From NCBI GenBank assembly GCA_002067895.1, contig MVRE01000002.1:1-64000 (forward strand): a stretch of 64,000 bases of DNA. The letters are read 5' to 3'. Positions 1-64,000 of the stretch are shown piece by piece. The position numbers and the translations under genes were made by a program. Position 1 is the stretch's first letter. The number at the start of each line of letters is the position of its first letter. Under the pieces are notes generated by a model. That model was not told the origin of the DNA. It ran no database searches and saw only the letters and a program-made list of their open reading frames with translations. The stretch is from Methanoregula sp. PtaU1.Bin051. GTDB lineage: Archaea > Halobacteriota > Methanomicrobia > Methanomicrobiales > Methanospirillaceae.

Positions 1-582
1 GTGATCCTCTATAACCTCTCAAGAATGATCTCTACTTTGTCATTTCTGGTTCTTGTTGAGGAATTCTACAGAGCCAAATCTTGAACTATTCAAACCGTTC
101 ATTCCGTCGCAATAAACCCCCGGCAGGTGTACCAGAACAGATCCACCCTGTTCCCTGCCCCCCTTAGCTCGCTTCTCAGCGTCAGGCCGCCGCCATACGA
201 CCCCTGAAATCCCGCCAAGGGGGTACACCCCCTCGTCCCAGTACTTATGTGGGGGGGAGCTGGTCTGAGCATAGCCGCCCCTCCCCCGGGGGGGTAGGGG
301 GTCCCGTCCGATCCTGAGGGGGGAGGTACTACCCCGTCCTCGTCGGAAGGATGTCTGAAAACCGGTCTGGTCCGAAAGAAAAAAAGGGGGGGGAAATGCT
401 ATTGGAGGGGGTCCCCCGTGATATGATCGGAGAGGGGGGGTCACCCCCCCACCCCCCTGCCCACTCAACCCCTCTCTTCAACAGACTGGAAAACCCTTAT
501 TCATTCCAGCGGGAAGAACAGGATGCTACGAAAAGGGCTGCCGTCCGAGCAGACAGAAAATATGCGGGCTCCGGATTTTCTA
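1..582. other. Intergenic left edge, rich in G and C homopolymer runs
   Basis: I find no convincing gene here. Open frames exist on both strands, but they encode Pro/Gly/Arg-rich, low-complexity protein with no recognisable domain. From about 215 to 470 the DNA is a series of long G runs and C runs (around 246-256, 283-300, 386-393, 434-462), several facing each other as potential hairpins. The style resembles the hairpin island at 44.4-44.8 kb. The stretch probably separates transcription units or is a degenerated repeat region. Confidence 0.6.
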
Positions 583-1404
583 TCAGGGCTGCTTCAGAAA
601 TGAGATCACCGTGCTGGCAAACTCTTCCGGGAACTGGTACATCAACCCGTGCCCGGCGCCGTCAAACCGGACCACCTGCGCGCCGGGTATATGCCTGCCG
701 ATAATATCGGAATTTTCCGGTACGATGACTTGGTCATCGGTGCCGGTGATGATCAGGGTCGGGATCCGGATTTCCGAAAGCCTGCCGCAACAACCCGGCC
801 ACGAACGGAAAGCCCCGGCCTGCCGGGCAGCGACCTCCTCGCTGGTCGTCTCGGTGATTTCAGGGCAGTGTTTCCAGGGATCATGGGTTGCCAGCCACGG
901 TAGCGGGAAGAGGAGCGAGAACATCCGCCCGGCGATCTCCTCCGGTGTTCCGCTTTTATCGGCAAGGGTCGCCCAGACTTCCGGCCGTATCGGTGCCGCC
1001 TCTCTTCCACCGCACTGCCCGGCTACGAGGACCAGTTTCCCCACCCGCTCCGGCTTTAAAAGGACGAGTTCGAGCGCGATCGATGCGCCCATCGACAGCC
1101 CAAGAATATGGGCCTGAGGAATACCGAGTGCGTCCATGAGGGATAGAGTGTCCTGTGCAAAGAGGGGGATTGAGAACGACTCATCCGTACATGACGAGTA
1201 CCCGGTGCCCCGGTTATCGAATACGATGACCCGGAAGTGTTCTGCCAGCGCGGAAAGGACTGGTGGGTTCCACATATCCATGGTTGATGTAAACCCGTTG
1301 ATCAGGACAAGCGGCGGGCCGGCACCGGCTTCAGAATATGCAATGGATATGGTACCGGCCTTTACGGTTCTGATGGTCCTGGAATACACGTCCTTTCCCG
1401 GCAT
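583..1404 (-). CDS. Alpha/beta-fold hydrolase
   Basis: Predicted soluble alpha/beta hydrolase of 273 residues, the normal size for the family. The catalytic triad is readable: nucleophile elbow GLSMGAS at about residues 102-108 (Ser nucleophile), acid residue in GTDDQVIVPE near 220, and His in GAGHGL near 250. An oxyanion-hole region NGFTSTMDMW follows the first strand. The fold also serves esterases, lactonases and haloperoxidase-like enzymes, and the substrate cannot be told from sequence. It is transcribed in the same direction as thiC, 43 bases upstream of it, so the two may share a transcript. The ATG at 1404 gives a standard N-terminus with no signal peptide, so the enzyme should be cytoplasmic. 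Confidence 0.85.
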   Translation of the reverse strand: MPGKDVYSRTIRTVKAGTISIAYSEAGAGPPLVLINGFTSTMDMWNPPVLSALAEHFRVIVFDNRGTGYSSCTDESFSIPLFAQDTLSLMDALGIPQAHILGLSMGASIALELVLLKPERVGKLVLVAGQCGGREAAPIRPEVWATLADKSGTPEEIAGRMFSLLFPLPWLATHDPWKHCPEITETTSEEVAARQAGAFRSWPGCCGRLSEIRIPTLIITGTDDQVIVPENSDIIGRHIPGAQVVRFDGAGHGLMYQFPEEFASTVISFLKQP

Positions 1405-1447
1405 GACAGATCAAATCCCGATAATAAAGCAGATAGATTCGCTCTTT

Positions 1448-2680
1448 TCAGAACTTTCGCATAATCTTAATCGCGCAAAACTCTCCGCACATCGTGCACT
1501 CCTTTTCCCCGTCTGAGAGTTCCCGTGCCCGGGCCGGGTCGAGTGCGCACCGGATCTGCCCGTCGCGGTCAAGATCGGCGCGAAGCTTTGCGATCCTGTT
1601 GTCCTGCAGGGTGATCCGGTCCCTGTACTTGACGGTGTCGCCGATGTGTGCTGCGATCCGGAACGCAATCAGCCCCTCCTTCACAGCCTCCGGCGTGGGA
1701 AGGCCGAGGTGTTCGGCCGGCGTGATATAACAGAGGTAGTCGGCCCCGGCCGCGCTCGCTATGCTTGCCCCCGTACATCCCGCGATATGGTCGTAGCCGG
1801 CCGCGATGTCGGTTGGGAGCGGGCCTGCGACGAAGAGAGGGAAGTCCGCTTTCTTCTTATAGTACCGGATTGAAGACGGGATCCGGTCGATACTGATATG
1901 CCCTCCGCAACCCTCGATGATCACCTGCACGCCCGCCTCGTGGGCACGGCGGGCAAGCGCGATGTTCAAACGGGCCTCCTCGACCTGTGCCCTGTCCCTG
2001 CGGTCGCCGATGCATCCGCTCCGCGCTGTATTGCCCAGCGACAGCACGATGTCGTGCGCCCGACAGATCGCAAGAACCTTGTCGAAGTGCTCAGTAAACG
2101 GGTTTTCGCACCCGTTAAGGAGCATGAACGCGCTCGTGATCGACCCGCCTTTCGAGACTATGCCGAGGATACGCCTCTTCCTCCGAAAGGCTGACAGCAT
2201 CGTATCGTTCACGCAGTGGACGACAAACGAGCTGACACCATGTTCTGCCTGTGCCCGCATCGTTGCAAGGATGTCTTCGGAAGTCATATCCTTAAGACCC
2301 ACCCTTGCAGCGGTTTCATAGATCGGGACTGTTGTTATGGGGAGAGTCGTTGCGGCCATAATCGCCTTCCGGATCTCCGGGATATCCCCCCCCATCGACA
2401 GATCGCTGATGGTATCGGCACCGAACTCTTCTGCTATCCGGACTTTTTGCAGCTCGTCATCGATGCTGATCTTACCGGTCGAGGTACCGAGGTTGACGTT
2501 GATCTTGGTCCGAAGCCCCCTGCCGATCCCAACCGCCCGTTTCCCGCGGTGCATGATGATGACACTCCCCGATGCAATCCTGTCGCGCAGGGCACTCTCG
2601 TCAATACCCTCCCTTGCCGCTACCGCCTTCATCTGAGGCGTGATAACCCCTGATTGTGCCTGCTCTGCCTGAAACTCCAT
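1448..2680 (-). CDS. thiC: ThiC-family phosphomethylpyrimidine synthase
   Basis: Radical-SAM enzyme that rearranges aminoimidazole ribotide to hydroxymethylpyrimidine phosphate in thiamine synthesis. Family hallmarks are clear: GRGLRTKINVNLGTS, the SDLSMGGDI segment, the VPIYETAAR region, the GNTARSGCIGD loop, and a C-terminal cysteine cluster CTMCGEFC that would bind the 4Fe-4S cluster. That cluster is spaced C-x2-C-x3-C, one residue tighter than the bacterial C-x2-C-x4-C form. At 410 residues it is shorter than bacterial ThiC, which carries an extra N-terminal domain, and fits the archaeal form. Many methanogens have two ThiC paralogues and this may be either. The leader contains a nested inverted repeat (2707-2752), annotated separately. 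Confidence 0.92.
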   Translation of the reverse strand: MEFQAEQAQSGVITPQMKAVAAREGIDESALRDRIASGSVIIMHRGKRAVGIGRGLRTKINVNLGTSTGKISIDDELQKVRIAEEFGADTISDLSMGGDIPEIRKAIMAATTLPITTVPIYETAARVGLKDMTSEDILATMRAQAEHGVSSFVVHCVNDTMLSAFRRKRRILGIVSKGGSITSAFMLLNGCENPFTEHFDKVLAICRAHDIVLSLGNTARSGCIGDRRDRAQVEEARLNIALARRAHEAGVQVIIEGCGGHISIDRIPSSIRYYKKKADFPLFVAGPLPTDIAAGYDHIAGCTGASIASAAGADYLCYITPAEHLGLPTPEAVKEGLIAFRIAAHIGDTVKYRDRITLQDNRIAKLRADLDRDGQIRCALDPARARELSDGEKECTMCGEFCAIKIMRKF

Positions 2681-2706
2681 GATCCCGTGAAACCTGTTTG
2701 TGACTC

Positions 2707-2752
2707 CTGATCATCTTATCCGGTCTTCAGATAAGGATACCGACATGATCAG
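2707..2752 (-). promoter_or_regulatory. Nested inverted repeat in the thiC leader
   Basis: Outer arms CTGATCAT (2707-2714) and ATGATCAG (2745-2752) are perfect reverse complements. Inside them CTTATC (2715-2720) and GATAAG (2730-2735) form a second perfect stem. The element lies 27 bases upstream of the thiC ATG. A T/A-rich box read on the minus strand near 2780-2790 (TTTTATG) could be the TATA element, which would place the dyad in the transcribed leader. It could be an RNA structure or a repressor operator for thiamine control. It does not match the TPP riboswitch consensus. Confidence 0.5.
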
Positions 2753-2848
2753 ATCCCCCCCGAATCCGGCATCCCGGCACCATAAAATCATGTGGAAACC
2801 GGAGGTTTGATAGGGGCAGGGAGTTATCCATCATCGTGGTGACAGGAT

Positions 2849-3760
2849 ATGGGCGTAACAGATGTGTTCATTGCCGATGCGGCGGAGAGGGAGACGGGGC
2901 TCGCTGCGATCCTGAACGAGTTCGATACCTCAGAATTTACCGGCGCTGCGGTCGCATTGAAGGCAAACTACAATAGCGCCGATCCCTACCCGGCATCTAC
3001 GCATATCGATACGCTGCGGGTTATTGCGGAGACGATACTGTCAGAGAACCCGAGATCGGTCACCCTTGCCGAGAGAAGCGGCATGGGGAATACCCGCGAC
3101 ATCCTACAAGACCGCGGCGTTATTGCCCTGTCGCAGCAGGCCGGTTTTTCTGTTACTGTTCTCGATGAGATCGACCGGGGCGGCTGGCAGGAGATCCAGT
3201 CGCCCGGTCTCCACTGGAGCCGGGGCTTCTTCCTCCCGAAAATTGTTACACGTGCGGACCGGGTCATCCAGACCTGCTGCTTAAAGACGCACCGGTATGG
3301 CGGGCACTTCACCATGTCGCTCAAGAACTCTGTCGGGCTCGTGGCAAAAATGGTTCCCGGTATTGTCTACGACTTCATGCACGAGCTGCACACCTCGCCG
3401 CACCAGCGGAAGATGATCGCGGAGATTAACCGCTTCTACCGCACCGATCTCGTCGTGATGGATGCAGCCGATGGGTTTGCGACTGGCGGGCCGGACAAAG
3501 GAAAAATCGTCAGGCCGGGAGTCATTGTCGCCGGCACCGACCGTGTCGCGGTCGATGCCGTGGGCATCGCCCTGCTCCGGGGCACAGGGTCTACCAGGGA
3601 GGTGATGGAGGGGCGGATCTTCGGCCTGGACCAGATCGCACGTGCAGCAGAGATTGGGGTCGGCATCGGCTCGGCAAAAGAGATCCGGCTCATGCCGCTC
3701 GATTCCCGATCGGAAGAGGTGGCATCGCAGGTCCGGGACCGGCTGGATACTGAAGGGTGA
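2849..3760 (+). CDS. DUF362 domain-containing protein
   Basis: Protein of 303 residues that matches the DUF362 family by overall pattern: an N-terminal KANYNSADPYPASTH segment, TCCLKTHRYGGHFTMSLKN in the middle (the family's Lys-Thr-His and Ser-Leu-Lys-Asn signature), and a late GxDRVAVDAVGIALL region. Family members are often fused to ferredoxin domains; this one has no CxxCxxC cluster, so it is the stand-alone form. The biochemical function of the family is unknown. It is transcribed divergently from thiC across a 168-base gap that holds the nested dyad. No signal peptide or membrane segment is visible. Confidence 0.8.
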   Translation: MGVTDVFIADAAERETGLAAILNEFDTSEFTGAAVALKANYNSADPYPASTHIDTLRVIAETILSENPRSVTLAERSGMGNTRDILQDRGVIALSQQAGFSVTVLDEIDRGGWQEIQSPGLHWSRGFFLPKIVTRADRVIQTCCLKTHRYGGHFTMSLKNSVGLVAKMVPGIVYDFMHELHTSPHQRKMIAEINRFYRTDLVVMDAADGFATGGPDKGKIVRPGVIVAGTDRVAVDAVGIALLRGTGSTREVMEGRIFGLDQIARAAEIGVGIGSAKEIRLMPLDSRSEEVASQVRDRLDTEG

Positions 3761-3808
3761 ACCGCCCTGTTTGACCAGAAACTATGTCTATCCCCATGAC
3801 CCTCTGAT

Positions 3809-4039
3809 ATGATCATGCAATACACCATTGTCCTCGAACCATCCGAGCGGGGCGGGTATACCGCCCGCTGCGTTGAGGTTCCAGGGGCTGTCGGGTATGG
3901 CGAGACCAAAGGGGATGCCATCTCCCGCATACGGAAGGCAATCGTACTCGTGCAGAAGACCCGTTCCGAGGAACTGCACGATGTGATCAACGCAGTCAGC
4001 TCCGAGGTCATCAGGATCGAAGTAGCGGATGCAGCGTAG
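3809..4039 (+). CDS. HicB-like small protein (solitary)
   Basis: A 76-residue protein with the partial RNase H fold pattern of HicB antitoxins: the opening strand YTIVLEPSERGGYTARCVEVPGAVGYGET and the following helix with KGDAISRIRKAI. Typical HicB proteins pair with a HicA mRNA interferase of about 60 residues encoded next door; none is visible on either side, and there is no C-terminal DNA-binding helix-turn-helix. It is therefore probably a free-standing HicB-fold protein of the kind that is common in methanogens, rather than half of an active toxin-antitoxin pair. The start at 3809 could equally be the ATG two codons later. Confidence 0.75.
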   Translation: MIMQYTIVLEPSERGGYTARCVEVPGAVGYGETKGDAISRIRKAIVLVQKTRSEELHDVINAVSSEVIRIEVADAA

Positions 4040-4145
4040 GCATCCCCTATAATTGTAACACTTTTTTCTTGCGGTTTTACCGAATGGGTTTTCATAAGCC
4101 CCACCAGAGCCTTTTTTCACCGATACTTCGAAATGTATCTGTACG

Positions 4146-4709
4146 ATGGAGCACGACCCCGCACAGGTTTATACCCCTGCCGACGACACATTTCTGCTGC
4201 TCGATGCCGCACGGCAGGAAGCCCGGCCGCGTGACAGCGTGCTCGAGATCGGCACCGGCAGCGGCTATATCGCCGGCGAACTCCGGAAAGCAGTACGCCG
4301 GGTCGTGGCGACGGAGATCAACCCTCATGCCGCCGCTTCTGCACGGGAACAGGGTATTGATGTCATCCGCACCGATCTCTTCGCGGGAGTCCGCGGCACC
4401 TTCGACCTGATCATCTTCAACCCCCCCTACCTCCCGACAGCACCGGAAGAACGCATCGGCGACTGGCTGGAGTATGCGCTGGATGGCGGGATCAGCGGCC
4501 GGGAGGTCATCGCACGTTTTCTTTCGGGCGCGGGGCGGGTTCTTGCGCCAGGGGGAAGGATCCTGCTCCTGATATCATCGCTGACCGGGCTTCCCAATGT
4601 GACCGGCATTGCGTTTGAAGAAAAGTACTATGCAGAGGTCGTGCGGGATCAGGTAGTCGAGGGCGAAAGGCTGTACGTGATCCGGCTGAAAAGGAATGGC
4701 AAATCTTAA
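4146..4709 (+). CDS. HemK2/Mtq2-type protein-glutamine N5-methyltransferase
   Basis: Class I SAM-dependent methyltransferase of 187 residues. Motif I is VLEIGTGSGYIAGEL (about residues 32-46), and the catalytic NPPY motif of amino-methylating enzymes appears as IIFNPPYLPT near residue 97. Length and lack of an N-terminal helical domain match archaeal HemK2/Mtq2, which modifies the GGQ glutamine of release factor aRF1, usually with the activator Trm112 (not present here). Archaeal members can also be annotated as tRNA or generic methyltransferases. The 3' end overlaps the end of the convergent polymerase gene by 4 bases. Confidence 0.85.
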   Translation: MEHDPAQVYTPADDTFLLLDAARQEARPRDSVLEIGTGSGYIAGELRKAVRRVVATEINPHAAASAREQGIDVIRTDLFAGVRGTFDLIIFNPPYLPTAPEERIGDWLEYALDGGISGREVIARFLSGAGRVLAPGGRILLLISSLTGLPNVTGIAFEEKYYAEVVRDQVVEGERLYVIRLKRNGKS

Positions 4710-6712
4710 GAAACAGGGACGGCTCGGAGATCGCGCCTCCCCACGCACGTTCCGCAGTACTCCCCGAACACGAATGATACCTCCTCCCACGCCCTCTTCG
4801 CCAGTTCGCGGTAATAGTGCAGGTCGGCGCCCCCGGCACATTCCCCTGCAGGGTCTACGACATGCCGCCGTGCGTCCCGCACCACGTACGCAAGGGTCAT
4901 TCCCGGTGCAATATCGATACCGTTCCTCCTGTACGTGGCGACAGCCGATCCTTCGAGGCAGGCATGGCGGTATGCCGTTGTGCTTACTCTCTTTCTGATC
5001 ACCAGTTCCGAAGGCGGTGCTGAGGGGAGATCCCGGACTGCGGCATGGTACAGGTCTGCCGCCCGCCCCCCCAGTCCATGCAGGTCTTCCGGGGCAACTG
5101 CTGTCTGCATGAGGGCGAGGATGCGCTCCTGCATCTTACGGATATGCGGGGGCGTGTCATGACGCCGTACAGCGATCCCGCGCACCTTCAGGTTTCCATT
5201 CTCACGCCTGCCGAAGTAGCGGGTGAACGCGCCCGTACCGTCGTTCTGAGGGAGAAAAGCGATCCAGGAAAACCGGTCAACCTCGACCGGGATGCTTGTT
5301 GCCTGGTACAGACTCCGCTGCAGGCGGCCGATGTCTCCCCCGCCATGGATCCAGAGGCTGTCGACGATCCCGTGGAGGACTTCAAAGCCGGAATCTTCGG
5401 CGCGCTCCTTTGCCTCGATCAGGATCCTGCGGGCATGGGCCGTGATCTTTTCATGCACCTCGATGCTGCCGAACCGGGCGTTCCGGAAACCGGTATACCC
5501 GAATGAGACGACGAGAAGCCATTTGAGTATGGCATCGGCGCCATCATAGCGGGAGTTATGCTTTTTCATCTCCTTCGTTAATACGCGGAGATCCAGCAGC
5601 GGGCCGAGAGCCTGTGCAAGGAAGCCGGCTTTTTCCGTGGACCGGATCGTCTCGGGCGAGAGATTCTCTCTGACGATGATAGACGGGTAGAGCGAGGTGA
5701 AGTCGATCTCGGCGATATCGCCGTACACCCCGGAGACGGGCTGGAACATCATGCCGCCCCGGTCCATCTCCCGAAGGAAGGCAAAGGACCGGTTTTCCTC
5801 GGGACCTTTTTTGTGGAACGGTACCGCGATCCCCCGGCTGACCGCCTCGTACGCCTCGTACGCGGAGACGAGGGTGCCGGGGGTATGCCGGGAGACAAAG
5901 TTCGGCGGCATCCCGGTTAACCGTGAGGCGAGGAGCACCCCTGAAAGGCCGCCTTCCTGGTACACGAAGCTCTGGACGGTGTCGATCAGGACACGCCCTT
6001 GCGGGAGCAGGGCGCACCCCCGGTAGTGCACCTTCCCATAGCTCCAGTAGGATGTCGCTGAGAGCCGGGTGTAATGCCCGGTCCGGCTGAGCGGGAGATC
6101 GATATCCAGCTCCTGCGCCCGCGCCACCAGCGCAGGGGCCCGCACGTCCGCGTCGGGAAAGAGGATCACGTCGGGGTCGAGCCCTGCGATCATGCTGCCG
6201 AGATCGGCAAGCACGGTCTTCTCCGGCCCCCGGATCCGCTCGCACCGGCCTCCATCGGTCACCGCGATGCACGAAAACTCGTGCGGCCGCATCAGGCTGC
6301 CGTGCACCGCAATCCTGACAAGACGGAGATCCCGCTCGAAATCCGGGGTGAACCGGGACACGTCCGAAGGGGTACAGGGAGAGATCCGGCGCTCCGCCAT
6401 CCACCGCTGGTCGCAGCGGAGATCGACATTATAGAGCTCCACGTCCTGTCCGCTCTGCCGTGCGATCACGCCTGCAGCGTTTTGCCCGGCAAAGACGGCA
6501 TACCCCGCAACCTTGCCGAAGATGGTCGTAAAGGTGCATTCATCGACCCTGAACCGCCCGGAGAGCCCCTCGACAAGATCCCCGTGCCGGTCGGCGTCCG
6601 GAAAGGCGATATAGAACGGCGGGGCGTATTCCTCACGGTGGATTCGTGCACCCTGATCGAGGTCGCAAAACCCTACGCCGCCCCTCCCGCACCAGGAGTC
6701 AAGGATCCACAC
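4706..6712 (-). CDS. PolB2-like B-family DNA polymerase with altered catalytic motif
   Basis: A 668-residue protein with a B-family polymerase core. Motif A is DFTSLYPSII (337-346), keeping the first catalytic Asp and the steric-gate Tyr. Motif B is recognisable around KWLLVVSFGYTGF (397-409). Motif C, normally YxDTDS, reads HGIVDSLW (447-454): the first Asp of the D-x-D pair is replaced by Ile and only the second remains. No intact exonuclease I motif (DIE) is seen in the N-terminal half. These are hallmarks of the archaeal PolB2 lineage, long considered inactivated but with members reported to act in lesion bypass. It is the last gene of a three-gene operon with a small helical protein (14-base overlap) and a RecA-like protein. 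Direct catalysis is uncertain. Confidence 0.82.
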   Translation of the reverse strand: MWILDSWCGRGGVGFCDLDQGARIHREEYAPPFYIAFPDADRHGDLVEGLSGRFRVDECTFTTIFGKVAGYAVFAGQNAAGVIARQSGQDVELYNVDLRCDQRWMAERRISPCTPSDVSRFTPDFERDLRLVRIAVHGSLMRPHEFSCIAVTDGGRCERIRGPEKTVLADLGSMIAGLDPDVILFPDADVRAPALVARAQELDIDLPLSRTGHYTRLSATSYWSYGKVHYRGCALLPQGRVLIDTVQSFVYQEGGLSGVLLASRLTGMPPNFVSRHTPGTLVSAYEAYEAVSRGIAVPFHKKGPEENRSFAFLREMDRGGMMFQPVSGVYGDIAEIDFTSLYPSIIVRENLSPETIRSTEKAGFLAQALGPLLDLRVLTKEMKKHNSRYDGADAILKWLLVVSFGYTGFRNARFGSIEVHEKITAHARRILIEAKERAEDSGFEVLHGIVDSLWIHGGGDIGRLQRSLYQATSIPVEVDRFSWIAFLPQNDGTGAFTRYFGRRENGNLKVRGIAVRRHDTPPHIRKMQERILALMQTAVAPEDLHGLGGRAADLYHAAVRDLPSAPPSELVIRKRVSTTAYRHACLEGSAVATYRRNGIDIAPGMTLAYVVRDARRHVVDPAGECAGGADLHYYRELAKRAWEEVSFVFGEYCGTCVGRRDLRAVPVS

Positions 6713-6935
6713 CTTCCTCCTCCTGCGCCCGGGCCAGCTCCACGAGAACCGAGAAGACGGCCGCTTCGTCCGGGTCGGTAAAGCCGTAGAAGCTCTCGCT
6801 GCTGTGCGCTTTGGCCATCTTGACGACCTTCTCGGCGTACTCCCGGTCCTTTCCCCGGAACGCCCGTGCCGCCTGCTCCCACCGTGCCAGCGTGGCCTTC
6901 ATGCCCTGCCGCACGCTTAAAAATGTCCTCCCCAT
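6699..6935 (-). CDS. Small helical protein in the PolB2 operon
   Basis: A 78-residue, Lys/Glu/Ala-rich protein predicted to be all alpha-helical, with no cysteine and no membrane segment. I do not recognise a named family. Its start overlaps the stop of the RecA-like gene upstream as TGATG, and its 3' end overlaps the polymerase start by 14 bases, so the three are almost certainly co-translated. Small helical partners next to PolB2 are expected by analogy with accessory subunits of damage-tolerance polymerases. A role as a bridging subunit is inference from position only. Confidence 0.7.
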   Translation of the reverse strand: MGRTFLSVRQGMKATLARWEQAARAFRGKDREYAEKVVKMAKAHSSESFYGFTDPDEAAVFSVLVELARAQEEEGVDP

Positions 6936-7456
6936 CAGATCCCCTCCGGTACCCGCTGGGGCACCTCGTACAGGGTATGGTCACGGTACACCGGGCTGCC
7001 CGCAGTGGCTCGGGCAGGTGCCGGAAAACCCGTGAAGTGAAAGACCCGGTCTGCCGGCCGCATCAGCCGGTTCAGCAGGAAGTCCTGCCGGCAAGCGGAG
7101 AGGATCACGAGAGCCTCGCGGGAAACCTCTTTCAGGGCGCTGGCGACCGGGCCGGCCATGTCCGCGCCCCCCTCGTACACCGACGGGTCGTGCTCGACCA
7201 CAACGATGGTGTGGTACGCTTCCTTGATAACAGTCAGGAGCTGGCCGGCAGTTAACGCCCTGCGCACGTCAAAGTCCGCTGACGATGCATCAATGGCCGG
7301 GAGAATGCGTGAGTAACTGCCGCAGATGTAGAGGAACATGAACCGCTGGAGCTCCGGGGATGCATTGAGCACCGCAACCAGCAGCCGCTCGTCTGCAACG
7401 ATGACATTGAACGTGCCGGTTCCCAGCCGGATGCCCGGGCAGAGCGTAAATTCCAT
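6935..7456 (-). CDS. RecA/RadA-like protein without a P-loop
   Basis: A 173-residue protein whose strand-helix pattern resembles the RecA/KaiC ATPase core: a first strand ending in GTGTFNVIVADERLL, a helix with a FMFLYICGSYSRIL strand, and a Walker B-like strand HTIVVVEHDP at about 92-101. The usual Walker A GxxxxGKT is absent, so ATP hydrolysis is unlikely. It is the first gene of the operon with the small helical protein and PolB2. The arrangement recalls the bacterial ImuA-ImuB-DnaE2 mutagenesis cassette, in which an inactive RecA-like protein supports an error-prone polymerase. The fold call is pattern-based and should be confirmed by structure prediction. Confidence 0.55.
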   Translation of the reverse strand: MEFTLCPGIRLGTGTFNVIVADERLLVAVLNASPELQRFMFLYICGSYSRILPAIDASSADFDVRRALTAGQLLTVIKEAYHTIVVVEHDPSVYEGGADMAGPVASALKEVSREALVILSACRQDFLLNRLMRPADRVFHFTGFPAPARATAGSPVYRDHTLYEVPQRVPEGI

Positions 7457-7580
7457 GCACCATTTCCATGCTATGGCCGGTCAGATAAGGATCCGGGACG
7501 GGCGGTGCGAAAGTGAAATGAACGCTATCTCAGGTGTAGTACGGGATCACCCGTTTATCTGCAGGTACAGGCAGTCCGGT

Positions 7581-8363
7581 TCACACGATCAGCCTTCTGC
7601 GCATCAGGTTGATGGCAAGGACGCAGACGACAAATGTTACTGCCCCCATCCACGCGATGTTTAAGATGCCCGTCCACGAGAGTGCCGGTAGTGTCAGCAT
7701 CCGTGATACAGCAACGAGGTGGGTGAGGGGCAGCGCGTAGGCCACATACTGGAAGGCCTGCGGGAGCAGGGAGAGCGGGAAGAAGGTTCCCGAGAATAGC
7801 ATCATCGGCGTGATGAAGAGGAACGCGGGGTAGTTGAGCGTGTCGATGCTGGGTGTTATCGCAGTAAAGCACATCGCGATCCCTGCAAAGAGCATCCCGC
7901 CGAAGAACGCGAGAGGGATGGCGAGCAGGGAGAGCGGGAGCGAGATCACGCCAAACGCCGCAAGCACCGGGAGCATGATGGCCACATACATCGTGCTCCG
8001 GGTCGCGCCCCAGAGGAGTTCGCCTGCGATCACGTCCTCGATCGAGAGCGGGGTTGCGATCATCGCATCGAAGCTCTTCTGGTAGTACATCCTTACGTAG
8101 CTGCCGTACGTGCACTCGAAGAACGCAGAGTTCATCACCGAGATTGCGAGGATGGCAGGGGCGATGAAGTTCACGTAAGGGACACCGTCGATCTGGCGGA
8201 CATAGGTGCCGATCCCGAGCCCGATTGCGGTCAGGTAGAGGAAGGCCTCGATGAACGGCGGAAAGAAGTTGACTTTCCAGGTCTTGAAAAAGACTGTAAG
8301 GTTTCTGCGCCATACATGTCCGCAGAGGCGGCTTACCGGCGGGATGGAGAAGAGTCCTGCCAT
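7581..8363 (-). CDS. ABC-2 type transporter permease
   Basis: Integral membrane protein of 260 residues with six predicted hydrophobic segments and the ABC-2 pattern of the NodJ/DrrB class: cytoplasmic N-terminus, a coupling region FFECTYGSYVRMYYQKSFDAM and a late segment LFSGTFFPLSLLPQAFQY typical of the family. It forms the membrane channel of an exporter for an unknown substrate (drug, lipid or polysaccharide). The gene begins one base after the stop of the ATPase gene, so the two are translationally coupled. It ends in a positively charged RRR tail. Confidence 0.9.
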   Translation of the reverse strand: MAGLFSIPPVSRLCGHVWRRNLTVFFKTWKVNFFPPFIEAFLYLTAIGLGIGTYVRQIDGVPYVNFIAPAILAISVMNSAFFECTYGSYVRMYYQKSFDAMIATPLSIEDVIAGELLWGATRSTMYVAIMLPVLAAFGVISLPLSLLAIPLAFFGGMLFAGIAMCFTAITPSIDTLNYPAFLFITPMMLFSGTFFPLSLLPQAFQYVAYALPLTHLVAVSRMLTLPALSWTGILNIAWMGAVTFVVCVLAINLMRRRLIV

Positions 8364-8364
8364 G

Positions 8365-9273
8365 TTAGTCCCGCAGCCTCCTCCCGGTCAGTTTGAGAAA
8401 AACGTCCTCCAGCGTCGCGGGCCGGGCAAGGATCTTTTTCGGCTGGCACTGTTCGAAAAGGGTTCTTGCCAGGTCCTGTGCGGATTCTGTTGCTACGAGT
8501 ACCATGTCCCCAGCCTCTTCGTACTGGATATCGTTGCCTTTCAGGCATGCAATGACTTTTTCAGTCTTCTCCACCTCCACGATCTCTGTGCCGGCATGCT
8601 GCCGGACGAGGTCGGCCGGTGCACCTTCGAGGTGGATCTTCCCGCCATCCATGATCACGAGCCGGTCGCAGAGCCGGGCCGCCTCGTCGAGGTAATGCGT
8701 GGTGAGCACGATCGTGTTTCCCTGCGCCTGCAGGAGCCGGAGCTTCTCCCAGACGAGGTGGCGTGCCTGTGGGTCGAGGCCGATGGTCGGCTCGTCGAGG
8801 ATTAGGAGTTCTGGCCGGTTCACCAGTGCCCGGGCAAGGATAAGCCGTCGCTTCATCCCACCGGATAGTTTTTCGATCGCGACGTTCCTCTTCTCATTAA
8901 GCTGGACAAACGAGAGGAGTTCATCGACCCTCTTTTTTGCATCGTCTTTCGGGATATCGAAATACCGGGCGTAGGTTGCGAGGTTCCCTTCGCAGGTGAA
9001 GTCAGGGTCGAGGTTGGTCTCCTGCGGCACGACGCCGATCCGCCCCTTGATCTCCACGGGATGCTTCTCCGGGTCGAGGCCGAAGACGGAGAGGGAGCCT
9101 CCCGAACGGGGGGAGACGCACTGGATCATCTTCATAGTGGTTGTCTTTCCCGCGCCGTTCGGGCCAAGGAACCCGAAGACTTCGCCTTTCCGGACAGAAA
9201 AGGTGATACCATCGACAGCAGTAACGCCGTTGAAGTCCTTTTTTAAACCGGTGGCTTCAATTACAGCGGGAAT
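8365..9273 (-). CDS. ABC transporter ATP-binding protein, non-canonical start
   Basis: ATPase partner of the ABC-2 permease, about 302 residues. Walker A GPNGAGKTTT lies at 9139-9168, the ABC signature is LSGGMKRRL, Walker B is LLILDEPTIGLD, and the H-loop is VLTTHYLDEA; a DrrA-like C-terminal domain follows. The reading frame is open back to a TGA at 9289-9291, yet no ATG, GTG or TTG lies between that stop and Walker A. The first ATG is at 9135, inside the P-loop, and would destroy the ATPase. The best start is ATT at 9273, with GGTGATC just upstream as a ribosome-binding site; ATT at 9261 is the alternative. This is a rare start or a sequence error. Confidence 0.85.
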   Translation of the reverse strand: MPAVIEATGLKKDFNGVTAVDGITFSVRKGEVFGFLGPNGAGKTTTMKMIQCVSPRSGGSLSVFGLDPEKHPVEIKGRIGVVPQETNLDPDFTCEGNLATYARYFDIPKDDAKKRVDELLSFVQLNEKRNVAIEKLSGGMKRRLILARALVNRPELLILDEPTIGLDPQARHLVWEKLRLLQAQGNTIVLTTHYLDEAARLCDRLVIMDGGKIHLEGAPADLVRQHAGTEIVEVEKTEKVIACLKGNDIQYEEAGDMVLVATESAQDLARTLFEQCQPKKILARPATLEDVFLKLTGRRLRD

Positions 9274-9349
9274 CCGATCACCCTTATCTCAGGGTTGAGG
9301 ATAAGCCCATATAATCCTGACGAATGGGGCGAGGAGAATAACGTATCTT

Positions 9350-9829
9350 TCAATGCCCGGATCGCTTCTGCAACCGTATGAGTGCAGACTCGGCAGCATC
9401 GCGTACGTCGGAGAATTTGTCACCGGTGCATTCCCGTACAGCACGAATGGCACGTGCATCGCCGATCCTGCCAAGCGTATCCAGCACCCCGATCCGGACC
9501 TGTATGTCCGGGTCATGGATAAGAGCGATGAGCTGTGGGACTGCGGCAGGGTCCTTGATCCTTCCCAGCGCCGCGAGGGCAGCGATACGGACATCCGGTT
9601 GCGGATCAGAGAGGAGGCCGGCCAGTGCAGGCACGACCGTTGAATCACCGATCTTTCCGAGGGCGAGGGCAACCTCGCGCCGGACCGATGCGTGATGATC
9701 GTGAAGTGCCGCAATAAGGGCGCTTACCGATTCGGCAGCATTTGCAGCACCCAGCGCCTTTGCAGCAGCAACCCGTACCCTTATACGTCGATCTGAAAGG
9801 TCCGAGATGAGGGGTTCTGCATCCGTCAT
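9350..9829 (-). CDS. HEAT-repeat protein
   Basis: A 159-residue protein made of about five tandem HEAT/PBS-lyase-type repeats, each of roughly 31 residues with the pattern V-R-x-A-A-x-A-L-G-x-I-x-D. Such repeats form a curved solenoid used for protein binding. No catalytic residues or other domain are visible. It lies upstream of the ABC exporter on the same strand, 76 bases before the exporter start, and downstream of two small unknown genes. A second HEAT protein of the same kind is at 52509-53111. The partner is unknown. Confidence 0.85.
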   Translation of the reverse strand: MTDAEPLISDLSDRRIRVRVAAAKALGAANAAESVSALIAALHDHHASVRREVALALGKIGDSTVVPALAGLLSDPQPDVRIAALAALGRIKDPAAVPQLIALIHDPDIQVRIGVLDTLGRIGDARAIRAVRECTGDKFSDVRDAAESALIRLQKRSGH

Positions 9830-9849
9830 ATCAGGTACGGCGGCTTTTA

Positions 9850-10200
9850 TCAGTCCAGCTCGCAGGTGCCGCCCACAGCATAGGCATTCAGGACTTTCTT
9901 TGCCTCTTCCGGGGAGAGCCGTTCTTTTACGAGCAGGATGAATGAGTCGAGATCCTCTTCTGCGATGCAGCCAAGGCTCTCATCCCCGGTGAAGATCAGG
10001 CCGGTCAGGTATTGCAGCTCGTCATCGGAAAGTCTGGCAATCCTCTCAGCAAAGTCCTTCCCGTCAGTGGCAAAATGGTTTGAGACCGGCGGCAGGATTG
10101 ACTGGAACATGTGCCCTGATCCCGGGCAGGCAGTCTCCTCAAATTCCGGGACAAGCTTTTTTAGGATCCCGATATCTTTTTCCGTAAGTTCCCGTGGCAT
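9850..10200 (-). CDS. Conserved hypothetical protein, 116 residues
   Basis: I do not recognise a named family. The protein is acidic and helical, begins MPRELTEKDIGILKKLVPEF, and has three cysteines that are not arranged as a metal site. It looks like a small cytoplasmic protein. It starts 20 bases after the 50-residue Cys-rich gene and ends 20 bases before the HEAT gene, all on the minus strand, so the three plausibly form one transcript. Confidence 0.65.
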   Translation of the reverse strand: MPRELTEKDIGILKKLVPEFEETACPGSGHMFQSILPPVSNHFATDGKDFAERIARLSDDELQYLTGLIFTGDESLGCIAEEDLDSFILLVKERLSPEEAKKVLNAYAVGGTCELD

Positions 10201-10220
10201 GGTACCGTATCCCCATATGC

Positions 10221-10373
10221 TTAGCGCGTCTTGGCGGGCACAGGTCTGGGAACGAAGGTCCTTGTCGGGCAGCGCTCGGTCTCACGGTCGGCCGGGACGT
10301 CCCCGTGGATGCGGCACTCACCGATGCTGGAAGTCTTCGCGGTATAGCTTACGCAATCGCTGCAGGATGGCAT
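10221..10373 (-). CDS. Small Cys-rich protein, 50 residues (HiPIP-like pattern)
   Basis: A short frame from ATG 10373 to TAA 10221. The protein opens MPSCSDCVSYTA and continues with GECRIHGDVPADRETERC. The cysteines are at 4, 7, 20 and 35. The spacing C-x2-C-x12-C-x14-C, with Gly before the third Cys, Gly then Val after it, and Asp before the fourth, resembles the small iron-sulfur subunits found with some glycyl-radical enzymes. A 4Fe-4S or zinc site is therefore plausible. It is followed 20 bases downstream by the 116-residue gene. No glycyl-radical enzyme is in the window. The gene call rests on the Cys pattern and codon use; the function is unproven. Confidence 0.6.
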   Translation of the reverse strand: MPSCSDCVSYTAKTSSIGECRIHGDVPADRETERCPTRTFVPRPVPAKTR

Positions 10374-10491
10374 AACAAGGTGGTTTGATCAGGGGCAGGT
10401 ATCAAGATTTTGTATCGTGACAAGCGGACGCAGGCTCGCTGGCCGGGCTGAATGTCTGGCAGGCTGCCATGAAAAAGGACTGGGGGCGCGG

Positions 10492-10860
10492 TCAGAAATA
10501 TCTTCCCAGCCAGTTCCGGATTTTCGCGCCGATGCCTTCGGGAGCCGACTTCGATGAGCGGGGTTTTAACGTCTGTTCACCGCCACGCTGCCGGAAAGTC
10601 CTCTGCGGGCCTGGCGACGGCCGTTCCGGGATATCGCGCAGGGTTCCCCGGGGCTCTTCTGCTTCCGGTTCAAAACCCCACGAAAACCCGACCTTGTACG
10701 CATTCTCATTCCTCCTGATCCAGTCGGCTGCGGCGAGATATCCCCTGTCCTCGGCTTTCTTGATGGTATCGGCGTGGTTAAGGGTAAAATGGATCTCACG
10801 CTGGAGAGCTGTCAGCTCTTCAAACACCTTCCGGGGGACGCGTATCTTTTCCCTGCTCAT
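10492..10860 (-). CDS. Hypothetical protein, 122 residues
   Basis: Unrecognised protein. The N-terminal 60 residues are helical and charged (MSREKIRVPRKVFEELTALQ); the middle is Pro/Glu/Arg-rich and probably disordered; the C-terminus ends in a short helix IRNWLGRYF. The ATG at 10860 is preceded by AGAGCT and lies about 60 bases from the A/T-rich stretch at 10880-10920 that could hold its promoter. There is no signal peptide. It may be specific to this group of methanogens. Confidence 0.55.
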   Translation of the reverse strand: MSREKIRVPRKVFEELTALQREIHFTLNHADTIKKAEDRGYLAAADWIRRNENAYKVGFSWGFEPEAEEPRGTLRDIPERPSPGPQRTFRQRGGEQTLKPRSSKSAPEGIGAKIRNWLGRYF

Positions 10861-11065
10861 AGCTCTTCATATACGATTATGATGGGATACGGTATTTAAG
10901 TATTGTCGTAGTATAACGCCTTAAATTGAATAACAAGGCAGATTTTTTTCTGGTTCTAACCGCCAACCGTTTGCTGTTGCGATATGTCCGATTGCTCCAA
11001 AAATTATAGATATGATCGGTATGCATTCGTATTTTACAGGTTTTTGCGTAACGATTGGGTGGTGA

Positions 11066-11257
11066 ATGATGGCAAAGGTAGTGTTCGTGGACGATGATTT
11101 CCGCCGGATGCTGCGTTCCGACATGCAGCATGTGCAGCGCCTGGTCGATGCCGGAAAGTTCGGTAAGCACAAGGTTCCCTACAAGGACAAGATCATCAAC
11201 ATTGAGATCGTAAAGAAAGAAGGCACGATCTATGTTAAAAAGGTCAGGGTGATGTAG
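11066..11257 (+). CDS. Hypothetical small protein, 63 residues
   Basis: A compact, basic protein beginning MMAKVVFVDDDFRRMLRSDM and ending in two beta-like stretches (KIINIEIVKKEG and TIYVKKVRVM). I do not recognise the family. A strong ribosome-binding sequence GGTGGTGA ends directly before the first ATG, so the second ATG (11069) has the better spacing and may be the true start. An A/T-rich region upstream (10985-11040) is suitable for a promoter. It stands alone between two divergent units. Confidence 0.6.
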   Translation: MMAKVVFVDDDFRRMLRSDMQHVQRLVDAGKFGKHKVPYKDKIINIEIVKKEGTIYVKKVRVM

Positions 11258-11498
11258 GCCAAAAGCCGCGTTGTGCCGGGTTTTTGGATTCGGTTCTGCG
11301 GTAGGGGGACATTTCACCCATAAAAACCATTCCAGAGCCTGCTTCACCATACAACTTTTCAATATCTGATAAGACAGCGACTCTCTATTCAGGTGCCGAT
11401 CAGCTTCGTTTTCGATAAAATGATATGGGAGTACATCTCCACTGACGTACGGTCGACCGATATGCTGATATCTGCCGTATACAGATAACCGTATCGGC

Positions 11499-12116
11499 AT
11501 GACAGACCAGGCAACCCCGATATCCACCTATATGCTCCAGATGGCGGAAAATATTGCAGCGACCGCACGCTCGCTCAACAAGAAAGAGGCGGATGTCTTT
11601 TTTAACGAGATGCTCTCCGCAAAGAGGATCTATGTCACAGGTGCCGGGCGATCCGGGTTTGTCGCAAAGGCATTTGCCATGCGGCTGATGCACCTCGGTT
11701 TTGACGCATATGTTGTCGGGGAGACGGTTACCCCGGCATTCTCTAACGGCGATACACTGGTCGCATTCTCCGGGTCCGGCGAGACAAACTCGGTCGTGGA
11801 CATATGCGAGATAGCCAAGGAGATCGGGGGCAGGGTCTGCCTGGTCACCGCAGCCCCCGCGTCCCGTATGGGCAGGATCGCGGACTGTGTCGTGGATGTC
11901 GGTGACTTAACCGGCTATTATCGGAAAGAGGGCGCTACCTTTGAGGTCCGGCAGATTACCGGCCAGTACCGTTCAGTTACCTCGGCCTTCGCACCGCTTG
12001 GCACCCTGTTCGAGACGCTCGCTCTGGTATTTTCCGATGCTGTCATATCGGCCATCATGGAAGTGAAGAAGGCCGATGTCAACGAGATGAAGGGACGGCT
12101 CTCAAATGTACAATAA
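11499..12116 (+). CDS. hxlB: 6-phospho-3-hexuloisomerase
   Basis: SIS-domain isomerase of 205 residues that interconverts 3-hexulose 6-phosphate and fructose 6-phosphate. In archaea it acts with hexulose-phosphate synthase in the reverse ribulose monophosphate pathway, which makes ribulose 5-phosphate. Family features are the opening strand RIYVTGAGRSGFVAKAFAMRLMHLG (about 47-71), the sugar-phosphate loop AFSGSGETNSV (about 88-98), and the LFETLALVFSDAVI helix near the C-terminus. The length is normal. No hexulose-phosphate synthase gene is adjacent. The start ATG at 11499 gives a typical N-terminus with no signal peptide. Confidence 0.92.
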   Translation: MTDQATPISTYMLQMAENIAATARSLNKKEADVFFNEMLSAKRIYVTGAGRSGFVAKAFAMRLMHLGFDAYVVGETVTPAFSNGDTLVAFSGSGETNSVVDICEIAKEIGGRVCLVTAAPASRMGRIADCVVDVGDLTGYYRKEGATFEVRQITGQYRSVTSAFAPLGTLFETLALVFSDAVISAIMEVKKADVNEMKGRLSNVQ

Positions 12117-12130
12117 TTTCGGAAAAACGA

Positions 12131-12205
12131 TGCTGCTATGGGGATTCGAACCCCAGTCGCGAGCGTGAGAGGCTCGCATGATTGGCCGGACTACACTATA
12201 GCAGC
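12131..12205 (-). tRNA. tRNA-Glu (CTC)
   Basis: Cloverleaf of 75 nucleotides read on the minus strand from 12205. Acceptor stem GCTGCTA pairs with TAGCAGC, discriminator A. Anticodon stem CGAGC/GCTCG encloses loop CTCTCAC with anticodon CTC. T-arm TGGGG-TTCGAAT-CCCCA is canonical. CCA is not encoded. No intron. Confidence 0.95.
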
Positions 12206-12408
12206 GCTGTTGCTCATCTAGGTGGGCGGTTTGTTTACTTAAATGTTGTTTAACGACTGAAGAACGTTTCCCCGCCGGTCTCATCATTGACAGCCACTCA
12301 CGATACCGCGATCGTATCCTCCGACCTTTTTAATATCACGGATGACAATAGCTGGAGACAAGCGGCAGTGCGTAACCGGCCTGCCTGAACCATGCGCCGG
12401 GTGACTGT

Positions 12409-13521
12409 ATGAGCGGGCTTGAGGACCAGATCAAAGAGCTGGAAGACGAGCTCCAGCGGACGCCGTACAATAAGGCAACTTCCAAGCATATCGGCCGGGT
12501 CAAGGCAAAGATAGCACGGCTCCGTGATGAAGCAGTCACCCGGGCGATGAAAGCCGGTGGCGGAGGCGAAGGATATTCGGTAAAAAAGTCCGGTGACGCT
12601 TCCGCAGTCCTCGTAGGTTTTCCATCGACCGGCAAATCCACGCTGCTCAACAAGCTGACCGGCACGGACAGCGCTGTCGGGGCATACGCGTTTACGACAT
12701 TGACCGTTGTCCCCGGTGCTCTCGAACATAAAGGGGCGAAGATCCAGCTCCTCGACATCCCGGGACTTATCGCCGGCGCTGCAATGGGAAAAGGGCGAGG
12801 CAAGGAAGTTATCGGCGTCGTCCGGAGCGCCGATATCATCATCATCCTTGTTGACGTCTACAACGAGCAGCATGTCGACGTACTGTTAAAGGAGCTTTAC
12901 GATGCAGGGATCCGGATTAACTGCTTAAAACCGGACATCACCATAAAGAAGACAGCGCACGGGGGTGTCCGGCTCTCTGCCGTGGGAACGCTTGACCTCG
13001 ATATCGATGAGGTGCGCTCGATCCTCGCGGAGAGCAAGATCATGAATGCCGACGTCCTCATCCGAGGGAATGCGACACAGGAGGATTTCATCGATGCCGT
13101 GCAGGGCAACCGGATCTACGTCCCGGCATTCATCGCGGTGAACAAGGTCGATCTCGTGGACAAGGAAAGGTATCTCGAGATCGAGCACGACATCGCATCC
13201 CGGTTCGGTTCCCCGCCCCTGATGATCTCCGCCTATGCCGGGTACCATATGGAGGAGCTCAAGGACACAATCTATGATTGCCTCGGGTTCATCCGGGTGT
13301 ACCTCAAACCCCAGAGCGGCGATGCAGACCTTGAGGAACCGCTTATCATCAGGAGAGGAAGCTCGGTGCAGGACGTCTGCACCAAACTCCACCGCGACTT
13401 TGTCCACCGGTTCCGGTACGCACGGATCTGGGGAAAATCAGTCAAGCACCCGGGGCAGCGTGTCGGGCTTCCCCATAAACTGAAGGATGGCGACATTCTC
13501 ACCATCATCATCGAGCACTGA
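12409..13521 (+). CDS. DRG-family GTP-binding protein
   Basis: A 370-residue GTPase of the developmentally regulated GTP-binding (DRG/Rbg) family. G1 is GFPSTGKST (about 71-79), G3 is DIPGLI (about 116-121), G4 is NKVD in the late G domain, and the C-terminal TGS domain ends with GLPHKLKDGDILTI. The N-terminal helix (LEDQIKELEDELQRTPYNKAT) is also typical. Members bind ribosomes and help translation under stress. The length is as expected. The 3' end overlaps convergent trm1 by 14 bases. Confidence 0.93.
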   Translation: MSGLEDQIKELEDELQRTPYNKATSKHIGRVKAKIARLRDEAVTRAMKAGGGGEGYSVKKSGDASAVLVGFPSTGKSTLLNKLTGTDSAVGAYAFTTLTVVPGALEHKGAKIQLLDIPGLIAGAAMGKGRGKEVIGVVRSADIIIILVDVYNEQHVDVLLKELYDAGIRINCLKPDITIKKTAHGGVRLSAVGTLDLDIDEVRSILAESKIMNADVLIRGNATQEDFIDAVQGNRIYVPAFIAVNKVDLVDKERYLEIEHDIASRFGSPPLMISAYAGYHMEELKDTIYDCLGFIRVYLKPQSGDADLEEPLIIRRGSSVQDVCTKLHRDFVHRFRYARIWGKSVKHPGQRVGLPHKLKDGDILTIIIEH

Positions 13522-14650
13522 TCGCACGCTGGATCTCCGGCACCGGTGCATCCGTTTTGATCCCGTATCCGGAGAAATGTGTCCGTGTTGCCCCAAATCC
13601 TGCGGTCCTGATCCGTTCCAGCACGCTGCCGATATCCGGCGGGGACACCTTCAGGCTTTTCGCGATTCGGTGGTAATCGTAGAACGATGATGTCGGGAGT
13701 TCCTCGTTACAGACTGTTATTACGTTTTTCAGTTCTTTCTTTGTTCCCAGTTCAAGGGCATCTATCTGTTCGAGCAGGGCTTCCAGCATCCTGTGATCCT
13801 GAATGCTGCCAAGGTAGAGCGGCCCGATCGGCTGGAGGGGCTCCCCGCAAAGGGGGCAGCAGGCACCCTGCGGGATCATCCCCTTTTCTTCTTCGCGGTG
13901 CTGGCATTTCCCGCACTGCATGATATACCCGATCCTCCCGAGCGCCCGGTCGGCTGCTGCAGCACCGCGGGTGATCCTCAGATGGAGCCGGACGAAGTGC
14001 TCGCGTGCGAAACAGAAGAGCGGTTCGATGCCGCGGTCGTACTTGACAGTTTCCCGCACAACAAACCCGAGGAGGATTCGCAATCCTACCTCGCTATGGT
14101 AGTCTGTCTTCACCGGTTGGGCAAAATACCGGCGCATGCCGGCCTTCCTGTGTGCCCCGCAAAGCGGAGCCGTGTCGGTAGCTGTCACGAAAAGGAACCG
14201 CCTGGAACCCCGGACGCCTGCGTCAATAAAAGGCGCGGGACTCCCGAACGGGTCCAGATCCACTGCATCAAACGAGCGTTCCGAGAGGAGGGCATTAATA
14301 TCCCGGCTGACAACCTCGGCTGGTAGGCCGGATCTGGATACGTTGGTCCGGATCAGGGAGATTGCATCCGGATTCCGGTCATTGATCGTGACGGGAATGC
14401 CGCACTCCCTCCCCACTCTTATCCCACGGACGCCGGTTGCACCCATGGCATCAAGGTAGTCTGAAGGTCGGAGGACCGAACAGAGGAGGACAGTTGCGTC
14501 ACGGTTCAGTTCCATCCTGCGGTTGAAGAAGACAGGGGCTGTGCCGGGCGGGAAGTTATCGTCCATGTCCTGTACCGGCACAAAAAAATCCGTGCTGCCT
14601 TCCCGTATCCCGGTAAATTCCATTGCGAAAGGAATGTTTCCGGCTCGCAA
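13508..14650 (-). CDS. trm1: tRNA (guanine(26)-N2)-dimethyltransferase Trm1
   Basis: SAM-dependent enzyme that dimethylates G26 of tRNA. The 380-residue protein has the Trm1 motif DLDPFGSPAPFIDAG (about 115-129), a motif I region GATGVRGIRVGRECG (about 71-85), and the zinc-ribbon cysteines of the family around CGKCQHREE and CCPLCGEPL (about 245-275). The N-terminus FFNRRMELNRDATVLL matches archaeal Trm1. It converges on the DRG gene with a 14-base overlap and is followed on the other strand by tRNA-Arg. Confidence 0.95.
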   Translation of the reverse strand: MRAGNIPFAMEFTGIREGSTDFFVPVQDMDDNFPPGTAPVFFNRRMELNRDATVLLCSVLRPSDYLDAMGATGVRGIRVGRECGIPVTINDRNPDAISLIRTNVSRSGLPAEVVSRDINALLSERSFDAVDLDPFGSPAPFIDAGVRGSRRFLFVTATDTAPLCGAHRKAGMRRYFAQPVKTDYHSEVGLRILLGFVVRETVKYDRGIEPLFCFAREHFVRLHLRITRGAAAADRALGRIGYIMQCGKCQHREEEKGMIPQGACCPLCGEPLQPIGPLYLGSIQDHRMLEALLEQIDALELGTKKELKNVITVCNEELPTSSFYDYHRIAKSLKVSPPDIGSVLERIRTAGFGATRTHFSGYGIKTDAPVPEIQRAISAR

Positions 14651-14684
14651 CCCTTATACATATGCTTCATCAACTTTATGGGGA

Positions 14685-14759
14685 GGGCGCGTGGCTTAGC
14701 CTGGACATAGCGTCAGCCTCCTAAGCTGAATGCCGGGGGTTCAAATCCCCCCGCGCCCG
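14685..14759 (+). tRNA. tRNA-Arg (CCT)
   Basis: 75-nucleotide cloverleaf. Acceptor GGGCGCG pairs with CGCGCCC, discriminator G. Anticodon stem TCAGC/GCTGA encloses CTCCTAA, giving anticodon CCT. T-loop TTCAAAT. No CCA and no intron. A TATA-like TTATACATAT lies about 30 bases upstream. Confidence 0.95.
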
Positions 14760-14808
14760 TCTTTTTCCCCCGAATTTAAGTACCGGGCGGTCAGATAGTG
14801 AATAACAG

Positions 14809-15648
14809 ATGACGGTTGCGGGGTTTATATCGATCACACGGCCAGCCAATGCCGTTGTTTCGGGAATAGCAGCTCTTATCGGCTACCTCATCGCAACGGG
14901 AACCCTCATCCCGCAGGCTGTCGTGCTGGTCCCGATTGTTGCCCTGATTACGGCTGCGGGAAACGTTATCAATGACATTTTCGATGCAGAGATCGACAAG
15001 GTCAACCGGCCCCGCCGGCCGATCCCATCAGGACAGGTCAGCCGGAGTACTGCCCTTGGGTATGCGGTCATACTCTTCCTTGCCGGTATCATCCTTTCCC
15101 TGTACACCCCCCTGCTCTGCATTGCAATCGTTATCTTCAACTCGTTTCTCCTCATTCTGTATGCGGCTAAACTCAAGAGCACCCCTCTCATTGGAAATCT
15201 CGTGGTCTCGTACCTTTCCGCAAGCATCTTCCTCTTCGGCGGAGCTCTTGCCGGCCCCGCGGGAGTGCCCGCGAACCTGCCGCTTGCCGCTATTACGTTC
15301 TTTGCCATGCTTGCCCGCGAACTCCTGAAAGATGCCGAGGATGTGGAGGGCGACACTGTTGGCGGAGCCCGGACAATTCCCATGATAACCGGCATCCGGA
15401 ATACCGGCAGGGCGGCACTGGTCTGTGCCATCATTGCTGCAGCTGCGAGCATCATTCCAGTGTTCAGGTGGGGTTCCCCTTACCTCGTAGGTATAGCTAT
15501 CGTAGATATGGTCATCATCTCAGCAGCTGCCCGGGCCTTGCCCTGCACAACTCCTGCCTGTGTCAGGGAATCCCATGCGACATCTTTGTTAAAAGCTGGT
15601 TTTTTTGCTTCACTCGTTGTCTTCTCCCTATCAGCTTATCTCCTGTAA
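14809..15648 (+). CDS. UbiA-family digeranylgeranylglyceryl phosphate synthase
   Basis: Membrane prenyltransferase of 279 residues that adds the second geranylgeranyl chain to geranylgeranylglyceryl phosphate in archaeal ether-lipid synthesis. Both Asp-rich motifs are visible: NDIFDAEIDKVNRPRRPIPSG (near 55-75) and the second, RELLKDAEDVEGD (near 170-182). Eight or nine hydrophobic segments span the protein. Other archaeal UbiA enzymes share these motifs, but length and the NRPxRPIPSG sequence favour this one. The gene starts 50 bases after tRNA-Arg. Confidence 0.9.
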   Translation: MTVAGFISITRPANAVVSGIAALIGYLIATGTLIPQAVVLVPIVALITAAGNVINDIFDAEIDKVNRPRRPIPSGQVSRSTALGYAVILFLAGIILSLYTPLLCIAIVIFNSFLLILYAAKLKSTPLIGNLVVSYLSASIFLFGGALAGPAGVPANLPLAAITFFAMLARELLKDAEDVEGDTVGGARTIPMITGIRNTGRAALVCAIIAAAASIIPVFRWGSPYLVGIAIVDMVIISAAARALPCTTPACVRESHATSLLKAGFFASLVVFSLSAYLL

Positions 15649-15719
15649 TTCATCAGGCGGCAGGTTAACCGAGCAACAGCTTTATCGTTCTTTGCCCTGA
15701 GAGATTACCTTGAGCATCC

Positions 15720-16133
15720 ATGGCTACCGTGATCCGGCAGGGAGACACGTTCTTTGCAAAGAGCGGGGACTATTTTGACGGGAACGTAAAGATCGACGGG
15801 GACTTCATCGTGCCGGCCCATACGCATTTCTGGGGAAGGCTCGATGTAACCGGCCGGCTGGAGCTCGGTCCGCGGTCGAGTGTTGCCCTTGGGATCACAT
15901 GCGGGAGCGCAATTATTGGGAGCAATGTCCGCGTCAAGGGTCCTATCGCTGCATCGGGAGACGTTACGATCCTCGATAATGCTGTCGTCCATTCTGTCGA
16001 AGCAGGCGGGAAGGTGACGCTGCGGCCTGGTGTTCGTGTCGGCGATGTAACGGCACAGGACTCCCTGATAATTCACGGCAAGATCAAGAGCGGAAAACTA
16101 ATCGGCAAGAGCATTAAAGTCCTCGGGGACTGA
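15720..16133 (+). CDS. Bactofilin-like polymer-forming protein
   Basis: A 137-residue protein with a right-handed beta-helix repeat pattern: short strands of six to seven residues with recurring Gly and Val/Ile, as in DGNVKIDGDFIVPAHTHFWG and GSAIIGSNVRVKGPIAASGD. This matches the polymer-forming cytoskeletal (bactofilin) family, which assembles into filaments or membrane-associated scaffolds. There is no signal peptide. The last 36 bases overlap the 3' end of the convergent DUF116 gene, an unusually long convergent overlap. Confidence 0.8.
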   Translation: MATVIRQGDTFFAKSGDYFDGNVKIDGDFIVPAHTHFWGRLDVTGRLELGPRSSVALGITCGSAIIGSNVRVKGPIAASGDVTILDNAVVHSVEAGGKVTLRPGVRVGDVTAQDSLIIHGKIKSGKLIGKSIKVLGD

Positions 16134-16799
16134 TGACGGGCTGACACCCAGTGCGGCCATCTCGTAGACATCAGGCCAGTTCACGAGTGTCTCAACACAT
16201 CCCTCTTTTGCCGTTACGACTCCCATGACGACGACGCCCATCCTGTCGGCCATGTCGATGCCTTCCTTGACCTCGGAGAGGCACCCTACCCCGATGATTG
16301 CCTTCGGGCGGTACTTCCGTACCATTCTCTTGATGAAGGATGAGCCGGGTACGATAAAGATCCGGTATCCCATCATTTCGAGGATCCGGTGCGCTTCTCC
16401 GACACTGCACTGACCGCAGTTCCGGCACTTGAGCCCTTCCGGTGTGAGGTGGGCCGGGCATTTGGACGAGCGCAGGCACTGGGGCAGGAAGATGGCCCGT
16501 TCTTTTACCGGGACGGTCTCGAAGGCGCTCTTGTTCATGCTGTTCTGGAGCTTGATGAAGAACGAGAGCATCTCCCGGTCCTCGAGACCGAGAAGCCGGA
16601 AGATCGATTTCATCGTCCCTTCGACAAAGACAAGACCGGCCCTCAGGAACTCAGGGAAATAGAGCTTTCCTTTCTTAATCGAATAGAGCGAGATTGCGAC
16701 AAGCACGAATGCAAGCAACAGGTTGGCAAGGATGAAGAGGATCGTTAGTTCCCCGATAAGGGCGAAAATACCCTGGTACGGTGCGAGGTCGAATGCCAT
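16098..16799 (-). CDS. DUF116 domain-containing membrane protein
   Basis: A 233-residue protein with two N-terminal membrane segments (IFALIGELTILFILANLLL and its extension), then a cytoplasmic DUF116 domain. A cysteine pattern CLRSSKCPAH...CRNCGQC (about 105-135) is typical of the family and suggests metal binding. Later strands include FIVPGSSFIKRMVRKYRPKAIIGVGCL and GVVVMGVVTAKEGCVET, both conserved in DUF116. Function unknown; the family is common in methanogens. It is the last gene of the run carbonic anhydrase, HdrA-like, mtnA, DUF116, starting 25 bases after mtnA. Confidence 0.85.
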   Translation of the reverse strand: MAFDLAPYQGIFALIGELTILFILANLLLAFVLVAISLYSIKKGKLYFPEFLRAGLVFVEGTMKSIFRLLGLEDREMLSFFIKLQNSMNKSAFETVPVKERAIFLPQCLRSSKCPAHLTPEGLKCRNCGQCSVGEAHRILEMMGYRIFIVPGSSFIKRMVRKYRPKAIIGVGCLSEVKEGIDMADRMGVVVMGVVTAKEGCVETLVNWPDVYEMAALGVSPSSVPEDFNALAD

Positions 16800-16824
16800 G
16801 GTGAACGTGCCCTGGATAAGTGTA

Positions 16825-17868
16825 TTACCTAATCGTGTGGCGGGAGATAAAGGCTTTCATGTCGACCGGGGGGGTAACAAGTCCCCGCTCCGTAATGACC
16901 GCCGTAATTAGTTCCATGGGTGTTGCGTCGAATGACGGGTTGTACACTTTTGCCCCTTCAGGCACTGTCATCCGCGATCCGCATGTCGCAACCTCTTCCC
17001 GAGCCCGTTCCTCAATGACGATATCGTCTGCAGAACGCTCAGCATCAAAGGTGGAGAGCGGGGCAGCGACATAGAACGGCACACCGTGATGCTTTGCACA
17101 GACTGCGTGCATGTACGTCCCGATCTTGTTGAAGACAGCATCATGGGTGATCCGGTCAGCACCGACTACGGCACAGTCGATCCTGCCGCTCTGCATCATT
17201 CCTGCAGCCATTGAATCGGTGATTACAGTCGTATCAATCCCGTCCTGTACAAGTTCCCATGCGGTCAGGCGTGCTCCCTGCAGGAGGGGGCGCGTCTCGC
17301 AGGCGATGACCCTGATATCCTTTCCCTGTGCGACAGCCGAACGGATAACCCCGAGAGCCGTGCCGTATGTGCTGCAGGCGAGCGCCCCGGCATTACAGTG
17401 GGTAAGTACCGTGCCATGATTGGGCAACAAGGCAGCCCCGTGATCGCCGATTGCGCGGCAGCAGGCCTCGTCCTCCCGGGCGATTGCAAGCGCCTCCTGG
17501 ACAGCGGCGTCCCTCATTGACGGGATCGAATCTTCCTGTTCGACAGCCTGAAGGACCTTCCTGACTCCCCACGAGAGATTGATTGCGGTCGGGCGCGTGC
17601 CAATGAGGAGATCCCCGTCTTTCTTCAGCGCGTCAAGGAATCCAGCACGGTCGGTCTTCCGGATGCGGAATGCCGCAAGCGCGATCCCGAATCCGCCGGC
17701 AACACCCAGTGCCGGCGCCCCGCGGATCTCAAGGTTCCGGATCGCAGCGGCGAGCCTCTTTACTGTAGTGCATTCCACGATCTCAAGATTGCCGGGAAGC
17801 CGTGTCTGGTCTATGAACTGTATGGTTCCTGAATCCGGATCCAGGGATAATGTAACAGGCAGTTTCAC
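16825..17868 (-). CDS. mtnA: S-methyl-5-thioribose-1-phosphate isomerase
   Basis: A 347-residue member of the eIF2B-like isomerase family, converting methylthioribose 1-phosphate to methylthioribulose 1-phosphate in methionine salvage. Diagnostic motifs are THCNAGALA with its catalytic Cys (near 160), CETRPLLQGARLTAWEL (near 200), GADRI with its catalytic Asp (near 237), and the NKIGTY segment. The related ribose-1,5-bisphosphate isomerase of the archaeal AMP pathway is shorter and lacks this set, so MtnA is preferred. The start ATG overlaps the stop of the HdrA-like gene as ATGA. Confidence 0.93.
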   Translation of the reverse strand: MKLPVTLSLDPDSGTIQFIDQTRLPGNLEIVECTTVKRLAAAIRNLEIRGAPALGVAGGFGIALAAFRIRKTDRAGFLDALKKDGDLLIGTRPTAINLSWGVRKVLQAVEQEDSIPSMRDAAVQEALAIAREDEACCRAIGDHGAALLPNHGTVLTHCNAGALACSTYGTALGVIRSAVAQGKDIRVIACETRPLLQGARLTAWELVQDGIDTTVITDSMAAGMMQSGRIDCAVVGADRITHDAVFNKIGTYMHAVCAKHHGVPFYVAAPLSTFDAERSADDIVIEERAREEVATCGSRMTVPEGAKVYNPSFDATPMELITAVITERGLVTPPVDMKAFISRHTIR

Positions 17869-19145
17869 GCCGATCGCGTCCGTATAGCATCGAGAAATGC
17901 CCGCATTGCAGCAGATCCGCCCTGTGTGACAGAATCCGGGATATCGCGGGGGGCAGCAGCTGTTCCGGCGACATAGATTCCCGGCCTGATAGTGGCAACG
18001 GTATCGATGGCATCGTTGATCGTCTTTAAAAATCCGCTTTCCTCCACCGGGATCCTGAACCGCTCTGCGATGGCCGCTGTGTCCGGGGCGGGACTCAACC
18101 CGACCGAGAGGACGACGAGGTCCGGGTGCAGGACTTTGACTTCAGACGTCTCGGAGTCCTCCACCTGCATCAGCATCCCCTCTTCATCGGCAAGCACGTC
18201 CGAGGGCATGCCCCTTAAAAACCGGATCCCCATCGCCTTTGCCCGCTCGAGGTATTCCTCGTATCCCTTGCCGTATGCCCGCATATCCATATAGCAGATG
18301 GAGACATCCGTATCGGGGTATTTCTCCTTTATAAGGATAGCATTTTTTATCGCCTGCATACAGCAGACACAGGAGCAGTACGGGCGGTTCAGGGACATGT
18401 CCCGCGAACCGACGCACTGGATGAAGATGACGCTTTTCGGGATCTTCCCATCGCTGATACGCAGCAGCCTGCCACCGGTAGGTCCACTTGCATTAATCAT
18501 CCGTTCTAGTTCGAGGCTTGTTATAACATCGGGAAGTCTGAGATGGCCAAACTGGGCCTTGTTGCAGGCATCAAAGACCGTATATCCGGTAGCGATAATC
18601 ACACTTGCTGCCGGAATTTTAACCGTTGTCGCTTCGTCCTTCTCGCGGATTGCCGAAAGGCCGCAGGCATCGTAGCAGAGCCCGCACTCGATGCAGTGGT
18701 CGGGATCCTTGATCACGATGTCCGGCACTGCCTGCGGCTGAGGCTTGTAGATCGCCTTCCGCACGCCGACACCGGCATCGAACCGGTTGTATACTTCGAC
18801 CGGACAAATGCTGATGCAGTCGCCGCACCCGTTGCAGAGGGCTTCATCGACATATCTCGGGTGTTTTTTGACAGTAACAGTGAAATTCCCTACGACCCCG
18901 TCGATTGACTCCACCTCCGCACAGGTATGGATCCGGATATTCTTGTGGCGGGAGACCTCGACCATCTTGGGAGAGAGGATGCACATGGAGCAGTCGTTTG
19001 TCGGAAACGTCTTGTCCAGTTGCGCCATGTGCCCGCCGATCGAAGGTTCACGCTCGACAAGGTGGACGAAGATTCCGTGATCGGCAAGGTCGAGGGCTGC
19101 CTGGATTCCGGCGATACCCGCCCCGATGACGACGACGTCACCCAT
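17865..19145 (-). CDS. Short HdrA-like FAD/iron-sulfur protein
   Basis: A 426-residue flavoprotein related to heterodisulfide reductase subunit A. The FAD motif VVIGAGIAGIQAAL is at the very N-terminus, followed by the HdrA cysteine segment TNDCSMCILSPKMVEV. Two ferredoxin motifs follow: CNGCGDCISICPVE and CIECGLCYDACG. Near the middle is the HdrA signature CVGSRD...YCSCVCCMQA. It is shorter than the roughly 650-residue HdrA and lacks the C-terminal extra ferredoxin domain. The ATG at 19145 is chosen because the upstream frame lies inside the carbonic anhydrase gene, whose stop overlaps this start by 8 bases. Its operon with mtnA suggests a redox role outside the main heterodisulfide reductase. 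The partner is unknown. Confidence 0.85.
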   Translation of the reverse strand: MGDVVVIGAGIAGIQAALDLADHGIFVHLVEREPSIGGHMAQLDKTFPTNDCSMCILSPKMVEVSRHKNIRIHTCAEVESIDGVVGNFTVTVKKHPRYVDEALCNGCGDCISICPVEVYNRFDAGVGVRKAIYKPQPQAVPDIVIKDPDHCIECGLCYDACGLSAIREKDEATTVKIPAASVIIATGYTVFDACNKAQFGHLRLPDVITSLELERMINASGPTGGRLLRISDGKIPKSVIFIQCVGSRDMSLNRPYCSCVCCMQAIKNAILIKEKYPDTDVSICYMDMRAYGKGYEEYLERAKAMGIRFLRGMPSDVLADEEGMLMQVEDSETSEVKVLHPDLVVLSVGLSPAPDTAAIAERFRIPVEESGFLKTINDAIDTVATIRPGIYVAGTAAAPRDIPDSVTQGGSAAMRAFLDAIRTRSA

Positions 19146-19632
19146 GGGTGTACTCCGATGCGAGCTCGATATAGGCCTTTGCATTCCTGACAATATGCTG
19201 TTTCTGCTTATCGGATGCCTGCTTGATGACTTTTCCCGGGACACCGACAACAACGGATCCCGGGGGGACAACCATACCCTCTGTTACAACGGCCCCGGCC
19301 CCGATAACCGAATCTTCCCCGACGACCGCACCGTTGAGAATGATTGCCCCCATGCCGACAAGGACGCGGTCCGAGAGCGTACAGCCGTGAAGGATGGCCC
19401 CGTGGCCGGCCGAGACATTGCTGCCGATGATAACAGGGTGCCCGGCACTCGTATGAACAACACAGTTATCCTGGATATTGGAGCCTTCCCCGATCACGAT
19501 CCGGTCCTTGTCGGCCCGCACGACAGCACCGAACCAGATGCTCACATTAGCCGTCAGCGTCACGTCCCCGATTACCGTTGCATTGGGTGCGACAAACAGC
19601 GGGCTTCCGACGACCTTTGCATCCATATGCAT
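19138..19632 (-). CDS. Gamma-carbonic anhydrase-family protein
   Basis: Left-handed beta-helix protein of about 164 residues with hexapeptide repeats, as in VGSPLFVAPNATVIGDV and IVIGEGSNIQDNCVVH. Candidate zinc-binding His residues lie in DNCVVHTSAGHPV and GHGAILHGC, as in archaeal gamma-carbonic anhydrase and its YrdA/Cam homologues. It lacks a signal peptide, unlike secreted Cam, so it is probably a cytoplasmic YrdA-type protein. The start at 19632 (or the ATG at 19626) is chosen because the longer frame would overlap the divergent coaD gene. It is the first gene of the HdrA-like/mtnA operon. Confidence 0.85.
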   Translation of the reverse strand: MHMDAKVVGSPLFVAPNATVIGDVTLTANVSIWFGAVVRADKDRIVIGEGSNIQDNCVVHTSAGHPVIIGSNVSAGHGAILHGCTLSDRVLVGMGAIILNGAVVGEDSVIGAGAVVTEGMVVPPGSVVVGVPGKVIKQASDKQKQHIVRNAKAYIELASEYTHG

Positions 19633-19662
19633 AATACCATAGGAATTTAACGTACAGACAGT

Positions 19663-20124
19663 ATGAAGGTTATGGTAGGCGGTACATTCGATCCCCTGCA
19701 CGACGGTCATAAACGACTCATTTCCCGCACGTTCGAACTGGCGGGGCCGGACGGACAGGTTGTGATCGGTCTCACCACCGACTCATTTGCCAGCAGTAAA
19801 ACCCACCCGATCCGGCCATATACAGTGCGGCGACAGGAACTCGAGCGGTATATTCATAAATCGTATTTCACAACGCATTGGACAATCGAACCGTTGAATG
19901 ATCGGTTTGGCTCAGCGCTGGATGCTGATTTTGATGCAATTGTTGTCTCTGAAGAAACGCTGCCGGCAGCTGTCGAGATTAACCGTCTGCGGCATAAACG
20001 CCGGAAAAAGAAAGTCGATATTCATCAGATAACCTGTGTGCTTGCCGAGGACGGGAGATGGATCTCTTCGACACGGATCCTGAGAGGGGAGATTGATATT
20101 CATGGCCGGCTCCTTGAAAAGTAA
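19663..20124 (+). CDS. coaD: Phosphopantetheine adenylyltransferase, archaeal type
   Basis: A 153-residue nucleotidyltransferase of the archaeal/eukaryotic PPAT family that makes dephospho-CoA from phosphopantetheine and ATP. The N-terminal VGGTFDPLHDGHKRLI carries the HxGH-type motif (residues 5-20), and ISSTRILRGEID near the C-terminus carries the ISSTxI signature. Length and motifs distinguish it from bacterial CoaD. It is transcribed divergently from the gamma-carbonic anhydrase gene, 30 bases away, so the two promoters must overlap. Confidence 0.92.
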   Translation: MKVMVGGTFDPLHDGHKRLISRTFELAGPDGQVVIGLTTDSFASSKTHPIRPYTVRRQELERYIHKSYFTTHWTIEPLNDRFGSALDADFDAIVVSEETLPAAVEINRLRHKRRKKKVDIHQITCVLAEDGRWISSTRILRGEIDIHGRLLEK

Positions 20125-20195
20125 TCCGGCTCCATAATCCATCTACTGCTTCAGATATACTGACCTAATCGACAGCCCTTAAAAAAGTTAATTAA

Positions 20196-22277
20196 TTATC
20201 CTGTTGTTCCGGATTTGAAGACCGTGTCTGAGCCATCGTTGTTCCAGACTGTGAGCCGGACATCATATGCACCTTCCCTCAGGTAAATATGGGCCGGGTT
20301 CTGCTCCTTTGATGACGTACCGTCACCAAACTCCCAGAGCCATTTGTTCGGGCTGCCGGATGAAGTGTCCTGGAACTTGACAATGAACGGGGCCTTCCCG
20401 ATACGCTCGTTCACCTGGAAATCAGCGACCGGTCCCATCCTGACATTGATATATTGTTCCTTGGTGTCTGTGTCTCCTCCATTAGCATTTGATGCAGTCA
20501 GCGCAACCGTATATATCCCGTTAGTCGTGTAGGTGTGCTTAGGGTTCTGGTCGGTTGAGGTCGATCCGTCACCGAAGTTCCAGCTCCAAGCTGTCGGGCT
20601 TCCCTTTGACTTATCCGTGAATGAGACGGTAAACGGTGCCTGGCCTTTTGTCTTGTCAGCAACGAAATCGGCACGAGGGATGTTGATGATGGTGATATAC
20701 TGTTTCTTTGTCAGTGAGGTTGATGTATACTGGTTCGACGCGGTCAGTGTTACATCATACATGCCAATCTTCTTGTATGCATGGTCGGGGCTCTTTCCAT
20801 AGCCGGTCGATCCGTCACCAAAGTCCCATACCCAGCTTGTCGGGTTATTATTAGACAGATCCATGAACCGGATGAACTGGTCAACACCAGAAACAGTCCT
20901 GTCAGCCTTGAAGTCAACTCTCGGGCCGAGTCCGACCGTTATGAGATTTTCGGCAACTTTGGTGCTCTGCCCGAATTTGTTCTTGGCCGTCAGGGTTACG
21001 GTATAGATCCCGTCTCTGAGATAGATATGACGGGGGTTCTGTTCGGCGGAGGTCTGCCCGTCGCCGAAGTTCCAGAGCCATTCTGTAGGCATGTTCTCAG
21101 ATTTGTCGATGAAGCGGACGGTCTGCCGCGACGGAATGTTCTGGTATGCGGGGATCGACGTGACAAAGTCAGCAACAGGTGACAGACCGACATTGATGTA
21201 CTTTGTCTTGATCTCAGTATCCCTGCCATTCTCATTCTTTGCCGTTAAGGAGACCGTAAAGATGCCCTTGACCGTGTATGCCTTTACCGGGTTCTGAGCC
21301 GACGATTCGCTCCCGTCGCCGAAGTTCCATTTCCACGAGCTGGGGGTGTTCTTCGTCTTGTCGGTGAACTGGATCATTTCTTCGGTATTGACCGACGTCT
21401 TGTCAGCGGAAAAATCCGTTACCGGCACGCCACCGACATTGATAACCTGGGTCGAACGGTCGCTGTCTTCACCTTTTATCACTTCGAGGACAACATCGAA
21501 GGCGCCCCCAGAGGTAAACGTGTGGGATGGGTTCTTATCGGTCGATGTGGATCCGTCGCCGAAGTCCCATTTCCATGATGTGGGATCCCCGAGTGAACGG
21601 TCCGTGAATTTCACGGTAACAGGTGCGCGTCCGGTCATCGGATAGGCATCGAACTTTGATTTCAGTGCGGGAATCGCGATGATGTATTCGGTCTTTGTCG
21701 CGTCAGACATCGCATAATCGTTCGATGCTGTCAGGCTGACCGTGTATCTCCCACCAGTCCAGTAGGTGTGGACGGGGTTCTGATCTGTTGACCCCGTTCC
21801 GTCGCCGAAGTTCCAGACCCATTTGGTCGGGTGTCCGGCCGACCTGTCAGTGAACTGTACGACAAACGGCACGCTTCCAGTCTTTGGATCGGCAGTGAAG
21901 TCTGCAATGGGGCCGACTCCGATTGCGATGTAATCCACCTTGGTCTCAGTACTCTCGCCATACGCGTTCTTGACCGTGAGCTTGACAGTATACAAGCCGC
22001 GGTTCGTATAAATATGGACGGGAGCCGATTCGGTCGATGTTGTCCCATCGCCAAAGTCCCAAAGGTACATCAGTGGTGCTGTTCCACTCGAACGATCGAC
22101 GAATCTTACGGTTGTCGGAAGGACGTTGTAGGCATAGTGGGCTTCAAAGTCCGCAATCGGTGCGAGTCCAACCACGATATAGCCAGCTGTTGAATCGGAT
22201 GCTGCTGACACTGAGGGTATGAATGAAACGAAAAGAAGTATCAGCAGGATAGCCAAGACTAGTCTGTACTGTTTCAT
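20196..22277 (-). CDS. Secreted protein with eight PKD domains
   Basis: A 693-residue exported protein. An N-terminal signal peptide (LVLAILLILLFVSFIPSVSA) ends near residue 26. It is followed by eight tandem PKD domains, each carrying the W-[DNE]-F-G-D-G core and spaced about 85 residues apart. The protein ends in TVFKSGTTG with no sorting motif or membrane anchor, so it is either shed or held by other means. PKD domains are common in the surface layer and adhesins of Methanomicrobia. No catalytic domain is present. The repeats are coding repeats, not DNA elements. Three more PKD-containing genes lie at 30-33.7 kb. Confidence 0.92.
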   Translation of the reverse strand: MKQYRLVLAILLILLFVSFIPSVSAASDSTAGYIVVGLAPIADFEAHYAYNVLPTTVRFVDRSSGTAPLMYLWDFGDGTTSTESAPVHIYTNRGLYTVKLTVKNAYGESTETKVDYIAIGVGPIADFTADPKTGSVPFVVQFTDRSAGHPTKWVWNFGDGTGSTDQNPVHTYWTGGRYTVSLTASNDYAMSDATKTEYIIAIPALKSKFDAYPMTGRAPVTVKFTDRSLGDPTSWKWDFGDGSTSTDKNPSHTFTSGGAFDVVLEVIKGEDSDRSTQVINVGGVPVTDFSADKTSVNTEEMIQFTDKTKNTPSSWKWNFGDGSESSAQNPVKAYTVKGIFTVSLTAKNENGRDTEIKTKYINVGLSPVADFVTSIPAYQNIPSRQTVRFIDKSENMPTEWLWNFGDGQTSAEQNPRHIYLRDGIYTVTLTAKNKFGQSTKVAENLITVGLGPRVDFKADRTVSGVDQFIRFMDLSNNNPTSWVWDFGDGSTGYGKSPDHAYKKIGMYDVTLTASNQYTSTSLTKKQYITIINIPRADFVADKTKGQAPFTVSFTDKSKGSPTAWSWNFGDGSTSTDQNPKHTYTTNGIYTVALTASNANGGDTDTKEQYINVRMGPVADFQVNERIGKAPFIVKFQDTSSGSPNKWLWEFGDGTSSKEQNPAHIYLREGAYDVRLTVWNNDGSDTVFKSGTTG

Positions 22278-22463
22278 ATGGTGATTTCACCAATCAGTGT
22301 ACTTGACATATCGTCTATATATATTAAACGAAAGCCATCTTTCTATGTCTGGCAGAGAGCAATACCTTATTAAGATCGGGATTAATATCGTAAAATTCCA
22401 GAAAAGGATGCAGAGATCCGGCGTCCATTAATCTGGGATTGTATCAGATAAAGGAAACGGTTT

Positions 22464-22946
22464 TCAGATAATATAACTTGTAATATCCCGCCCGATGATC
22501 CAGTCGCAGTATGTACACCGGAGCCCTTTTGCCGTTACGATAAACCTGCTCCTGATAGGTTCATTTGTATTCGTGATACAGCCCGGGTTGGGGCACCGCA
22601 CAAGCCCCTCAATCACATCGGGGATCTCAACTCCTTTCTTCTCGCAGACCTTGTAGTTCCGGATAATATTGATCGTTGCATGGGGGGAGATCAGTGCTAT
22701 CCTGTCGACTTCTTCCTTGGAGAGCTCACGGTTGGAGAGCTTCACGATATCTTTCTTTCCCATTTGTCCGCTGTGGACGTTGGTGGCGATCGAGAGGGCT
22801 TCGGTCGTAGTGCCGGTTATCCCGAGAATTTTTACGACATTGAGAGCTTCGCCTGCCGCTATATGATCGATTACGGTTCCATTCTGGATTCGCCGTACGA
22901 GCAGTCCCTCATTGTCGGTGCCCACTGCAGTGTCGGCGCGTTTCAT
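22464..22946 (-). CDS. pyrI: Aspartate carbamoyltransferase regulatory chain
   Basis: A 160-residue PyrI. The N-terminal allosteric domain (LLVRRIQNGTVIDHIAAGEALNVVKIL) binds nucleotides. The C-terminal zinc domain has the four cysteines in CPNPGCITN and CTYCDWII, which mediate contact with PyrB. The start overlaps the pyrB stop as ATGA, the standard pyrBI order. It works in pyrimidine synthesis in the cytoplasm. Confidence 0.97.
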   Translation of the reverse strand: MKRADTAVGTDNEGLLVRRIQNGTVIDHIAAGEALNVVKILGITGTTTEALSIATNVHSGQMGKKDIVKLSNRELSKEEVDRIALISPHATINIIRNYKVCEKKGVEIPDVIEGLVRCPNPGCITNTNEPIRSRFIVTAKGLRCTYCDWIIGRDITSYII

Positions 22947-23839
22947 TGCATCACCTGCAGCAGCATCGCCATCCGGACTGGTACACCGTTCTTCGACTGT
23001 TCGAAATATTTTGCATGCGGAAGCGTATCGACCCTCGGATCGATCTCGTCGACACGTGGAAGGGGGTGGAGCACGATAGCATGCTTCTTTGCCGGGCTGA
23101 GCAGTTCAGGGGTGATCCGGTAGCTGGATGCGACATTAAAATATGACGCGGAATCAGGGAACCTCTCGCGCTGGATCCTGGTTACGTATATGACATCCAC
23201 ATCTGCAACCACATCCTTTACCGAATCATGCTCGGTGATCTGCATGCCTTTCTCGGCAAGTTCCGCTTGGAGGGAAGCGGGAAGCTCCAGTCCTTTTGGG
23301 GAGATCGTATGAAGGCGGGCATCGTAGAGGGAAAGTGCTGAAGCCAGAGAGTGCGCGGTTCTCCCGTACCGGAGGTCACCGACGAGGGCAATATGAATGC
23401 CATCCAGTTTCATAGACTGCCGGATTGTATACAGGTCAAGGAGGGTCTGTGATGGATGCTGGCCTGCACCATCCCCGGCATTGATCACCGGGACCGTAGC
23501 GAACTGCGCTGCAAGCCGGGCAGCGCCTTCCTTGGGATGCCGGATAACGATCGCATCGGCATATCCGCTAACTACCCTTATCGTATCGGCAAGCGTTTCA
23601 CCCTTTGCTATAGAACAGGCCTCCATGCTGCCGACCGACAGAGAGGTCCCGCCAAGTCGGGCGATGGCCGATTCAAAGCTCATCCGCGTTCTAGTGCTTG
23701 GCTCGAAAAATAGCGTTGCAAGGATTCTGCCGTGCAGGGCGTTTTTATCGTATTTTTGCGCATCAATGCGCTTCGCATTGTCCAGCAAGCGGTCGATCTG
23801 CCGGCGATCGAAATCCCCGATCGATATGATGTGCCGCGT
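22943..23839 (-). CDS. pyrB: Aspartate carbamoyltransferase catalytic chain, likely ACG start
   Basis: Catalytic subunit of ATCase, condensing carbamoyl phosphate and aspartate. The carbamoyl phosphate motif FFEPSTRTRMSFE and the HPSQTLLDLYT motif are intact. The conserved N-terminus RHIISIGDFDRRQIDRLL is encoded in frame upstream of the first acceptable start (TTG 23788), but the only codon before it is ACG at 23839, and a TAA closes the frame at 23843-23845. ACG stands exactly where ATG is expected, after a GGGGGG run. Either ACG starts translation, TTG is used and 17 N-terminal residues are lost, or there is a T-to-C error. With ACG the length is 298 residues, normal for PyrB. Confidence 0.9.
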   Translation of the reverse strand, partial: TRHIISIGDFDRRQIDRLLDNAKRIDAQKYDKNALHGRILATLFFEPSTRTRMSFESAIARLGGTSLSVGSMEACSIAKGETLADTIRVVSGYADAIVIRHPKEGAARLAAQFATVPVINAGDGAGQHPSQTLLDLYTIRQSMKLDGIHIALVGDLRYGRTAHSLASALSLYDARLHTISPKGLELPASLQAELAEKGMQITEHDSVKDVVADVDVIYVTRIQRERFPDSASYFNVASSYRITPELLSPAKKHAIVLHPLPRVDEIDPRVDTLPHAKYFEQSKNGVPVRMAMLLQVMQ

Positions 23840-23845
23840 TTTTAT

Positions 23846-24229
23846 CCCCCCGTATCCTACTGCTGTACATCTGTTGTATGCAGGGGATTACCTAGCTTTC
23901 GGGTGTTATCATAATGAAGGAATCGCGCAGATAGTTCCTTGAGACTAATCTCTATCGGTAAACTGAGGCAATTTCATTTCGTTATATTGCCCTCTCTCAT
24001 CAGGGTTCATCTCAGGAGAAAGACATTTACGCTCCTACTATGATCCGCTCAGGCAGGATCATCCAGATGCTCTGATACCAGAAAAGCGCTGAGCATTCCG
24101 GCAAGGAATTTCCGCCTTAAAAAAACATTTGAAAATCAGAAAAACAAGTAATTGTCTATAAATAAACCTAGACATAAATCTATACCATATCTTCTCCTGT
24201 CCAGATATCGGTATTTACCAAGGGAGCCT
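23846..24229. other. Intergenic region with promoter for the sugar dehydrogenase
   Basis: No gene found. The region is A/T-rich toward its right end. A good archaeal TATA candidate TCTATAAATA lies at 24155-24164, about 65 bases before the dehydrogenase ATG, implying a short leader. The left part would hold the pyrBI promoter in the opposite direction. I see no repeat or conserved structure. Confidence 0.5.
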
Positions 24230-25477
24230 ATGGAACCGGCAAAAACCAAACGTAATACGGTCTGCATCGTCGGGCTCGGCTATGTCGGGTATCCCCTTGC
24301 CGAGGCTTTTTCACACCATACCCGGACGATCGGGTTCGATATTGATACCTTGAAGATTGACCGGGTCAGAAAAAGCGGTACTTTAATCGAGGCAACTTCG
24401 GATCCCCGTATGATCCGGCAGGCAGATTTTATCCTGATCTGTGTCCCGACCCCTATTTCCAGAACAAAGGAGCCAGATCTTTCCTTTATCCGGTCGGCAG
24501 CGGCTGTTGTCGGCCAGAACCTGAAGGAAGGGGCGATCGTGGTTCTCGAATCGACAGTAGTCCCCGGAACCACTGAGGAAGTTGTCAGGCCGATCCTTGA
24601 AAGAGAGTCCGGTATGGCGTGCGGTACCGGGTTCAAGATAGGATATTCTCCGGAACGGATCAATCCGGGGGATGATGAGCATGTTCTTTCGCGGACGATC
24701 AAGATCGTTGCTGGCATGGATGAGGAGAGTACTGTGCGGCTCACGGCACTCTATAGCATGATCACGAAAGTACATGCTGCTCCGGACATCCGCACCGCTG
24801 AAACGACTAAGGTCGTCGAGAACATCCAGCGGGATGTCAACATCGCCCTGATGAACGAAATAGCAATGATCCTTCAGCGCATGAAGATCAGTACGAGGGA
24901 TGTGCTCGAATGTGCCTCGACCAAATGGAACTTTCACCCGTACCAGCCCGGAATTGTGGGGGGTCACTGCATCCCGGTCGTTCCGTACTTCCTTGTTCAT
25001 ACGGCAAGGAAAGCCGGTTACAGTCCCGACCTGATCCTGGCTGGCAGGAGGATCAATGAATCCGTTCCTGTCTATCTTGCAGAACGCACGGTCGACGCAC
25101 TTGTAAAAACAGGACGATCCCTTAAGGAGTCCCGGGTCCTGTTTTACGGGCTGACCTACAAGGAGAATGTTCCCGATATGCGGGACAACCCGCTCGTGGA
25201 ATTCGTCGGGTTTCTTGCAGCTAGGGGTGTTTCGGTTTTCGGAGCGGATCCGCTGCTCTCCGAATCCGAGATCCGGCAGTTCGGGCTCGTACCATTTGAC
25301 AAAGAACGGGATGTTGTAGACTGTATCGTCATCGCAGCCCCTCATGATGCGATCCGGAATACCGATGCCGGGGAGTTCATGCAGATTTCGAACAAGAACC
25401 CCGTCATGGTTGACATCAAGGGCCTATTCGAAAGAAATGATCGTATCCGCCGTCATTTCACCTATCTTACGCTCTGA
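24230..25477 (+). CDS. Nucleotide-sugar dehydrogenase (UDP-N-acetyl-mannosaminuronate type)
   Basis: A 415-residue UDP-glucose/GDP-mannose dehydrogenase-family enzyme that oxidises a nucleotide sugar to its uronic acid with two NAD. The NAD-binding motif CIVGLGYVGYPLAEAF is at the N-terminus, and the catalytic Cys lies in GGHCIPVVPYFL near residue 245. VVESTVVPGTT-like and YSPERINPGD segments match the WecC/VipA group, which makes ManNAc or related uronates for surface glycans. ATG 24230 is chosen over the longer frame because AGGGAGCC precedes it and homologues start here. It heads a glycan gene run with GT2 and the carbamoyltransferase. Confidence 0.9.
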   Translation: MEPAKTKRNTVCIVGLGYVGYPLAEAFSHHTRTIGFDIDTLKIDRVRKSGTLIEATSDPRMIRQADFILICVPTPISRTKEPDLSFIRSAAAVVGQNLKEGAIVVLESTVVPGTTEEVVRPILERESGMACGTGFKIGYSPERINPGDDEHVLSRTIKIVAGMDEESTVRLTALYSMITKVHAAPDIRTAETTKVVENIQRDVNIALMNEIAMILQRMKISTRDVLECASTKWNFHPYQPGIVGGHCIPVVPYFLVHTARKAGYSPDLILAGRRINESVPVYLAERTVDALVKTGRSLKESRVLFYGLTYKENVPDMRDNPLVEFVGFLAARGVSVFGADPLLSESEIRQFGLVPFDKERDVVDCIVIAAPHDAIRNTDAGEFMQISNKNPVMVDIKGLFERNDRIRRHFTYLTL

Positions 25478-25569
25478 CGGATCCTGGCTCCTGGGGTTAT
25501 GATATCCATGGAAATGAGAACTGTCTGCAAATAACCATTAAGTTCTTTAAAAAAAAATTTGATGAGCAT

Positions 25570-26673
25570 ATGGTCTGGCAGGCCGGGATTGTTGTTATAA
25601 TCCTAGCATCGATCCCATATCTCTTCTATTTTCTTGGGATCCGCTTCGGTAAAAAAACACCGTCAATACCGGTTATGAAAAATCCACCCCCCGTCTCCAT
25701 TGTCATATCCGCATACAACGAGGCCCGGATCATTGCCGAAAGGATTGAAAACATCGCTTCTTTGAGGTACCCCCATGACCGCATAGAGGTGATCCTTGTC
25801 GATGATTGTTCTTCGGATGACACCGGCAGTCTTGCTGCCGCTGCCTTTGGCCGAACTGATCTCTCGTACCGGATCATCAGGAATGATAACCGCCTTGGCA
25901 CAAACCGCTCCTATAACCGGGCAATTGCTACCATCGAAAATACGATTGTAGTGACAACCGATGCTGATGTTTTTTTTACACCTGATACACTGGGAATCCT
26001 GATTTCCCGGCTATGCAGTGACGATCGGATCGCAGCGGCCTGTGCAGATCTCCGCCCGCATGACTCCCGGAACAGCACAGCTGACTTCGAATCAGTTTAC
26101 CGGAATTTTTACGGGCAGATGTGTGACTGGGAGAGCGCGATCGATTCGACCTATACGCTCAACGGGGCGATGGTAGCGTTCAGGAAGGATCTCGTCCAGC
26201 GGATCGAAGAGAGCAGGGGGGCCGACGATGCCAACACGGCATTCGCCGCGATCCGGAACGGGTACCGCGCTGTCTACGAGATCCATGCAGTTGTCTACGA
26301 GATCCTGCCCGAGGACCTGCCGACCCAGTTCCGGCAGAAGACCCGAAGGGCGAAGCGTCTCATCGAGGCGACGCTTGCCAATCTCAATCTCCTGTTTCTG
26401 AAACGGCCGTTTGCCCTCTTCTATGCCATGAGGATATGGATGTATACATTTACGCCGGTCCTCTATATCATGGGAACAATCCTGTTCATGGCCGGGATCT
26501 TTCTTGTAAATATTCCTGTATTCGCCCTGCTTCTCATTGCGGGACTTTTCCTGTTCTTTGTCTGGAAGAGGAACCTCGTCTCAGCTTTCACCATCAACCA
26601 GATCTATCTCTTTTCCGGGCTGCTCAACCTAGGAAAAAACACCCTGACGTGGGAGAGCACGTCCAAAAAATAA
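25570..26673 (+). CDS. Membrane-bound GT2 glycosyltransferase
   Basis: A 367-residue family 2 glycosyltransferase. One N-terminal membrane helix (IVVIILASIPYLFYFLG), then a GT-A domain with the nucleotide site VDDCSSDDTGSL (about 77-88) and the metal site TTDADVFFTP (about 124-133), an acidic catalytic region GADDANTAF, and a QKTRRAKR segment corresponding to the Q-x-x-R-W motif. Two or three membrane helices follow at the C-terminus. It probably builds a surface polysaccharide using sugars from the neighbouring dehydrogenase. Acceptor and donor are unknown. A 92-base gap with a T/A-rich stretch precedes it. Confidence 0.88.
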   Translation: MVWQAGIVVIILASIPYLFYFLGIRFGKKTPSIPVMKNPPPVSIVISAYNEARIIAERIENIASLRYPHDRIEVILVDDCSSDDTGSLAAAAFGRTDLSYRIIRNDNRLGTNRSYNRAIATIENTIVVTTDADVFFTPDTLGILISRLCSDDRIAAACADLRPHDSRNSTADFESVYRNFYGQMCDWESAIDSTYTLNGAMVAFRKDLVQRIEESRGADDANTAFAAIRNGYRAVYEIHAVVYEILPEDLPTQFRQKTRRAKRLIEATLANLNLLFLKRPFALFYAMRIWMYTFTPVLYIMGTILFMAGIFLVNIPVFALLLIAGLFLFFVWKRNLVSAFTINQIYLFSGLLNLGKNTLTWESTSKK

Positions 26674-26689
26674 TCCCGTATCCCGTATC

Positions 26690-28390
26690 CTATTTCGTGA
26701 CGATGTGCCGGTTCAGGATGAGGATATCGAGGTCGCTGTTTTCAAGGGTATGGACCGCATCGGACGGGTGGTAGACCATCGGTTCCCCGTGGAGGTTGAA
26801 GGAAGTGTTCAGGACAGCCCCGGTGCCGGTCTTTCTTGCGAAGGACTCGATGATCGCATAATATTCGCGGTTGGCGCTGTTGGTTAAAATCTGGGGGCGG
26901 ACCGTGTGATCCTTGGGATGGGTCGCTGCGACGATCTCGCCCGCTTCAGGTTTCGTCGCATAGCTCATGATCATATAGGGGGATTTGACACCCTTCGGGT
27001 TAATGATGTACCGCTGTTCGTAGGTGTCGAGAACCGTTGCTGCAAAAGGCATCCAGAAGTCACGCATCTTGATGGCGTCGTTGATCCTCTGGACGTTCCG
27101 GTACGAACGGGGGTTGGCGAGGATGGAACGGTTCCCGAGGGCGCGGGCGCCCCATTCCGCCCTGCCGGCACACCGGGCAACGATCCTGTCTTCCGCGAGC
27201 ATGTCTGCGGCGAAGGATGCCATGTCCGGCTCTTTCCGGCACTCGTACCCGGCCTTCCGGATCTCGGCAATCACGGTACTGTCGTCAAAGTCTTCCCCAA
27301 GATATAGATCCCGCGGGGGCCTGTTGTCTACTTCCCTGCCGGTTTCGTGGCAGTGCTGGGCATTGGCAAGGTACGCGGCGCCGATCGGGTTGCTTTCGTC
27401 GCCGCAGGAGGGCATGACGAACATCTCTTCTACCACGGGCAGGTCCATGATCTTCCGGTTCATCTTGACGTTCATGAAGACCCCGCCCGACAGGGCGAGC
27501 CGGTGGATGCCTGTAGATTCGATGCAGTTGGCAACCCACCGGCAGACGAGCCGCTCGGTAAATTCCTGCAGCCCGCCGCAGATCGTGTCAAAGCGCCTGC
27601 GGCGGTAGATCCGTTCGAGCAGGGTCAGGCATGACGGTGTCGGGAGGAGTGTCTTCCTGCGGAACCTCATCCCGTCAACATCGAGGAGGCCGGAGAGCGA
27701 AGAAACGATATCCTTGTAATATTTCTCCTGCGAGTACGGGGCCATCCCCATCAGCTTATACTCGTGTTCGAGCGGGGTCATTCCCATGTGAAACGTGGTC
27801 AGGCTGTAGATGTTTCCGACGGAATGGTTCTCCGGCGTGACCGCGAGGGGGATGATCCGGTTTTCGGAATCACACACAAACACCCCGGCGCATCTCCCGT
27901 CGCCCCCGCCGTCAAGGGTGAGGAGGAGCGTATCCTTGGCCGAAAAACCGCTCGAGTAAAGGGTGCTTGCCGCATGGACCGTGTGGTGGTCGAGGAACCT
28001 GACTTTACTGAGGGGGATGTTCCTGGATTCCAGCCACTTTTTTCGGGCATTCATCCGGCTGCGCTTGTAGAGGGAATAGGCGGGTGTAGCCCGTGCGACG
28101 TCGTTAATAGCCCTTTTCATGGGCGACTGGCCATAGTATTCCTTCTGCTCCTGTGCCGTCCGCTGGGGGGGATTGTGGATGCTCCCGAAAGCGAAACAGT
28201 CGATGTCCTCAAGAGCGAGGTGGCACCAGTCCAGCGCGTGCCGGATTGCGGAATCCGGAAACCCGTTGTAGTTCTTGACGCGGTTAATCCTCTCCTCCTG
28301 AACAACAAAGAGGAGCTCTCCGTTTCGAAGGATGCTTACGCAGGCATTGTGGTTGTCATGGATGCCCATGACCGTGTACGGGTCGCTCAT
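26690..28390 (-). CDS. NodU/CmcH-family O-carbamoyltransferase
   Basis: A 566-residue protein of the NodU/TobZ carbamoyltransferase family, which transfers carbamoyl from carbamoyl phosphate via carbamoyl adenylate to a sugar or antibiotic hydroxyl. The N-terminal YrdC-like/ASKHA half shows MGIHDNHNACVSILRNGEL and DHHTVHAASTLY. The C-terminal half has RAEWGARALGNRSILANPR and TSFNLHGEPMVYHPSDA, both signature blocks. It is convergent with the GT2 gene, 16 bases apart. Context suggests carbamoylation of a surface sugar, which is inference. Confidence 0.92.
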   Translation of the reverse strand: MSDPYTVMGIHDNHNACVSILRNGELLFVVQEERINRVKNYNGFPDSAIRHALDWCHLALEDIDCFAFGSIHNPPQRTAQEQKEYYGQSPMKRAINDVARATPAYSLYKRSRMNARKKWLESRNIPLSKVRFLDHHTVHAASTLYSSGFSAKDTLLLTLDGGGDGRCAGVFVCDSENRIIPLAVTPENHSVGNIYSLTTFHMGMTPLEHEYKLMGMAPYSQEKYYKDIVSSLSGLLDVDGMRFRRKTLLPTPSCLTLLERIYRRRRFDTICGGLQEFTERLVCRWVANCIESTGIHRLALSGGVFMNVKMNRKIMDLPVVEEMFVMPSCGDESNPIGAAYLANAQHCHETGREVDNRPPRDLYLGEDFDDSTVIAEIRKAGYECRKEPDMASFAADMLAEDRIVARCAGRAEWGARALGNRSILANPRSYRNVQRINDAIKMRDFWMPFAATVLDTYEQRYIINPKGVKSPYMIMSYATKPEAGEIVAATHPKDHTVRPQILTNSANREYYAIIESFARKTGTGAVLNTSFNLHGEPMVYHPSDAVHTLENSDLDILILNRHIVTK

Positions 28391-28501
28391 TACGGAGTCC
28401 TGATCCTTAGGGGTTTTCTGCCTTTATCTTTAATGGCTTCTTGGTCTGCTGCAGGTCCGTTCTCCTGATCTTTTCAACAACACTTTATAATCGCACCGTC
28501 G

Positions 28502-29290
28502 ATGCTGATCATGGATCCGCAGGAGCATGTCCTGATCATTAGCCCGGACGAGCGCATCCAGGCTGCCTATTCCGCAGCGCTTCGGGACATTACCGGCATC
28601 ACCCATTCGTTTACCTTCATCGATCCCGATCTCGCGAGCAACGTTACCGGTGAGAGCGTCCAGAGGCGCGAGCAGAAGGAGGCGATCCGGGCAGAGCTCC
28701 AGCGGGTAAAGCCGGTCGCACAAGAGATCGGCATCAGTCACGCGACCCGGTATATCGAGCCGGCGACCATCGATGCAGTGGCATCGGCAGTGCTCGCTAT
28801 CCATGACGACCACCCGTCTGCACGGTACTCCTTTGTCCTGTCGGGGAACCCGGCGCCGGTCTCGATCGGCCTCTTCCGGATGGCGATGTGGCTTAGCGGG
28901 GACGCGTACTTCGTCTCCAGAAAGGCCGTGCTCCAGAAACTGACGGTGCCCATGATGACAGCAGGGGACTTTGCCGCAAACCCGAATTACCTTAAGATGC
29001 TGATGCTCCTGCACGGCAAACCCCCGGTGAAGGCCGGTGCGCCGTCGGGGATCCCCCGGCAGGTGCTCTTCAAGGGAATGAAAGACGAGTATGCACCGCT
29101 CCGCGCTGTGGGGGGAAAGAAAGCGCACCGCGAGCTGACCCACGGCAACTTCTCCCAGTTCCTTGCAACGCTCATTGAGCGCGGCCTTGTTGCGGAAAAT
29201 TTCTCGCAGGGCGACAAAAAAATCCGGCTATATTCCATCACGCCCGAAGGCGAGATCGCGCTACGGCTCCATCTGGCCCGGCCCCTCTGA
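28502..29290 (+). CDS. CARF-like/winged-helix regulator (DUF6293-like)
   Basis: A 262-residue protein in two parts. The N-terminal 140 residues form a Rossmann-like pattern beginning HVLIISPDERI and including SFVLSGNPAPVSIGLF, where a Gly-rich loop follows a strand as in CARF ligand-binding domains. The C-terminal part (GGKKAHRELTHGNFSQFL to the end) reads as a winged helix-turn-helix with ITPEGEIALRL. This matches HFX_2341/DUF6293-type regulators related to Csa3. No cas gene or CRISPR array is in the window, so it is likely an orphan regulator. The start could be ATG 28502 or 28511. Confidence 0.65.
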   Translation: MLIMDPQEHVLIISPDERIQAAYSAALRDITGITHSFTFIDPDLASNVTGESVQRREQKEAIRAELQRVKPVAQEIGISHATRYIEPATIDAVASAVLAIHDDHPSARYSFVLSGNPAPVSIGLFRMAMWLSGDAYFVSRKAVLQKLTVPMMTAGDFAANPNYLKMLMLLHGKPPVKAGAPSGIPRQVLFKGMKDEYAPLRAVGGKKAHRELTHGNFSQFLATLIERGLVAENFSQGDKKIRLYSITPEGEIALRLHLARPL

Positions 29291-29323
29291 CGTGGAGCTG
29301 TTGGTAATGATGCAGATGCTCTG

Positions 29324-29350
29324 TAATCTTACAGGAATTCTGTAAGATTA
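29324..29350. repeat. Perfect inverted repeat after the CARF-like gene
   Basis: Arms TAATCTTACAG (29324-29334) and CTGTAAGATTA (29340-29350) are exact reverse complements around GAATT. It lies 33 bases past the regulator's stop. It could be a terminator hairpin or an operator. Three copies of a GAAAATTT-containing motif follow at about 29371-29412. Confidence 0.6.
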
Positions 29351-29464
29351 AGGACAGTTATTATCGGGCTTGAAAATTTTTGGGCCGGAAAATTTCCGGG
29401 ATTGAAAATTTTTAGCTGAAAAATGGGTGGGGAATGGGGTGGTGCAGGAGGGGAGCATGAAAAA

Positions 29465-30433
29465 TTAGGAGGAGGAGAGGGATTTTACGGCATCATCAGT
29501 GAGCGCCGGGATGTATTCCGTCACTGGTCTGGTTTGGGCATCTTTCATCGTTTTTTCACCTTTGAATACCCAGACCGGTTCAAGGTAATCTTCTTCAAAT
29601 GCCGGGGCCTTTGACGCATAGGCGAGGTAAACGTTGTTGATGGTTACCCGCGATGGGGTTTCGATACCGGTTTTAACACCGACCTTTTTCAGTTCTGCAA
29701 ACGCGGTTTCCGGGGATTTGAGTGGGAACCCCTTAACCGGAGTGTATTCTCTCCAGATTGTCGAATATTCAATGATATCCCCATTTCCGCCGATTGCCAC
29801 AGTTATGCCGGAACCGATAACCTTGATATTATTGAGTGCCCGGCCATATTTAACTTCAATTCGTCCGTAATGTTGAATCTCGTTTCCATTTTTATCCATG
29901 CTTTTTACATAGTAACGTTCAATCCCGCTGAAGTAAGCCCCTTTCGGGAAGAGATCTTGTCCTTCGAGGAATTGCGTGGCTATTCTCTCGGCCTCTTTGT
30001 CGGAGGGGAGTTTATTCGGGGAGTCCATTAACTCATTCGGACGATTTGCGTTAGTATATCTCGTGCTTCCAGAAATTTTTAAAATTTCTAAACCATACAT
30101 TAAATCATCTGATTGGACTACACAATCTCCCCGTAATGTGCCGGTTACATTGAATTTCTTGGCAAGGGCAAGAGTTGTCTCTTTATTGACAATCGGGGGA
30201 TTTGTTTTGTAAACAAGAATTGTCTCCGGATTCGCAGGCATTGATGAATTCATGTCGATCTGATAGGAAAGCGATCCAGCAATGTCACCATTCTGATTGG
30301 CGAAATCCGATGAATCCACGGATCCTGCCGCAGGGTTACTTCCTATCCCAAGCATGAATACTAATGATAAAGCAATTGTCAGGATGACTAGGAAAAATCC
30401 CACAAACCATTTCTTTTCCATTTCAATCACCAT
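29465..30433 (-). CDS. Secreted or membrane-anchored protein, unknown function
   Basis: A 322-residue protein with an N-terminal anchor or signal (KKWFVGFFLVILTIALSLVFMLGI), then a polar extracellular region with low-complexity start GSNPAAGSVDSSDFANQNG and several beta-like stretches (ERYYVKSMDKNG, HYGRIEVKYGRALNNIKVIGSG). I do not recognise the family; there is a weak resemblance to propeptide-like/PepSY extracellular domains. It begins 2 bases after the stop of the caspase-like protein gene, so the two are probably translated together and may act as a pair, perhaps as an inhibitor or partner domain. Confidence 0.7.
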   Translation of the reverse strand: MVIEMEKKWFVGFFLVILTIALSLVFMLGIGSNPAAGSVDSSDFANQNGDIAGSLSYQIDMNSSMPANPETILVYKTNPPIVNKETTLALAKKFNVTGTLRGDCVVQSDDLMYGLEILKISGSTRYTNANRPNELMDSPNKLPSDKEAERIATQFLEGQDLFPKGAYFSGIERYYVKSMDKNGNEIQHYGRIEVKYGRALNNIKVIGSGITVAIGGNGDIIEYSTIWREYTPVKGFPLKSPETAFAELKKVGVKTGIETPSRVTINNVYLAYASKAPAFEEDYLEPVWVFKGEKTMKDAQTRPVTEYIPALTDDAVKSLSSS

Positions 30434-30435
30434 AA

Positions 30436-32493
30436 TCAGTCTGTTTTACAGTCAAATTTTTCATACTGAATAGACGCTGAGGGGGCAGAACAAAACGATC
30501 CATATCCCGGGAGGTAATCGTTACCGCAGGGTTCAGCCCACATTGATGCACCGAAATAATCAGTGCGATCAATCGTGTCTTCCAACGTCATTCTCCATGC
30601 GTCACGAATGTTCCTAACCTGATATGGCTGCCCTTCAAATATCCCTCCTTTCAATCGAGCAGCATAAATTCCACCCTGCCTGTCATACAATAACCCCTCC
30701 GTTTCATAACTGTTTAGAATATGCAGGCCATTGAACACAGAATGCCAGTTGACCTGAGTGTCCTCATCGAGAATATAGCATGAAGAGAGTGTCAGCCACT
30801 TGAGCTTCGATCCACCAAACTGCATGTCTGTCCGAGGAAGTTCGAGAACTGAATTACTCGTACCGAAATATATACGGTCATTTGCGCCATGACCTGCAAA
30901 TAAAGCAAAGTCTGCGTTATCTGCTTTAATTGGGAATATTTCCGATACACTCCAATGTTTCGATCCCGCGTCATCATTATAAAACTCGGCATAGCCTGTC
31001 CAGGAAATTCCTCCGTTATTGGCACCGACAATGTTCTGGTAAAATGTACTTGCCAATGGTACTGCAGATCCTAATGGTGGCTGTCCCCCATGATAATCAC
31101 TAACCCCTTCGGCAAATACAGTAAATGTCGTCTGCTGCGGCGCCGTCACCGAAATATAATCCACCTTCGTCTCCGTATCGCTCCCATCCGCATTCGTCGC
31201 GGTCAGGCTGACCGTATAAGTTCCTGCCGAGTTGTAGGTATGAACAGGGTTCTGCTGCGTTGCGTTCGTGCTGTCCCCGTCACCGAAATTCCACGACCAC
31301 GACGTCGGAGAATTGGTCGACAGGTCGATGAACCGGGCGGTGAATGGACAGGTAAAACCCCCGGTTGGCGGATCCGGAATATACGCGTGGATCGAATCGA
31401 TCCCGGCTTGGGTATTCAAATATGTCCAGATCTGAATCGATTGATCACCTGACAAGGTCGGAGTCGCTGAATTCGTCACCCATCCGGTAACCTGCTGCCC
31501 GGGGAAGTCTATAACGAAATTCCATGGCCCCTGCCAGTATCCATCAGACAGCACGAAATCATAGGTATTCGGCGAGAAGACTTTTACCGCCATCGAAGCC
31601 GAAGTAACCCCGGTATAGTCTACCGTCCGGTAGATCCTGCTGTAGCCTCCGCCTCCTGTATAATAGCAATAATACGAACCCTCGTTCGCCCCACCGCTTA
31701 TAACACTAAGAGAAGGGTTTCCTTCCGAAGTCCATCCGGAAGTGTCGCCGGTCTCGAACCCGCCGTTGGTCACCCGCTCGGTCGGATCGATGGTGATCGG
31801 GTACTTCGCGCCGGTCAAATCCCCGGACACTGTGATGGTCTTCTTCTCCTTGTTAAGCGTGTACTCCATCTCGAATCTCTTTCCAGTCGCGTCAAGAGCA
31901 AACGGCTTTGGCATCACCACGACGTCCTCGCCGTTGACGTACACGACGAGGTTCCCCCAGCGGTCGGGATTGATGTCGATCGTGCTGTCCTTCGCATACG
32001 TAGTGACCTGTTTTGTGTACGGGTATGTCACAATTTCCGTCTTGTTTGCATCATAGGAGACCTCTGGCCGGGACAGGTCCGGTTCGTTTGTAATCCAGTC
32101 GGAGAGTCTGAGATCATAGGAATAGCTGACTGGTGCCGGTCCGTTCAGGGTAACAGATTCCTTGATCAGATCCCGGTATATTTCGTAACGGACGGAAGGT
32201 TCCGACCCGATAATCCGCGTGTTCCCGTTCGTGACGGACTTCGTATCGAGTCCTGCGATCTGCGGGATGATGCCAATCGTCACCCGGCCGATCTTATGGA
32301 GGTACCCGGCTCCATTGAATGTTACACTCGACATATCGCTCGATGCGATGCCATCCGGCCCGATTCGAACAGAGATATCAGCAGCGGTAACCCCGCCTGC
32401 GTTCCGGTACGGGTTATCCTGAGCAGCGACAGGAAATATCAGGGCCAGGCTTATGATGATACAGATTCTTGGAAGAAGACTTCGCAGCCTCAT
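30436..32493 (-). CDS. Secreted PKD protein with caspase-like DUF6345 domain
   Basis: A 685-residue exported protein. A signal peptide (MRLRSLLPRICIIISLALIF) is followed by a methanogen surface-protein N-terminal domain (NPYRNAGGVTAAD to TIDPTERVTNGG), a beta-sandwich-like segment, one PKD domain (WNFGDGDSTN), and a C-terminal region beginning FAEGVSDYHGG. The last region carries ADFALFAGHGAND and KLKWLTLSSCYIL: a hydrophobic strand ending in H-G and a hydrophobic strand ending in S-S-C, the layout of the clan CD (caspase/gingipain) catalytic dyad. A protease role is inference. ATG 32493 is chosen because a longer frame lacks a signal. It starts 6 bases after the truncated paralogue. Confidence 0.8.
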   Translation of the reverse strand: MRLRSLLPRICIIISLALIFPVAAQDNPYRNAGGVTAADISVRIGPDGIASSDMSSVTFNGAGYLHKIGRVTIGIIPQIAGLDTKSVTNGNTRIIGSEPSVRYEIYRDLIKESVTLNGPAPVSYSYDLRLSDWITNEPDLSRPEVSYDANKTEIVTYPYTKQVTTYAKDSTIDINPDRWGNLVVYVNGEDVVVMPKPFALDATGKRFEMEYTLNKEKKTITVSGDLTGAKYPITIDPTERVTNGGFETGDTSGWTSEGNPSLSVISGGANEGSYYCYYTGGGGYSRIYRTVDYTGVTSASMAVKVFSPNTYDFVLSDGYWQGPWNFVIDFPGQQVTGWVTNSATPTLSGDQSIQIWTYLNTQAGIDSIHAYIPDPPTGGFTCPFTARFIDLSTNSPTSWSWNFGDGDSTNATQQNPVHTYNSAGTYTVSLTATNADGSDTETKVDYISVTAPQQTTFTVFAEGVSDYHGGQPPLGSAVPLASTFYQNIVGANNGGISWTGYAEFYNDDAGSKHWSVSEIFPIKADNADFALFAGHGANDRIYFGTSNSVLELPRTDMQFGGSKLKWLTLSSCYILDEDTQVNWHSVFNGLHILNSYETEGLLYDRQGGIYAARLKGGIFEGQPYQVRNIRDAWRMTLEDTIDRTDYFGASMWAEPCGNDYLPGYGSFCSAPSASIQYEKFDCKTD
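31744..31999. repeat. Duplicated coding block, copy 1
   Basis: About 256 bases that match 32925-33180 at roughly nine positions in ten, in the same orientation. Both copies encode the DINPDRWGNLVVYVNGEDVV and VTIDPTERVTNGG region of the two neighbouring paralogues. The identity is higher than in the flanking parts of the genes, which suggests recent duplication or gene conversion. Confidence 0.8.
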
Positions 32494-32498
32494 TAATC

Positions 32499-33675
32499 TC
32501 ACGCCCCCATCACCGGATAAAATGTGAAATCCGCGACCGGAGGACCCGAAATCGGCGGGTCCGCGCTGATCGAGTCCATGTGGCCGTGAGTGGAGGAGTA
32601 CGTCCACAGGTCATAGGTGCTGCTTCCGGACAGCGTGGGAGTCGTCGACTTAACGCTCCAGTCCTTGACGGTCTGCCCCGGGAAATCGATATACCAGTTC
32701 CCGAAATCGTACCACCGGTTCGACAGCACGAGATCGTACCTGTTGTATGCCGGTACCGCCCATGCACCGGATACGGAAGTCACGCCGGTATAATTAATTG
32801 TCTGTCGTAATCCGGAATAACCGCTGGCGCCGATGACATCGAGGTAGTACGTACCCTGGTAGGGTGTGTCGCTCTTGACCGTGTAATAGGCCGTAGTTCC
32901 TACTACGGTTGTCCAGCCGGTTTTATCGCCGGTCTCGAATCCGCCGTTCGTCACCCGCTCGGTCGGATCGATGGTGACCGGGTACTTCGCGCCGGTCAAA
33001 TCCCCGGACACTGTGATGGTCTTCGCCTTCTTGTCAAGCTTGAAATCCATCTCGAACCTTTTTCCGGTCGCGTCAAGAGCAAACGGCTTTGGCATCACCA
33101 CGACATCCTCCCCGTTTACGTAAACAACGAGGTTCCCCCAGCGGTCGGGATTGATGTCGATGGTGCTATCCTTTGCATAGTTGATCACTTCCTTCGTGTA
33201 CGGGTACGTGATGATGACGGTGCTGTTGGCGTCGAGGGTTTCAACAGGCCGGGACTCGTCCGTCTCATTGGTTACCCAGTCCGAGAGCCCGAGGTCGTAT
33301 GAATACCGGAGCGTTGCGGGCGACTTCAGGGTCACCCGTTCCTTGATGAGATCCCTGTATACTTCATGTTCGATGACCGGATCGATCCCGTACCTGCGGA
33401 TATTGCCGTTCACCGTGGCTGATCCGCCGGCCTTTGCCTGCAGCGGGTTGATGGTGATTGATACCCTGCCGATCGTATGCGTGTATCCCGCACCATTGAA
33501 CACCACATTGGATGATCCGGCCGTTTTTACGCTATCGGACCCGAGAACGACCGGGTTATCTGCCTGTGTAACTTCCCCGGCGTTCCGGTACGGGTTTTTT
33601 ATCCTGTGCAAGGGCCGGTGATACGAGAATGAGGCAGAGCACAAGGATCGCCAGCGGTATGAGATTGCCTTTCAT
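32499..33675 (-). pseudogene. Frameshifted, truncated paralogue of the PKD surface protein
   Basis: The start (ATG 33675) gives signal peptide MKGNLIPLAILVLCLILVSP followed by ALAQDKK. At an A6 run near 33597-33602 the frame shifts: the conserved NPYRNAGEVTQAD continues in another frame, where five A's would keep it open. From there the body runs to 32499, parallel to the downstream gene through TIDPTERVTNGG and the sandwich segment, and stops at PPVADFTFYPVMGA, just inside a PKD domain. The DUF6345 half is missing. It may be a decayed duplicate, a phase-variable gene, a programmed frameshift, or contain a sequencing error at the homopolymer. Confidence 0.75.
32925..33180. repeat. Duplicated coding block, copy 2
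   Basis: Direct-repeat partner of 31744-31999, inside the frameshifted paralogue. The best-conserved part is the stretch around CACTGTGATGGTCTTC and the block from GCGTCAAGAGCAAACGGC onward. Confidence 0.8.
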
Positions 33676-34266
33676 GGCAGGACAACCCCCGGGTGCCTGA
33701 TTATTATCATTTGTCTCAATATATACGAGATTCTGGAAGGGTTTTCCTGATCCTCCAAATCCCTTTTTCCGGATGGATTCATGTTTCACTCAACCTCCTT
33801 TTTTATTTTTTTACCGGAGGCATCATCCAATACTTCTTGGGATAACAAGCTGATCGGATCATGCCCTTCGTGGCAGGGCCGGGTTCATTTGACATTCCAG
33901 GTAAATTGAACCGGCCCGTTTTCCATTCCTGCAGAGATATACTTCATACGATTATTCTACCTGCTGCTACTTTGTGTGACTTTTAATCAATAATAAGCAT
34001 TTTTATTCTGATTCTGTTGAATAAATCTATGTTATTATTTAAGGATGGATATTTGCTCTTTTTTACAGAGAATAGAAAAACGCCTTTTGACGAAGACAGG
34101 AGAATAATATATCTGGCCTAAACATTCTGTACAATAATCAAAATCTCCCGATAATTCATTGTTTGGTATTATATGCCGTGTGATGCATATATCATCTGTC
34201 GTATCCGGTCAAACCGTGAAATGGGTTATGCTGAATCTCTCACGTGACAGGCATACAATTTTCCGT
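33676..34266. other. A/T-rich intergenic region with one long hairpin
   Basis: No gene is supported. The stretch between the surface-protein genes and trmI is A/T-rich. A long imperfect inverted repeat (33876-33890 with 33903-33917) carries arms GGGCCGGGTTCATTT and AAATTGAACCGGCCC around a short loop and is followed by TTTT on the plus strand. Several TATA-like stretches occur (33990-34060, 34105-34115), any of which could serve the minus-strand surface genes. Short open frames here look random. Confidence 0.55.
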
Positions 34267-34992
34267 TCATTTCCTCGCAATCGTCACGTATCCCGAGTGG
34301 CATACGGAGGTCGATGGCCGGGTCCCCCGTTTCGACCGGGTCATCTCCCGCTCGATCAGCTCGTGGGTATGGACTTCGGAAAAGAGATCCGTTGCGGCGT
34401 CGACAACGATTGCCATCTGCTCTAAAAACGGCGTGTAACAGGCGAGGTATCCGCCGGGCCTGAGCAGCAGGTGCGCATGGGCTACATGCTCGGGGAGGAT
34501 CTGCATGTCGAGATGGACGACATCGAACGTACCTGTGGCCTCAAGGAAGTCTGCGGCAACTGCCTTGACATTTTCAAGTTTTGCGTCGGCGATATTCTTC
34601 TGTGCCAGCGCGGAAAAGTCGGGGCGGATCTCGTAGGTCTTCACAGAATTTGCAACCCCGCCAAAGTAGATTGCTGAAATGCCGCTCCCGGTGCCGGCAT
34701 CCAGCACGTCATCGTTCCGGTTCATGCCAGTGTATGCAATCACGAGCCCGATATCTTTGGGGAGCATGGGTGCGCCGGAGCGCTTGCCATGGGTGAAAAA
34801 GTCGGTCGGCCGGGGGAGGCGGACGGTGAAGACCGAGCCGCTGTGGGTGGCCACGGTGTCGCCGGCGTCCCTCCCGACAAGCGAAGCGAGGTCGACCTGT
34901 CCCTTGTCGGTCGAGAATGTACCCGTACCGGCCCGTACCCAGTATTCCCGGCCCTGCCCTACGAGAAGCACCCGGTCGTTCTGCCCGATCAT
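34267..34992 (-). CDS. trmI: tRNA (adenine-N1)-methyltransferase TrmI
   Basis: A 241-residue class I methyltransferase that makes m1A at positions 57/58 of tRNA. The N-terminal beta region (DRVLLVGQGREYWVRAGTG) is typical of TrmI. The SAM site VLDAGTGSGISAIYFG is at about 95-110, and the catalytic region DVVHLDMQILPE is near 163. Archaeal TrmI is a homotetramer of this size. The start overlaps the nac stop by 4 bases; it is the last gene of the recJ-like/PUA/nac/trmI operon. Confidence 0.93.
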   Translation of the reverse strand: MIGQNDRVLLVGQGREYWVRAGTGTFSTDKGQVDLASLVGRDAGDTVATHSGSVFTVRLPRPTDFFTHGKRSGAPMLPKDIGLVIAYTGMNRNDDVLDAGTGSGISAIYFGGVANSVKTYEIRPDFSALAQKNIADAKLENVKAVAADFLEATGTFDVVHLDMQILPEHVAHAHLLLRPGGYLACYTPFLEQMAIVVDAATDLFSEVHTHELIEREMTRSKRGTRPSTSVCHSGYVTIARK

Positions 34993-35342
34993 TTCTGCCC
35001 TTGGGAAAGGCGCATGATGGCTTCCGCGATGTCGCCCTTGGTTGCCATAAGAGCTGCCTTTGCCGCATCATCGGAGACATTCGCCTGTGCGGCTACCATG
35101 GTGACGTCCTCTTTCGGGATCTCGACCGCAGCCTCCTCGAACCGCGGCTGGCCGACGATCTGGTAGGTCGTGACCCCCTGCATTGTCATGGCGGTGACTT
35201 CCGCGGCATCGAAGATATAGTTCCCTTTCGGGGTTCTGATCACGATCTGCTGGACGTCCTCGATCGGCTCGACGCTCATGCCCAGCTTCTTCATCATCGC
35301 TTTCATCTGCTTGGGGTTGATGTTGCCCGGTAGCATTGTCAC
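34989..35342 (-). CDS. nac: Nascent polypeptide-associated complex protein
   Basis: A 117-residue archaeal NAC that binds nascent chains at the ribosome exit. The NAC domain includes NPKQMKAMMKKLGM and VTYQIVGQPRFEEA, and the C-terminal UBA domain is DVTMVAAQANVSDDAAKAAL. The length is normal. The start overlaps the PUA gene stop by 4 bases and its end overlaps trmI, giving tight translational coupling. ATG 35342 or the ATG two codons later could be used. Confidence 0.96.
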   Translation of the reverse strand: MTMLPGNINPKQMKAMMKKLGMSVEPIEDVQQIVIRTPKGNYIFDAAEVTAMTMQGVTTYQIVGQPRFEEAAVEIPKEDVTMVAAQANVSDDAAKAALMATKGDIAEAIMRLSQGQK

Positions 35343-35785
35343 TCACTTCCCTGCCGTACTTTTACCGCTTCTCCGTAATTAAATGCCAGCATCTCCGCTC
35401 CTGAAAGAGTTGCCGTCCCGCAGGCAAGGAGCTGGTCGTTGTCTGTCACGACCAGTACCTCGTCCCCGGCACGGATTGCCGGGTCTGCCGCAATTACATG
35501 TTTTGCAAACACGTTCTTGCCTTGGGCGATAAACTCAGCAACGTCCTGTCGGACGACCACGCGGTACTGCGGTGCGGGCAGGTATGCATGCAGGCGGCGG
35601 GCCCCTTCGATTCCCAGCGTGAGCCGGCCGTCCTGCGCCCGGACGGTTGCGAGGCGTTTTCCGTCAAAAAGGATCTGGCGGATCCGTCCCGTTGACGAGA
35701 GCATGAATTCGCACCCGTCCGGGAAGAGCGCAGTCCCGCACAACCCCCCGAACTGGAAGTCAGCGATTGCCTGTACCCGCCGCAC
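35339..35785 (-). CDS. PUA-domain RNA-binding protein
   Basis: A protein of about 148 residues with a pre-PUA region (AIADFQFGGLCGTALFP) and a C-terminal PUA domain (GKNVFAKHVIAADPAIRAGDEVLVV, then GTATLSGAEM). PUA domains bind structured RNA and occur in tRNA and rRNA modification enzymes; this one has no catalytic domain. GTG 35785 is chosen because homologous proteins begin at RVQAIADF. It overlaps the end of the recJ-like gene by 26 bases. Confidence 0.82.
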   Translation of the reverse strand: MRRVQAIADFQFGGLCGTALFPDGCEFMLSSTGRIRQILFDGKRLATVRAQDGRLTLGIEGARRLHAYLPAPQYRVVVRQDVAEFIAQGKNVFAKHVIAADPAIRAGDEVLVVTDNDQLLACGTATLSGAEMLAFNYGEAVKVRQGSE

Positions 35786-37160
35786 CGAACTGTTCTTTGA
35801 GTATCCGGTTGACACGGATCACAAACTCCTCTTCCGCTGTTTTCGGGATGTACGCCCCGGCCGCGATCTTGTGACCGCCACCACCGCCACCATATTCTGC
35901 CGATGCATCGCTGATCGCTTTCTGGAGGTCAATACCCCTCCTCACTACACGCTCAGTCGTCCGCATCGATACTTTTGTCAGGTTCTCATCCTCAGGAACA
36001 GTGCACATGATCAGGATCGGTTTTGTGCTGTCCAGTTTCGAGAGTGCCATGCCGGCCCCGATCCCGACAATGGTATCGGGATACCTTGTCCCGACATGGA
36101 TGTACTGGACGGAATCGAGAACCTTCACACCGGTATCGAGGATGTAGTTCAGCAGGTCGCGGATGATGGCCCGGTGGTTGCTGAGCATGTGCTCGGCGTC
36201 CCGGTAGGCGCTGCCACGGTCTCCTTTCAGGATCGCACTCCCGACCTGTGGTTTCGCCCACCTGCCGCAGGCGTTGAGCAGCGTCGCGTACTCCTGTGCA
36301 TTCCGGAGCGGGGTCCGGACGAGCTCGTCGGGAAAGTGGTAGGTCTCGGCAAGGAGGCGGTCGGTCGGCTCGCCGTGCGCCATCAGCTGCTCTGCGAGCG
36401 CCGAGATGATGGTCTTCTTGTCTTCCTGCGGCAGCTCATCCCATACGAGCCACCGCCCGTCACCGGCCTGCTGCCGGATCCCGAGATTCCTAAGAAACTG
36501 CTTCGCTCCTTCAGGATTGTTGCTGATCCCCTTAATAAACGGGTCGTCGTTGTAGGCAAGGGAGAGATAGACAGGACGGGTCGCGGTACCATAGCAGTTG
36601 AGGTCACGCCGCCGGACCTCGACATTCCGGTGCCGTGCCCCGTCCTCGACAATCACATCGCGTACCATGCCGGTCAGCCCGCAGGTCTCTCTCGCCATCA
36701 TGTCGCCGACATTCCCGATGACCGCGGTCTTGGCCAGATCCAGATTTGCGGGATCGAGTGCTTTTGCGACCAGATACGCAACGCCCGCTGCGCTCATCTT
36801 CGCATGGCCGTGCGGGAGGCAGTTCACCTGCCGGTACTCCCGTTCGCAGGGCTGGCTGACATGGTGGTCGATGATCAAGACATCCTTCTCCGGAAGGCCA
36901 CGGTCATGGAGAAGGTTCTGCTGCCCGGCGCCGAGGTCGGCAAAGATCTTGAACGAGGAGTCCGATGGCACCTGCGGGATCGTGAGCGGTTCGAGCTGGC
37001 GGACAAAGACCGACCGGCAGGTAATCTCGAGACGGGATATCGCCTGTGAGAGAATCGCCTCGCTTGCGATGCCGTCGGCATCGATGTGGGAGATGATGGT
37101 TATGGTCTCTGCCGCTGCAATCGTCTCCGCAGCGGCCTTAACATCATCGTTAAAACCCAT
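35760..37160 (-). CDS. DHH-family RecJ-like nuclease
   Basis: A 466-residue DHH phosphoesterase with the DHHA1 RNA/DNA-binding domain. Motif I is ISHIDADGIASE near residue 26, the DHH motif is IIDHHVSQP near 100, and the C-terminal glycine-rich GGGGGGHKIAAGAYI is the DHHA1 signature. Archaeal proteins of this type include GAN, the nuclease bound to the GINS replication complex, and RecJ-like RNases, and sequence alone does not separate them. ATG 37160 gives a normal N-terminus; a longer frame would overlap the divergent nnr gene. It is the first gene of a four-gene operon with RNA-linked partners, which favours an RNA-related role. Confidence 0.87.
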   Translation of the reverse strand: MGFNDDVKAAAETIAAAETITIISHIDADGIASEAILSQAISRLEITCRSVFVRQLEPLTIPQVPSDSSFKIFADLGAGQQNLLHDRGLPEKDVLIIDHHVSQPCEREYRQVNCLPHGHAKMSAAGVAYLVAKALDPANLDLAKTAVIGNVGDMMARETCGLTGMVRDVIVEDGARHRNVEVRRRDLNCYGTATRPVYLSLAYNDDPFIKGISNNPEGAKQFLRNLGIRQQAGDGRWLVWDELPQEDKKTIISALAEQLMAHGEPTDRLLAETYHFPDELVRTPLRNAQEYATLLNACGRWAKPQVGSAILKGDRGSAYRDAEHMLSNHRAIIRDLLNYILDTGVKVLDSVQYIHVGTRYPDTIVGIGAGMALSKLDSTKPILIMCTVPEDENLTKVSMRTTERVVRRGIDLQKAISDASAEYGGGGGGHKIAAGAYIPKTAEEEFVIRVNRILKEQFGAAGTGNR

Positions 37161-37204
37161 CCTGTATATTACTAGGGAGTTCCTACACATGAATTGTACT
37201 GGCA

Positions 37205-38602
37205 ATGAGGCGCGAAGGTATCCGGAGATTTGTCGAGCAGGGCATTATCACGCCCGCACGCATGCGGGCCGTGGACAGGAACGCGATTGCGCTCGGGGTC
37301 TCTGAGCTCCAGATGATGGAGAGTGCGGGAAAAGCACTGGCGGAGTGCGCTCTCAAGAAGAACCCGTCAAAGGTCCTCGTTCTCTGCGGGAAGGGGAACA
37401 ACGGCGGCGACGGGATGGTTGCAGCCCGGTACCTCCAGAACATGACCGATTGCGCTGTCTGTTTCCATGACAGCCCGGACCGCTCCCCCTCCTGCACCGA
37501 TAACCTCAATGCCCTGAAGCACTGCCGGGTCGCTCTTCACCCGTTTGTCTGCCGCGATGACGTATTGGCGGAAAGGAGCCTGTTCGAAAAGGCCGATGTT
37601 ATCATCGACGCCCTGCTCGGTACCGGTGCGTCAGGGATACCAGCAGAGCCTATCGCTACCTGTATTGAGCTCGCAAACGCGGCGAAAACCACGATCATCG
37701 CTGCCGATGTCCCGACGCCCGGCATGAGGGCGGATACTGTCGTCGCGTTCCACCGCCCGAAAATGGATGGCTCAACTGTTATCGACATCGGTATCCCGGT
37801 CGAAGCGGAGTGCTGCGTCGGCCCCGGTGACCTGACCCTGATCCCGGCACGGAAGCCCGACGCCCATAAGGGGCAGGGCGGGGAGGTGCTGGTGATCGGG
37901 GGCGGTCCGTACCAGGGCGCACCCTACCTTGCCGGCCTCGGCGCCCTGCGCGGCGGCGCCGACATCGTCCGGATCGCATCGCCGGTCTTCGAGCCTGTCC
38001 CCGACCTGATCTATGAGGCAATCGGCGGGCAGGTGATCGGGGACGAGCATACGGAAACGCTGATCCGGCTCGCAGAAAAGGCGGACGTGGTGGTCTGCGG
38101 CAATGGCCTCGGGGCTACGAGCCACGATGTGGTCTGCACCGTCGCGCCGCACTGCAAAAAGGCGGTCTTTGATGCCGACGCTCTGCGGCTTCCGCTCCCT
38201 GTTGCGAAGGAGGAAACGATCTATACTCCCCATGCTGGCGAGTACGCCCGGATCACCGGAGTAACCCTATCCCCGGACCCGGTGGCACGAGCCGACGCCG
38301 CCCTGGCCGCGAACCTTCCCGGCACCGTTCTCCTCAAGGGACACATCGATGTGATTACCGACGGGAACCGCGTGCGGTTCAACCGTACCGGGGCCCCGGC
38401 AATGACAGTTGGCGGGACCGGTGATGTGCTGGCAGGAGTGGCCGGGGCGCTGCTCTGCCACCTGCCCGCGTTCGAGGCGGCCTGCATCGCCGCGTACGTG
38501 AACGGGAAGGCCGGCATGGCAGTAGCCAAGGAGCGGGGGAACGGCATGCTGGCCTCCGATCTTGTCGACAGGATACCGGAAGAACTGTTCGGGGGCCGGT
38601 AA
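37205..38602 (+). CDS. nnr: Bifunctional NAD(P)H-hydrate epimerase/dehydratase
   Basis: A 465-residue fusion that repairs hydrated NAD(P)H. The N-terminal YjeF_N epimerase domain (MRAVDRNAIALGVSELQMME, then LVLCGKGNNGGDGMVAARYL) covers about 20-210. The C-terminal ADP-dependent dehydratase domain carries HKGQGGEVLVIGGGPYQGAPYL and the late NGKAGMAV, with the ATP/ADP site TVGGTGDVLAGVAGALL. It is divergent from recJ across 44 bases. Its stop overlaps the moaC start as TAATG. Confidence 0.95.
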   Translation: MRREGIRRFVEQGIITPARMRAVDRNAIALGVSELQMMESAGKALAECALKKNPSKVLVLCGKGNNGGDGMVAARYLQNMTDCAVCFHDSPDRSPSCTDNLNALKHCRVALHPFVCRDDVLAERSLFEKADVIIDALLGTGASGIPAEPIATCIELANAAKTTIIAADVPTPGMRADTVVAFHRPKMDGSTVIDIGIPVEAECCVGPGDLTLIPARKPDAHKGQGGEVLVIGGGPYQGAPYLAGLGALRGGADIVRIASPVFEPVPDLIYEAIGGQVIGDEHTETLIRLAEKADVVVCGNGLGATSHDVVCTVAPHCKKAVFDADALRLPLPVAKEETIYTPHAGEYARITGVTLSPDPVARADAALAANLPGTVLLKGHIDVITDGNRVRFNRTGAPAMTVGGTGDVLAGVAGALLCHLPAFEAACIAAYVNGKAGMAVAKERGNGMLASDLVDRIPEELFGGR

Positions 38603-39069
38603 TGGCGAATTTCACGCACATCCAAGACGACCGGGCCCGGATGGTCGATGTGACGGGAAAGGCCGATGTCGCCCGAGAGGCGGTGGCCAGCGGGAGGATT
38701 TACCTGCGGGAGGAGACGCTTGCCGCGATCCGCGAGGGCACCGTAGTTAAGGGAAATGTGCTTGCCACAGCCCGCGTTGCCGCAACCCTTGCAGTCAAGA
38801 ACACGGCCGGCATCATCCCCATGTGCCATCCCATTCCCATCAGCTCGATATCGGTGGATTTTGTGGACGGCGAAGGGTATATCGAGGCGACGGTTGTCGT
38901 TAAGATGACCGGGAAGACCGGGGTCGAGATGGAGGCTTTAACGGGAGTATCCGTTGCACTGCTGACGATATGGGATATGGTGAAGTCGGCGGAGAAGGAT
39001 AAGGCCGGCCAGTACCCGGTGACCCGGATCTCGGATATCCGGGTTGTTGAGAAGAAGAAGGGGAAATGA
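38602..39069 (+). CDS. moaC: Cyclic pyranopterin monophosphate synthase MoaC
   Basis: A 155-residue MoaC that completes the first step of molybdopterin synthesis after MoaA. The active-site blocks are GNVLATARVAATLAVKNTAG, MCHPIPIS and the late MTGKTGVEMEALTGVSVALL. The length is standard. Methanogens need molybdopterin for formylmethanofuran and formate dehydrogenases. It is translationally coupled to nnr. No moaA is in the window. Confidence 0.96.
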   Translation: MANFTHIQDDRARMVDVTGKADVAREAVASGRIYLREETLAAIREGTVVKGNVLATARVAATLAVKNTAGIIPMCHPIPISSISVDFVDGEGYIEATVVVKMTGKTGVEMEALTGVSVALLTIWDMVKSAEKDKAGQYPVTRISDIRVVEKKKGK

Positions 39070-39222
39070 AAATCTTATTGGAATGATTAACGCTCTCGGG
39101 GGGCTCCGCCCCCTGCCGCTTTGGCCGCCCCCTCTGCGATTTCCTTACGCGCGAAACGCCTCGTCGGGTTTCGCGCTATCAAGGCCGGTTACAATCTCTC
39201 AAATCCCGACCAACCGATCTGG
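39070..39222. other. GC-hairpin arm of the dispersed structured element, copy A
   Basis: Intergenic DNA 5' of the core structured element. It holds a short GC hairpin (GGGGGCTCCGCCCCC at about 39099-39113) and a second hairpin in which GCGCGAAAC pairs with GTTTCGCGC around 39151-39178. The stretch ending in CTCTCAAATCC resembles the sequence beyond the core of copy B at 44238-44330, so the repeated element probably extends through here. Confidence 0.55.
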
Positions 39223-39319
39223 CCGCCGCGCGACACGATAGGTATCAATCTTCGCTTCAGCGATGATTGATTTGAGAAGAACTCATCTGAAGTTCTTCGA
39301 ACGTCGCGCTGGGCGGGGA
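39223..39319 (+). ncRNA. Dispersed structured intergenic element, copy A
   Basis: Predicted fold: an outer stem of CCGCCGCGCGAC (39223-39234) with GTCGCGCTGGGCGG (39303-39316) encloses two hairpins. Hairpin 1 is ATCAATC/GATTGAT (39244-39250 with 39265-39271), then a T-T mismatch, then TCGC/GCGA and a TTCA loop. Hairpin 2 is GAAGAACT/AGTTCTTC, starting at about 39276. An inverted homologue at 44143-44237 keeps the fold with compensatory changes. It is either a structured RNA or a palindrome-rich transposon relic; expression is untested. Confidence 0.55.
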
Positions 39320-39387
39320 GTCTCGCATGTGAATCATATTCATAAAATATATGGGTCTAACCGCACACGAGCGCTTTTATAGCCTGC

Positions 39388-39429
39388 CTGTCAATGTATT
39401 TAGGACTACGGGATGCGTCCCGTTGACAG
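39388..39429 (+). promoter_or_regulatory. Stem-loop in the rpl15e leader
   Basis: CTGTCA (39388-39393) pairs with TGACAG (39424-39429), and inside it ACGGGA (39408-39413) pairs with TCCCGT (39418-39423) around a TGCG loop. Both stems are perfect and coaxially stacked on one side. It ends 48 bases before the L15e ATG. TATA-like sequences lie at about 39340-39353 and 39374-39380; only the first would put the whole structure in the transcript. It could be a ribosomal-protein leader or a start-region operator. Confidence 0.4.
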
Positions 39430-39477
39430 TGAAGGAATGTGGCCGTTATTGCGGCTGAACCTTTCAGGTGATACTTA

Positions 39478-40068
39478 ATGGTCAAATCGATGTATGCCTT
39501 CGTCAGGGAGGCATGGAACAAGCCTGACAAGAGCAGGGTTGAGGATCTCCTCTGGGACCGGATGCAGGCATGGCGCCGCGAGGGGAGCGTTGTCCGCGTC
39601 GATCGCCCGACCCGGATCGACCGGGCACGTTCGCTCGGGTACCGGGCCAAGCAGGGCATCGCCGTTGCGCGCGTCAAGGTGCGCAGGGGCGGTCGGAGGC
39701 GCTCGCGGTACGTCCGCGCCCGCCGGTCGGCACGGATGGGCAAGAACCGGCTCACCGCCGCAAAGAGCATCCAGCGGATTGCGGAAGAGCGCGCTTCGAA
39801 GAAATTCCCGAACATGGAAGTCCTCAACTCCTACTGGGTCGGGCAGGACGGGAAGCTGAAATATTACGAGGTCATCCTCGTCGATGGCCACCACCCCGCG
39901 ATCAAGAGCGACCGGAAGCTCTCATGGGTGGGAAAGAGCACCAGCCGGGGGCGCGCCGAGCGCGGCAAGACCTCTGCCGGCCGCCGTGGAAGGGGCATGA
40001 CGACCAGGGGTTTCGGCACCGAAAAGACCCGGCCGTCCATCCGCTCCCATGCCAACCAGGGCAAATAA
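39478..40068 (+). CDS. rpl15e: 50S ribosomal protein L15e
   Basis: A 196-residue archaeal/eukaryotic L15e, very basic. The N-terminus [17 protein letters not shown], the [20 protein letters not shown] block, and the tail [20 protein letters not shown] are typical. Normal length. It heads the ribosome/RNase P/proteasome superoperon. The AGGTGAT sequence 6 bases before the ATG is a strong ribosome-binding site. Confidence 0.97.
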
Positions 40069-40098
40069 TCTTATCCTCTTTTTGTCGAATTCTTTTCT

Positions 40099-40740
40099 AT
40101 GACTATAACCGACGCCTGTGTCTGCCCGTACCCTGCCGGGGATTCATCCATCCGGCGCATGGCCCTCGAGGCCCGGGAACTGGGATTCGACCGGCTCGTC
40201 GCTGTCGGGGTACCTTCCGGTGAATATTCCGGGCTCCCCGTCATTGAAGGAGTTCTCATCAGCGGAGGTTCGGCAAAGGACATTGCCGCACGGGTGAAGC
40301 GCGCCAGCACGGCTGGTGCCCTTGTCGTCGTGCAGGCCGGTGAGAACCGGTTCAACCGTGCCGTCCTGGGAATGAAAGGTGTCCACGTCCTTACCGGAAT
40401 CCACGCAGCCGACCGGCATGCGTTCGACCACGTGACGGCAAAGATGGCTGCGGACAGGAGGATCGCGCTCGATATCAGCCTTGCGCCGCTGATCCGGCAG
40501 CGGGGGGCGGCTCGCCAGAAGGCGCTGAACCGATATCTCGACATCCTCATGCTCTCCCGGAAATTCGGTTTTCCCCTCACCCTCTCAACCCATGCCCGCT
40601 CGGTTCTTGAGATGCGGTCGGTCAGGGAGGTCAGCGCCCTTGCCTCGCTCATCGGATTTGACGTTGCTGATGTTGAAAAGGCACTCGGCTCTGTCGATAC
40701 CCTGCTGGCTCCGCAAAGCTCTGTGAAGGTGATCTCATGA
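40099..40740 (+). CDS. rnp3: RNase P protein component 3 (Rpp30)
   Basis: A 213-residue PHP-like TIM-barrel protein, subunit Rpp30 of RNase P, which trims tRNA 5' ends. TDACVCPYPAGDSS opens the barrel. The later IALDISLAPLIRQRGAARQKALNRY segment is a signature of archaeal Rpp30. The stop overlaps the rnp2 start as ATGA, and the Pop5 partner is next, as in other archaea. Confidence 0.93.
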   Translation: MTITDACVCPYPAGDSSIRRMALEARELGFDRLVAVGVPSGEYSGLPVIEGVLISGGSAKDIAARVKRASTAGALVVVQAGENRFNRAVLGMKGVHVLTGIHAADRHAFDHVTAKMAADRRIALDISLAPLIRQRGAARQKALNRYLDILMLSRKFGFPLTLSTHARSVLEMRSVREVSALASLIGFDVADVEKALGSVDTLLAPQSSVKVIS

Positions 40741-41228
40741 CGGTCCGGCCGCCAACGCTCCGGGCAAAGCGGCGATATGTGCTGGCCCGGATCTTTCCCT
40801 CCGGTTACGGGCCGGACCAGAAGGACCTCTACTTTGCCGTTTTCGAGGCCGTAACTTCCCTCTGGGGAGATAGCCTGGCATCCCTGATCCAGCCTGCCGT
40901 TGTCGCTGCCGGGAACGGCTATGCCATCGTGCGATGCCTGCGGGGAATGGAGCGCGAGCTCGGGATAGCGCTTTCCACAGTAACCTCGTGCTCCGGCCAG
41001 CCGGTTACACTCCGGAGCATCACGACATCAGGTACCATCGACAGCCTGCGTTCCCGTATCCATGCTGTACAGGAGGAGGCAAAGCATGCAGAGATGCGTG
41101 AGTGTACCTTCGACCGGCGGGATTGCACTGTTGCCTTTTGTGAAGGGGATAAGGTTGATGTGATTGAAAAGGGATTTAAAAATACAGCACGATTCTATCT
41201 GACAACAGAAGATCTGGAGGAACGTTAA
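40737..41228 (+). CDS. rnp2: RNase P protein component 2 (Pop5)
   Basis: A 163-residue Pop5 protein, the RNase P subunit that dimerises with Rpp30. [16 protein letters not shown] and [16 protein letters not shown] mark the RRM-like fold. The C-terminal part ([17 protein letters not shown]) is longer than in the smallest archaeal Pop5. Its stop is 2 bases before the psmA start. Confidence 0.9.
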
Positions 41229-41230
41229 GT

Positions 41231-41953
41231 ATGCAGCCACAATACCAGATGGGATATGACAGGGCGATTACGGTTTTTTCCCCTGACGGCAGGCTTTACC
41301 AGGTGGAATACGCACGGGAAGCAGTAAAGCGTGGTACGACCGCGGTCGGGATCAAGGCAAAGGACGGTGTTGTTTTAATCGTCGACAAGCGTGTGAGCAG
41401 CAAGCTGCTCGAACCCAGCTCGATCGAGAAAATTTTCAAGATCGACGAGCACATCGGTGTCGCATCATCGGGGCTTGTCGGTGATGCCCGGGCCCTTGTC
41501 GACCGTGCGCGGATCGAGGCCCAGATCAACCGTGTCTCATATGACGAGCCGATCGAAGTGGAGGCGCTTGCAAAGAAGCTCTGCGACCATATGCAGACCC
41601 TCACCCAGTATGGCGGCATCCGCCCGTATGGCACAGCTCTCCTGATAGCAGGAGTATCCGATGGCGAAATCCGCCTGTTCGAGACCGATCCTTCCGGCAC
41701 CCTGCTGGAGTACAAGGCTACCGGGATCGGAATTGGGCGTCCTGCGGCGATGAAGGTATTCGAGGAGGAATACACCCCGGAAATTGTGATTAAGGACGCT
41801 ATCCTTCTGGGGCTCAAGGCCCTCCATTCCGCAACCGAGGGCAAGTTCGATGTCGATACTGTCGAGATTGGTGTGATCGATAAAGAGAAACCCCTCTTCC
41901 GCAAGATGAGCAAGGAAGAAGTCGCATCGTTTGTCGGCCAGTTCAAGCAGTGA
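41231..41953 (+). CDS. psmA: Proteasome subunit alpha
   Basis: A 240-residue 20S proteasome alpha subunit, which forms the outer rings and gates substrate entry. The N-terminal gate region [20 protein letters not shown] is diagnostic of alpha subunits, and [15 protein letters not shown] follows later. There is no propeptide and no N-terminal Thr, as expected. It sits in its usual place between Pop5 and SBDS. The beta subunit is not in the window. Confidence 0.97.
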
Positions 41954-41960
41954 CCCCGTT

Positions 41961-42665
41961 ATGATCCCCCTGGACAAGGCCGTTGTCGCACGGCTCGAAA
42001 GTTATGGCGAACGGTTCGAGATCCTCGTCGATCCGAACCAGGCGGCGAAGGTCCGGCAGGGAGAGAAGGTCGAGATCGAGGACGTTGTCGCGGCCCTGAA
42101 CATTTTTTCCAACGCCTCGCGGGGGACGCGGGCATCGGAAGAAGCACTGAACAAAGTCTTCCATACCACGGCGTTTGACCCCGTTGCACGGCGGATCATC
42201 GAGAAGGGTGAGATCCACTTAACCGCCGAGCAGCGCCGGCACATGATCGAGGAGAAGCGCCGGCAGGTCGTAACCTTCATCGCCCGCAACGCAGTGAACC
42301 CCCAGACCGGCCACCCACACCCGCCGCAGCGTATCGAGATGGCGATGGAGGAGGCCAAAGTTAACATCGATCCCTTCAAGCATCTTGACGAGATGGTGAA
42401 GGAGACGGTCAAGGCACTTCGCCCGATCCTCCCCATCCGGTTCGAAGAGCTCCGTCTTGCGATCAAGATCCCGGCAGACTTTGCAGGGCGTGCATATGGC
42501 GATATTGCAGCGGCGTCTACGATGGAGAAGGACGAGTGGCAGAAGGACGGGTCCTGGATATGCGTTGTCCGGATTCCGGCCGGTATCCAGACAGAGTTCT
42601 ATGACTTAATCAATAAGATCACCAAGGGCGAAGGCGTCGTCAAGATCCTCAATCAAGTATATTAA
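41961..42665 (+). CDS. Ribosome maturation protein SDO1/SBDS homologue
   Basis: A 234-residue SBDS protein, a ribosome-assembly factor that helps release anti-association factor eIF6. The N-terminal FYSH domain (LESYGERFEILVDPNQAAKV) and the central helical domain (EARRHMIEEKRRQ-like, HPHPPQRIEMAMEEA) match the family, followed by the C-terminal ferredoxin-like domain. ATG 41961 is chosen because the longer frame runs into psmA. In many archaea rrp4, rrp41 and rrp42 follow directly; here rpl37ae does. Confidence 0.95.
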   Translation: MIPLDKAVVARLESYGERFEILVDPNQAAKVRQGEKVEIEDVVAALNIFSNASRGTRASEEALNKVFHTTAFDPVARRIIEKGEIHLTAEQRRHMIEEKRRQVVTFIARNAVNPQTGHPHPPQRIEMAMEEAKVNIDPFKHLDEMVKETVKALRPILPIRFEELRLAIKIPADFAGRAYGDIAAASTMEKDEWQKDGSWICVVRIPAGIQTEFYDLINKITKGEGVVKILNQVY

Positions 42666-42707
42666 TCGATACGACAAACAGTGTAGGACATACTGGTGGT
42701 TATCCAC

Positions 42708-43007
42708 ATGGCAGGTTCCACTCATACGGCAAAAGGAAAGGTGGTCGGGAGCGCAGGGCGTTTCGGCTGCCGGTACGGCCGGTTCACGCGGAAGCGTGTC
42801 ACCGACATTGAAAAGATCTCCCGCGCAGCCCACCGCTGCCCCCGCTGCGACATGGAGTCCGTTTACCGGAAGGGCACCGGCATCTGGGAATGCCGGAAGT
42901 GCGGGTACAAGTTCGCCGGCGGTGCATACCAGCCCCAGACCCCGACCCTGCGGATCGCTCTCCGTACCATCGACCGGACTGTCGAAGAAGGCAAAAACGG
43001 GGCATAA
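42708..43007 (+). CDS. rpl37ae: 50S ribosomal protein L37Ae
   Basis: A 99-residue L37Ae with one zinc ribbon: CPRCD...CRKCG (about 38-62). The N-terminus [20 protein letters not shown] is typical, so ATG 42708 is chosen over the GTG four codons earlier. It belongs to the large subunit. Confidence 0.95.
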
Positions 43008-43021
43008 ATTCCGGATCCTGT

Positions 43022-43156
43022 ATGGCAAGCTCGTACAAGTGTGCCCGGTGCAAACAGAAAGTGGAGATCGACGTCAACGTCCGCTGCCCCTACTGCGGCC
43101 ACCGGATCCTGTTCAAGGAACGGGGCGCGGCCATCAAGGAACTGAAGGCGCGCTGA
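43022..43156 (+). CDS. rpoP: RNA polymerase subunit P (Rpb12-like)
   Basis: A 44-residue zinc-ribbon subunit of archaeal RNA polymerase. The single C4 zinc site is [10 protein letters not shown] and CPYCGHRI (residues 7-30), followed by [15 protein letters not shown]. It lies 14 bases after rpl37ae, its usual neighbour. The frame is short and easy to miss, but motif and context are decisive. Confidence 0.96.
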
Positions 43157-43189
43157 CTGCATCCTGCCAGTTATATCCCCACCCCAACA

Positions 43190-43200
43190 TTTTTTTCTTT
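43190..43200 (+). terminator. T-rich candidate terminator after rpoP
   Basis: An uninterrupted run TTTTTTT then CTTT follows the rpoP stop by about 33 bases. Archaeal termination commonly uses such U tracts without a hairpin. Some transcription must pass on, since pcc1 begins 37 bases later. Confidence 0.4.
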
Positions 43201-43236
43201 GTTCTTCTCAACGGTACCTGATCGTTTGTGCCTGCC

Positions 43237-43473
43237 ATGCCCCATGAGGCGGTCTTCCGCATCACGTCGGATCGCGCCCCTGTCATCTATAAGGCCCTCC
43301 TGCCTGAGCTTGCCGATGAGGTGAACCCGCGTTCCGTGACGGTCTGCGAGCTCGAGAGCGACCGCGTCCTGCTCCTGCGGGTTTCCGCAAAGGACATCCC
43401 GGCGCTGCGTGCCGCGCTCAACATGGCGCTCCGGCTGGTGAATGTCTCCGACGAGGTCTCCGGGCTGGTCTGA
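43237..43473 (+). CDS. pcc1: KEOPS complex subunit Pcc1
   Basis: A 78-residue Pcc1, the dimerising subunit of KEOPS, which makes t6A37 in tRNA. The pattern HEAVFRITSDRAPVIYKALLPE, RVSAKDIPALRAALNMALRL and the VNVSDEVSGL tail match. Its place next to rpoP and prefoldin is common in archaea. ATG 43237 is chosen as the more typical N-terminus. Confidence 0.9.
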   Translation: MPHEAVFRITSDRAPVIYKALLPELADEVNPRSVTVCELESDRVLLLRVSAKDIPALRAALNMALRLVNVSDEVSGLV

Positions 43474-43641
43474 ACCGGGGCGCTCCTTATATTCCGTGGA
43501 AAGCCTGTCCCAAGGGCACCTGTTTTTTATCCTGTAAAGGATACATTATAGCACACGATGTGGCATACTGGCAGGCAACGGAGCAAAAACCGGTAGTGTC
43601 CTCCTATCCTGCCATCCCGAAATACAAGGAGTGAATTATTG

Positions 43642-44007
43642 ATGAACAACATCTCACCCAAAGTCCAGAACCAGATCGCGATGCTCCAGCAGGTGCAGCA
43701 GCAGCTCCAGACCATCCTTACCCAGAAGGCGCAGTACGAGATGGCGGCCCGCGAGGCGAAGCGTGCGCAGGAAGAGATTGCGGATCTCCCCGACGATGCT
43801 GCCATGTACATGAGCGTCGGATCCGTCATGATGCAGAAGAAGAAGGATGTCGTGAACACCAAGCTTGCCGAGAAGGTCGAAACGCTCGAGCTCCGGATCA
43901 AGTCGCTCGAGAAGCAGGAGAAGATGTTGCAGGGCAAGTTCGAGCAGCTGCAGGGGCAGATCAAGGCGGCTCTCGAAGGAAAACCGGGTGCGCCGAGTGC
44001 GGCGTAA
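43642..44007 (+). CDS. pfdB: Prefoldin subunit beta
   Basis: A 121-residue beta-type prefoldin, part of the hexameric chaperone that passes unfolded protein to the thermosome. Two long coiled-coil helices (VQNQIAMLQQVQQQLQTIL and ETLELRIKSLEKQEKMLQG) flank a short beta hairpin with DDAAMYMSVGSVM. ATG 43642 is used rather than the TTG one codon earlier. It ends the superoperon; the hairpin island follows. Confidence 0.95.
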   Translation: MNNISPKVQNQIAMLQQVQQQLQTILTQKAQYEMAAREAKRAQEEIADLPDDAAMYMSVGSVMMQKKKDVVNTKLAEKVETLELRIKSLEKQEKMLQGKFEQLQGQIKAALEGKPGAPSAA

Positions 44008-44142
44008 AAGTAGAACTCTTTTTTGGATCTATTATCAATTCTATATTTATCTATGTGCCCCGAGGTGAGCCCCGATAGGCACTGAACGCTCGGGGAAGGC
44101 TCATAGGTCAAAATTTGTTTCAATTATTCGTCATATGATTTT

Positions 44143-44237
44143 CCCCGCCCAGCGCGACGCCTTAGAAGAACTCTCGCGAGTTCTTCACGAATCGGCCCTT
44201 CTGATGAACGGCCGATACTCTCGGGTCGCGCGGCGGG
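44143..44237 (-). ncRNA. Dispersed structured intergenic element, copy B (inverted)
   Basis: Read on the minus strand this matches 39223-39319. The outer stem is GCGCGAC/GTCGCGC (44152-44158 with 44225-44231) extended by CCGCC/GGCGG. Hairpin 1 is ATCGGCC/GGCCGAT (44191-44197 with 44210-44216), with a G-G mismatch, a 3-base stem and a tetraloop. Hairpin 2 is GAAGAACTC/GAGTTCTTC (44165-44173 with 44178-44186), closed by a GCGA tetraloop read on the minus strand, a GNRA loop. Loop bases differ from copy A while stems are kept. It lies 136 bases past the pfdB stop. Confidence 0.55.
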
Positions 44238-44935
44238 CAAGACGGTTTGAGAGCAAAATGATAACTTCCCGATCCGCCGCGGGGGCGCCCCGCGGGGGCG
44301 GCGGCGTCAATCGCGTTCATATGTTGAAAGCATTGACCTTCTCTGGCCAGAGATTCGCGCTCATTCCCATCGTAAGAGGGGTCTCATGTCAGACCCCCCT
44401 CACCCTGCCCCGAACGTTCGTCACCGGAAGATTTACGACGGTAGCATTTCTGGAAAGCACCGTCTGACAAGGGTCTCGTACGAGACCTCCCCCTACCCAT
44501 GCCACCCCCCTCCGCCCGGATTTTTTCATAAAGGTGGAGGGGGTCTCAGCTCAGACCTCCCGCCAACTTTTTGGATTTGAGACCCCCTGCTGCACCCGGG
44601 CGGAAGGCACATCCCGTGGAACTCCGACGGAGGCACTTTTTCAATCTGCCATGGAGAATGAGGGGAGGGGTCTCACGTGAGACCACCCCCCCGCCTCCAC
44701 GAAAATGAGACCCCCCGCCCCATGACCTACCCCCCTCCAGCCGGATTTTTTCACAAAGGGTGGGGGGGTCAGCCAGTCGGAAAGACTGGCTGGCTTGAGA
44801 AGATATCGAAGATATCTTCGATTTCTCATTTGTGACTCCCCCATTTGCCCGGCTGAGGTTGGTAAATGACAGTATTTTGTGAGCGAATCCCTGAAGCAAC
44901 AAAAAAATAAAAAAGCGTTTGGAGTTGCCGGAAGG
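44238..44935. repeat. Hairpin-rich intergenic island
   Basis: No gene is supported over almost 700 bases. The island holds at least six hairpins or palindromes. A G4-C4 arm lies at about 44280-44302. GGGGTCT/AGACCCC is at 44378-44397. GGTCTCGTACGAGACC is a perfect palindrome at 44472-44487. A partial copy is at 44542-44557, and GGTCTCACGTGAGACC is perfect at 44669-44684. AGCCAGTC/GACTGGCT is at 44771-44791, and CGAAGATATCTTCG is at 44807-44820. Two related long hairpins around a GGATTTTTTCA core lie at about 44505-44545 and 44728-44770. Confidence 0.7.
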
Positions 44936-46408
44936 CTACGTCCTGCTCGTCAGGTTGATGGCATTGACGAGGGCCTCGACCGAAGCGAGCACGATGTCGT
45001 CGCCGCTCCCGCTGGCATCGTAGATCTTCCCGTGCTCATCCTCGACCGCGATGGTGACGTGGCACATGGCATCGGAACCCCCGGCGATCGCCTCGATGTT
45101 GAATTCCTTGAGCTGGACCCTGGCCGGCACGATGCCGAAGATGGCGTTGAGCGCCGCATCGACCGGGCCGTTGCCGGTCGCGGAGAAGACGTGCTCCTTC
45201 CCGTTCACGGTCGCTTTCACGCTCGCGGTCGGGATGACGTGGTTGCCGGTCATGATCGCGATGTCCTGCAAGGCGAGCATCTTATGGTTGAGTTCGATGC
45301 CCATGACGCTCTCTGCGATCTCGTAGAGATCCGCGTCCGTCACGCGCTTGCCCCGGCTCGCAATAGCTTTCACCTTCTCCACGATCCCGTCCAGCTGCTC
45401 GTCGGACGGTTTGATATGGGCATCAGAGAGCATCTGGCGCACCGCGTGCCTGCCGACATGCTTTCCCAGCGTGAGTCTCCTGCGGTGGCCTACCATCTCC
45501 GGCGTCATGATCCCGGGCTCGAAGGTCGCCGAGTTCTTAATGACGCCATGGGAATGGATCCCGCTCTCGTGCGAGAACACGTTGTCGCCGACGACCGGCT
45601 GTGTGGGCGTGATTGTAATCCCCGAGAACCGGGAAACGAGCCGTGAGGTCTCGACAAGGCGCTCCTTTGCAATCCCCGTCCTGATCCCGTAGATCGACTC
45701 CATGATCATGACGCACTGGGCGAGATCGGCATTCCCTGCACGCTCGCCCAGCCCGTTGACAGTGACCTGTACCTGCGAAGCGCCGGCCTCGACTGCTGCA
45801 ATCGTGTTTGCGACCGCAAGGCCGAAGTCGTTGTGGCAGTGGACATCGATCGGGCAGTCCACCTCCCGGGCAATTCGTGCAATCAGCGTCTTCATCCCCG
45901 ATGGGGAGATGACCCCGACCGTATCGGGTACATTGATGATCGTAGCCCCTGCTTTTGCGGCAGTCTGGAACACCTGTACCAGGTAATCCCAGTCGGTACG
46001 GGTCGCGTCCATCGCCGAGAACATGCAGAGGTCCACGTGATCGCGGACATATCCTACGATCTCTCCCGTGATCTGGAGCACTTCCTCGCGACTCTTGTTG
46101 ATCGTGTTGATCCGCTGGATGTCCGAAGTTGGAATGAAGACATGTACCATGTCCACATCGCAGGAAAGGCAGGCATCCACATCCGCCTTCGTCATGCGGG
46201 AGAGCCCGCAGATATTCGCCTCAAGACCGAGTTTTTTTATGGCAGCAACAGTCTCCTTCTCGGCCTTACTTGAAGCAGGGAATCCTGCCTCGATGGCATG
46301 GACTCCGATAGCAGAGAGCTGGCGTGCGATCTCGAGTTTCTGTTCGAATGTGAATGCTATCCCCGGGGTCTGTTCGCCGTCCCGGAGCGTGGTATCAAAA
46401 ACAGTCAC
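44936..46408 (-). CDS. LeuA/CimA-family synthase (2-isopropylmalate or citramalate)
   Basis: A 490-residue alpha-isopropylmalate synthase-family enzyme. The catalytic HMGL-like barrel starts FDTTLRDGEQTPG at the N-terminus and includes HCHNDFGLAVANT (metal-binding His) near 195-207 and the GLGERAGNADL motif. A C-terminal LeuA dimer (regulatory) domain follows from about 375. Family members in methanogens make isopropylmalate (leucine), citramalate (isoleucine) or homocitrate-type products, and the specificity cannot be fixed here. The start is GTG 46408. The frame continues upstream without ATG to a stop. Confidence 0.9.
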   Translation of the reverse strand: MTVFDTTLRDGEQTPGIAFTFEQKLEIARQLSAIGVHAIEAGFPASSKAEKETVAAIKKLGLEANICGLSRMTKADVDACLSCDVDMVHVFIPTSDIQRINTINKSREEVLQITGEIVGYVRDHVDLCMFSAMDATRTDWDYLVQVFQTAAKAGATIINVPDTVGVISPSGMKTLIARIAREVDCPIDVHCHNDFGLAVANTIAAVEAGASQVQVTVNGLGERAGNADLAQCVMIMESIYGIRTGIAKERLVETSRLVSRFSGITITPTQPVVGDNVFSHESGIHSHGVIKNSATFEPGIMTPEMVGHRRRLTLGKHVGRHAVRQMLSDAHIKPSDEQLDGIVEKVKAIASRGKRVTDADLYEIAESVMGIELNHKMLALQDIAIMTGNHVIPTASVKATVNGKEHVFSATGNGPVDAALNAIFGIVPARVQLKEFNIEAIAGGSDAMCHVTIAVEDEHGKIYDASGSGDDIVLASVEALVNAINLTSRT

Positions 46409-46584
46409 TTCTTCACGGGCATGGCTATCGGTGAAGAAGACGATCTCCCGACACTGTTGTGCGAGACATACTCTATTATATGGGGGGTTGTGCTATAATA
46501 AATAACGCCCAGGCCCTGAACAGGAGAACGGCGGTACAACGATACGTTTAATACAGGACTATCCCTATATTATGAGCGCAGTGC

Positions 46585-46691
46585 CCCGCCTTAACTCAGC
46601 CTGGTAGAGTGCGCGGCTGTAGTATGGTTTGCCGATTTCAGGCAACTGCGCGGCTACCGCGATGTCCCCGGTCCGAATCCGGGAGGCGGGA
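46585..46691 (+). tRNA. tRNA-Tyr (GTA) with a 33-base intron
   Basis: Acceptor CCCGCCT pairs with AGGCGGG, discriminator A. D-arm ACTC/GAGT. Anticodon stem CGCGG/CCGCG. The exon sequence CTGTAG at 46617-46622 followed by A at 46656 rebuilds loop CTGTAGA with anticodon GTA. The intervening bases 46623-46655 form an intron at the canonical place one base 3' of the anticodon. T-arm CCCGG-TCCGAAT-CCGGG. Splicing would require the tRNA endonuclease and a bulge-helix-bulge fold. Confidence 0.93.
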
Positions 46692-46707
46692 TCTGCTGTT
46701 TCAACAT

Positions 46708-46780
46708 GCCCAGGTAGTGTAGTGGCCTATCATGATTGCCTGTCACGCAATCGACTCGGATTCGAATTCCGACCTGGGCG
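46708..46780 (+). tRNA. tRNA-Asp (GTC)
   Basis: 73-nucleotide cloverleaf. Acceptor GCCCAGG pairs with CCTGGGC, discriminator G. Anticodon loop CTGTCAC gives anticodon GTC. T-loop TTCGAAT. It begins 16 bases after tRNA-Tyr, so both are probably on one transcript. No CCA, no intron. Confidence 0.95.
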
Positions 46781-47030
46781 TATGATTTTTCTCCGGTGCT
46801 CTCTTTATCCAGGTCATTGAGGGGCCATATGAAAATGATAGAATAATGCTTTCTGATTTTTCCGGCGGAATATCAATCGTTTGGTAGAAATGAAATAATA
46901 TCTGTTGTCTATCTAGGTCATAGTTGTGTTGGAGGGAATCAAACAACTTCTTTAAAAAGTAGTGCCTGGCAAGTACCGTAAATCCTTTGATGCCAGCATA
47001 CATATGTGAGTTAAGAGAGGGCTCAACAGT

Positions 47031-48488
47031 ATGGATGACTATGATCTTTACAGCGATGAAACTATTCTAATATCAACCCCGGATGTTTTTGTCAAATCCG
47101 TGCCTTTCGAGGCAGTTCTTACCAACAAGCGTATAATCCTTATCGATCGCAAAAAAAACCTCATCCCGCAGAAGGATATCCTTCTCGCGACAATCCGTGA
47201 CGTTCAGTCCGGTGAGAACGCGATCCGCGATCCGAACCTTGTTATAGGTATCATGACCGGGAGCAGGGAATCAAAACAAGTGGTGCTGACGTTTACCCAG
47301 AGAACCGGTGTCGTCAGAAAACGGGAACGCGACGAATGGGCAAAGGCCATACGCAGCCTCATATCATCCTCCGTCCAGAGGGTTGTGAAAACAGCGATAC
47401 CGGATCACGGGCACGTTGCAGGAAGGAAAGCTGTGGAGGAATCAGCCCCGCAAAAAATAAGGATCACGGGAAGATCCGCAGCAGAGGACGATACCGGATT
47501 CCTGGCACCGGGTTCAGGACAGCAACCGCAGAGAGAGACAGGGCCAGGATCGCTCCCTTACGGCTCATTCTGTACCTCATGCGGAAACCGCCTCCCTCCC
47601 GGCTCGGTATTCTGCAACCGATGCGGTGCAAAGGTCTTCATCCCGCACCAGAAACCTGTCCGACAGGAACCTGAAACACCGGTCCGGTCCGGCCCTGTCA
47701 GGGCACAGGCAGGATATCCTGCGGACGGAATACCCGACCAGCCGGACCGGAGACCTGCTGCAAAGCGGGCCGCAGCAGTCCCGGGATCGAAAGAGAAAAA
47801 GGCGGGAATTTTTTCCGGGCTGTTCCAGAAAAAAGGATCCCGGGTAAAGGAAGCACCGGCTCCTGCAGATCCAGGGCGGCAATTATCAGCGGGGCGCAGA
47901 GGATCCGGGGCACGAAAGCATATGCTCGCTATACTGGCGGTTGTTGCCGTAATCATCGCTGTTGCAGCTACAGGTTTTTTTGTCTACCAGAACGTCCTGA
48001 ATGGTTCCCCGGCAGGTACGGATCAACCCTCCGGGGATACCAGCACTCCGACTGTAACAACTACTGCCAACCCTACTGTGGCATCAACCATAACAATCGT
48101 CCATACCGAGGCAACCCCGATACCAGTTCCGACTGACGGTGTATATGTCCATGTAAAATATATCGGTGCATGGAAGGGCTCTTACGGTATTTCAGGGGCA
48201 CTCGTCCCCATCACCCAATCGGGAGAGGTCATGCTCAAGATTGAGAATGCGACCGGCACGGTCCAGGCATCATTCCGGAAGGACGATGCGTCGACCCGTC
48301 CCCACGAGCTTCTCGTCGAGATTTACAAGAACGGTGCGCTCGTTAAACAGGGTGTCACTACTGAGCCCAAAGGTCGGGTCGACATCTCGGTCAACCTGGC
48401 TACGGCAACTCCTATTTCGACTGCGGGGACTACAACCGGATCAACACCCGTGACAACGACCCCATCGGGAAACACAACAGCCACCTAG
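47031..48488 (+). CDS. PH-like/zinc-ribbon/single-membrane-helix protein
   Basis: A 485-residue protein built in blocks. Residues 1-110 form a PH-like domain (ETILISTPDVFVKSVPFEAV, KRIILIDRKKNLIPQKDI, ERDEWAKAIRSL). A polar linker follows. A zinc ribbon FCTSCGNRL...FCNRCGAKV lies at about 180-202. A charged linker leads to one membrane helix (MLAILAVVAVIIAVAATGFF) at about 298-320. Outside lie a Thr/Pro-rich stalk, a beta-sandwich-like domain (GVYVHVKYIGAWKGSYG) and a Thr-rich tail. The N-terminal part is predicted to be cytoplasmic. Function unknown. A paralogue lies 2.5 kb downstream, with a lipoprotein gene on the other strand between them. Confidence 0.75.
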   Translation: MDDYDLYSDETILISTPDVFVKSVPFEAVLTNKRIILIDRKKNLIPQKDILLATIRDVQSGENAIRDPNLVIGIMTGSRESKQVVLTFTQRTGVVRKRERDEWAKAIRSLISSSVQRVVKTAIPDHGHVAGRKAVEESAPQKIRITGRSAAEDDTGFLAPGSGQQPQRETGPGSLPYGSFCTSCGNRLPPGSVFCNRCGAKVFIPHQKPVRQEPETPVRSGPVRAQAGYPADGIPDQPDRRPAAKRAAAVPGSKEKKAGIFSGLFQKKGSRVKEAPAPADPGRQLSAGRRGSGARKHMLAILAVVAVIIAVAATGFFVYQNVLNGSPAGTDQPSGDTSTPTVTTTANPTVASTITIVHTEATPIPVPTDGVYVHVKYIGAWKGSYGISGALVPITQSGEVMLKIENATGTVQASFRKDDASTRPHELLVEIYKNGALVKQGVTTEPKGRVDISVNLATATPISTAGTTTGSTPVTTTPSGNTTAT

Positions 48489-48754
48489 ATAACAGATCCG
48501 GTGACAACCGGCATTACAGCCCACCGGTTCTTTTTTCTGGATCGTCTGCCATTCTTCCGTCAAGACCATCGGCACCGCTCTTTGTTTTTAAGGAGTATGT
48601 TGCAAATATGCTGTTTTATGGAGGCATCCATCGTTGAGATTTAATATTGGGCGATACCAGGCATCGTGTCGGATGTGCTGGAACCGGGACGATTGAACAG
48701 GTTCATCGGAACGGTTTGGGATTGAGAGGATGATTAAAAAAATGGTAAAAAAGG

Positions 48755-49402
48755 CTAACGGATCTTCCCCTCTGCTTTTGCTGCAATATCCTTGAGGATC
48801 TCATAGTCCGTAGTCGTGCCCCGCATTTCGATCGACTCGATTACATCCCTACTCGTAAAAATTACGACATATTTCACAACACCATACTGGTCATTGGCAT
48901 CGATAATCCGGTACGCTGCCGTCCGTTCCCCGGTCTTCGGGAACGGGAGCTCGGTAATGGATACCGATGCATTGGCGGTCTCAAGCAGGTCCGCTTCCGC
49001 AGACTCGAAGACCGGCCCCATGGTCCTGTCGAGCAAATGTTCGTTGGCAACATTGTAAATCCCGATCCGCTGCGAGATTGCAGTGATATCGTACTTCTCG
49101 GCATTCATGCGGTAGAAGGAGGCAAGATATCCCTTCTTCCATCCCTGCTCCTGTGAGAAGGGACTGATATCCAGAAACGCAATGTCCGCCCGTTCCCTTA
49201 TGATATATCCTGCCGGAAGGTCGGTCAGCTGCAGTGCCATGTCGGACGGGTCAATGGTGGACATGCCTGTATCCACGGTCTGCTCAGGAGCAACCTGCAC
49301 CGTAGTTACAGCTGGAGGCACCTTGCGTTCATCGAGCATGAAGCAACCGGCGGAAACAATGGCGGCACACAGGATCAGCACAGGCAGGACAGCAGTTCTC
49401 AT
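48755..49402 (-). CDS. Lipoprotein, unknown function
   Basis: A 215-residue exported protein. The signal VLPVLILCAAIVSAGC has a lipobox (VSAGC), so it is probably lipid-anchored on the outside of the membrane. The mature part has a Thr/Val linker, then a mixed alpha/beta region (LPAGYIIRERADIAFLD, GYLASFYRMNAEKYD, YGVVKYVVIFTSRDVIES) without a recognised family. It lies between two paralogous zinc-ribbon membrane proteins on the opposite strand, so its extracellular domain could meet theirs. That is inference. Confidence 0.7.
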   Translation of the reverse strand: MRTAVLPVLILCAAIVSAGCFMLDERKVPPAVTTVQVAPEQTVDTGMSTIDPSDMALQLTDLPAGYIIRERADIAFLDISPFSQEQGWKKGYLASFYRMNAEKYDITAISQRIGIYNVANEHLLDRTMGPVFESAEADLLETANASVSITELPFPKTGERTAAYRIIDANDQYGVVKYVVIFTSRDVIESIEMRGTTTDYEILKDIAAKAEGKIR

Positions 49403-49571
49403 AATCCCTGATCAACCTGTGTTGGGGGAGATGAAATTGTTTTACGTCCGGCAAGCCGCGGGGGGCAAGCGATGTTCCGGTCACAACCTCATCGTTCCGG
49501 AATACTCTTCCTATGTACCACAAATACTTTTTTGCCAGAGAAAGCACAGAGATAAGGGTGAACGTGGTAGT

Positions 49572-51260
49572 ATGGGCGAACCCGAGCTGCACAGCGACGA
49601 AAAGATACTGCTAACAACACAAGATGTTTTTGTCAAGTCCATTCCTTTTGAAGCGATTCTTACCAACAAACGCATCATCCTCATCGACCGGAAGAAGAAT
49701 CTCATCCCCCAAAAGGACGTCCTGCTTGCAACAATCCGCGACATCGAGGCGGGCGAGAACGCAATCCGGGATCAGTTCATCAACCTTTCGCTCATCACGA
49801 ATACCGGAGAGACACGCCAGCTGATGCTGACATTCTCGCGCACAGCCGGTGGCAGCAGAAAACGCGAACGTGACGAATGGGTGAAAGCGTTGAAAGAACT
49901 CACCACATCGTCGATCCAGAAGGCATTACGGAAAGTTGTCCCCTCGTTCAACGATGAGCCCATGAAAGCGTCGCCGGATCAGGCAACATCCAGGTTCGAG
50001 GTCACTGGCAGGCCGGCTGGAAAAAAAGAGATCGAGAGCGCCCAGCCAATCAAGAAGATCATCGAGTCCGGTGCTGTACCGCCGAAACCCGTGGAGACGA
50101 CGTCGCTCCCCGCGGGGTCGTTCTGCTCCCGGTGCGGCAACCGTGTGCCTCCTGAATCCACCTTCTGCAACAGGTGCGGTTCGAAGGTCTACCCTCCCGG
50201 ACAAGAAATACCTGTTACGGAATCCGCTGTGCCCCAAGTATCAGTCGATTCACCCATGCCGGCCGTTAAGCAGCCTGCTGCCGAACGCAGGGAACGACCG
50301 ATCGATAAGGAGATCCAGTCTATCGAACCCTTAATTGAAGGATCCGTGCCCCGGACAACGGAAGCCCCGCCGGTTCAGCCTTCACATGCTCCCGAACCGA
50401 TTATGGAAACTCCAGCCGCTGAGGATGCGTCATCAGTCATTGCCAAGGCCGCACAGTCGATCATCGAAGGGACAATCCCTGCGGATGCAGCAGCTTCAGG
50501 TACCGGTATACCAGCGGAGGCAGGTGGCAGTACTGCCAGTCAGGTAAAGTCCATAATCCCGGAGGTCTTTCTGCGGAAGGATCTCCCTCACCAGCCGGTG
50601 CCAGGAGCCCCCCAGGTACCTGTCCCGCCGCCTGTCCGGAGTTCAGCCCCAAAAAGCCACATGTTAACGATTGCTATTGTCATCATCCTCATCATCGCCG
50701 TCGCCGGAGGGGCGTTCTATTACTGGAACTATATGAGAGCGCCTGGCCCCGCTGAAGGGGAAGGAACTGGTATCACTCCGACAATGACAATATCACTGAC
50801 GCCGACCGCAACACCAGTTCCGACAACAGTTAAAGCGGTGGAGACAACCCAGGCGACACCCGCCCAAACACAAGTGCTGATCCCCCAGACCGGGGTATGG
50901 GTGCGGGTAATCTATTCCGGCCAGTTCAAGGGGACTGTTGGAACAGCTGCCGACCAGAGTCCGGTGAATGATACCGGAGACAAGTTCTACGCGATCGCAA
51001 CGTCTGAAGGGATTGTGCAGGCGTCAATCCAGAAGAGGGACGGATCCGGAGAGGAACTCGTTGTCGAAGTATATAAGAATGGCTCGCTTGTCAAGCGCCA
51101 GACAACAACCGTACCAAAAGGGGTCATCGACCTGCAGGTCAATTTAAAACCGCCTGCAACAACGACCGTCCCGACAACAAAACCCACGACGCCAGCTGCA
51201 AATACTACGGCCGTGAATACGACGGCAACGGTAACGGCGACAACAACGACGTCTGCCTGA
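49572..51260 (+). CDS. PH-like/zinc-ribbon/single-membrane-helix protein, paralogue
   Basis: A 562-residue paralogue of the 47031-48488 protein with the same order: PH-like domain (DEKILLTTQDVFVKSIPFEA) at 1-110, zinc ribbon FCSRCGNRV...FCNRCGSKV at about 184-206, a long Pro/Ala/Glu-rich linker, one membrane helix (MLTIAIVIILIIAVAGGAFY) at about 364-386, a Thr/Pro stalk, a sandwich-like domain from about 440 (GVWVRVIYSGQFKGTVGT), and a Thr-rich tail. ATG 49572 is chosen because the PH-like domains align from there. Sequence identity is highest in the PH-like domain and ribbon, which suggests a shared cytoplasmic partner. Confidence 0.75.
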   Translation: MGEPELHSDEKILLTTQDVFVKSIPFEAILTNKRIILIDRKKNLIPQKDVLLATIRDIEAGENAIRDQFINLSLITNTGETRQLMLTFSRTAGGSRKRERDEWVKALKELTTSSIQKALRKVVPSFNDEPMKASPDQATSRFEVTGRPAGKKEIESAQPIKKIIESGAVPPKPVETTSLPAGSFCSRCGNRVPPESTFCNRCGSKVYPPGQEIPVTESAVPQVSVDSPMPAVKQPAAERRERPIDKEIQSIEPLIEGSVPRTTEAPPVQPSHAPEPIMETPAAEDASSVIAKAAQSIIEGTIPADAAASGTGIPAEAGGSTASQVKSIIPEVFLRKDLPHQPVPGAPQVPVPPPVRSSAPKSHMLTIAIVIILIIAVAGGAFYYWNYMRAPGPAEGEGTGITPTMTISLTPTATPVPTTVKAVETTQATPAQTQVLIPQTGVWVRVIYSGQFKGTVGTAADQSPVNDTGDKFYAIATSEGIVQASIQKRDGSGEELVVEVYKNGSLVKRQTTTVPKGVIDLQVNLKPPATTTVPTTKPTTPAANTTAVNTTATVTATTTTSA

Positions 51261-51367
51261 ACAACCCCCTTTTTTTCGGCATACAATATTTCGGGCTTGG
51301 CCCTTGGCCTTGTCAGTGCCGGGGAACCGCGGTCAATGGAAACTTAAGGATAATCTTTAAAAATACA

Positions 51368-52288
51368 TTATTTCTTATCAGCGCTCTCGGACGGAGTTAC
51401 GGCTTCTGTTTTCTTCTTTCCTTTTCTCCAGTGGTAGATCCAGTAGCCGGCACCTCCGATGATGATAAGGGGCAGGAAGGTTATGAAGAGTATGATGATC
51501 ACATCGATCATACCGAAGAAACCCGCAATGCCTTCATTAATAGCGGTGATGAAGGAATGGCCGGTCTCGCCGCCGACTGGTTCGGGCTCTTCCAGATTCA
51601 CGGTGATCGTAGACAGGTCGATCCGGCTGTTGAGGTAGCGCAGTCTTCCTTCCAGCCGGTCCAGCTCGGTCCGGACCCGGTCGATCTGCTCCTGGATCTT
51701 GATAACGTCCTCGACATTAACCGCCCTTTTCATGATCTCGTTATACTGGGCGAGCTGATTCTGGTACGAGGTCTTCTGTGCCTCGAGGTCGACATACTGT
51801 TCGGTGACGTCCTCTCCCCGGGTGGAAACTGACTTGACGGTTCCGGAAGCCTTCACATTTTCAAGAACAGATTCAAACTGTGCCTGAGGTATGCGCATGA
51901 TGACCGTCGCAGTGAGCCGGCCGGTAGATCCTTTCTGGAGGTTTGATGATGAGATATACCCCCCTTTACCGGTCGCAAGGGCTTTCAATGAGTCCACGGA
52001 TGCAACGACATCCATTACTTCAAGCGAAATATATGAGGTTTTGATGATCTTTGTCTCGACATCTACAGCAGGCCCTGCTTCTGATTGATCCGTACTCAAA
52101 GCTGGTACTGGAGCGGCGTATTCGATGCTCTGGGATTTTTGCGTGGCAAGCCCGCCCCAGTCCGGACTTTCCGTATAAACGGTCCTCTGGGTTGCCGGAG
52201 ATGACTCAAAATTACCCGGAAAACCGATGCACCCTGTGGCAGCGACAGCGAGGCATATAAGGATAATTACTGCAACAATTTTTTTCAT
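51368..52288 (-). CDS. DUF4349 domain-containing lipoprotein
   Basis: A 306-residue protein. The N-terminal signal VAVIILICLAVAATGC has a lipobox. The DUF4349 core shows KTSYISLEVMDVVASVDSLK and IPQAQFESVLENVKASGTVK, then a coiled coil (NQLAQYNEIMKRAVNVEDVI and on). A C-terminal membrane helix (DVIIILFITFLPLIIIGGAG) and a charged tail GKKKTE follow. Such proteins are thought to be envelope proteins anchored at both ends. Role unknown. The upstream gap 52289-52508 holds its promoter. Confidence 0.85.
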   Translation of the reverse strand: MKKIVAVIILICLAVAATGCIGFPGNFESSPATQRTVYTESPDWGGLATQKSQSIEYAAPVPALSTDQSEAGPAVDVETKIIKTSYISLEVMDVVASVDSLKALATGKGGYISSSNLQKGSTGRLTATVIMRIPQAQFESVLENVKASGTVKSVSTRGEDVTEQYVDLEAQKTSYQNQLAQYNEIMKRAVNVEDVIKIQEQIDRVRTELDRLEGRLRYLNSRIDLSTITVNLEEPEPVGGETGHSFITAINEGIAGFFGMIDVIIILFITFLPLIIIGGAGYWIYHWRKGKKKTEAVTPSESADKK

Positions 52289-52508
52289 ACAGAAGCATCG
52301 CAGGCCGGGTATATATTTCCATGGTAAACTACGAATAATTTCGCAGTTATTTTCAATTGCATCATTTTGCTCTCTCTTCTCATTTCGCCATTATTGAAAA
52401 AAAGCCGGTTCACCGGCAGGGTTTAACTGGCCAGGATATTTATTGTGTAGCTTTCCATACAAAGTTGTTTAAGCTCCAACCCCCACGATTGTTATAGGGA
52501 AGATCATT

Positions 52509-53111
52509 ATGGACGAGATTAAGAAACCGCAGGTAACGGGAGCGGAAAAGGATCTTGAAAAGGCAGGGATGGACGGGCTGATCAACGCCCTGCAGAGAAA
52601 CGAAGATCCGCATATCCGCCGTTATGCAGCGTATCTTCTTGGTAAAAGTGGCGACGCCCGTACAGTCCCGGTGCTAATTGCAGCACTTTCGGACCGGGAG
52701 AAAGGCGTGCGTGAGCAGGCCGCCCTTGCTCTCTCCGAGCTTGGGAGATCTGCAATCGAACCGTTGAAAAAGGCGATGAACGATCCCAAGTGGGAGACAC
52801 GGTACCGTGCTGTCGAGGCATTGGGAAAGATCGCTGACCAGCAGGTAATTTCGCCCTTGATCAATGCGCTCAAAGATGAGCGGGACCATGTGCGGTACAT
52901 GGCGGCAAAGGGGCTGCGTGATATGCAGGACTCGCAGGCCATCGACCCGCTCATCGCCCTTCTCAAGGACGAGAACGAGTTTGTCCGCATGATGGCTGCA
53001 AAAGGGCTTGGCGCTCTTGGAGGCAACAAGGTCCGCGCTGAGCTGGAACAGGCGCTGCGCAGCGAACAGAACGACCGGGTAAAGGCAGCGATTGCGGAAG
53101 CGATGAAATAG
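52509..53111 (+). CDS. HEAT-repeat protein
   Basis: A 200-residue protein made of five to six HEAT repeats of about 31 residues (GLINALQRNEDPHIRRYAAY, LIAALSDREKGVREQAALAL and more), forming a solenoid for protein binding. A charged N-terminus precedes the first repeat. No catalytic site. It resembles the protein at 9350-9829 in style but is longer. It starts 220 bases from the divergent DUF4349 gene and ends 18 bases before msrA. Confidence 0.88.
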   Translation: MDEIKKPQVTGAEKDLEKAGMDGLINALQRNEDPHIRRYAAYLLGKSGDARTVPVLIAALSDREKGVREQAALALSELGRSAIEPLKKAMNDPKWETRYRAVEALGKIADQQVISPLINALKDERDHVRYMAAKGLRDMQDSQAIDPLIALLKDENEFVRMMAAKGLGALGGNKVRAELEQALRSEQNDRVKAAIAEAMK

Positions 53112-53129
53112 GGATGTTCCGGCAGTGCC

Positions 53130-53636
53130 ATGAATGAACCCGGCGAGCTCCGGAAAGCCACCTTCGCGGCGGGCTGCTTCTGGGGTGTTGAGGCAGCGTT
53201 CCGGCACGTCCCGGGCGTGATCGGGACAGTCGCAGGGTATACCGGCGGATCAAAACCCGATCCTACCTACGAGCAGGTCTGTTCCGGGATCACCGGTCAC
53301 GCCGAAGCTGTCGAGATTACGTTCGATCCGAAGGTCGTATCCTACGAACAGCTTCTCGATATATTCTGGAAGAGCCATGACCCTACGCAGGTGAACCGGC
53401 AGGGCCCGGACATCGGGACGAATTACCGCTCGGCGATCTTCTACCATTCGCCGGAACAGAAAGCGGCAGCCGAAGCCTCGCGGGACAGGCTGCAGAAATC
53501 AGCGATATACCGGGAAAGGATGATCGCAACCGAGATCGTCCCGGCAGCTGAGTTCTGGCCGGCAGAGGAGTACCACCAGCAATACTACGAGAAATGCGGC
53601 CGGGGCTATTGCGCGACCCGGCAGGTTGACGAATAA
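53130..53636 (+). CDS. msrA: Peptide-methionine (S)-S-oxide reductase MsrA
   Basis: A 168-residue MsrA that reduces methionine S-sulfoxide in proteins. The catalytic [12 protein letters not shown] motif is at residues 13-24, with [13 protein letters not shown] and the [19 protein letters not shown] block following. The C-terminus has one more Cys ([10 protein letters not shown]) that may serve as the resolving residue. Methanogens use it against oxidative damage. The stop lies 5 bases from the convergent metG stop. Confidence 0.95.
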
Positions 53637-53641
53637 AATAA

Positions 53642-55630
53642 TTACCGGATCTTCGATCCCGGCTCAACCGGCCGGAGCGGGATGAGGAGGGAAGCCGTAT
53701 CGCCTGCCGCGAGGATCATGCCGTTGCTCTCCACGCCGAAGATCTTTGCAGGGGCAAGGTTGGTGACGACGACAACGTCTTTTCCGACCATCTCCTCCGG
53801 CTTGTAGAACTGCTGCATGCCGGCAACGATCTGCCTTTTTTCGTTGCCGATATCAACGATCAGTTTTAACAGCTTGTTCGATTTCGGTACCGGTTCGCAT
53901 GAGAGTACGCGCCCGGTCCTGATATCCAGTTTCTGGAATTCCTCGAATGACACCACGGGGATCTTCTCCGATTTTCTGTCTGCATCCGCAACCCGTTTCT
54001 GCAGGAGCGCTTCAAGCATCTTTACCTGTTCTTCTTCCATCCTCGTAAAGAGCGGTCTTGGTGCAGGGATCTCCCCTGCCGGGACGGGTCTTGCGGCATC
54101 GCCGATCCGGTGGGAGGCGACTTCATCGGTATACCCGAGCATCGCCCAGCACTCCTGCGCCTTTGCGGGCATTACGGGCTCGATTAAGAGCGCGACAGCC
54201 TGCGCGATCTGGGCGCAGTTGTAGATAACCTGAGCTGCCGCCGCCTTGTCGGTCTTTACCAGCTTCCACGGGGCACTGCCCTGCACGTAGGTGTTGCCGT
54301 ACGCGGCAAGCGCCATGATCGCGTCAACGGCACTCTTGAACTCGTACTCCCGCATATACCGCTCTACCGTCTCAAGGGTCTTTTCTATCTCGGCCATGAT
54401 CGCGGGATCTGCCCTGCCTTCCGGTATGCCCCGGAACTCGCGGTGAGCGAACTGGAGCGTCCGGTTGACGAAGTTCCCGAAGATATTGACGACCTCGTTG
54501 TTGATCCGTTCGGCAAAGAGGTTCCACGAGAAGTTCAGTTCCCTCGTATGGCTCGTGTATGCGAGCAGGTAATAGCGCAGGTAGTCCGCGGGCAGCCCCC
54601 GGTCAAGGTAGTCCTCGTTCGTCCAGACGACGTAGCCCCGGGATTTCGAGAACTTGTGATCATCCACCTTCAGCATCCCGGACGCCACGATGGCGTGAGG
54701 GACGCCGTAACCGGCACCATGCAGGAGCGCCGGCCAGAAAATGCAGTGGTGGTAGATGATGTCCCCGCCGATGAAATGGGTTACCCGGTTCTTGCCGCAC
54801 CAGTACCGTTTCCAGTCTTTCCCTGTTTTTTTGGCCCATTCCTCGGTAAACGCGATATACCCTATCGGGGCATCTACCCAGACATAGACAACGAGGTCGT
54901 CGCGGCCGGGGAACTTCACGCCCCAGTCCAGGGTCCGGGTGATGCACCAGTCATGGAGATCCTCTTTGATCCACCCGATCGCGTAGTTCTTCGCGTTTGC
55001 AGTTCCTCTTACGGCATCGAGGTAGGGCAGGAGATAGTTTTTAAACGCCGAGAGCCTGAAAAAGAAATGCTCCTGGTCGCGGAACTCCGCCTTCATCCCG
55101 CAGACCTTGCAGACCGGCTCCTTGATCTCGCCGGGTTCCAGGTGCTTTCCGCACCCCTGGTCGCACTCGTCGCCCCGGGCGGATGCCCCGCAGTGGGGGC
55201 AGATCCCCTCGACATACCTGTCCGGGAGGAACCGCTTGCAGCGCGTGCAGTATGCCTGGTGGACGACCTGCGAGTAGACATACCCCTTCCGGATCAGCTC
55301 CTGCACGATTGCGGTCGTCCGTGCATGGTTGGCAGGGTCATCGGTCATCCCGAAATGATCGAAGACGACCCCCATCCGGCGGAACGTGGAATCGAAGTGC
55401 CCATGGTACTTCTCGCTCATCTGGCGGGGTGTGACCCCTTCAGCTTCGGCGGAGACAACGATCGGGGTGCCGTGGTTGTCCGAACCGCAGACAAACACGA
55501 CCTCCTCCCCTAATCGCCGCATGTAGCGGACGTAGCAGTCGGCGGGGACGTACGTTCGCAGGTGTCCGAGATGGCAGGGGCCGTTGGTGTACGGGAGCCC
55601 GCAGGTGACGAGCAGCGGGGGGGCACTCAT
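53642..55630 (-). CDS. metG: Methionyl-tRNA synthetase
   Basis: A 662-residue class I MetRS. The HIGH-type motif is HLGHLRTY at about 18-25, and KMSKS appears as KFSKS in KVDDHKFSKSRGY. The zinc knuckles of the connective domain (CTRCKRF, CPHCGAS, CDQGCG, CKVCG) are intact, giving the two-zinc form. The C-terminal tRNA-binding (Trbp111-like) domain is present from about 555. ATG 55630 is the start that gives MSAPPLLVTCGLPYTNGPCH. Confidence 0.97.
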   Translation of the reverse strand: MSAPPLLVTCGLPYTNGPCHLGHLRTYVPADCYVRYMRRLGEEVVFVCGSDNHGTPIVVSAEAEGVTPRQMSEKYHGHFDSTFRRMGVVFDHFGMTDDPANHARTTAIVQELIRKGYVYSQVVHQAYCTRCKRFLPDRYVEGICPHCGASARGDECDQGCGKHLEPGEIKEPVCKVCGMKAEFRDQEHFFFRLSAFKNYLLPYLDAVRGTANAKNYAIGWIKEDLHDWCITRTLDWGVKFPGRDDLVVYVWVDAPIGYIAFTEEWAKKTGKDWKRYWCGKNRVTHFIGGDIIYHHCIFWPALLHGAGYGVPHAIVASGMLKVDDHKFSKSRGYVVWTNEDYLDRGLPADYLRYYLLAYTSHTRELNFSWNLFAERINNEVVNIFGNFVNRTLQFAHREFRGIPEGRADPAIMAEIEKTLETVERYMREYEFKSAVDAIMALAAYGNTYVQGSAPWKLVKTDKAAAAQVIYNCAQIAQAVALLIEPVMPAKAQECWAMLGYTDEVASHRIGDAARPVPAGEIPAPRPLFTRMEEEQVKMLEALLQKRVADADRKSEKIPVVSFEEFQKLDIRTGRVLSCEPVPKSNKLLKLIVDIGNEKRQIVAGMQQFYKPEEMVGKDVVVVTNLAPAKIFGVESNGMILAAGDTASLLIPLRPVEPGSKIR

Positions 55631-55745
55631 GACGAGTAGGTTTGGAACTGATGGGTAATAAGGTGTGTTTTTGTGGGGGCGGGCGGTCTGCACGGCGCCC
55701 TGTCACCTTTATATTCCCCGGTATCGACAACTCACGTGAGCTAGT

Positions 55746-55991
55746 ATGGACCAGATCGATGATTCGGCAACGAATGTAATGATTTGCAGGAAGTCCTGCG
55801 GGACCTGCCCGACATACATAAAAGGTAACCTGAAGAATTATCCCCCGCAGCTTCTCTTCTGCGCACGCGGGAAGTCCAAGATAGCCGGGACCCTCCACCG
55901 GGGCGAGTGCAAGTGTTTTGATTGTGACGTCTTCAAGAAGAACCACATGAATTTCGGTTATTACTGCATGCAGTTCTCCCTGAAGAAATAA
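55746..55991 (+). CDS. DUF2769 Cys-rich protein
   Basis: An 81-residue DUF2769 protein with eight cysteines in an ordered array (CRKSCGTCPTY, FCARGKS, ECKCFDCDVF, YYCMQ). This suggests an iron-sulfur or zinc cluster. The family is common in methanogens, often as several copies per genome. Function unknown. It starts 115 bases after the divergent metG start. Confidence 0.85.
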   Translation: MDQIDDSATNVMICRKSCGTCPTYIKGNLKNYPPQLLFCARGKSKIAGTLHRGECKCFDCDVFKKNHMNFGYYCMQFSLKK

Positions 55992-56090
55992 CCGTGCACT
56001 GGAAACAGCGGCAACAGGAGCGTCCGTTCCGGCAGGAGCGATACCGGACAAAGTCCTGATGGCTTAGGGGAAAAAAGGAGATCCATTGAG

Positions 56091-56894
56091 ATGGTCCAGA
56101 AGCGGAAACGACAGCTTGTAACGCTGTCATTCGGGGCTGAACCCGGTATGCCGGATGTCCCTGCCCTCGCTGACTGGGTTGCGAAGCGACGGGATGGCGG
56201 CGTGGAGAGCGACCTTATTACGTATCTTCTGGAGGCGGCACTTGCCCCGCAGCTGGAGGCAGCGATCACAATACCCTGCTCAGGGGGGAGATTCTATGCA
56301 AGCCGGCTCCTCTCATCCTTTACCGGAATCAAAGATGGGGTTATCCGGGGCGAAACCGTGATCTCCGACCGCATGATCGTTGCAGACTCGGCTGAACTTG
56401 TTCTCCAGAAAAAAGGAGTCTGGTGCGCTGTACCGGCTCCGCACATCCTGTCCATTCGCGATGAATATTATTACGACGAGGACGAGGCGTTTGGGGCAGT
56501 CGCAGACCTGTACCGGGGTGCGATGAGGGCGATGCGGGATGCCGGGATCTACGGGCACGTTCTCATCTGTGACCGGGCTGACAATACGGAGCTTGCGGCC
56601 CTGTCCCGGCAGAAGGTCTTCTTCTTCCTTCCGCAGCCTGGCCGGGAGGATCTCGAGGTGCTGCTGGAGCACCAGCGCAGGATCGCCGTCGACAAGGGAC
56701 ATCTTGAGGACGTATTTGATCTGTCCGACGAGTACGAATTACGCCAGCTCGTTATTATCGATGCTGATCATGAATCGATAGCATCCGCGCTCTCGCATTT
56801 CGATCCGGAACAGGTCGTCATCGGCGGATACTGCACGACTTCATGTGAATCCTACTGGAAGGACCTGATAAAAGGGGCGTACTATACTGCCTGA
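56091..56894 (+). CDS. Hypothetical protein, 267 residues
   Basis: No recognised family. The protein begins with a basic segment (MVQKRKRQLVTLSF), then alternates helices and strands: LEAAITIPCSGGRFYASRLL, GVIRGETVISDRMIVADSAEL, HVLICDRADNTELAALSRQKVFFF. The GYCTTSCESYW segment near the end carries two cysteines. It seems a soluble alpha/beta protein. Neighbours are DUF2769 and, convergent, a DHH phosphoesterase. It could be specific to Methanomicrobiales; no function is assigned. Confidence 0.6.
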   Translation: MVQKRKRQLVTLSFGAEPGMPDVPALADWVAKRRDGGVESDLITYLLEAALAPQLEAAITIPCSGGRFYASRLLSSFTGIKDGVIRGETVISDRMIVADSAELVLQKKGVWCAVPAPHILSIRDEYYYDEDEAFGAVADLYRGAMRAMRDAGIYGHVLICDRADNTELAALSRQKVFFFLPQPGREDLEVLLEHQRRIAVDKGHLEDVFDLSDEYELRQLVIIDADHESIASALSHFDPEQVVIGGYCTTSCESYWKDLIKGAYYTA

Positions 56895-56925
56895 ATGTCA
56901 TTCCCCTCATACCCCGTACTGATGG

Positions 56926-57897
56926 TTACTGTTCTTCTGCAACTTTCACGAATTCGTCAAAGTGCCGGGTCTTTTTAAAGAGCCAGAACATGAAGCGTTC
57001 GAAGACGGAAAAATTGAATGAACCGCCCGAAGCATTCGGGTGCCCGCCACCACTGAATTTCCGGGCGATCAGGTGGCTGACCGGCGGCACGGACCGGAGC
57101 GAGAACTTGCCGTCCTTTCCGATGATCACTTCCATGTCGGTATGCAGCTGATTACGGATGAAATGTGCCGTCTCGCTCGGGTATCCATAGAGGGGGGCAA
57201 ACGCGACCCGGTATCTCGTACCGAGGATCGTTGTATGGTAGAGACTCTTTCTCATCATCGCGCGCATCTCGCGCCGGATATCCGAGTACTGGTCTTCGAT
57301 ACGCTTGTCAGAAAAGATTCCGGAAACGAGGCAGTCGCGGACATATTCGCGGTTGATTTTCCGCTGGAGCACCTGCCCGAGAACCGCTGACCGCGGATCC
57401 TTATTCTGCCAGAGGTCGTAGTCGCAGACAACGCGGGCTACCTCTGCGGCAACCGGGTTATCCGGCTCAAGATCCCTTGCAACGATCCCGGTTGCGCACA
57501 CTGATGTATCGACCCGGAGCAGGTCGGCAACATTCATGATCTTCTTAATCTCCTCGTCTTTCCAGCGGTGGTGGTCCCGCCATTCAATCTTCCACCCGTT
57601 CGACCGCGCCCGGGCCGCGATACTTTCGGTATCGCCCTGGTACCCGATATCCGAGATCGAGATAAGATCGCCTTTCCCGTCACAGGAAGCGACGGTGGAA
57701 AAGAGGGCGGAGAATTTTCCTACCGAACACCAGATGGTAAAGACCCCTTCGCTGCCATATTTCATCCGGTGGATCGCGTCTGCCCCGACAGCATCGAGAT
57801 CGTTGTGCGTCAGGTGGACGACGTGCGCCTCCCTGCTCCTGATGGCATCGGAGAGACTAATACTTCCTTTGCTCTCGTCGCGGGCGAGGACAGGCAT
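56926..57897 (-). CDS. DHH-family phosphoesterase (NrnA/Orn-like)
   Basis: A 323-residue DHH/DHHA1 phosphoesterase. The N-terminal motif is VVHLTHNDLDAVGAD. The DHH motif is WRDHHRW near 102-108. The DHHA1 end is GGGHPNASGGS. This is the small form, typical of oligoribonuclease/nanoRNase or c-di-AMP phosphodiesterase-like enzymes, with no extra domain. The exact substrate cannot be read. It is divergent from tRNA-Phe. Confidence 0.82.
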   Translation of the reverse strand: MPVLARDESKGSISLSDAIRSREAHVVHLTHNDLDAVGADAIHRMKYGSEGVFTIWCSVGKFSALFSTVASCDGKGDLISISDIGYQGDTESIAARARSNGWKIEWRDHHRWKDEEIKKIMNVADLLRVDTSVCATGIVARDLEPDNPVAAEVARVVCDYDLWQNKDPRSAVLGQVLQRKINREYVRDCLVSGIFSDKRIEDQYSDIRREMRAMMRKSLYHTTILGTRYRVAFAPLYGYPSETAHFIRNQLHTDMEVIIGKDGKFSLRSVPPVSHLIARKFSGGGHPNASGGSFNFSVFERFMFWLFKKTRHFDEFVKVAEEQ

Positions 57898-58005
57898 CTG
57901 ATCATACTGTTCTTTGTCGCGGATAAAAAAGGGAACGGTCGATGGTGCACCACTGTCACTAGTACATATCCTTTATTAATGGTAAAAAACAACATTTGTA
58001 TCCCT

Positions 58006-58079
58006 GCCTCAGTAGCTCAGCCTGGGAGAGCGCCAGACTGAAGATCTGGTTGTCGCCTGTTCAAATCAGGCCTGGGGCA
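58006..58079 (+). tRNA. tRNA-Phe (GAA)
   Basis: 74-nucleotide cloverleaf. Acceptor GCCTCAG pairs with CTGGGGC with one G-T pair, discriminator A. Anticodon stem CCAGA/TCTGG with loop CTGAAGA gives anticodon GAA. T-loop TTCAAAT. No CCA, no intron. Confidence 0.95.
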
Positions 58080-58246
58080 TTCCTGTTCTCTTCGTTCTCG
58101 TTATGTACCCGTGCATTCGGAACAGGTCAGGACTCGCCGTATGGAATCGGATGATTCCGGTTAACCGTGATGGAAATGGGAGCACTCACTCTTTTTAAAA
58201 AAATTGAAGTTATGGTACCAGTCGGACATAGCAGGGAGGTTGCCTG

Positions 58247-60244
58247 ATGGACATTATGCTTGCCATCGCGAGTATCATCATCCTTGCTATCGTTTTCCTG
58301 TATATCGGCAACCGGTTCAGGATCCCCGGCATCGTCTGTTTTCTTATCATAGGCATGCTGGCCGGGCCTTATGGTCTGGGCATCATTACGGATAAAGCCT
58401 CAGTCGAAATGTTCGGCGAAGTTGGTATTATCCTCCTCCTCTTTACCATCGGGCTTGAATTCTCGTTCGAAAAGCTCCTCAAATCATGGCGAACTGCTAT
58501 CGTCGGCGGGCTCCTGCAGGTATGCACAACGATCGTCGCCGTTACATTCATCGCCTATGCAATGCACGTGCCCTTTACCGGGGCCGTCGTATTCGGTTTC
58601 ATCATCTCTCTCTCCAGCACGGCAATCGTGATGAAGATCCTGCAGGAAAGGAAGGAAGTCGACACGCTGCAGGGCCGGACGCTTCTCGGGATCCTGATCT
58701 TCCAGGACCTCGCCATCATCCCGATGATCCTGATCCTCCCGATCTTCATGGGGAGCGAGGGTCCGGACCTCACGGCACTTCCCCTCGGGATTGCCAAGGT
58801 CTCTGTCATCCTGCTCTTTATAATCATTCTTGCACGCTGGGTCATCCCCGCTTTCCTGTCCCGGATAGCCCAGCAGAGAAGCCGCGAGCTCTTCTTTGTC
58901 ACGATCGCCGGTATCTGCATCAGCGTTGCATGGCTTACCAACCAGGCAGGGCTCTCGTTTGCGCTGGGTGCATTTGTCGCGGGCCTGATCATCGGCGAAT
59001 CCGATTACAACATCGATGCGCTTTCCCACATTATCCCGTTCCGCGATGTCTTTGCAAGCATCTTCTTCCTCTCGATCGGGATGCTCCTCAATACACGAAG
59101 CCTTCTAGCCGACTTCACCTTCGTTGTCCTAATCCTCTTCATTGTCACTCTCATCATCGGTGTGAAGATCCTGACAGGGGCGTTTGCCTCTGCTGCCGTA
59201 GGAATGCCGGCGCGGGTCAGCATCTTTTCCGGTCTCGCGCTCTGCCAGGTGGGGGAGTTCTCCTTTGTTCTGGCAAAGACCGGTCTTGATTCCAACTTTA
59301 TTCCCGCAATGGTCTACCAAATATTCCTTGCGGCTGCAATCATCACGATGACGGTGACCCCCTTTACCATGAAAGCATCCCCTGCTGCTGTCGACCTGTT
59401 CTACCGCCTGTTCCCGAAGCGAAATCGGTCAGACATGTTTTCGGACGATGAAAAAATTCACGGTAATGAGATCTCCGGGCATATCGTAATCGCAGGGTAT
59501 GGCATCACGGGAAAGAGTGTTGCCCGCGCTGCAGAGATTATCGGCATCCCGTACGCCGTCATCGAGATGAATCCGGAAAACATCCGCCGTGAGAAAACGT
59601 CTCGGCGCGTAAATTTCATCTTTGGCGATGCCGTGCAGAAAGAGGTGCTTGAACATGCCGGCATCAAGAGGGCGCGTGCGCTCGTGGTTGTCGTCTCGGA
59701 GCTGGAAGCGGTCCCCCGGATCGTGCATGCGGCGCGATCCCTTAACCCGGACCTTTACATCATTGCGCGGACCCGAAATATCCGGCATGCCGATTACCTG
59801 CTGAAGCTGGGAGCTGACGAAGTGGTGTCGCAGGAGTATGAATCTGCCAAGGAGATCTTCACCCGGACCCTGCGGAAGTACCAGATGCCGGAGAGCGAGA
59901 TCGAAAAAATTGTTGCCCGTCTGCGGGAATGGGGGTATTCCAAGCTGGTAAAAAAGCCTGAAAACAGTGAACCGGTCCCGGCGGCCGGAACCCTGCTGCA
60001 TTCCATGCGCATCCATACCATTCCGGTCGAGGCCGGGAGCGGGGCGGAAGGAAAGACCCTTGCCGAACTGGATCTCAAAAACAGGTTTGCCATTACCGAT
60101 TTCGGGTTCCGAAGGCAGGGAAGTACAATCATCCATCCAGATGAAACGATACGGCTTGCGGCAGGGGATGTTATCATCATTTACGGGTCAGACGAGGCTG
60201 CCGACCGGCTGCGCCCTCTCTTTTCCGGGGGCAAAGAGCCATGA
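58247..60244 (+). CDS. Kef-type cation/proton antiporter with RCK domains
   Basis: A 665-residue transporter of the CPA2 family. Twelve or thirteen membrane helices (residues 1-385) carry the family segments GLEFSFEKLLKSWRTA, SLSSTAIVMKIL and FALGAFVAGLIIGESDYN. A TrkA-N/RCK domain (HIVIAGYGITGKSVARAAE, about 406-520) binds NAD(H), and a TrkA-C domain ends the protein (EGKTLAELDLKNRFAITD). It exchanges K+ or Na+ for protons under redox or ligand control. Its stop overlaps the lysE-family start. Confidence 0.93.
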   Translation: MDIMLAIASIIILAIVFLYIGNRFRIPGIVCFLIIGMLAGPYGLGIITDKASVEMFGEVGIILLLFTIGLEFSFEKLLKSWRTAIVGGLLQVCTTIVAVTFIAYAMHVPFTGAVVFGFIISLSSTAIVMKILQERKEVDTLQGRTLLGILIFQDLAIIPMILILPIFMGSEGPDLTALPLGIAKVSVILLFIIILARWVIPAFLSRIAQQRSRELFFVTIAGICISVAWLTNQAGLSFALGAFVAGLIIGESDYNIDALSHIIPFRDVFASIFFLSIGMLLNTRSLLADFTFVVLILFIVTLIIGVKILTGAFASAAVGMPARVSIFSGLALCQVGEFSFVLAKTGLDSNFIPAMVYQIFLAAAIITMTVTPFTMKASPAAVDLFYRLFPKRNRSDMFSDDEKIHGNEISGHIVIAGYGITGKSVARAAEIIGIPYAVIEMNPENIRREKTSRRVNFIFGDAVQKEVLEHAGIKRARALVVVVSELEAVPRIVHAARSLNPDLYIIARTRNIRHADYLLKLGADEVVSQEYESAKEIFTRTLRKYQMPESEIEKIVARLREWGYSKLVKKPENSEPVPAAGTLLHSMRIHTIPVEAGSGAEGKTLAELDLKNRFAITDFGFRRQGSTIIHPDETIRLAAGDVIIIYGSDEAADRLRPLFSGGKEP

Positions 60245-60858
60245 GCGATCCGGCCGGAATGGTCGCCCTTGGTTTCATCATCGGTCTTACGGGAGCGCTC
60301 GCCCCGGGCCCGACACTTGTTGCCGCCATCAATGCATCCGTCAAGGGAGGATGGACCGCCGGGCCCAAGGTTGTACTTGGTCATATATTCGTCGAGATCA
60401 TGATGATTGCACTGATTGCCGGCGGGCTGTCGGTTGTCATGCACGGGTACTCATCTTATATCGCTATCATCGGCGGGGCTGCACTCATCGTGTTCGGGAT
60501 CCTCACTATTCTCGGGGCGCGGCAGGCGCGGATCGATCTCCTTTCAGAGCAGCCACAGCATGCGGAGCCCGTCATTGCCGGCCTCGTCACCAGCGTATCG
60601 AATCCCTACTTCTGGATCTGGTGGCTGACGCTGGGAAGCGCGCTCCTCCTCGGGGCACTGGAAGGGGGCCTGATCCTCATGATCGCATTTATTGCCGGCC
60701 ATTGGGGGGCCGATATCAGCTGGTACACTCTTGTCTCGGCAGGAATACACAAGGGCCGTTTCTTCCTGCAGCAGCGGAAGTACCGGATCGTTCTTGCTGC
60801 CTGCGGGGTCTTCCTTATCGCTTTTGGCGGATATTACATAGTATCTGCAGTTCCCTGA
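60241..60858 (+). CDS. LysE-family transporter
   Basis: A 205-residue LysE/RhtB-family exporter with six membrane helices. The GALAPGPTLVAAINASVKGGW segment near residue 15 and VTSVSNPYFWIWWLTLGSALL near 120 are family signatures. The substrate is probably an amino acid or analogue. It begins ATGA-overlapped with the Kef-type gene, so the two are co-translated. Confidence 0.9.
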   Translation: MSDPAGMVALGFIIGLTGALAPGPTLVAAINASVKGGWTAGPKVVLGHIFVEIMMIALIAGGLSVVMHGYSSYIAIIGGAALIVFGILTILGARQARIDLLSEQPQHAEPVIAGLVTSVSNPYFWIWWLTLGSALLLGALEGGLILMIAFIAGHWGADISWYTLVSAGIHKGRFFLQQRKYRIVLAACGVFLIAFGGYYIVSAVP

Positions 60859-60909
60859 AATTGCAGGCAAGAGTTATCCAGATGCCCGGCACAATAGGGG
60901 ATGGGAATC

Positions 60910-61332
60910 ATGGAAAAAAACGAGACTGACGACGAACCCTGCGAGCAGTGCGGGCTCTGTTGCAGGATCTTCGGCCCAGGCATAACCCCTACAATATCAA
61001 ATGTGTATATCTGGATGGAGCGGGGACGCACCGATATTCTCCGCTGGTTCCTCGCGTTCAGGGAGGATGGCGAACCGCTCAGCTGTGCGGATCTCGGGCC
61101 GGAGGATCTTTGCAGCGTTGTCACTTTTGAGATGAGGCACCCGCAGACCGGTGATTATGTCACGGTCTGCCCTTTCTTACGCCGGGTAGCAAAACAGCGA
61201 TACCTGTGCGGGATCCATGATGTAAAACCCGAGATGTGCTGGAACTACCAGCCGTGGATCTGGGGTGAAACGTACTTCAACCGGTGCCCGGCTCTCAGGG
61301 CACAGCAGAAAAGGAGCCGGCGGTTCGATTGA
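60910..61332 (+). CDS. YkgJ-family Cys-cluster protein
   Basis: A protein of 140 residues with the YkgJ (CxxCxxCC) cluster: CEQCGLCCRIFGPG near 12-25, then a distant CPFLRRV...CGIHDVKPEMCWNY. The family binds an iron-sulfur or zinc cluster. Function not known. The GGGGATGG sequence upstream favours ATG 60910 over 60901. It follows the lysE-like gene by 51 bases. Confidence 0.87.
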   Translation: MEKNETDDEPCEQCGLCCRIFGPGITPTISNVYIWMERGRTDILRWFLAFREDGEPLSCADLGPEDLCSVVTFEMRHPQTGDYVTVCPFLRRVAKQRYLCGIHDVKPEMCWNYQPWIWGETYFNRCPALRAQQKRSRRFD

Positions 61333-61362
61333 TCACTTTGTTGATCATAAAATGAATAGGTA

Positions 61363-61773
61363 TTATTTTTCTATCGGGTAGCCGGCATCAACCCATGCCT
61401 TGTAGTTGCCCTGCAACCGGTAAACCTTTACAAATCCCGCATCAACCAGCTTCTGCGCCCAGAGAATTGCAACACTGTCGACATGGCAATAGACAAGGTA
61501 CTTCCTATTCTCGTCGAGCATGGGGATAGCGCAGTCGAGCGAACCCTCGCCAAGATAGTTACTGACGGCTCGCGACAGGTGGCCCTGTGCATAATTCGGC
61601 GATACGTCAATGATGATAAGATCCGGGTTATTGTCAATCAGGCTTTTTGCCTCGGCCGGTGTGACGTCCATGTATGCCGGCGCGATGGCCGGGGGTGTTG
61701 TTGCCGTTCCTCCGGCGGGGGCTGTCTGGGTGCATCCTGCAATAACAACAGTATACCCGATAGCGATAACCAA
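61363..61773 (-). CDS. Rhodanese-domain lipoprotein
   Basis: A protein of about 136 residues with a lipobox (VVIAGC) near the N-terminus, an Ala/Thr/Pro linker, then a rhodanese domain (VTPAEAKSLIDNNPDLIIID, LVYCHVDSVAILWAQKLVDAG). The active loop reads CHVDSV, so the catalytic Cys is present. The start is uncertain: TTG 61773 leaves a short signal without basic residues, while the alternative MRKDVIAS at 61804 ends in another frame at a TAA (61781-61783). A frameshift in the signal region is possible. Confidence 0.8.
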   Translation of the reverse strand: MVIAIGYTVVIAGCTQTAPAGGTATTPPAIAPAYMDVTPAEAKSLIDNNPDLIIIDVSPNYAQGHLSRAVSNYLGEGSLDCAIPMLDENRKYLVYCHVDSVAILWAQKLVDAGFVKVYRLQGNYKAWVDAGYPIEK

Positions 61774-62010
61774 TATGATTAGGATGCGATCACATCCTTT
61801 CTCATGCGATTCATAATCTTCTCTCCCGATCTATGAGCCGGGTTTTCGGCAGAGGGGGATTATTATGCAGGACTATATCAACGTCCCTATTGGAATATTT
61901 TTCCGGTTTGTGCGGATATCTGCGGGCGCGATTGTTTCGATTTTTTTATTAGTCAGGACGCTTAACTTCTGTGTGCCATGCTATGACTTAGCATAGATGG
62001 GGAGAGATTC

Positions 62011-63321
62011 ATGAAATATACCGTTCTGTTCATCGTGGGAATTCTTATTGCAACAGCAGTTATTGCCGGCTGCACCCAGCAGCAGGCCGCGCCTGGTGCA
62101 GGGGAGATAAAAGTCGGCGTGATCGCATCTCTGACCGGCCCGGCCAGCAATGTCGGAAAGAATATGTGGCAGTCAGCGCAGGTTGCTGCCGAAGAGATCA
62201 ATGCCAAAGGCGGGGTGTCAATCAAAGGCACAAAGGTTCCGCTAAAGCTCGTTGTCGGAGACGACGAATCGACCCAGCAGGGCGGGCAGAAAGCAGCCAC
62301 CCAGCTGATCACCGGTGACAAGGTGGACATCCTTGTCGGAGGGTACTCGAGCGCGGTCACGTCCGCGTACGAGCAGACAATTGCTGAGTTCAAGATCCCA
62401 TTTGTCGTGACCGGTGCAAGCAGCCCGATCATCACCCACAGGACCGACATCGACACCAGCTATGTCTTCCACCACTGCCCGACGACCGACACCTACGGCC
62501 AGTATACCACTATGTTCATCGACCAGGTACTCCGCCCGGCGGTCAACAAGAAGCTCGGTGCAGCGGCAGACCGCCCGTTCCGGCTCGCGCTGATTTACCA
62601 GGACACTGCTTTCGGCAAGGGCGTCCAGACTGCCGTGAACAATACGATAACCAAGGACAAGCTGAACATCGTGCTCGTCTCGCAGCAGAGCTTCAAGATG
62701 GGGGAAAGCGATTTCAGGACCCCGCTCACGGCTATCAAGGCGACAAACCCCGATGCGGTCTATATCGCTGCATTCCCGAACGAGGGAGCCCCGATGATAA
62801 CGCAGGCCCGGCGCGACCTCGGTCTTGATACGATCTTCTTAAATGTCGAGAACAACGACAATGCCCAGTTCTACAAGGACCTCGGGCAGTACGGGGAAGG
62901 AGCGATCATCGAGAGCCGGTTCTCGCCTTACACGGCACCGGCCGGGGCCCTCGCTGATGCCCAGAGCACGTTCAAGAACAGCTACAATGCGAAGTGGGGG
63001 ACGTTCCCTGACATGATGGGCGCATCCACATACGAAGGAGTCTATATCGCAACGCAGGCGATCAGCAATGCGGGAACGACCGACAAAACCACCGTCAAGC
63101 AGGCGCTTGCCGATCTCTCCATGCCACAGATTATCGAGGCCATGAAAGGCGGGATGATCTCGTTTACCAAGGACTTCCGCGAGTCCCAGTTCGACCTCTG
63201 GATGGAACAGCTTGCGTACGACCAGAGCATTGGCGAATGCAGGCCCAAGATTGTCTGGCCGGACAACCTGAAAGTGACGGACTTTGCGCTTCCGTCCTGG
63301 TACAAGGCCGGCACCGCATAA
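62011..63321 (+). CDS. Branched-chain amino acid ABC substrate-binding protein
   Basis: A 436-residue LivJ/LivK-type lipoprotein. The signal VLFIVGILIATAVIAGC has a lipobox. The periplasmic-binding type I fold follows (KVGVIASLTGPASNVGKNMW, VDILVGGYSSAVTSAYEQTI, FPNEGAPMITQARRDLGLDT). It catches branched-chain amino acids or related ligands, including amides or urea in some members, outside the membrane. It heads the liv operon; the permease starts 55 bases later. Confidence 0.93.
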   Translation: MKYTVLFIVGILIATAVIAGCTQQQAAPGAGEIKVGVIASLTGPASNVGKNMWQSAQVAAEEINAKGGVSIKGTKVPLKLVVGDDESTQQGGQKAATQLITGDKVDILVGGYSSAVTSAYEQTIAEFKIPFVVTGASSPIITHRTDIDTSYVFHHCPTTDTYGQYTTMFIDQVLRPAVNKKLGAAADRPFRLALIYQDTAFGKGVQTAVNNTITKDKLNIVLVSQQSFKMGESDFRTPLTAIKATNPDAVYIAAFPNEGAPMITQARRDLGLDTIFLNVENNDNAQFYKDLGQYGEGAIIESRFSPYTAPAGALADAQSTFKNSYNAKWGTFPDMMGASTYEGVYIATQAISNAGTTDKTTVKQALADLSMPQIIEAMKGGMISFTKDFRESQFDLWMEQLAYDQSIGECRPKIVWPDNLKVTDFALPSWYKAGTA

Positions 63322-63376
63322 TAAATCCATTCTCTTTTTATTGCCTGCGACCGATTAGGTAAGAGAGGAAGCCTTG

Positions 63377-64000
63377 ATGGACCTGGGGATCCTGCTGCAG
63401 ATTCTGTTCTGGGGGATCTATGCAGGCTGTATCTACATCCTGCTTGCCACCGGCCTGAACCTGATCTTCGGGGTCATGAAGATCGTGAACTTCGCCCATG
63501 GTGAGTTCCTGATGATCGGTGCCTATATCACGGCGACGGTCTTCCTACTGACCGGCCTGAATCCTTATGCGATCATCCTGATCTCGATGCTCGCCCTCAT
63601 CGGGATCGGGGCAGTTGTCGAACGTCTCTGTTTCCGTCCCATCCTAGGAACCGGCAAACTCAACGAGATCTTCCTTTCCATCGGGCTCATCTATATCATC
63701 CAGAACGGCGTGGCTGTGATCTGGGGCGACGAATGGCAGAGCGTACAGAGCCCGTACGAGGGCATTACTGTCCCGGTCGGGGCACTCAACGTCCCGCTCG
63801 ATTACATTGTGATCATGGTTGTTACGACAGCGATCCTGTGCGGGCTGTACCTGTTCCTGAAGAGGACAAAGACCGGGCGGGAGATGCGGGCAACGAGCCA
63901 GAACCGGAAAGGGGCGATGCTGGTCGGCATCAATGTCGAGCGGATGGATGTCTTAAGTTTCGGCATCGGGTGCGCTCTTGCCGCCGCTGCCGGCACCCTC
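63377..64000 (+). CDS. LivH-type ABC permease, partial at right edge
   Basis: The frame is open from ATG 63377 to the window end, 208 codons. The sequence LLATGLNLIFGVMKIVNFAH and the IGLIYIIQNGVAVIWG block match LivH permeases of branched-chain amino acid transporters. The visible part covers about the first two-thirds of a usual protein of nearly 290-300 residues. AGAGAGGA precedes the start. The remaining livM, livG and livF genes are expected beyond the window. Confidence 0.93.
   Translation, partial: MDLGILLQILFWGIYAGCIYILLATGLNLIFGVMKIVNFAHGEFLMIGAYITATVFLLTGLNPYAIILISMLALIGIGAVVERLCFRPILGTGKLNEIFLSIGLIYIIQNGVAVIWGDEWQSVQSPYEGITVPVGALNVPLDYIVIMVVTTAILCGLYLFLKRTKTGREMRATSQNRKGAMLVGINVERMDVLSFGIGCALAAAAGTL

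Follow-up and report, generated by a model that had tools for sequence, protein, structure and literature searches.

The locus described here raises the question of how the DNA-damage response is controlled in euryarchaea. The window, a 64,000-nucleotide stretch of a Methanoregula genome, contains a three-gene operon that is likely a PolB2 translesion synthesis (TLS) mutasome, controlled as part of a radA-centred damage regulon. The preliminary description reported three minus-strand genes overlapping by 1 and 14 bases, and the open reading frames confirm these coordinates: the iRadA-like and PPB2 genes share 1 nt, the PPB2 and PolB2 genes 14 nt. The features of the locus are as follows.

7502..7514, minus strand: proposed damage-regulon box ACTTTCGCACCGC, 58 nt upstream of the iRadA ATG
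7484..7489, minus strand: TATA-like element CTTATC, starting 25 nt from the box start
6935..7456, minus strand: iRadA-like gene, the first of the operon; open reading frame of 173 aa, ATG start
6699..6935, minus strand: PPB2 gene (arCOG07300-like, small helical protein); open reading frame of 78 aa, ATG start
6935-6924, minus strand: MGRT N-terminal arm of PPB2, diagnostic for this protein
4706..6712, minus strand: PolB2 DNA polymerase gene; open reading frame of 668 aa, GTG start
5759..5764, minus strand: D(K/R) motif of PolB2 (DR of DRGG), read in the sequence; its contact with the PPB2 arm is modelled in PMC11791011
5675..5704, minus strand: PolB2 motif A, DFTSLYPSII, read in the sequence and also present in relatives
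5357..5374, minus strand: PolB2 motif C, HGIVDS, with Ile in place of the first Asp, the second Asp retained and His invariant

The three genes are the published PolB2-PPB2-iRadA mutasome (Makarova 2014, PMC4104785; Timinskas 2025, PMC11791011). The order iRadA-PPB2-PolB2 on one strand recurs at 69 of 110 PolB2 loci, far beyond chance, and at 72 if three variants are included, two whose PolB2 frame is split and one in which PPB2 is duplicated. The genes are conserved together, the exception being a PolB2 clade of the same order in which PPB2 is not detectable. The role of the partners had been called unsettled, a view made outdated by the published heteropentamer model of PolB2 and its partners (PMC11791011).

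The polymerase, encoded by a single gene copy in the genome, reaches 804 bits with the NCBIfam profile NF004416, well over the cut-off of 516, which bears out its assignment to the PolB2 lineage. Motif A (DFTSLYPSII) and motif C (HGIVDS) were both found as initially read. The motif A Asp (DFTSLYP) is retained in the window protein and its relatives, and motif C takes the form HxxxD, in place of YxDTD, in 106/106 scorable PolB2 relatives. The first reading of a "broken" motif C is correct in that a catalytic residue is substituted, but the label is misleading, since the substituted motif is itself almost invariant and forms a PolB2 signature. The statement that catalysis by PolB2 is not settled is likewise outdated, the matter being largely settled for Sulfolobus PolB2 (Dpo2): this enzyme, which lacks the same Asp, is an active TLS extender, equal in activity to the replicase and able to extend past lesions (PMC8764526). 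Dpo2 is also needed for targeted mutagenesis (PMC7390963, as cited in PMC11791011). No Y-family polymerase was found in the four genomes of the window's genus (4/4), and PolB2 may therefore be the main translesion enzyme there. Strict complementarity between PolB2 and Y-family polymerases was rejected, as both occur in most of the family and one or neither in some families.

The N-terminus of the small middle protein, MGRTFLSVR, has the features of arCOG07300 (about 80-90 aa, MGR(T/S) arm, conserved Arg3 and Arg9). Columns M1, G2, R3, S7, R9 and E57 are invariant in the PPB2 alignment, whose profile has no match among PDB sequences. The Asp of the D(K/R) motif is lost in 12 of 14 PolB2 sequences without PPB2, against 0 of 96 others (3 of the 96 read DRGA). 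All PPB2-less sequences fall in one clade (support 93), so the loss of the Asp together with PPB2 represents one evolutionary event and not a statistical test; the association, though striking, was set aside.

The first gene had been described as RecA-like without a Walker A motif. The second half of that description holds: Walker A (P-loop) is absent from the protein, and none is conserved in an alignment of 52 members. The RecA similarity received no support from our sequence tests. The protein has no Pfam match, hmmsearch of PDB sequences with the iRadA profile gave no match, and hhalign of iRadA against a shallow, low-diversity RadA profile returned a probability of 0.2%, no better than shuffled columns. 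AlphaFold run on the single sequence, without an alignment, reached a pLDDT of 37, too low for use. The RecA ancestry of the protein rests on published HHpred and AlphaFold analyses, and our sequence comparisons were unable to confirm it; its gene position and partner genes match the published iRadA (PMC4104785, PMC11791011). A C-terminal clamp-type QxxLxxF motif, present in most iRadA relatives of the 52-sequence alignment, is degenerate in the window copy.

The earlier suggestion that the upstream region be searched for a damage response proved fruitful: the box that lies 58 nt before iRadA is common to radA promoters. Across PolB2 upstream regions, ACTTTCRC occurs at about -57 (-51 to -61) in 75 of 90, against none on the reverse strand and a mean of 0.6 (maximum 3) in shuffled sequences. 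A matrix trained solely on radA promoters (44 distinct radA sites), and hence independent of PolB2 promoters, ranks the operon box as the top site of the 64-kb window, with 23.8 bits against 11.0. The start of the box precedes the start of the TATA element by about 25 nt in 47 of the 58 PolB2 promoters scored. A fixed distance from the box to the TATA element that follows it is found in all promoter sets, radA included, and the extended consensus across promoters is YACTTTCRCMCYSC. Co-regulation of the PolB2 operon with radA through the common box is well supported.

Within the order, the box is present in 106 of 110 radA promoters: 29/30 in a set with gene starts anchored on the N-terminal DLPGVG-type motif, and 77/80 in a second. 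It is absent from the control promoters of the thermosome (0/19) and core Orc (0/28) genes, and a core Orc gene as an autoregulated regulon member was rejected on the latter count. Genome-wide, 25 genomes contain 139 matches to the box against 29 to the reversed pattern, so that each genome has only some 5-6 sites. Genes of DNA repair and replication predominate among the recurrent targets: RadA and, at some of their promoters, UvrA, extra Orc1/Cdc6, MCM, RPA and Mre11-like genes. Only 10 of 30 uvrA promoters carry the box; all five relocated (solo) PPB2 genes in the order's genomes examined have a box of their own. Boxes also precede extra Orc1/Cdc6 paralogues in several genomes and an uncharacterised conserved 137-aa family in 10 loci examined. 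The window genome's own two Orc genes, one initiator-type and one divergent, have no box. An ORF of at least 80 aa begins at 40-95 nt from the site in 53 of 88 box loci against 13 of 29 reversed-pattern control loci; since the controls also have such ORFs, distance is a weak filter and gene identity the better evidence. In several further families of Halobacteriota the pattern detects no box at radA promoters; ACTTTC is present in the radA promoters of all ten haloarchaea-like genomes read.

As to the factor that reads the box, an Orc1-2-like Orc1/Cdc6 protein is the foremost candidate, but no more than that. In Sulfolobus, ACTTTC/ANTTTC is essential for UV induction (PMC5817253) and the ANTTTC hexamer is bound by Orc1-2 (PMC9738581); by our estimate, though, chance alone would put ANTTTC inside a conserved 13-mer in about 1-2% of cases. 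On the broadest reading, methanogens, haloarchaea and Sulfolobales would share a single ancient damage element, the ACTTTC box, with Orc1-2-type Orc1/Cdc6 proteins binding it in all three groups; it would be an archaeal counterpart of LexA/SOS, linking RadA recombination with excision repair and the PolB2 mutasome. We regard this as tentative and on balance doubtful. The Sulfolobales element occupies -44 to -39 relative to the start site, near the BRE, whereas the methanogen ACTTTC begins about 25 nt before the TATA-like element, from which its position is judged, farther upstream. Because the spacing differs, a single common factor is not proven. The same difference favours a reading that keeps the operon and the box but has the latter bound by an unrelated regulator, such as a Sta1-like or the 137-aa protein, with no link to Sulfolobus Orc1-2. 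This is a serious contender, falling only a little short of an even chance. It agrees with the missing boxes at both Orc genes of the window genome, with the ten box-bearing loci of the 137-aa family and with the control of a Sulfolobus radA paralogue by Sta1 (as cited in PMC2556686). Against it stand the boxes at extra Orc1/Cdc6 paralogues, matched by orc1-2 in Sulfolobus, and the arORC2 genes that adjoin PolB2 operons in many euryarchaea (PMC4104785).

It is improbable that PolB2 is catalytically dead, that the complex serves stalled forks as a structural clamp or as a regulator, and that the box is a device for constitutive expression of replication genes. The first motif C Asp is indeed missing from every relative, the family was termed inactivated in early literature (PMC4104785), and the targets include MCM and RPA genes. 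Nevertheless, Dpo2 is active with the same substitution, and motif A and HxxxD show hardly any variation and no decay; the Halobacterium genes bearing this motif, radA1 among them, are UV-induced (PMC2556686), and thermosome and core Orc promoters lack the box. A general strong-promoter or BRE-type element without a regulatory role would account for the fixed spacing upstream of TATA, but is very improbable given the few sites per genome, the boxless thermosome and core Orc promoters and the bias of recurrent targets towards repair and replication.

Under the favoured reading of a mutasome within a radA-centred regulon, PolB2 would extend primer ends past lesions, without proofreading. The published AlphaFold models suggest that a PPB2 trimer and the ATPase-dead RadA-like subunit may keep PolB2 at the stalled end. 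The box, some 25 nt ahead of a weak TATA element and common to radA, uvrA, relocated PPB2, extra Orc1/Cdc6 and other repair and replication genes, should increase transcription of the regulon following damage. We infer that the methanogen operon is damage-induced.

The PolB2 mutasome is already known; what is new is that its promoter box also precedes radA and further repair genes of these methanogens, which suggests a common damage response so far undescribed for them. We found no publication placing the box on the PolB2 operon, uvrA or extra Orc genes. The finding brings archaeal lesion-bypass synthesis and recombination under one apparent control, and links a little-followed haloarchaeal motif of 2008 to the Sulfolobus element. 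The box, defined at 13 nt and fixed in its spacing, has a short list of targets (PolB2 mutasome, radA, uvrA, Orc1/Cdc6 paralogues, MCM, RPA and uncharacterised genes) and can be mutated and used as bait.

Compared with the published mutasome (PMC11791011, PMC4104785), the window shares the three genes, their order, the MGRT arm, D(K/R) and the HxxxD motif C, and differs in the degenerate C-terminal motif of iRadA; a related PolB2 clade of the same order has no detectable PPB2. Sulfolobus Dpo2 (PMC8764526, PMC7390963) has a like active-site substitution (IID, against IVD in the window), and a similar role in damage tolerance is expected; it is crenarchaeal, and its activity and induction are measured, those of the window polymerase inferred. 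The likeness to ImuA-ImuB-DnaE2 drawn in the preliminary description is apt insofar as this damage-tolerance cassette is comparable to bacterial mutasomes, although Pol V (UmuD'2C-RecA) is the closer published analogy. In both LexA-controlled bacterial systems a polymerase is joined by small partners and a relative of RecA within a damage regulon, but neither the polymerase family nor the small subunit nor the control box is related to its archaeal counterpart, and no LexA was found in the window operon. The Halobacterium UV motif TTTCACTTTCA, located at radA1, top6B, vng17 and vng280 and already noted in similar form at Methanospirillum radA (Boubriak 2008, PMC2556686), has the core TTCACTTTCA upstream of TATA and is shared at radA; the methanogen consensus is longer, and its box recurs beyond radA, among other places at the PolB2 operon, uvrA and extra Orc genes. 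The Sulfolobales ANTTTC element (PMC5817253, PMC9738581) differs from the methanogen box in its TATA spacing and in the C-rich 3' half of the latter, and resembles it in that damage genes have an ACTTTC core ahead of TATA and that Orc paralogues are among its targets.

Three overlapping minus-strand genes and the promoter element preceding them (the box) are arranged as follows.

4706-6712, minus strand: PolB2, an open reading frame matching the model NF004416
6699-6935, minus strand: PPB2, an open reading frame with the N-terminus MGRTFLSVR
6935-7456, minus strand: iRadA-like open reading frame (gene 1)
7484-7489, minus strand: TATA-like CTTATC, 25 nt from the box start
7502-7514, minus strand: box ACTTTCGCACCGC, upstream of iRadA

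These coordinates bear out the cassette of the preliminary description, with its overlaps of 1 and 14 nt, and the assignment of the polymerase to the PolB2 lineage is upheld by a score of 804 bits against NF004416. This polymerase gene is the sole copy of its kind in the source assembly of a Methanoregula-type methanogen (2.31 Mb, 23 contigs), whose radA is up to 95% identical to its closest matches, Methanoregula radA. The MGRT-type arm is the defining feature of PPB2 (PMC11791011). The cassette belongs to a known kind, being the same operon as that reported by Makarova et al. 2014 (PMC4104785) and modelled as a PolB2-PPB2-iRadA heteropentamer by Timinskas et al. 2025 (PMC11791011). Gene 1 is accepted as iRadA, with a putative RecA-like fold, because of its position and the literature, which describes part of the family as detectable solely by HHpred (PMC4104785). 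It has no Pfam match, its 52-member profile matched no PDB sequence searched, hhalign against RadA scored at the level of shuffled controls, and AlphaFold run without an alignment gave no usable model. A C-terminal QxxLxxF motif, resembling the iRadA clamp motifs described in PMC11791011, is common in the 52-member alignment and conserved in most relatives, but the window copy has a degenerate form of it (DHTLYEVPQRVPEGI, 6935-6980).

The catalytic motif of the polymerase had been called broken, which holds for the substitution of the first Asp of motif C but not for decay. Motif C could be located in 106 of 110 PolB2 loci from Methanomicrobiales and relatives, and reads H-x-x-x-D in every one (HGIVDC in 76, HGIVDS in 10). 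The first Asp position is acidic in none of the 106, being occupied by Ile (100), Met (4), Asn (1) or Leu (1), and motif A is retained among the relatives. Judged from this conservation of HxxxD, PolB2 is not decayed and its substituted motif C is tightly constrained. Dpo2 of Sulfolobus, which has the same substitution, actively extends primers beyond lesions and does not proofread (PMC8764526), and by homology the methanogen PolB2 would function likewise. It may be the main translesion polymerase in the window's genus, because no Y-family polymerase (PF00817) was found in the four genomes of the genus that were searched (G000, G011, G164, G184). Most of the family to which the genus belongs has a Y-family polymerase; across families, both polymerases, one or neither are found.

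Seventeen genomes with PolB2, the majority near-complete, have no detectable PPB2 at any locus, though they possibly hold a diverged one. PolB2 was read in 14 of their PolB2-iRadA cassettes (L078, L080-L089 and L091-L093), and 12 of these have lost the Asp of D(K/R)GG, against 0 of 96 others, three of which have DRGA. All 14 form one clade (support 93) across three families, so that the loss of Asp with PPB2 counts as a single event. It agrees with the model in which this Asp holds the PPB2 arm (PMC11791011), and argues against the earlier proposal that this residue stands in for the catalytic Asp. Elsewhere, each genome of genus g10 (G117, G169, G170, G183) contains 2-8 PPB2-like stretches, part of them with stop codons; G117 and G169 also carry decayed second copies of PolB2. 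In another family (L098, L100-L102; G315, G395, G376) PolB2 lacks adjoining iRadA or PPB2 and occurs twice in some genomes, with PPB2 genes elsewhere.

The upstream region, singled out earlier for a possible damage response, holds at 7502-7514 a box common to radA promoters. Of 90 promoters upstream of iRadA, 75 contain ACTTTCRC between -51 and -61 relative to the start codon, against 0.6 expected from shuffles and none on the other strand. The window box is the only match in 64 kb, also when one mismatch is tolerated; since chance alone would give about one match at that stringency, the weight lies with the exact match and the position. When the 64 kb are ranked by a matrix built from 44 distinct radA sites, the PolB2 promoter takes first place (23.8 against 11.0 bits). 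The threshold for this matrix, the level reached by 1% of random 220-mers, is exceeded by 64 of 81 PolB2 promoters of the order and by 0 of 9 outside it, though several of the latter have the ACTTTC core. From box to TATA the distance is 25 nt in 47 of the 58 PolB2 promoters scored, and 24-27 nt in most radA promoters. Relocated lone PPB2 genes (L493, L494, L495, L502, L504) each have their own box.

In 25 related genomes the 13-mer has 139 matches, about 5-6 per genome, against 29 for the reversed pattern. The genes downstream include those for RadA (8 loci), Orc1/Cdc6, an RNase-H-fold nuclease family and iRadA (5 each), a TIGR03916-type radical-SAM protein scoring below the TIGR03916 cut-off (3), MCM, RPA-like protein and UvrA (2 each), a Mre11-like phosphoesterase and, read by eye, an AlkD-like protein (1 each), and a family of about 137 aa with no assigned function (10). 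In the source genome the box precedes radA (26.5 bits), the 132-aa ORF L147 (G000:C12, about 11.3 kb; 24.1 bits, TATA-like at 25 nt), the PolB2 operon (23.8), the 137-aa gene (23.7), a GyrI-like gene (18.8) and uvrA (17.0). It is present in 29/30 and 77/80 radA promoters (two sets) and in 10/30 uvrA promoters, chiefly of two families, besides the source-genome uvrA; control promoters of thermosome (0/19) and core Orc genes (0/28) lack it. Membership of the PolB2 operon and radA in one box-defined regulon is well supported; its damage inducibility is putative. The 137-aa family (MMKKSGYFQKTG...) stands behind the box in ten of the loci read, source genome included (L145, L126, L127, L130, L200, L203, L138, L189, L170, L123), its member L145 has no Pfam or NCBIfam match, and it is a candidate new damage-response gene.

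Beyond the order, box or core precedes radA in three members of family f21, in f11 and in ten genomes that look haloarchaeal by genome type and RadA sequence; family f14 has a ACTTTCAATCCGC-type variant, and radA promoters of several other families have no box by the pattern used. The motif itself is not new, since Boubriak et al. 2008 reported TTTCACTTTCA upstream of TATA in four UV-B-induced Halobacterium genes (radA1, 8-9 fold, top6B, vng17 and vng280) and pointed it out at Methanospirillum radA (PMC2556686). What is new, as far as searchable, mostly non-subscription papers show, is that the motif stands before the PolB2 operon, has an extended form and reaches a wider set of targets.

In Sulfolobus acidocaldarius, too, ACTTTC occurs: this hexamer, at -44 to -39 and upstream of a weak BRE, is needed there for UV induction (PMC5817253), and the Sulfolobus hexamer is bound by Orc1-2 (PMC9738581). 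Extra Orc1/Cdc6 genes with the box occur in G004, G009 (three copies) and G010. Another (L247; G005:C23, about 17.9 kb), with an ACTTTCA core in its promoter, was picked up by the reversed control pattern because that pattern contains the core by overlap. Common control by Orc1-2-type proteins is conceivable but doubtful, as the spacing differs between the two elements and neither Orc gene of the source genome (one initiator type, one divergent) has the box.
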